NCBI GenBank assembly: GCA_009921765.1
Contig: RFXC01000145.1
Span: forward strand, 1-11,159
From: Betaproteobacteria bacterium
Lineage (GTDB): Bacteria; Pseudomonadota; Gammaproteobacteria; Burkholderiales; Burkholderiaceae
DNA: 11,159 bases
Direction: 5' to 3'
Position numbers and translations under genes: made by a program. This document shows positions 1 to 11,159 of the stretch, piece by piece. The notes beneath the pieces were generated by a model, which worked only from the letters and a program-made list of their open reading frames with translations, searched no databases and was not told the origin of the DNA. The first letter of the stretch is position 1. Each line of letters starts with the position of its first letter.

Positions 1-1
1 C

Positions 2-538
2 GGGCCGAAGTCCGGCGGCCCGCTGTACCTGTACCGGCTGCTGTCGCAGGCACCGCCCGATGTGCTGAGCCGCGCGCAACGCGTGGCCAGCGCGCCGCTG
101 CCAGGCCCGACGGGCGAGCGCAACCTCTACCGCCTGGTGCCCCGAGACGGCGTGTTGTGCCTGGCCGAGGATGACACAGACCGCCAGCGCCAGCTGGACG
201 CTGTGCTCGCCGTGGGCAGCCGCGCCCTCTGGCCCGCCCAGGCGAAGACACGGGCCCACTGGCAGCGCCTGCCGCGCGACATACAAGCCCGCGTGAGCCT
301 GGTGGACGAGTGGGCGGCTCAGGGCACATCCTTCGACGCAGTGCTCCTGCACGGCACACCCGAAGAGCTCATCGCCGTGCAGCAGGTGCTCGCCGGGCGC
401 GAAGGCCCGGTGGTCAGCGTAGAGCGCCTGGCCCCTGGCGACCCGGCCGTCCCCCTGGAGCGCCTGGTGGTGGAGCGTTCGGTCAGCATCAACACCGCTG
501 CTGCTGGCGGAAACGCCAGCCTGATGGCCATGGCTTGA
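2..538 (+). CDS. putA: Proline dehydrogenase/P5C dehydrogenase PutA, C-terminal end (5' partial)
   Basis: The reading frame enters from the left edge and ends at TGA 536-538, leaving 178 residues. It is recognisable as the extreme C-terminus of the long trifunctional type of PutA, which oxidises proline to glutamate through P5C. Landmarks are the opening GPKSGGPLYLYRLL, the middle GPTGERNLYRLVPR, and the very conserved tail ERLVVERSVSINTAAAGGNASLM. This region follows the aldehyde dehydrogenase catalytic domain and includes the ALDH-superfamily-like C-terminal domain of long PutAs. The proline dehydrogenase domain, any DNA-binding domain and the ALDH active site lie outside the window. A GTG at 62 opens an apparent 158-residue frame but is internal to the gene. 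The protein is normally a membrane-associated flavoenzyme. The next gene starts 34 bp downstream and also degrades an amino acid. The call rests on recall of the family, with no alignment run. Confidence 0.9.
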   Translation, partial: GPKSGGPLYLYRLLSQAPPDVLSRAQRVASAPLPGPTGERNLYRLVPRDGVLCLAEDDTDRQRQLDAVLAVGSRALWPAQAKTRAHWQRLPRDIQARVSLVDEWAAQGTSFDAVLLHGTPEELIAVQQVLAGREGPVVSVERLAPGDPAVPLERLVVERSVSINTAAAGGNASLMAMA

Positions 539-572
539 GGCCGGGCCTCAGTCCCCAAATAGGATCCACTGC

Positions 573-1787
573 ATGACGCACCCCACCCTCACCCTGCGCG
601 ACGTGCAGGCCGCCGCGCAGCAGATCGCCGGCCAGGTGCTGGCCACGCCCTGCCTGGAGAGCCGCACCCTGGGCCAGATCCTGGATGCGCGTGTCTTCCT
701 GAAGTTCGAGAACCTGCAGTTCACCGCCTCCTTCAAGGAACGCGGGGCGCTGAACAAGCTGGCCCGCCTCATGGCCTCCGGTCAGACGGTCCGGGGCGTG
801 ATCGCGGCTTCGGCCGGCAACCACGCCCAGGGCCTGGCCCATCACGCGCAGCGCCTTGGGTTGCGCGCCGTGATCGTGATGCCCGAACTCACCCCGGCGG
901 TGAAGGTCGAGCGCACGCGCGGCTTCGGTGCCGAGGTGTTGCTGCACGGGCAGACCTTTGACGAGGCGCACGAGCGGGCATTGCAGCTCGCTGCCCAGGA
1001 GGGGCTGGTCTTCGTCCACCCCTTCGATGACCTGGACGTCATGGCGGGCCAGGGGACGGTGGCGCTGGAGATGCTGCAGGCGCAGCCCGAGATCGACACC
1101 CTGGTGGTGGCCGTGGGCGGCGGTGGGCTGCTGTCGGGCATGGCCACGGTGGCGCGCGCCTTGCGGCCTGACATCCACATCGTCGGCGTGCAAAGCGAGC
1201 GCTTTGCCTCGATGGTCAACGCCGTTACCGGCAGCACCCACCCGATCGGCACCAGTTCCATTGCCGAAGGCATTGCCGTGGGACGCGCAGGCCAGCTTAC
1301 ACGCGCCATCGCCGGGGCGCTGGTGGACGAGTGGATGCTCGTGGACGAGGGCGATATCGAGCAGGCGATCCTGATGCTGCTGGAGATCGAAAAGACCGTG
1401 GTGGAGGGTGCCGGCGCGGCCGGGCTTGCGGCCCTGCTGAAGGCGCCGCCCTGGCTCAAGGGTCGCCACGTGGGCCTGGTGCTGTGCGGGGGCAACATCG
1501 ACCCGCTGCGACTGCAAGCCCTCATCGGCCGCGGCATGGTGCGCGCTGGGCGCCTGGCACGCGTGCGGGTGGAGGCCCGCGACGCGCCCGGGGCACTGGC
1601 GCAATTGACGACGGCGGTGGCGCAGTACGGCGCCAACATCGAAGAGGTGCACCACCAGCGCGCCTTCTCGGCCCTGCCGGTGCAGCACGTGGAGATCGAG
1701 CTTGTGCTGCAGACGCGCAACCACGCCCACGTGGAAGCCGTGATCGAGGCGCTGCGCGCGCAGGGTTTTCGGGCGCAGGCTTGCTGA
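573..1787 (+). CDS. ilvA: Threonine ammonia-lyase (threonine dehydratase), single-ACT medium form
   Basis: A 404-residue PLP enzyme that deaminates L-threonine (and usually L-serine) to 2-oxobutyrate in the cytoplasm. The PLP lysine is K55 in FKERGALNKL. The substrate loop is SAGNH at 80-84, the phosphate-binding glycine loop is GGGG at 182-185, and LCGGNID lies at 304-310. The fold-type II catalytic domain spans about residues 5-320. A single ACT-like regulatory domain follows at about 326-400, containing the DAPGALAQL segment. Length and one ACT domain fit the medium-length threonine ammonia-lyases rather than E. coli IlvA (about 514 residues, two ACT-like domains) or TdcB (no ACT domain). 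The start is supported by AGGA at 561-564, eight bases before ATG. It follows putA by 34 bp and may be co-transcribed. A biosynthetic (isoleucine) or a catabolic role cannot be separated here, so the symbol is nominal. Confidence 0.9.
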   Translation: MTHPTLTLRDVQAAAQQIAGQVLATPCLESRTLGQILDARVFLKFENLQFTASFKERGALNKLARLMASGQTVRGVIAASAGNHAQGLAHHAQRLGLRAVIVMPELTPAVKVERTRGFGAEVLLHGQTFDEAHERALQLAAQEGLVFVHPFDDLDVMAGQGTVALEMLQAQPEIDTLVVAVGGGGLLSGMATVARALRPDIHIVGVQSERFASMVNAVTGSTHPIGTSSIAEGIAVGRAGQLTRAIAGALVDEWMLVDEGDIEQAILMLLEIEKTVVEGAGAAGLAALLKAPPWLKGRHVGLVLCGGNIDPLRLQALIGRGMVRAGRLARVRVEARDAPGALAQLTTAVAQYGANIEEVHHQRAFSALPVQHVEIELVLQTRNHAHVEAVIEALRAQGFRAQAC

Positions 1788-1939
1788 GAACGAGTGGTTG
1801 CAAATCGACTTGCCCAGACAGCGCCCGAAGGTCTTCCCATGCCCTTGCCTGCCGGATGCGATCCACAAGCTCCGCGGGCGGTGTGTCGGCACTGCATGGA
1901 AGCTGCTATGCTCGGTTCGTATCCCACCCTTCCAGATTT

Positions 1940-3130
1940 ATGGGAGACCACCCCTTGGTGATGGCCCCAGAGCCGAACCCCGCTCCCACTCATTGGTGGG
2001 AGCCTCAGGCCGGTGAGCCCACGCTGGTCTCGGAGGCCCGGCTGCCCCTGGACCACGACGCCGCGGCCTTCCGTCGAGGCGAGGAGGCCGGGCTGCTCAA
2101 GCGCTTCTCGCGCCACGGCGTGCGCTACCTGGTCGCGCCCACCGGGGGCAGCGGCACGTCCGACGTGGTGCGCTACGGCAACGGGATCGAGGTCAACGTC
2201 AACAACATCGTGCTGCGCGTGCTGCGGCGGCGCCGCTACATCGCCGACGAGGCCCTGGTCATCCTGCGTGCGTCGCTGAGCTGCGATACGGTCTTCACCG
2301 AGGAGAACTCGCCGCCGATCGCCTTCACTCGCCCGGAGCTGACCCTGGTCTGCGTGCCCTGCGGGATGCGCTACACGGTAGACGTTCGGGGTGGCGTTCG
2401 AAACCAGGGCCTGCATGGCCTGTTCAGGCCAGGGGCGCTCACCGCGGCCTACGGTCTGCGGCCCGAGGACTTCCCCCCGGTCGTACGCGACGCCTTGACA
2501 GGCACGGCAGGGTTCGGCCGTGTGATCTCCCTGCCGCTGGACCACCACGTGGCGGCGCTGGTGGCCGACACCATCGACACCCCGCTGGAGGGCGAGATGC
2601 GCGCGCTGCAGTACGCAGGCCGCCTGGCCGAACTGGTGGCCTACACGATGGATGCGGTGCGCCGCCATCCTCCCGAGGCCCTGCCCGCCGTCCAGTCCAC
2701 CACGGCAGTGGGGACCTCCCTGCCCCTGGGCTGGCGCACCGCCGATCTGGCTCAGTTGGCGCTGGCACGTCTGGCCCGGCAGTACCGCAAGCCGCCACAT
2801 TTCACCGAGCTCGCGCGTGACCTGGGCACCAACCCGAACAAGCTTCAGGCTTCCTTCAAGGCCGCGTTCGGCATCACCATGGGTGAGTACTGCCTGGAGC
2901 GCCGCATGCGCGAGGCGCAGCAGTTGTTGCTGGAAGGCAAGCTCAGCGTGGCCGATGTGGCCGAGCGCGTGGGTTATGGCCATCAGAGCAATTTCGCTGC
3001 GGCGTTCACGGCGCACCTGGGCATGTCGCCGCGGGAGTACCGCCGCCACCGCGCGCCCGTGCACGTGTCGCTGGGCGCGGCCGAGGCCGACCTGGCCATA
3101 CAGCCGTCTCGCGGCAGCGGACGGCCGTAG
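1940..3130 (+). CDS. AraC-family transcriptional regulator, PchR-like
   Basis: A 396-residue protein if started at ATG 1940. The N-terminal half (about residues 40-200) is a probable effector-sensing domain rich in beta-strand-like segments, with a GLHGLFRP motif near 158-165. The C-terminal 110 residues form the AraC/XylS double helix-turn-helix domain. The first HTH is around 288-310 (FTELARDLGTNPNKLQASFK). The second is around 335-358 (SVADVAERVGYGHQSNFAAAF), followed by the signature GMSPREYRR. The PPHFTELARDLGTNPNKL pattern recalls PchR/YbtA-type regulators, which commonly control TonB-dependent receptors in response to the ligand taken up. That comparison is from memory. The start is uncertain: ATG 1940 has no clear Shine-Dalgarno sequence, while ATG 1961 (389 residues) has GGGAG 14 bases upstream. 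ATG 1940 is preserved in the decayed copy at 6169, but the base matching 1961 is changed there. The frame is open far upstream, but only as a shadow of the lyase gene. Confidence 0.85.
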   Translation: MGDHPLVMAPEPNPAPTHWWEPQAGEPTLVSEARLPLDHDAAAFRRGEEAGLLKRFSRHGVRYLVAPTGGSGTSDVVRYGNGIEVNVNNIVLRVLRRRRYIADEALVILRASLSCDTVFTEENSPPIAFTRPELTLVCVPCGMRYTVDVRGGVRNQGLHGLFRPGALTAAYGLRPEDFPPVVRDALTGTAGFGRVISLPLDHHVAALVADTIDTPLEGEMRALQYAGRLAELVAYTMDAVRRHPPEALPAVQSTTAVGTSLPLGWRTADLAQLALARLARQYRKPPHFTELARDLGTNPNKLQASFKAAFGITMGEYCLERRMREAQQLLLEGKLSVADVAERVGYGHQSNFAAAFTAHLGMSPREYRRHRAPVHVSLGAAEADLAIQPSRGSGRP

Positions 3131-3132
3131 CT

Positions 3133-3222
3133 GGCGCGACCGCCCCCCGCTGGTTGGATCGCATAAGTTTTCGTGCCGGCGTCGAAATCGATTCACGCCG
3201 CTGACGGCTAGCCTTCATCGGG
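3133..3222 (+). promoter_or_regulatory. Duplicated promoter/operator-like block upstream of the M55 operon
   Basis: This intergenic block starts just after the regulator stop (3128-3130) and matches 6301-6390 without gaps, at about 81 of 90 bases (74 of 80 over 3143-3222). In both places it is non-coding and ends 106 or 72 bp before the next gene start. The following leaders are unrelated, so the similarity stops sharply at GGG. Within it lies an imperfect inverted arrangement: TGGATC (3155-3160) and TTTTCG (3168-3173) face CGAAAT (3183-3188) and GATTCA (3190-3195). A weak promoter could be TCGATT (3188-3193) with TAGCCT (3209-3214), but the 15-base spacer is short. The region is locally AT-richer than its surroundings. 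A binding site for the AraC-type regulator plus the operon promoter is the natural reading, but it is inferred. Confidence 0.5.
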
Positions 3223-3328
3223 GCACAACTGGCGCCATCGCCCCGTACCAGGCCCGCATCGCGTTCAAGGTGCGAAGCCATGACGACTGGCCCCGTATTG
3301 CCGATCCGTGAAATGAGGAAGCAAGACG

Positions 3329-4144
3329 ATGAAGGTCTACATCAGCGTGGACATCGAGGGGGTGGCCTGCGTCGCCGCGCCTGAAGAGGTCGATATGGCT
3401 CAGGGCGCGCAGTACGAGCCCTTCCGCCACCAAATGACCGCCGAGGCCATGGCCGCCTGCCGCGGCGCGTGGGCCGCCGGCGCACGCTGCGTTGTCGTGA
3501 AGGACGCGCACTGGACCGGCCGCAACCTGGATCCGCACGCGATGCAGGCGCAGGAAGGCAAGGAACTGCAACTGATTCGCGGCTGGAGTGGGCACCCGTT
3601 GGCGATGGTGCAGGGACTTGACGAGAGCTTCGACGCGGTGGTCTTCGTCGGGTATCACGCGGCAGCGGGCGTCGCCGGCAACCCACTCGCACACACTTTC
3701 TCGGGGCGCCGATTCGCCAGGGTCGAACTGAATGGCCGAGTGGCTTCGGAGTACCTGCTGTATGCGCACGCCGCGGCCAGCGTCGGTGTGCCGCTGGTCT
3801 TCGTCTCGGGCGACGAGGCGGTTTGCGCTCAGGCCGCTGCCGACATCGACGGCCTCGTCACGGTACCGGTGCTGCGCGGCGAAGGCCCGTCGACGATCTC
3901 GCTGCCGCCGGCCGAGTCGGTGCGGCGCATCGAGGCGGGTGTGAGCAAGGCCCTGATGTCCCCCCGCCCTGCGCTTCTTCGCCCGCCGTCCCGGGTGCAA
4001 CTTCGACTCGTGTTCCGCAGCGCGGCCGACGCCTATGCCAAGTCGTTCTTCCCTGGGGCGCGCACCGTCTCGGACACGACGCTCGAATTGAAGAGCCGCG
4101 ACTACCGGGCGGCGCTGACCTTCCTGTTGTATTGCGCGCAGTGA
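3329..4144 (+). CDS. M55 family metallopeptidase, DppA-type D-aminopeptidase
   Basis: A 271-residue zinc aminopeptidase of the DppA family, whose characterised Bacillus member removes N-terminal D-alanine from short peptides and assembles as a ring-shaped decamer. The expected metal ligands are present: D8 and E10 in SVDIEG, H61 in KDAHW, H110 in VGYHAAAG, and E141 in the NGRVASE segment. H122 in the AHTFSG segment matches the catalytic histidine of DppA. Length is close to the family norm of about 270-280. There is no signal peptide, so it should act in the cytoplasm. The start has a strong GAGGAA at 3315-3320, eight bases away. It is the first gene after the regulator and the duplicated regulatory block, and probably leads an operon with the 86-residue protein and the amidase. 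Substrate specificity cannot be read from sequence; other D- or L-aminopeptidase activity is possible. Confidence 0.88.
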   Translation: MKVYISVDIEGVACVAAPEEVDMAQGAQYEPFRHQMTAEAMAACRGAWAAGARCVVVKDAHWTGRNLDPHAMQAQEGKELQLIRGWSGHPLAMVQGLDESFDAVVFVGYHAAAGVAGNPLAHTFSGRRFARVELNGRVASEYLLYAHAAASVGVPLVFVSGDEAVCAQAAADIDGLVTVPVLRGEGPSTISLPPAESVRRIEAGVSKALMSPRPALLRPPSRVQLRLVFRSAADAYAKSFFPGARTVSDTTLELKSRDYRAALTFLLYCAQ

Positions 4145-4220
4145 GGGCTTGAGCGTGCGCGAGCTCGGTCTGCCCTTTGCCAAATCGGGTTTCAAGTGAT
4201 CGGTATGCCGGGAGTTCAAC

Positions 4221-4481
4221 ATGAGCAATCAACAGAGCGCCAATGACAACGCGTCTATGGCGCCGGGTGCCGGGGAGGCGGGTCCCGCCGACGACGACAT
4301 CGCGGCCCTGCTGGAACAGCAGGGCCATGCGCGCGCTGTGATCGGTGGGCTGTCGATGGGCGGCGGGGTGGCGACCATCTTTCACGAGCTGTATCGGGCG
4401 CGCGTCCTCGGCACGGACCCGTTCGTGCTGCGTGACCTGCAGGCGCTGCTGGAGCGGGCGAAGGCCGGCACCCCATGCTAA
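4221..4481 (+). CDS. Small protein of unknown function, translationally coupled to the amidase
   Basis: An 86-residue protein that I do not recognise. Support for a real gene: GGGAG at 4210-4214 is six bases before ATG, third codon positions are strongly G/C, and its TAA overlaps the amidase start as ATGCTAA (4475-4481). The first 25 residues are polar and acidic (MSNQQSANDN, then EAGPADDD). Residues about 26-55 read DIAALLEQQGHARAVIGGLSMGGGVA, which resembles the nucleophile-elbow segment of alpha/beta-hydrolases (GLSMG fits G-x-S-x-G). The rest of that fold is absent, and the C-terminus looks helical and charged. It may be a decayed or repurposed hydrolase fragment, or a small partner of the amidase by analogy with the small GatC-like partners of some amidases, though it does not look like GatC. 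No signal peptide is seen. Confidence 0.65.
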   Translation: MSNQQSANDNASMAPGAGEAGPADDDIAALLEQQGHARAVIGGLSMGGGVATIFHELYRARVLGTDPFVLRDLQALLERAKAGTPC

Positions 4482-5926
4482 GCCTGACCGAGTACGCGCG
4501 CGCCGATGCGCATGAGCTGATGCGATGGGTACGCCGCGGAGAGGTCAGCGCGCAGGAGCTCAGCCGTTGCGCGCTGCGGGCAATCGATGCCCTGGATCCG
4601 CAATTGAACTTCATGGTGTCGCGATCCGTGGGCGCCGACGCGCTACCGGCACCCGGAACGGAGAGGGCAGCCTTTCATGGACTGCCCTTTCTGGCCAAGT
4701 CCAATGGCGGTACCCGTGGCCAGCCGATGGCCATGGCCAGCCGCCTCGCACACGGCCTGGTAAGCCCGCACGACAGCGAATTCGTCCGACGCCTGCGCGC
4801 CACGGGCATCGCGCTGCTGGGCAGCACCAACGTGCCGGAGTTCGGCAGCTCGCCCACCACCGAGTCCGTGCTGCACGGGCCAGCACGCAACCCGTGGAAC
4901 CTGGCACATAGCTGCGGGGGATCCTCCGGCGGATCGTCTGCGGCCGTGGCCGCCGGTGTCGTGCCTGTGGCCCAGAGTACGGACGGCGGCGGATCCATCC
5001 GCACACCCGCCCACTGCTGCGGGGTTTTCGGGCTCAAGCCGAGCCGGGGACGAAACCCTTCAGGGCTTGGCGGGCAGGGGGGGCCCTTCGGCATTGGCTG
5101 CGCGCATGTGGCCACCCGTAGCGTGCGCGACTCGGCAGCCTTCCTGGACGCGACCGCAGGCGATGAACCCGGGGCGTTGTACCGCTGCGTGCCTCCCGAA
5201 CGGCCCTTTGCCGACGAGGTGGGCCGAAGCCCGGGGCGGTTGCGCGTGGCCTTGTGGACAGGCAGCCCCTCGGGCGTGGGCATGGACCCAGCCTGCACCG
5301 AGGCCGTAATCCATGCGGCGCGACATCTTGCGGCGCTGGGCCACGCTGTAGAGGAGGCCTCGCCGCCGCTGCCTTGGGAGGACTTTGTACAGGCCATGCT
5401 GGATCTTTGGTCCCTGGGGTTTCCGCTCGCAGTCGCGGAACTCGCACAACTCAGTGGTCGCTCGCCCGGGCTGGACACTCTTGAATCGAGTTCTCTGCGC
5501 CTGTGGCAGCACGGCTTGGAGCTCACGCCCGAGCGCATCGAGCGCAGCACACGGACGATGCATCGTACAGTGTGCGAACTCGACCGGTTTCTGCAGCGGT
5601 TCGACGTGGTGCTCAGCGCGGTGGACATCCGGCCTGCGCCACGATTGGGTGAGATTGATGCCAATGGTCCCTGGGTCAATGCCCGGGCCTGGTTCGACGC
5701 GGCGGTGACGCAGTTCTGTCCCCACACCCCCCTCTATAACTTCGGTGGCCAGCCGGCGATGGCAGTGCCCTGGTCCCGAAGCCCCGCCGGGCTTCCGGTG
5801 GGCGTGCAGTTCGCTGCGCAGTGGGGCGGCGAGGCGGTGCTGCTCAGACTTGCCGCCCAGCTGGAAGCCACCCACCCCTGGGCCGACAACCTTGCGCCGC
5901 TGCACGCGGCCCGACTGGAAAACTGA
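4475..5926 (+). CDS. Amidase-signature family hydrolase (NylA-like)
   Basis: A 483-residue enzyme of the amidase signature family, which hydrolyses carboxamide bonds with a Ser-cisSer-Lys triad. The triad is K75 (LPFLAKSNGG), S150 (GGSSGGSS, the cis-serine) and S174 (DGGGSIRTPA). The spacings of 75 and 24 residues equal those of K142/S217/S241 in the well-studied FAAH. The segment from RNPWNL through CCGVFGLKPSRGRNP resembles 6-aminohexanoate-cyclic-dimer hydrolase (NylA)-like amidases more than GatA. The true substrate is unknown. The lysine is followed by SN rather than the common D, a mild oddity. There is no signal peptide, so it should be cytoplasmic. The start at 4475 overlaps the preceding stop, with GAAGG at 4460-4464; the stop TGA overlaps the ATG of a truncated hydrolase gene. 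A role in opening a cyclic or blocked peptide handled by the neighbouring peptidases is inferred. Confidence 0.88.
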   Translation: MLSLTEYARADAHELMRWVRRGEVSAQELSRCALRAIDALDPQLNFMVSRSVGADALPAPGTERAAFHGLPFLAKSNGGTRGQPMAMASRLAHGLVSPHDSEFVRRLRATGIALLGSTNVPEFGSSPTTESVLHGPARNPWNLAHSCGGSSGGSSAAVAAGVVPVAQSTDGGGSIRTPAHCCGVFGLKPSRGRNPSGLGGQGGPFGIGCAHVATRSVRDSAAFLDATAGDEPGALYRCVPPERPFADEVGRSPGRLRVALWTGSPSGVGMDPACTEAVIHAARHLAALGHAVEEASPPLPWEDFVQAMLDLWSLGFPLAVAELAQLSGRSPGLDTLESSSLRLWQHGLELTPERIERSTRTMHRTVCELDRFLQRFDVVLSAVDIRPAPRLGEIDANGPWVNARAWFDAAVTQFCPHTPLYNFGGQPAMAVPWSRSPAGLPVGVQFAAQWGGEAVLLRLAAQLEATHPWADNLAPLHAARLEN

Positions 5927-6093
5927 TGACCCGTTCGATCCCGGGGCGTCTGTCGGAGGGCATCGAAGCGGCGGTGGGTCCGCTGCACGCTGCGTTGCGG
6001 GAGCAGATCACCCGGCACCGGGTGCCCGGCGCGTCCATTGCGGTGTGGCAAGACGGCGAGGCTGCTGCGGCCAGCGGTGGACGAGCGGGATGA
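5926..6093 (+). pseudogene. Truncated serine hydrolase (beta-lactamase family), N-terminal fragment only
   Basis: Fifty-five codons from ATG 5926, whose A is the last base of the amidase stop (TGATG), to TGA 6091-6093. GGAA at 5917-5920 could serve as ribosome site. The peptide has an N-terminal helix (about residues 10-30) followed by HRVPGASIAVWQDGEAAAASG, the usual opening strand pair of beta-lactamase-like S12 serine hydrolases and esterases. The protein then stops: the SxxK nucleophile motif, the YxN motif and the rest of the roughly 350-400 residue fold are missing, and none of these motifs was seen in the following 70 bp. It was probably once the last coupled gene of the M55-amidase operon and lost its 3' part when the junction with the next module formed. 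It is not a close copy of the hydrolase at 10380. A functional short peptide is unlikely. Confidence 0.65.
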
Positions 6094-6161
6094 TCACGTC
6101 GGCGTGGGAGGTCATGGCAAGGCAGCCGCGCCAGTGGGGTGGGGTCGCAAGACCGTGGCCA
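6094..6161. other. Unassigned spacer between two gene remnants
   Basis: These 68 bases lie between the truncated hydrolase fragment and the first matching base of the regulator remnant. I see no convincing coding signal, hairpin or match to other parts of the window. They may be scrambled leftovers of either neighbour. Confidence 0.4.
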
Positions 6162-6390
6162 CAGATTTATGGGAGACCATCCCTTGGTGACGGCCCCATA
6201 GCCCGGAACCGACCCTGGTCTGCGTGCCCGGCGGCATGCGCTTCGCGGTGGATGTTCGGGGTGGCCTTCGAAACCAGCGCCTGCATGGCCTGTTCAGGCC
6301 GGCGCGGCGACCCCCCGCTGGTTGAATCGCATAAATTTTCGTGGCGGCGTCGAAATTGATTCACGCTTCTGACGGCTAGCCTTCATCGGG
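6162..6390 (+). pseudogene. Decayed second copy of the AraC/PchR-like regulator gene with its downstream regulatory block
   Basis: Three collinear pieces match the intact regulator locus. Block A is 6162-6203 against 1933-1974 (39 of 42 identical) and includes the start codon (ATG 6169). Block B is 6201-6300 against 2331-2430 (90 of 100, ungapped), covering part of the sensing domain down to GLHGLFRP. Block C is 6301-6390 against 3133-3222 (about 81 of 90), which is the intergenic block after the regulator. About 359 bp between A and B and about 702 bp between B and C are missing, including the whole DNA-binding domain. Reading from ATG 6169, a TAG appears after ten codons where the intact gene has GAG. 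Blocks A and B are in different frames. It therefore cannot encode a regulator. The third block may still function as promoter or operator for the receptor gene 72 bp downstream. Confidence 0.82.
6301..6390 (+). promoter_or_regulatory. Second copy of the promoter/operator-like block, upstream of the TonB receptor gene
   Basis: This is the partner of 3133-3222. Here the inverted arrangement is better: TGAATC (6323-6328) and TTTTCG (6336-6341) face CGAAAT (6351-6356) and GATTCA (6358-6363). The outer six-base arms are a perfect inverted pair, though the inner and outer pairs do not share a centre. TTGATT (6356-6361) with TAGCCT (6377-6382) is a possible promoter with a short 15-base spacer. The block retains about 92% identity over 6311-6390 although the regulator coding sequence beside it has been mostly deleted, which is what selection on a regulatory site would give. 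Recent duplication alone could also explain it. Confidence 0.5.
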
Positions 6391-6450
6391 TCGACGGCGC
6401 AGGGAAGTCGCCGATCGCAAGCTCATGTGCCGTGCATCTTGCGGCCCACG

Positions 6451-6456
6451 AAAGGA
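6451..6456 (+). promoter_or_regulatory. Ribosome binding site deciding the receptor start
   Basis: AAAGGA sits six bases before ATG 6463. The earlier in-frame ATG at 6427 has no such site and would put twelve extra residues ahead of a normal signal peptide, so 6463 is preferred. Confidence 0.7.
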
Positions 6457-6462
6457 CGCCCC

Positions 6463-8787
6463 ATGAAGACCCGAAGCCATCCCCCCGTAGCACCGTCTTT
6501 TGCACGCGCCTGTCGTGCGGCAGGTCTGAGGCCCTGGTGGGCTCCTGGCCTGCTGGCCGCGGCCATCACCAGTGCCTACGCGCAGACCCCGTCCTCGCCG
6601 GTGCCCTCGGCCTCGGCTGCGGGTAGCCCCACCGCACAGAACAAGGACGAAGCCAAGGCAGAAGGTGGCGCCAATCTCCAGACGGTTACCGTCTCCGCCA
6701 CCCGCCGGCGCGAACTGGTGCGTGAAGTGCCCCTGGCAATCTCCACCATCTCCACAGACCAGCTGGCCGAGACCGGCGCCAAGAGCCTGAGCGACTACAT
6801 CGCCAACCAGCCGGGGGTCGTGCTGCAGAACAACACCCTGGCCGATGGCAACGGCAGCCTGGTCGTCCGGGGCCTCACGGTCGGGCTCGACAATTCGCCT
6901 ACGACGGCGATCTACGCCGACGACGTCCCGATCGGTTCGAGCTTCTCGGCTTCACTGCCGTTGTTCGACATGACCCTGCTGGACCTCGGCCGCATCGAGT
7001 TGCTGCGCGGGCCACAGGGCACGCTGTACGGCACCGCCGCCATGGGCGGCGTGCTGAAGTACGTGACCAATGCGCCCGACACGGGCAGCCGTTCAGGCCG
7101 CGTCAGCCTCGGGCTGTCGAGCACGCACAACGGGTCCCTGAACCGGGTCGCCACGGGTGCCTTCAACGTGCCGCTGCAGCAGGATGTGGCCGCCTTGCGG
7201 GTGGCGGTTTTCGACAGCCACGACGCCGGCTACATCGATGCGACGGGCCCCTTCGCCGGCTCGCGCGTCAACCGCAAGGACCGCAGCGGCGGGCGCGTCT
7301 CGCTCCTGCTGACGCCAGGGCGCGACCTGAGCATCAAGCTCACGGCCATGCAACAGCGCTCCACCTCGGAAGGCAGCGACAAGATCGCCTATGGGCCTGT
7401 CACCCGCGCGCCCATCGCTGGCGAGCTCGTCAACGCCAACCTCGGTGCCGCGGAGCCCAGCAAGATCGATCTCAGCCTGTACTCGCTGACGCTCGACTAC
7501 GACCTGGGTTGGGCGCGCTTTTCCTCGATCACCGCGACGCAGGACTATCAATACAAGGTTCGCACCGACCTCAGCGACTACTTCGGGCGACTGCTGGCCG
7601 GGACCGGGCTCGGTATCACGTCTTCCTACGCCGAGGTGAATTCGAGGACGAAGAAAGACACGCAGGAGTTCCGGCTGGTGTCGCAGACCGGGGGCACGTT
7701 CGACTGGCTGGTCGGTGCGTTCTACGTCAAGGAAGATGCGCGCCTGTTGAATTCCTACTTCGCGCAAAGCGCCGTCCTCGGGCCCGTCTATCTCATCGGA
7801 CCGGAAGCGCCCACCTCGGGAACGGGCCAGGAGTACTCCGTCTACGGCAACGTGACCTGGAACGTCAGCAAGGCGTTGAGCCTGACCGCCGGCCTGCGCG
7901 CGGCACATAACAAGGGCAGCGGCTCCAGCACCAACTTCGGGCTCCTGGTCGGGCCTGTGCCGGTCGTCACCACCCCGCCGGAGGCCTCCGACTCGCCGAC
8001 GACCTACCTGCTGACGGCCAAGTACAAGCTGTCGCCTCAAAGCAACGTGTACTTCCGCGCAGCCAGCGGATACCGCACCGGCGGCGCCAATCCCACCCCC
8101 ACCGACCCGACCACGGGCAAGCCGGTGCCCGGCGTGCCGGCGAACTACCGATCCGACACTGTGTGGAGCTACGAGGCCGGCTACAAGGCCAACTTCCCTG
8201 GCGCCCGGGCCAGCGTGGAGGCGGCGCTGTTCGACATCGAGTGGAAGGACCTGCAGCAGTACGAGTTCATTCCGCTGGCAAGCTACCTGACCAACGTCGG
8301 CAGGGCGCGTATCCGGGGGCTCGAGCTTGCCGGCTCGGTTGAAGCCGCGAAGGGCTTGACCTTGAGCGGGTCTGCGGTGGTGTTGGACCCGGTCCTGCTC
8401 GATCCTTCGGCCTCGCTTCAGGCTTCGGCCGGTGCGCGGCTGCCGAGCTCTCCCCGGGTCGCCGCCAACGTCGCGGCGCGATACAGGTTCTCGTTGGCCG
8501 ACAAGCCCGCTTTTGCGGCCGCCACCCTGAACCATGTGGGCGAGCGCAATTCCAGCTTTGTCGAGTCCAAGGCACAGCCCAACTTCGTGCTGCCCGCATA
8601 CACCCAACTCGACCTGTCGGGCGGCGTCACGGTCGGAAAGGCAGATATTGGTGTCTTCGTGCGCAACGCCACCGACAAGAGAGGCCTGGTCTCCGCATTC
8701 ACCGCGCAGTCGGCGGTCGGGGCACCGATCATGGTGCGTGTCATCGAGCCGCGAACCGTCGGCGTCAATGCCTCCTGGGCGTTCTGA
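6463..8787 (+). CDS. TonB-dependent outer-membrane receptor
   Basis: A 774-residue outer-membrane transporter that takes up a ligand using TonB-ExbBD energy. Residues 1-40 form a signal peptide: a basic start, a hydrophobic run ending LLAAAITSAYA, and probable cleavage after A40. A low-complexity Pro/Ser/Ala linker is followed by a TonB-box-like QTVTVSAT at 73-80. The plug domain (about 85-205) contains SLVVRGL and the conserved RIELLRGPQGTLYGTAAMGGVLKYVT stretch. The remainder is a 22-strand barrel of normal length ending in NASWAF, with the C-terminal phenylalanine expected for Bam-dependent assembly. No N-terminal signalling domain of the FpvA/FecA type is present. The plug and barrel style is that of the large iron-complex receptor family, but many members import other substrates. 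The nearby hydrolases and the absence of siderophore genes suggest a peptide or other organic ligand. It is preceded by the duplicated regulatory block and followed by an MFS gene. Confidence 0.93.
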   Translation: MKTRSHPPVAPSFARACRAAGLRPWWAPGLLAAAITSAYAQTPSSPVPSASAAGSPTAQNKDEAKAEGGANLQTVTVSATRRRELVREVPLAISTISTDQLAETGAKSLSDYIANQPGVVLQNNTLADGNGSLVVRGLTVGLDNSPTTAIYADDVPIGSSFSASLPLFDMTLLDLGRIELLRGPQGTLYGTAAMGGVLKYVTNAPDTGSRSGRVSLGLSSTHNGSLNRVATGAFNVPLQQDVAALRVAVFDSHDAGYIDATGPFAGSRVNRKDRSGGRVSLLLTPGRDLSIKLTAMQQRSTSEGSDKIAYGPVTRAPIAGELVNANLGAAEPSKIDLSLYSLTLDYDLGWARFSSITATQDYQYKVRTDLSDYFGRLLAGTGLGITSSYAEVNSRTKKDTQEFRLVSQTGGTFDWLVGAFYVKEDARLLNSYFAQSAVLGPVYLIGPEAPTSGTGQEYSVYGNVTWNVSKALSLTAGLRAAHNKGSGSSTNFGLLVGPVPVVTTPPEASDSPTTYLLTAKYKLSPQSNVYFRAASGYRTGGANPTPTDPTTGKPVPGVPANYRSDTVWSYEAGYKANFPGARASVEAALFDIEWKDLQQYEFIPLASYLTNVGRARIRGLELAGSVEAAKGLTLSGSAVVLDPVLLDPSASLQASAGARLPSSPRVAANVAARYRFSLADKPAFAAATLNHVGERNSSFVESKAQPNFVLPAYTQLDLSGGVTVGKADIGVFVRNATDKRGLVSAFTAQSAVGAPIMVRVIEPRTVGVNASWAF

Positions 8788-8823
8788 CCGCGGCCGCCAA
8801 GCCGTTGACCCGTACACCGCCGC

Positions 8824-8849
8824 GGCCGGCTCTCGCAGGGGAGCCGGCC
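8824..8849 (+). terminator. Intercistronic GC-rich hairpin between receptor and MFS genes
   Basis: GGCCGGCTC (8824-8832) and GAGCCGGCC (8841-8849) form a perfect nine-pair stem with an eight-base loop in the 90-bp gap. Only a short TTTT (8860-8863) follows, ten bases after the stem, so it is not a classic intrinsic terminator. It may reduce readthrough or stabilise the receptor mRNA, lowering expression of the transporter relative to the abundant receptor. Confidence 0.45.
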
Positions 8850-8877
8850 CCCCTGGTGCTTTTCGAAAGCCTGAACG

Positions 8878-10311
8878 ATGACCCAAAGCGCAACTCCGCC
8901 GCTGGCCGCGGTGGAACCCCGAGCCCCGCGTTCGGCCTGGTACGCACTGGGCGTGCTGACGCTGGTGACGCTGCTGGCCTTCGTCGATCGCGGCGTGCTT
9001 GTTCTGCAGGCCGAGGTGATCCGCAAGGAGTTCGGCCTGTCCGACGTGCAATGGGGCTTCCTGCAGGGCACGGCACCCGCGGTCCTGATGGCGCTGGCAG
9101 CCTACCCGCTGGGCTGGCTGGCTGACCGGTTCGACCGCAGGGCGGTGCTCGCCGGCTGCGTGCTGCTGTGGGCCTCCGCCGTGGTGGCTTCCGGCATGGC
9201 CCAGAGCTACGAGCAGCTGCTGCTGGCCAGCGCGCTGGTGGCGGCTGGCGAGGCGGGTCTGGTGCCGATCGTCTACGCGCTGATTCCTGAGCTGTTCCCC
9301 CCCAGCCGCCGCCAGACCGCCAACTCCATCTACACCCTGGCGTCCGCCGTCAGCACCGGCCTCGCGCTCGGGTTGACCGGGCAGATCGTCGGCGTGGTGG
9401 AAGTGGTGCGGCCCGACCTGCCCCCCCTGTTGCAGACGGTGGACGGCTGGCGGCTGGCGATGTTTGCCGCGGCAGCGCCGGCACCGTTCATGGCATTGCT
9501 GCTTGGCACCATCGCGCTGCGCCGAGCAGAGCGTGGCGCCGAGCCAGCCGAGGCGGGCGGGCCCGCGGCGCAACACACGTCGGCCCTGCACACCGAGCCC
9601 TTTCTGCCGTACTTCAAGCAGCATTGGCGGACCTTCTGCGCCATCTTCGGCGGCGGGGCGCTGACTGGCTTCGGCTCGGCGGCCGTGGGGACCTGGCTTG
9701 CCGTGATCTACCAGCGGGTGTACGGCCAGACCGCACAGCAAGTGGGGGCCGTGCTCGGCGTCATTGCCGTGGCCGGAACGGCCATCGGCTTCCTCCTGAG
9801 CATCTGGGTCATCAAGCGATTCAGCCCGACCATGGGTCTGCGACTGAACATGCGGGTGATGGTGATGGCAGCCCTGGTGCTGGCGTGCAGCTTCGCTGCC
9901 ATGGTCTTCGCCACGCGTGCGGAGCACATGTACGCGATTCAGGCTGTCTACATCACGCTCGTCACCGTGGCCACCATGCTCGCTCCGAGCATCATGCAGA
10001 CGCTGGCACCGGGCCGGCTGCGAGCCCGCGTCGTGTCAATCCAGAGCGTCATCGGTGCCGCCGCTGCGGCCAGCGCACCGCCGGTGACGGGGTTGGTGTC
10101 GGACCAGCTCAAGCACCTGCCGAACGGCCTGATCCTGTCCTCGGCAATCATCGCCGTGCCTTGTCTGCTGGTGGCCGCGGTGTTGTTCTTCGTGGGTGAG
10201 CGCCTGTACGAAGCCACCGCCCTCGAGGCGAAGCGCATCGATCAGGAAGAAGACGGCGCGACTGCTCCAGCACCCATCCCGGAACCCGAAGGGCGGGGTG
10301 ACCTCCCATGA
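8878..10311 (+). CDS. MFS transporter, Spinster/anion:cation symporter-like
   Basis: A 477-residue inner-membrane carrier of the major facilitator superfamily with about twelve membrane helices (first at roughly 21-44, last at roughly 416-439). FVDRGVLVLQAEVIRKEFGLSD (35-56) resembles the first helix and loop of Spinster-like and organic-anion MFS proteins. Motif A is GWLADRFDRR at 79-88, between helices 2 and 3. A long hydrophilic loop at about 215-250 separates the two halves, and the C-terminal 35 residues are charged and cytoplasmic. No strong Shine-Dalgarno precedes ATG 8878 (GAAAG at 8865-8869 is the best). The gene lies between an outer-membrane receptor and a hydrolase gene, so import of the receptor's ligand or of a product is the simplest role. 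Export of a product cannot be excluded. Confidence 0.88.
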   Translation: MTQSATPPLAAVEPRAPRSAWYALGVLTLVTLLAFVDRGVLVLQAEVIRKEFGLSDVQWGFLQGTAPAVLMALAAYPLGWLADRFDRRAVLAGCVLLWASAVVASGMAQSYEQLLLASALVAAGEAGLVPIVYALIPELFPPSRRQTANSIYTLASAVSTGLALGLTGQIVGVVEVVRPDLPPLLQTVDGWRLAMFAAAAPAPFMALLLGTIALRRAERGAEPAEAGGPAAQHTSALHTEPFLPYFKQHWRTFCAIFGGGALTGFGSAAVGTWLAVIYQRVYGQTAQQVGAVLGVIAVAGTAIGFLLSIWVIKRFSPTMGLRLNMRVMVMAALVLACSFAAMVFATRAEHMYAIQAVYITLVTVATMLAPSIMQTLAPGRLRARVVSIQSVIGAAAAASAPPVTGLVSDQLKHLPNGLILSSAIIAVPCLLVAAVLFFVGERLYEATALEAKRIDQEEDGATAPAPIPEPEGRGDLP

Positions 10312-10379
10312 GCCGAGCTGGCCCTGCTTCGAGCGCCTGACCGAGGCGACTCCTTCTGTTTCCAGTTCCGAGACTTGAC

Positions 10380-11159
10380 ATGCCAAAACGCAAGAAGACC
10401 GCACCACCACAACCTGCAGACCCTGCAACACCACAGCAGGGCGTGCTCGCCGCACTGGATGCGATCTTCGCGCCCGTGGACCGCAGCAACGCTCCGGGCC
10501 TGGTGGTGGGGGTGGCGCACCAGGGCCGCACGCTTTACTGCCGTGGCTTCGGGATGTCCAGCATCGAGCACGCCACGGCCAACACCCCGGCCACGCGCAT
10601 GCGCATCGGCTCGGCCACGAAGCACTTCACCTGCCTGGCCGTGCTGCTGCTGGCCGAGGAGGGCCTGCTGGACGTCGACGCACCCGTCACCCGCTACGTG
10701 CCCGAGCTGTCGGAACTGCTGGGCGCCCCCACGCTGCGGCAGCTGATGAACCACACGGGGGGCTTGCGCTGCTACCTGGATATCCTCGTCAGCGCGGGCG
10801 GCGCGGCCTTGCAGCCCAAGGGAAGGGCGTTGTCGGTGCTGGCTCAGCAGACCGGCGCCAACTTCGCCCCGGGCGACAAGCAGCTGTATTGCAACAGCGG
10901 CCACCACCTGATGTCCAAGGTGGTGGACCGCGTGGCCGGCATCCCGTTCGAGGATTTCCTGCAGCAGCGCATCTTCCAGCCCCTGGGCATGGCGGACACC
11001 GTGTGCGTGCCCAGCGACATGCAGATCCTGCCCGGCATGGCCACGCAGCACGTCGCGCAGTTGCAGCCTGGCGGCGGCATCGGCTGGCGTCGAGGGATCC
11101 TGCCGCCGGAGGAGCTTCGAGGAGAGGGCAGCATCGTCTCCACCGTCGGCGACATGCTG
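10380..11159 (+). CDS. Serine hydrolase, beta-lactamase/S12 family, D-aminopeptidase-like (3' partial)
   Basis: Exactly 260 codons are present from ATG 10380, and the frame is still open at the window end. The SxxK nucleophile motif is S78-A-T-K81 (SATKHFTCLAVLLLAEEG), and the second catalytic motif is Y170-C-N172 (LYCNSGHHL). NHTGGLRCYLD near 124-134 and FAPGDKQLYCN near 162-172 strongly recall the Ochrobactrum-type D-aminopeptidase (DAP) within S12, more than AmpC-type beta-lactamases. The third motif (HxG/KTG equivalent) lies beyond the window. The N-terminus is short and basic (MPKRKK, then Pro/Gln/Ala-rich) with no hydrophobic signal, so the enzyme should be cytoplasmic like DAP. ATG 10380 is the first reasonable start, with only a weak GAGAC upstream, 68 bp after the MFS stop. 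Related esterases and MlrB-like hydrolases share these motifs, so the substrate is open. Another frame overlaps at 10375-10746 but is a shadow. Confidence 0.87.
   Translation, partial: MPKRKKTAPPQPADPATPQQGVLAALDAIFAPVDRSNAPGLVVGVAHQGRTLYCRGFGMSSIEHATANTPATRMRIGSATKHFTCLAVLLLAEEGLLDVDAPVTRYVPELSELLGAPTLRQLMNHTGGLRCYLDILVSAGGAALQPKGRALSVLAQQTGANFAPGDKQLYCNSGHHLMSKVVDRVAGIPFEDFLQQRIFQPLGMADTVCVPSDMQILPGMATQHVAQLQPGGGIGWRRGILPPEELRGEGSIVSTVGDML

Follow-up and report, generated by a model that had tools for sequence, protein, structure and literature searches.

The window, i.e. the whole 11,159-nucleotide stretch of DNA that was analysed, is annotated as running from the end of a PutA-like gene and a PALP enzyme with an ACT domain to an AraC-family regulator (REG), an M55 family D-aminopeptidase, a small ORF, an amidase and a short ORF, followed by the fossil of a second regulator gene, a TonB-dependent receptor, an MFS transporter and an S12 hydrolase (Table 1). 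The best NCBIfam match of the S12 hydrolase is PRK13128 D-aminopeptidase, at a level far below the cut-off of that model, and from the gene families one may guess that the cluster serves the uptake and breakdown of D-amino-acid peptides. The 55-codon ORF starts at the amidase stop and ends before the fossil. It possibly represents the 5' portion of a gene that has since been lost; Pfam, NCBIfam and 81 genomes offer no support for its being a hydrolase remnant.

Table 1. Positions of genes and sequence features in the window.
Feature	Position	Strand	Description
ATTTATGGGAG	1936..1946	+	likely REG ribosome site; at the equivalent position in relatives possibly an auto-operator, too
REG, AraC-family regulator	1940..3130	+	open frame of 396 aa; HTH_18 E 8e-25
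Operator 1 (putative), ATCGCATAAGTTTTCGTGCC	3158..3177	+	upstream of M55 gene; 16.7 bits, motif trained without window
-10-like TAGCCT	3209..3214	+	+51 from operator 1 start
M55 family D-aminopeptidase	3329..4144	+	PF04951 E 1.6e-78
Small ORF, 86 aa	4221..4481	+	no Pfam match
Amidase	4475..5926	+	PF01425 E 5.8e-85
55-codon ORF	5926..6093	+	unmatched in Pfam, NCBIfam and 81 genomes
Fossil block 1	6162..6203	+	ribosome-site element and start of second regulator; 93% to 1933-1974
Fossil block 2	6201..6300	+	33 codons, middle of second regulator; 90% to 2331-2430
Block 3	6298..6390	+	putatively retained receptor promoter region with operator 2 and -10-like element; 89% to 3130-3222
Operator 2 (putative), ATCGCATAAATTTTCGTGGC	6326..6345	+	upstream of receptor; 24.2 bits, top match in window
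-10-like TAGCCT	6377..6382	+	+51 from operator 2
TonB-dependent receptor	6463..8787	+	PF00593, PF07715
MFS transporter	8878..10311	+	PF07690
S12/beta-lactamase-like hydrolase, D-aminopeptidase-like	10380..11159	+	PF00144; runs off window end

REG is assigned to the AraC/XylS family by its C-terminal HTH, which matches HTH_18 over residues 291–369 and HTH_AraC over residues 334–369 (E 1.2e-13). Its structural model, for which the alignment comprised 42 of the 120 listed proteins together with the window's own, contains a strand-rich N-terminal region (residues 53–162), where a member of this family would have its beta-barrel sensor domain, and the C-terminal HTH, with an overall pLDDT of 84.6. 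The best whole-chain Foldseek matches are ToxT and Rns, with TM-scores of 0.23–0.26 and rmsd values of ~18–20, only part of the chain being superposed. Judged from where relatives have their ribosome site, the start of REG may be TTG 1955 instead of ATG 1940.

Gene order in related loci

A contig search yielded a single close relative, L001, an uncultured beta-proteobacterium with a regulator sharing 70% identity with REG. Further relatives were found among the genomes of the family and genus of L001, in 7 of 399 at E≤1e-40 and in 17 of 81 at E≤1e-60. The comparisons are based on 25 of the 27 distinct regulator places, the weak matches G117:C61 (37%) and G035:C11 (34%) being left out. In 22 of these 25 loci the regulator lies directly upstream of a TonB-dependent receptor gene on the same strand, and this is the usual order in the relatives. 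In L017 the MFS gene stands between regulator and receptor, L018 has a divergent hydrolase, and in L049 the regulator follows the receptor, MFS, S12 and M55 genes. In the window nothing but the remains of a regulator adjoins the receptor on this side, and the usual order explains why they are found at this place. The original prediction had proposed a search of related genomes for a two-regulator version of the locus; no locus with two full tandem regulators was found among the 25, several of which are cut by contig ends. A weak second match in L020 (33%, HTH part only) was rejected as a second regulator copy.

The MFS transporter and S12 hydrolase are 69% and 74% identical between the window and L001, values close to that of the regulator; the identity of the receptors is 28%. 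The receptor of the window and that of L001 (4165–6459) thus look as if exchanged within a conserved cluster. The receptor type of the window occurs in L017 (49%) and that of L001 in L049 (53%). The amidase of the window is absent from every regulator locus read (25 loci); amidase matches at E≤1e-60 occur in 7 of 23 genomes, with identities of at most 45%, and none of them lies on a contig that carries one of the regulator loci read.

Remains of a second regulator gene

A repeat search of the window pairs three stretches upstream of the receptor gene with three stretches of the intact regulator locus, over 42, 100 and 93 nt, respectively (Table 1). The same pairs, besides the query itself, are returned by blastn of positions 6000–6480 against the window at a cut-off of E up to 1e-3 (E 2e-13, 4e-35 and 3e-31), and the rest of 6000–6480 has no match elsewhere in the window. 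All three blocks are collinear with the intact locus and lie on the identical strand. The copies differ at 3 of 42, 10 of 100 and 10 of 93 positions, and 6162–6175 equals 1933–1946 without a mismatch over 14 nt. According to the block offsets 359 bp have been deleted between blocks 1 and 2, which is not a multiple of three, and 702 bp between blocks 2 and 3, which is. Overlaps of 3 nt and 2 nt can be read from the printed sequences at the first and second junction, respectively. The HTH domain falls inside the second deletion, and the frame that opens at ATG 6169 reaches a TAG after ten codons.

These results bear out much of the original prediction, i.e. three blocks of about 90% identity in the same order and strand (the third starting at 3130 instead of 3133), loss of the DNA-binding domain and a stop after ten codons. 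Its view that all 229 bp derive from a dead regulator gene has to be revised, as the last 93 bp are promoter-like in their conservation: block 3 starts on the last base of the regulator stop codon (3128–3130) and hence lies beyond the regulator coding sequence. Homology and deletions are demonstrated at the sequence level. Blocks 1 and 2 (6162–6300) come, on this evidence, from the beginning and the middle of a second, dead AraC-family regulator gene, classed as a pseudogene by its homology to the intact gene combined with the two deletions, the lost HTH and the early stop.

At 27 of 33 positions the residues encoded by block 2 agree with the intact regulator and with P0001, its 99% counterpart. 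Among the 120 listed of the 321 proteins found, no other protein that covers all 33 positions reaches this value; P0004, P0003 and P0002 share 24, 22 and 22 residues, respectively. Since the fossil thus resembles the intact regulator more than it resembles these proteins, the split of the two copies seems recent, which suggests that they separated after their lineage had diverged from those of P0004, P0003 and P0002. Together with the gene order in 22 of 25 relatives, the similarity of block 2 supports the earlier claim that a closely related regulator once preceded the receptor gene. Two substitutions in the fossil, L134P and V153L, are found in none of 119 and none of 120 listed relatives, respectively, and a third, G157R, in 7 of 120. 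With L001 as outgroup, the 10 nucleotide differences in block 2 divide into 6 derived in the fossil, 3 derived in the intact copy and 1 ambiguous, a small sample in which the 6-to-3 split is insufficient to prove relaxed selection.

The promoter of the second regulator itself is probably missing as well. In relatives a TTAGGCT-like stretch, recognized by eye, lies ~20 nt before the regulator ribosome site and is taken as the regulator's own promoter; the left edge of the fossil at 6162 falls between this stretch and the ribosome site.

The mosaic regulator protein P0040 (254 aa, encoded on a 1005-bp contig, with an internal Met as its first residue) has the distinctive F145 and A146 of the fossil. 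Over REG residues 143–239 it shows no other difference from the intact regulator, and beyond this region it is mostly P0002-like. P0040 may be related to the second regulator, or it may be a chimera of short reads.

Operator-like motif and promoter-like region

From 23 regulator-to-target gaps, with the window excluded, a 20-nt motif, ATCGCCTAAATCTTCGGTGC, was obtained with a log-likelihood of 364 (best of 120 starts), compared with 62–72 for five base-shuffled sets, each represented by the best of its 30 starts. The gaps of L018 and L049, with no receptor or MFS gene downstream, were dropped from the 25; L024 was kept despite a best site of 9.4 bits, and the gap of L045, cut at 420 nt, contributed a wrong site, the real one lying ~650 nt downstream of the regulator. 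The two best matches in the window are the putative operators 2 and 1, each within a copy of block 3, with a higher score for operator 2 (24.2 bits) than for operator 1 (16.7 bits), and the third best reaches 6.0 bits. Of the 713,668 positions in the 25 loci that lie outside regulator neighbourhoods, none scores at least 16.7 bits and five score at least 12 bits. No site of at least 12 bits is present in L018, L024 and L049. Written as a pattern after the sites had been seen and with at most one mismatch allowed, the motif occurs in 19 of 23 genomes, at 20 places in total. Of these, 18 lie downstream of a REG-type regulator; the reversed control gives 3.

In the ungapped alignment of the sites, a TA dinucleotide is located at +51 in 22 of the 23 sites of relatives and at +52 in L019, while no other position between offsets 36 and 67 carries TA in more than 2 of 23 sites. 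In the window TAGCCT is found at +51 from both operators, and the coding sequences of the M55 gene and the receptor gene start 120 nt and 86 nt after this -10-like element, respectively. Scans of 5900–6480 for sigma-70 promoters and terminators found none. The block 3 copies have diverged no less than the copies of the coding blocks. Two of their 10 differences fall within the 26 positions of operator and -10 element, against a chance expectation of ~3, and the two window copies by themselves thus show no extra promoter constraint. The functional case comes from the conservation seen in the relatives. By this conservation block 3 appears to be a promoter-like region that has been kept for the receptor gene, with a predicted operator function.

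In the relatives ATTTAGGAG or a close variant is found immediately before the regulator start. TTTAGG occurs within 35 nt upstream of 19 of 22 REG starts, with start codons hand-picked from candidates and L017, L021 and L049 left out, versus 12 of 605 control ORFs, which may contain the regulators themselves. The minus strand of this element holds the operator core CCTAAAT and accounts for three further motif matches inside regulator neighbourhoods, of 17–20 bits and directly before the regulator start in L022, L050 and L051; in these loci the regulator may thus control itself through its ribosome site. Both window copies contain ATTTATGGGAG, with motif scores of -4.9 bits (intact copy) and 1.9 bits (fossil), so that the window by itself does not support an auto-operator at this element.

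Origin of the locus and relation to known systems

The arrangement in the window is best explained by two head-to-tail modules, each composed of a regulator, an operator-promoter and target genes, one with the M55 and amidase genes and the other with the receptor, MFS and S12 genes. The second regulator would have been redundant, which is the presumed cause of its decay; it would have lost its own promoter and, in two further deletions, the segments of 359 and 702 bp, so that 139 bp of coding fragments are left. The downstream operator and -10 element would have been retained because the receptor gene needs both. We infer that the surviving regulator binds at both sites and now most likely activates both promoters, and with them both operons. 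That the receptor once had its own regulator, which has since decayed while the promoter was kept, is very probable, and we have good confidence in the full account of two regulator-promoter-target modules, loss of the second regulator with retention of its promoter, and a single regulator left for two operons. Counting against it are the lack of a two-regulator stage and of the window's amidase in the regulator loci read, and the absence of extra constraint between the two copies of block 3.

As a variant of this account, the sister modules may have been recombined from different places or lineages instead of having arisen by tandem duplication, a course of events that we consider only slightly short of an even prospect. 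It would be in line with the presence in G035 of two such regulators (58–60%) on different contigs, in addition to a weaker one, with the position of an M55 gene beside the receptor, MFS and S12 genes in L049, and with the lack of other matches in the window for the sequence that surrounds the blocks. The recent split indicated by block 2, however, fits duplication at least as well. Promoter capture, by which a partial regulator-promoter copy was inserted before a receptor gene that never had a full second regulator at this place and thereby came under the existing one, is unlikely, since a regulator directly precedes the receptor in 22 of 25 relatives and the start and middle pieces of a regulator gene would be needless for a captured promoter. 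It does agree with the extent of the homology, which spans the regulator plus promoter only, from 7 nt before ATG 1940 to 8 nt past the -10 element, and with L017, where the receptor has an operator-like site to itself (14.6 bits) and is directly preceded by the MFS gene and not by the regulator.

The blocks might also still be functional as they stand. REG would then bind the block 1 element as well as operator 2, with the short intervening DNA forming a loop, which would make a compact two-site switch: the two sites are about 160 bp apart in the fossil, versus about 1.2 kb in the intact arrangement, and in relatives the element looks like an auto-operator of opposite orientation. Because of the low motif scores of the element in the window, such a switch is highly improbable. 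A mobile or dispersed repeat with a history separate from that of the regulator, which was also raised with the original prediction, can practically be dismissed. The 229 bp are not matched by any of 72,556 plasmid and 50,697 phage records, and only 5 of 81 genomes yield matches, which are short and weak (≤68 nt), in a search of low sensitivity that was limited to 8 scored candidates per genome and did not recover the homologous stretch of L001.

AraC-type regulators are paired with a TonB receptor gene in PchR-FptA, AlcR-FauA and YbtA-FyuA. Like these systems, the present family has an AraC regulator adjoining a TonB receptor gene and a conserved site before the receptor. Unlike in these systems, the partners in the window are a D-aminopeptidase, an amidase and an S12 hydrolase, with no siderophore biosynthesis genes recognized by Pfam among the ten ORFs of the window, and one regulator is accompanied by two operator-like sites with a fossil between them. 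Duplicated regulators turned into pseudogenes form a general class of bacterial gene decay, with which the fossil shares its deletions, loss of frame and absence of a DNA-binding domain. It differs from this class in that the adjoining promoter is recognizably intact, such that the cis element appears to have outlived its regulator. Nothing on this regulator-receptor pair or decay pattern was found in the literature searched, which does not extend to most papers in subscription journals.

The doubling of a module, followed by decay of one regulator and persistence of its promoter, would be a likely step from a local regulator-receptor pair to a small regulon. For the family of AraC-receptor pairs in genomes related to L001, an operator of approximately ATCGCMTAARTYTTYGGTGC with TA at +51 is predicted. 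In L017 two operator-like sites occur in one cluster, the site before the receptor and another of 21.1 bits before the MFS gene, which may be a further instance of a single regulator serving two target promoters.
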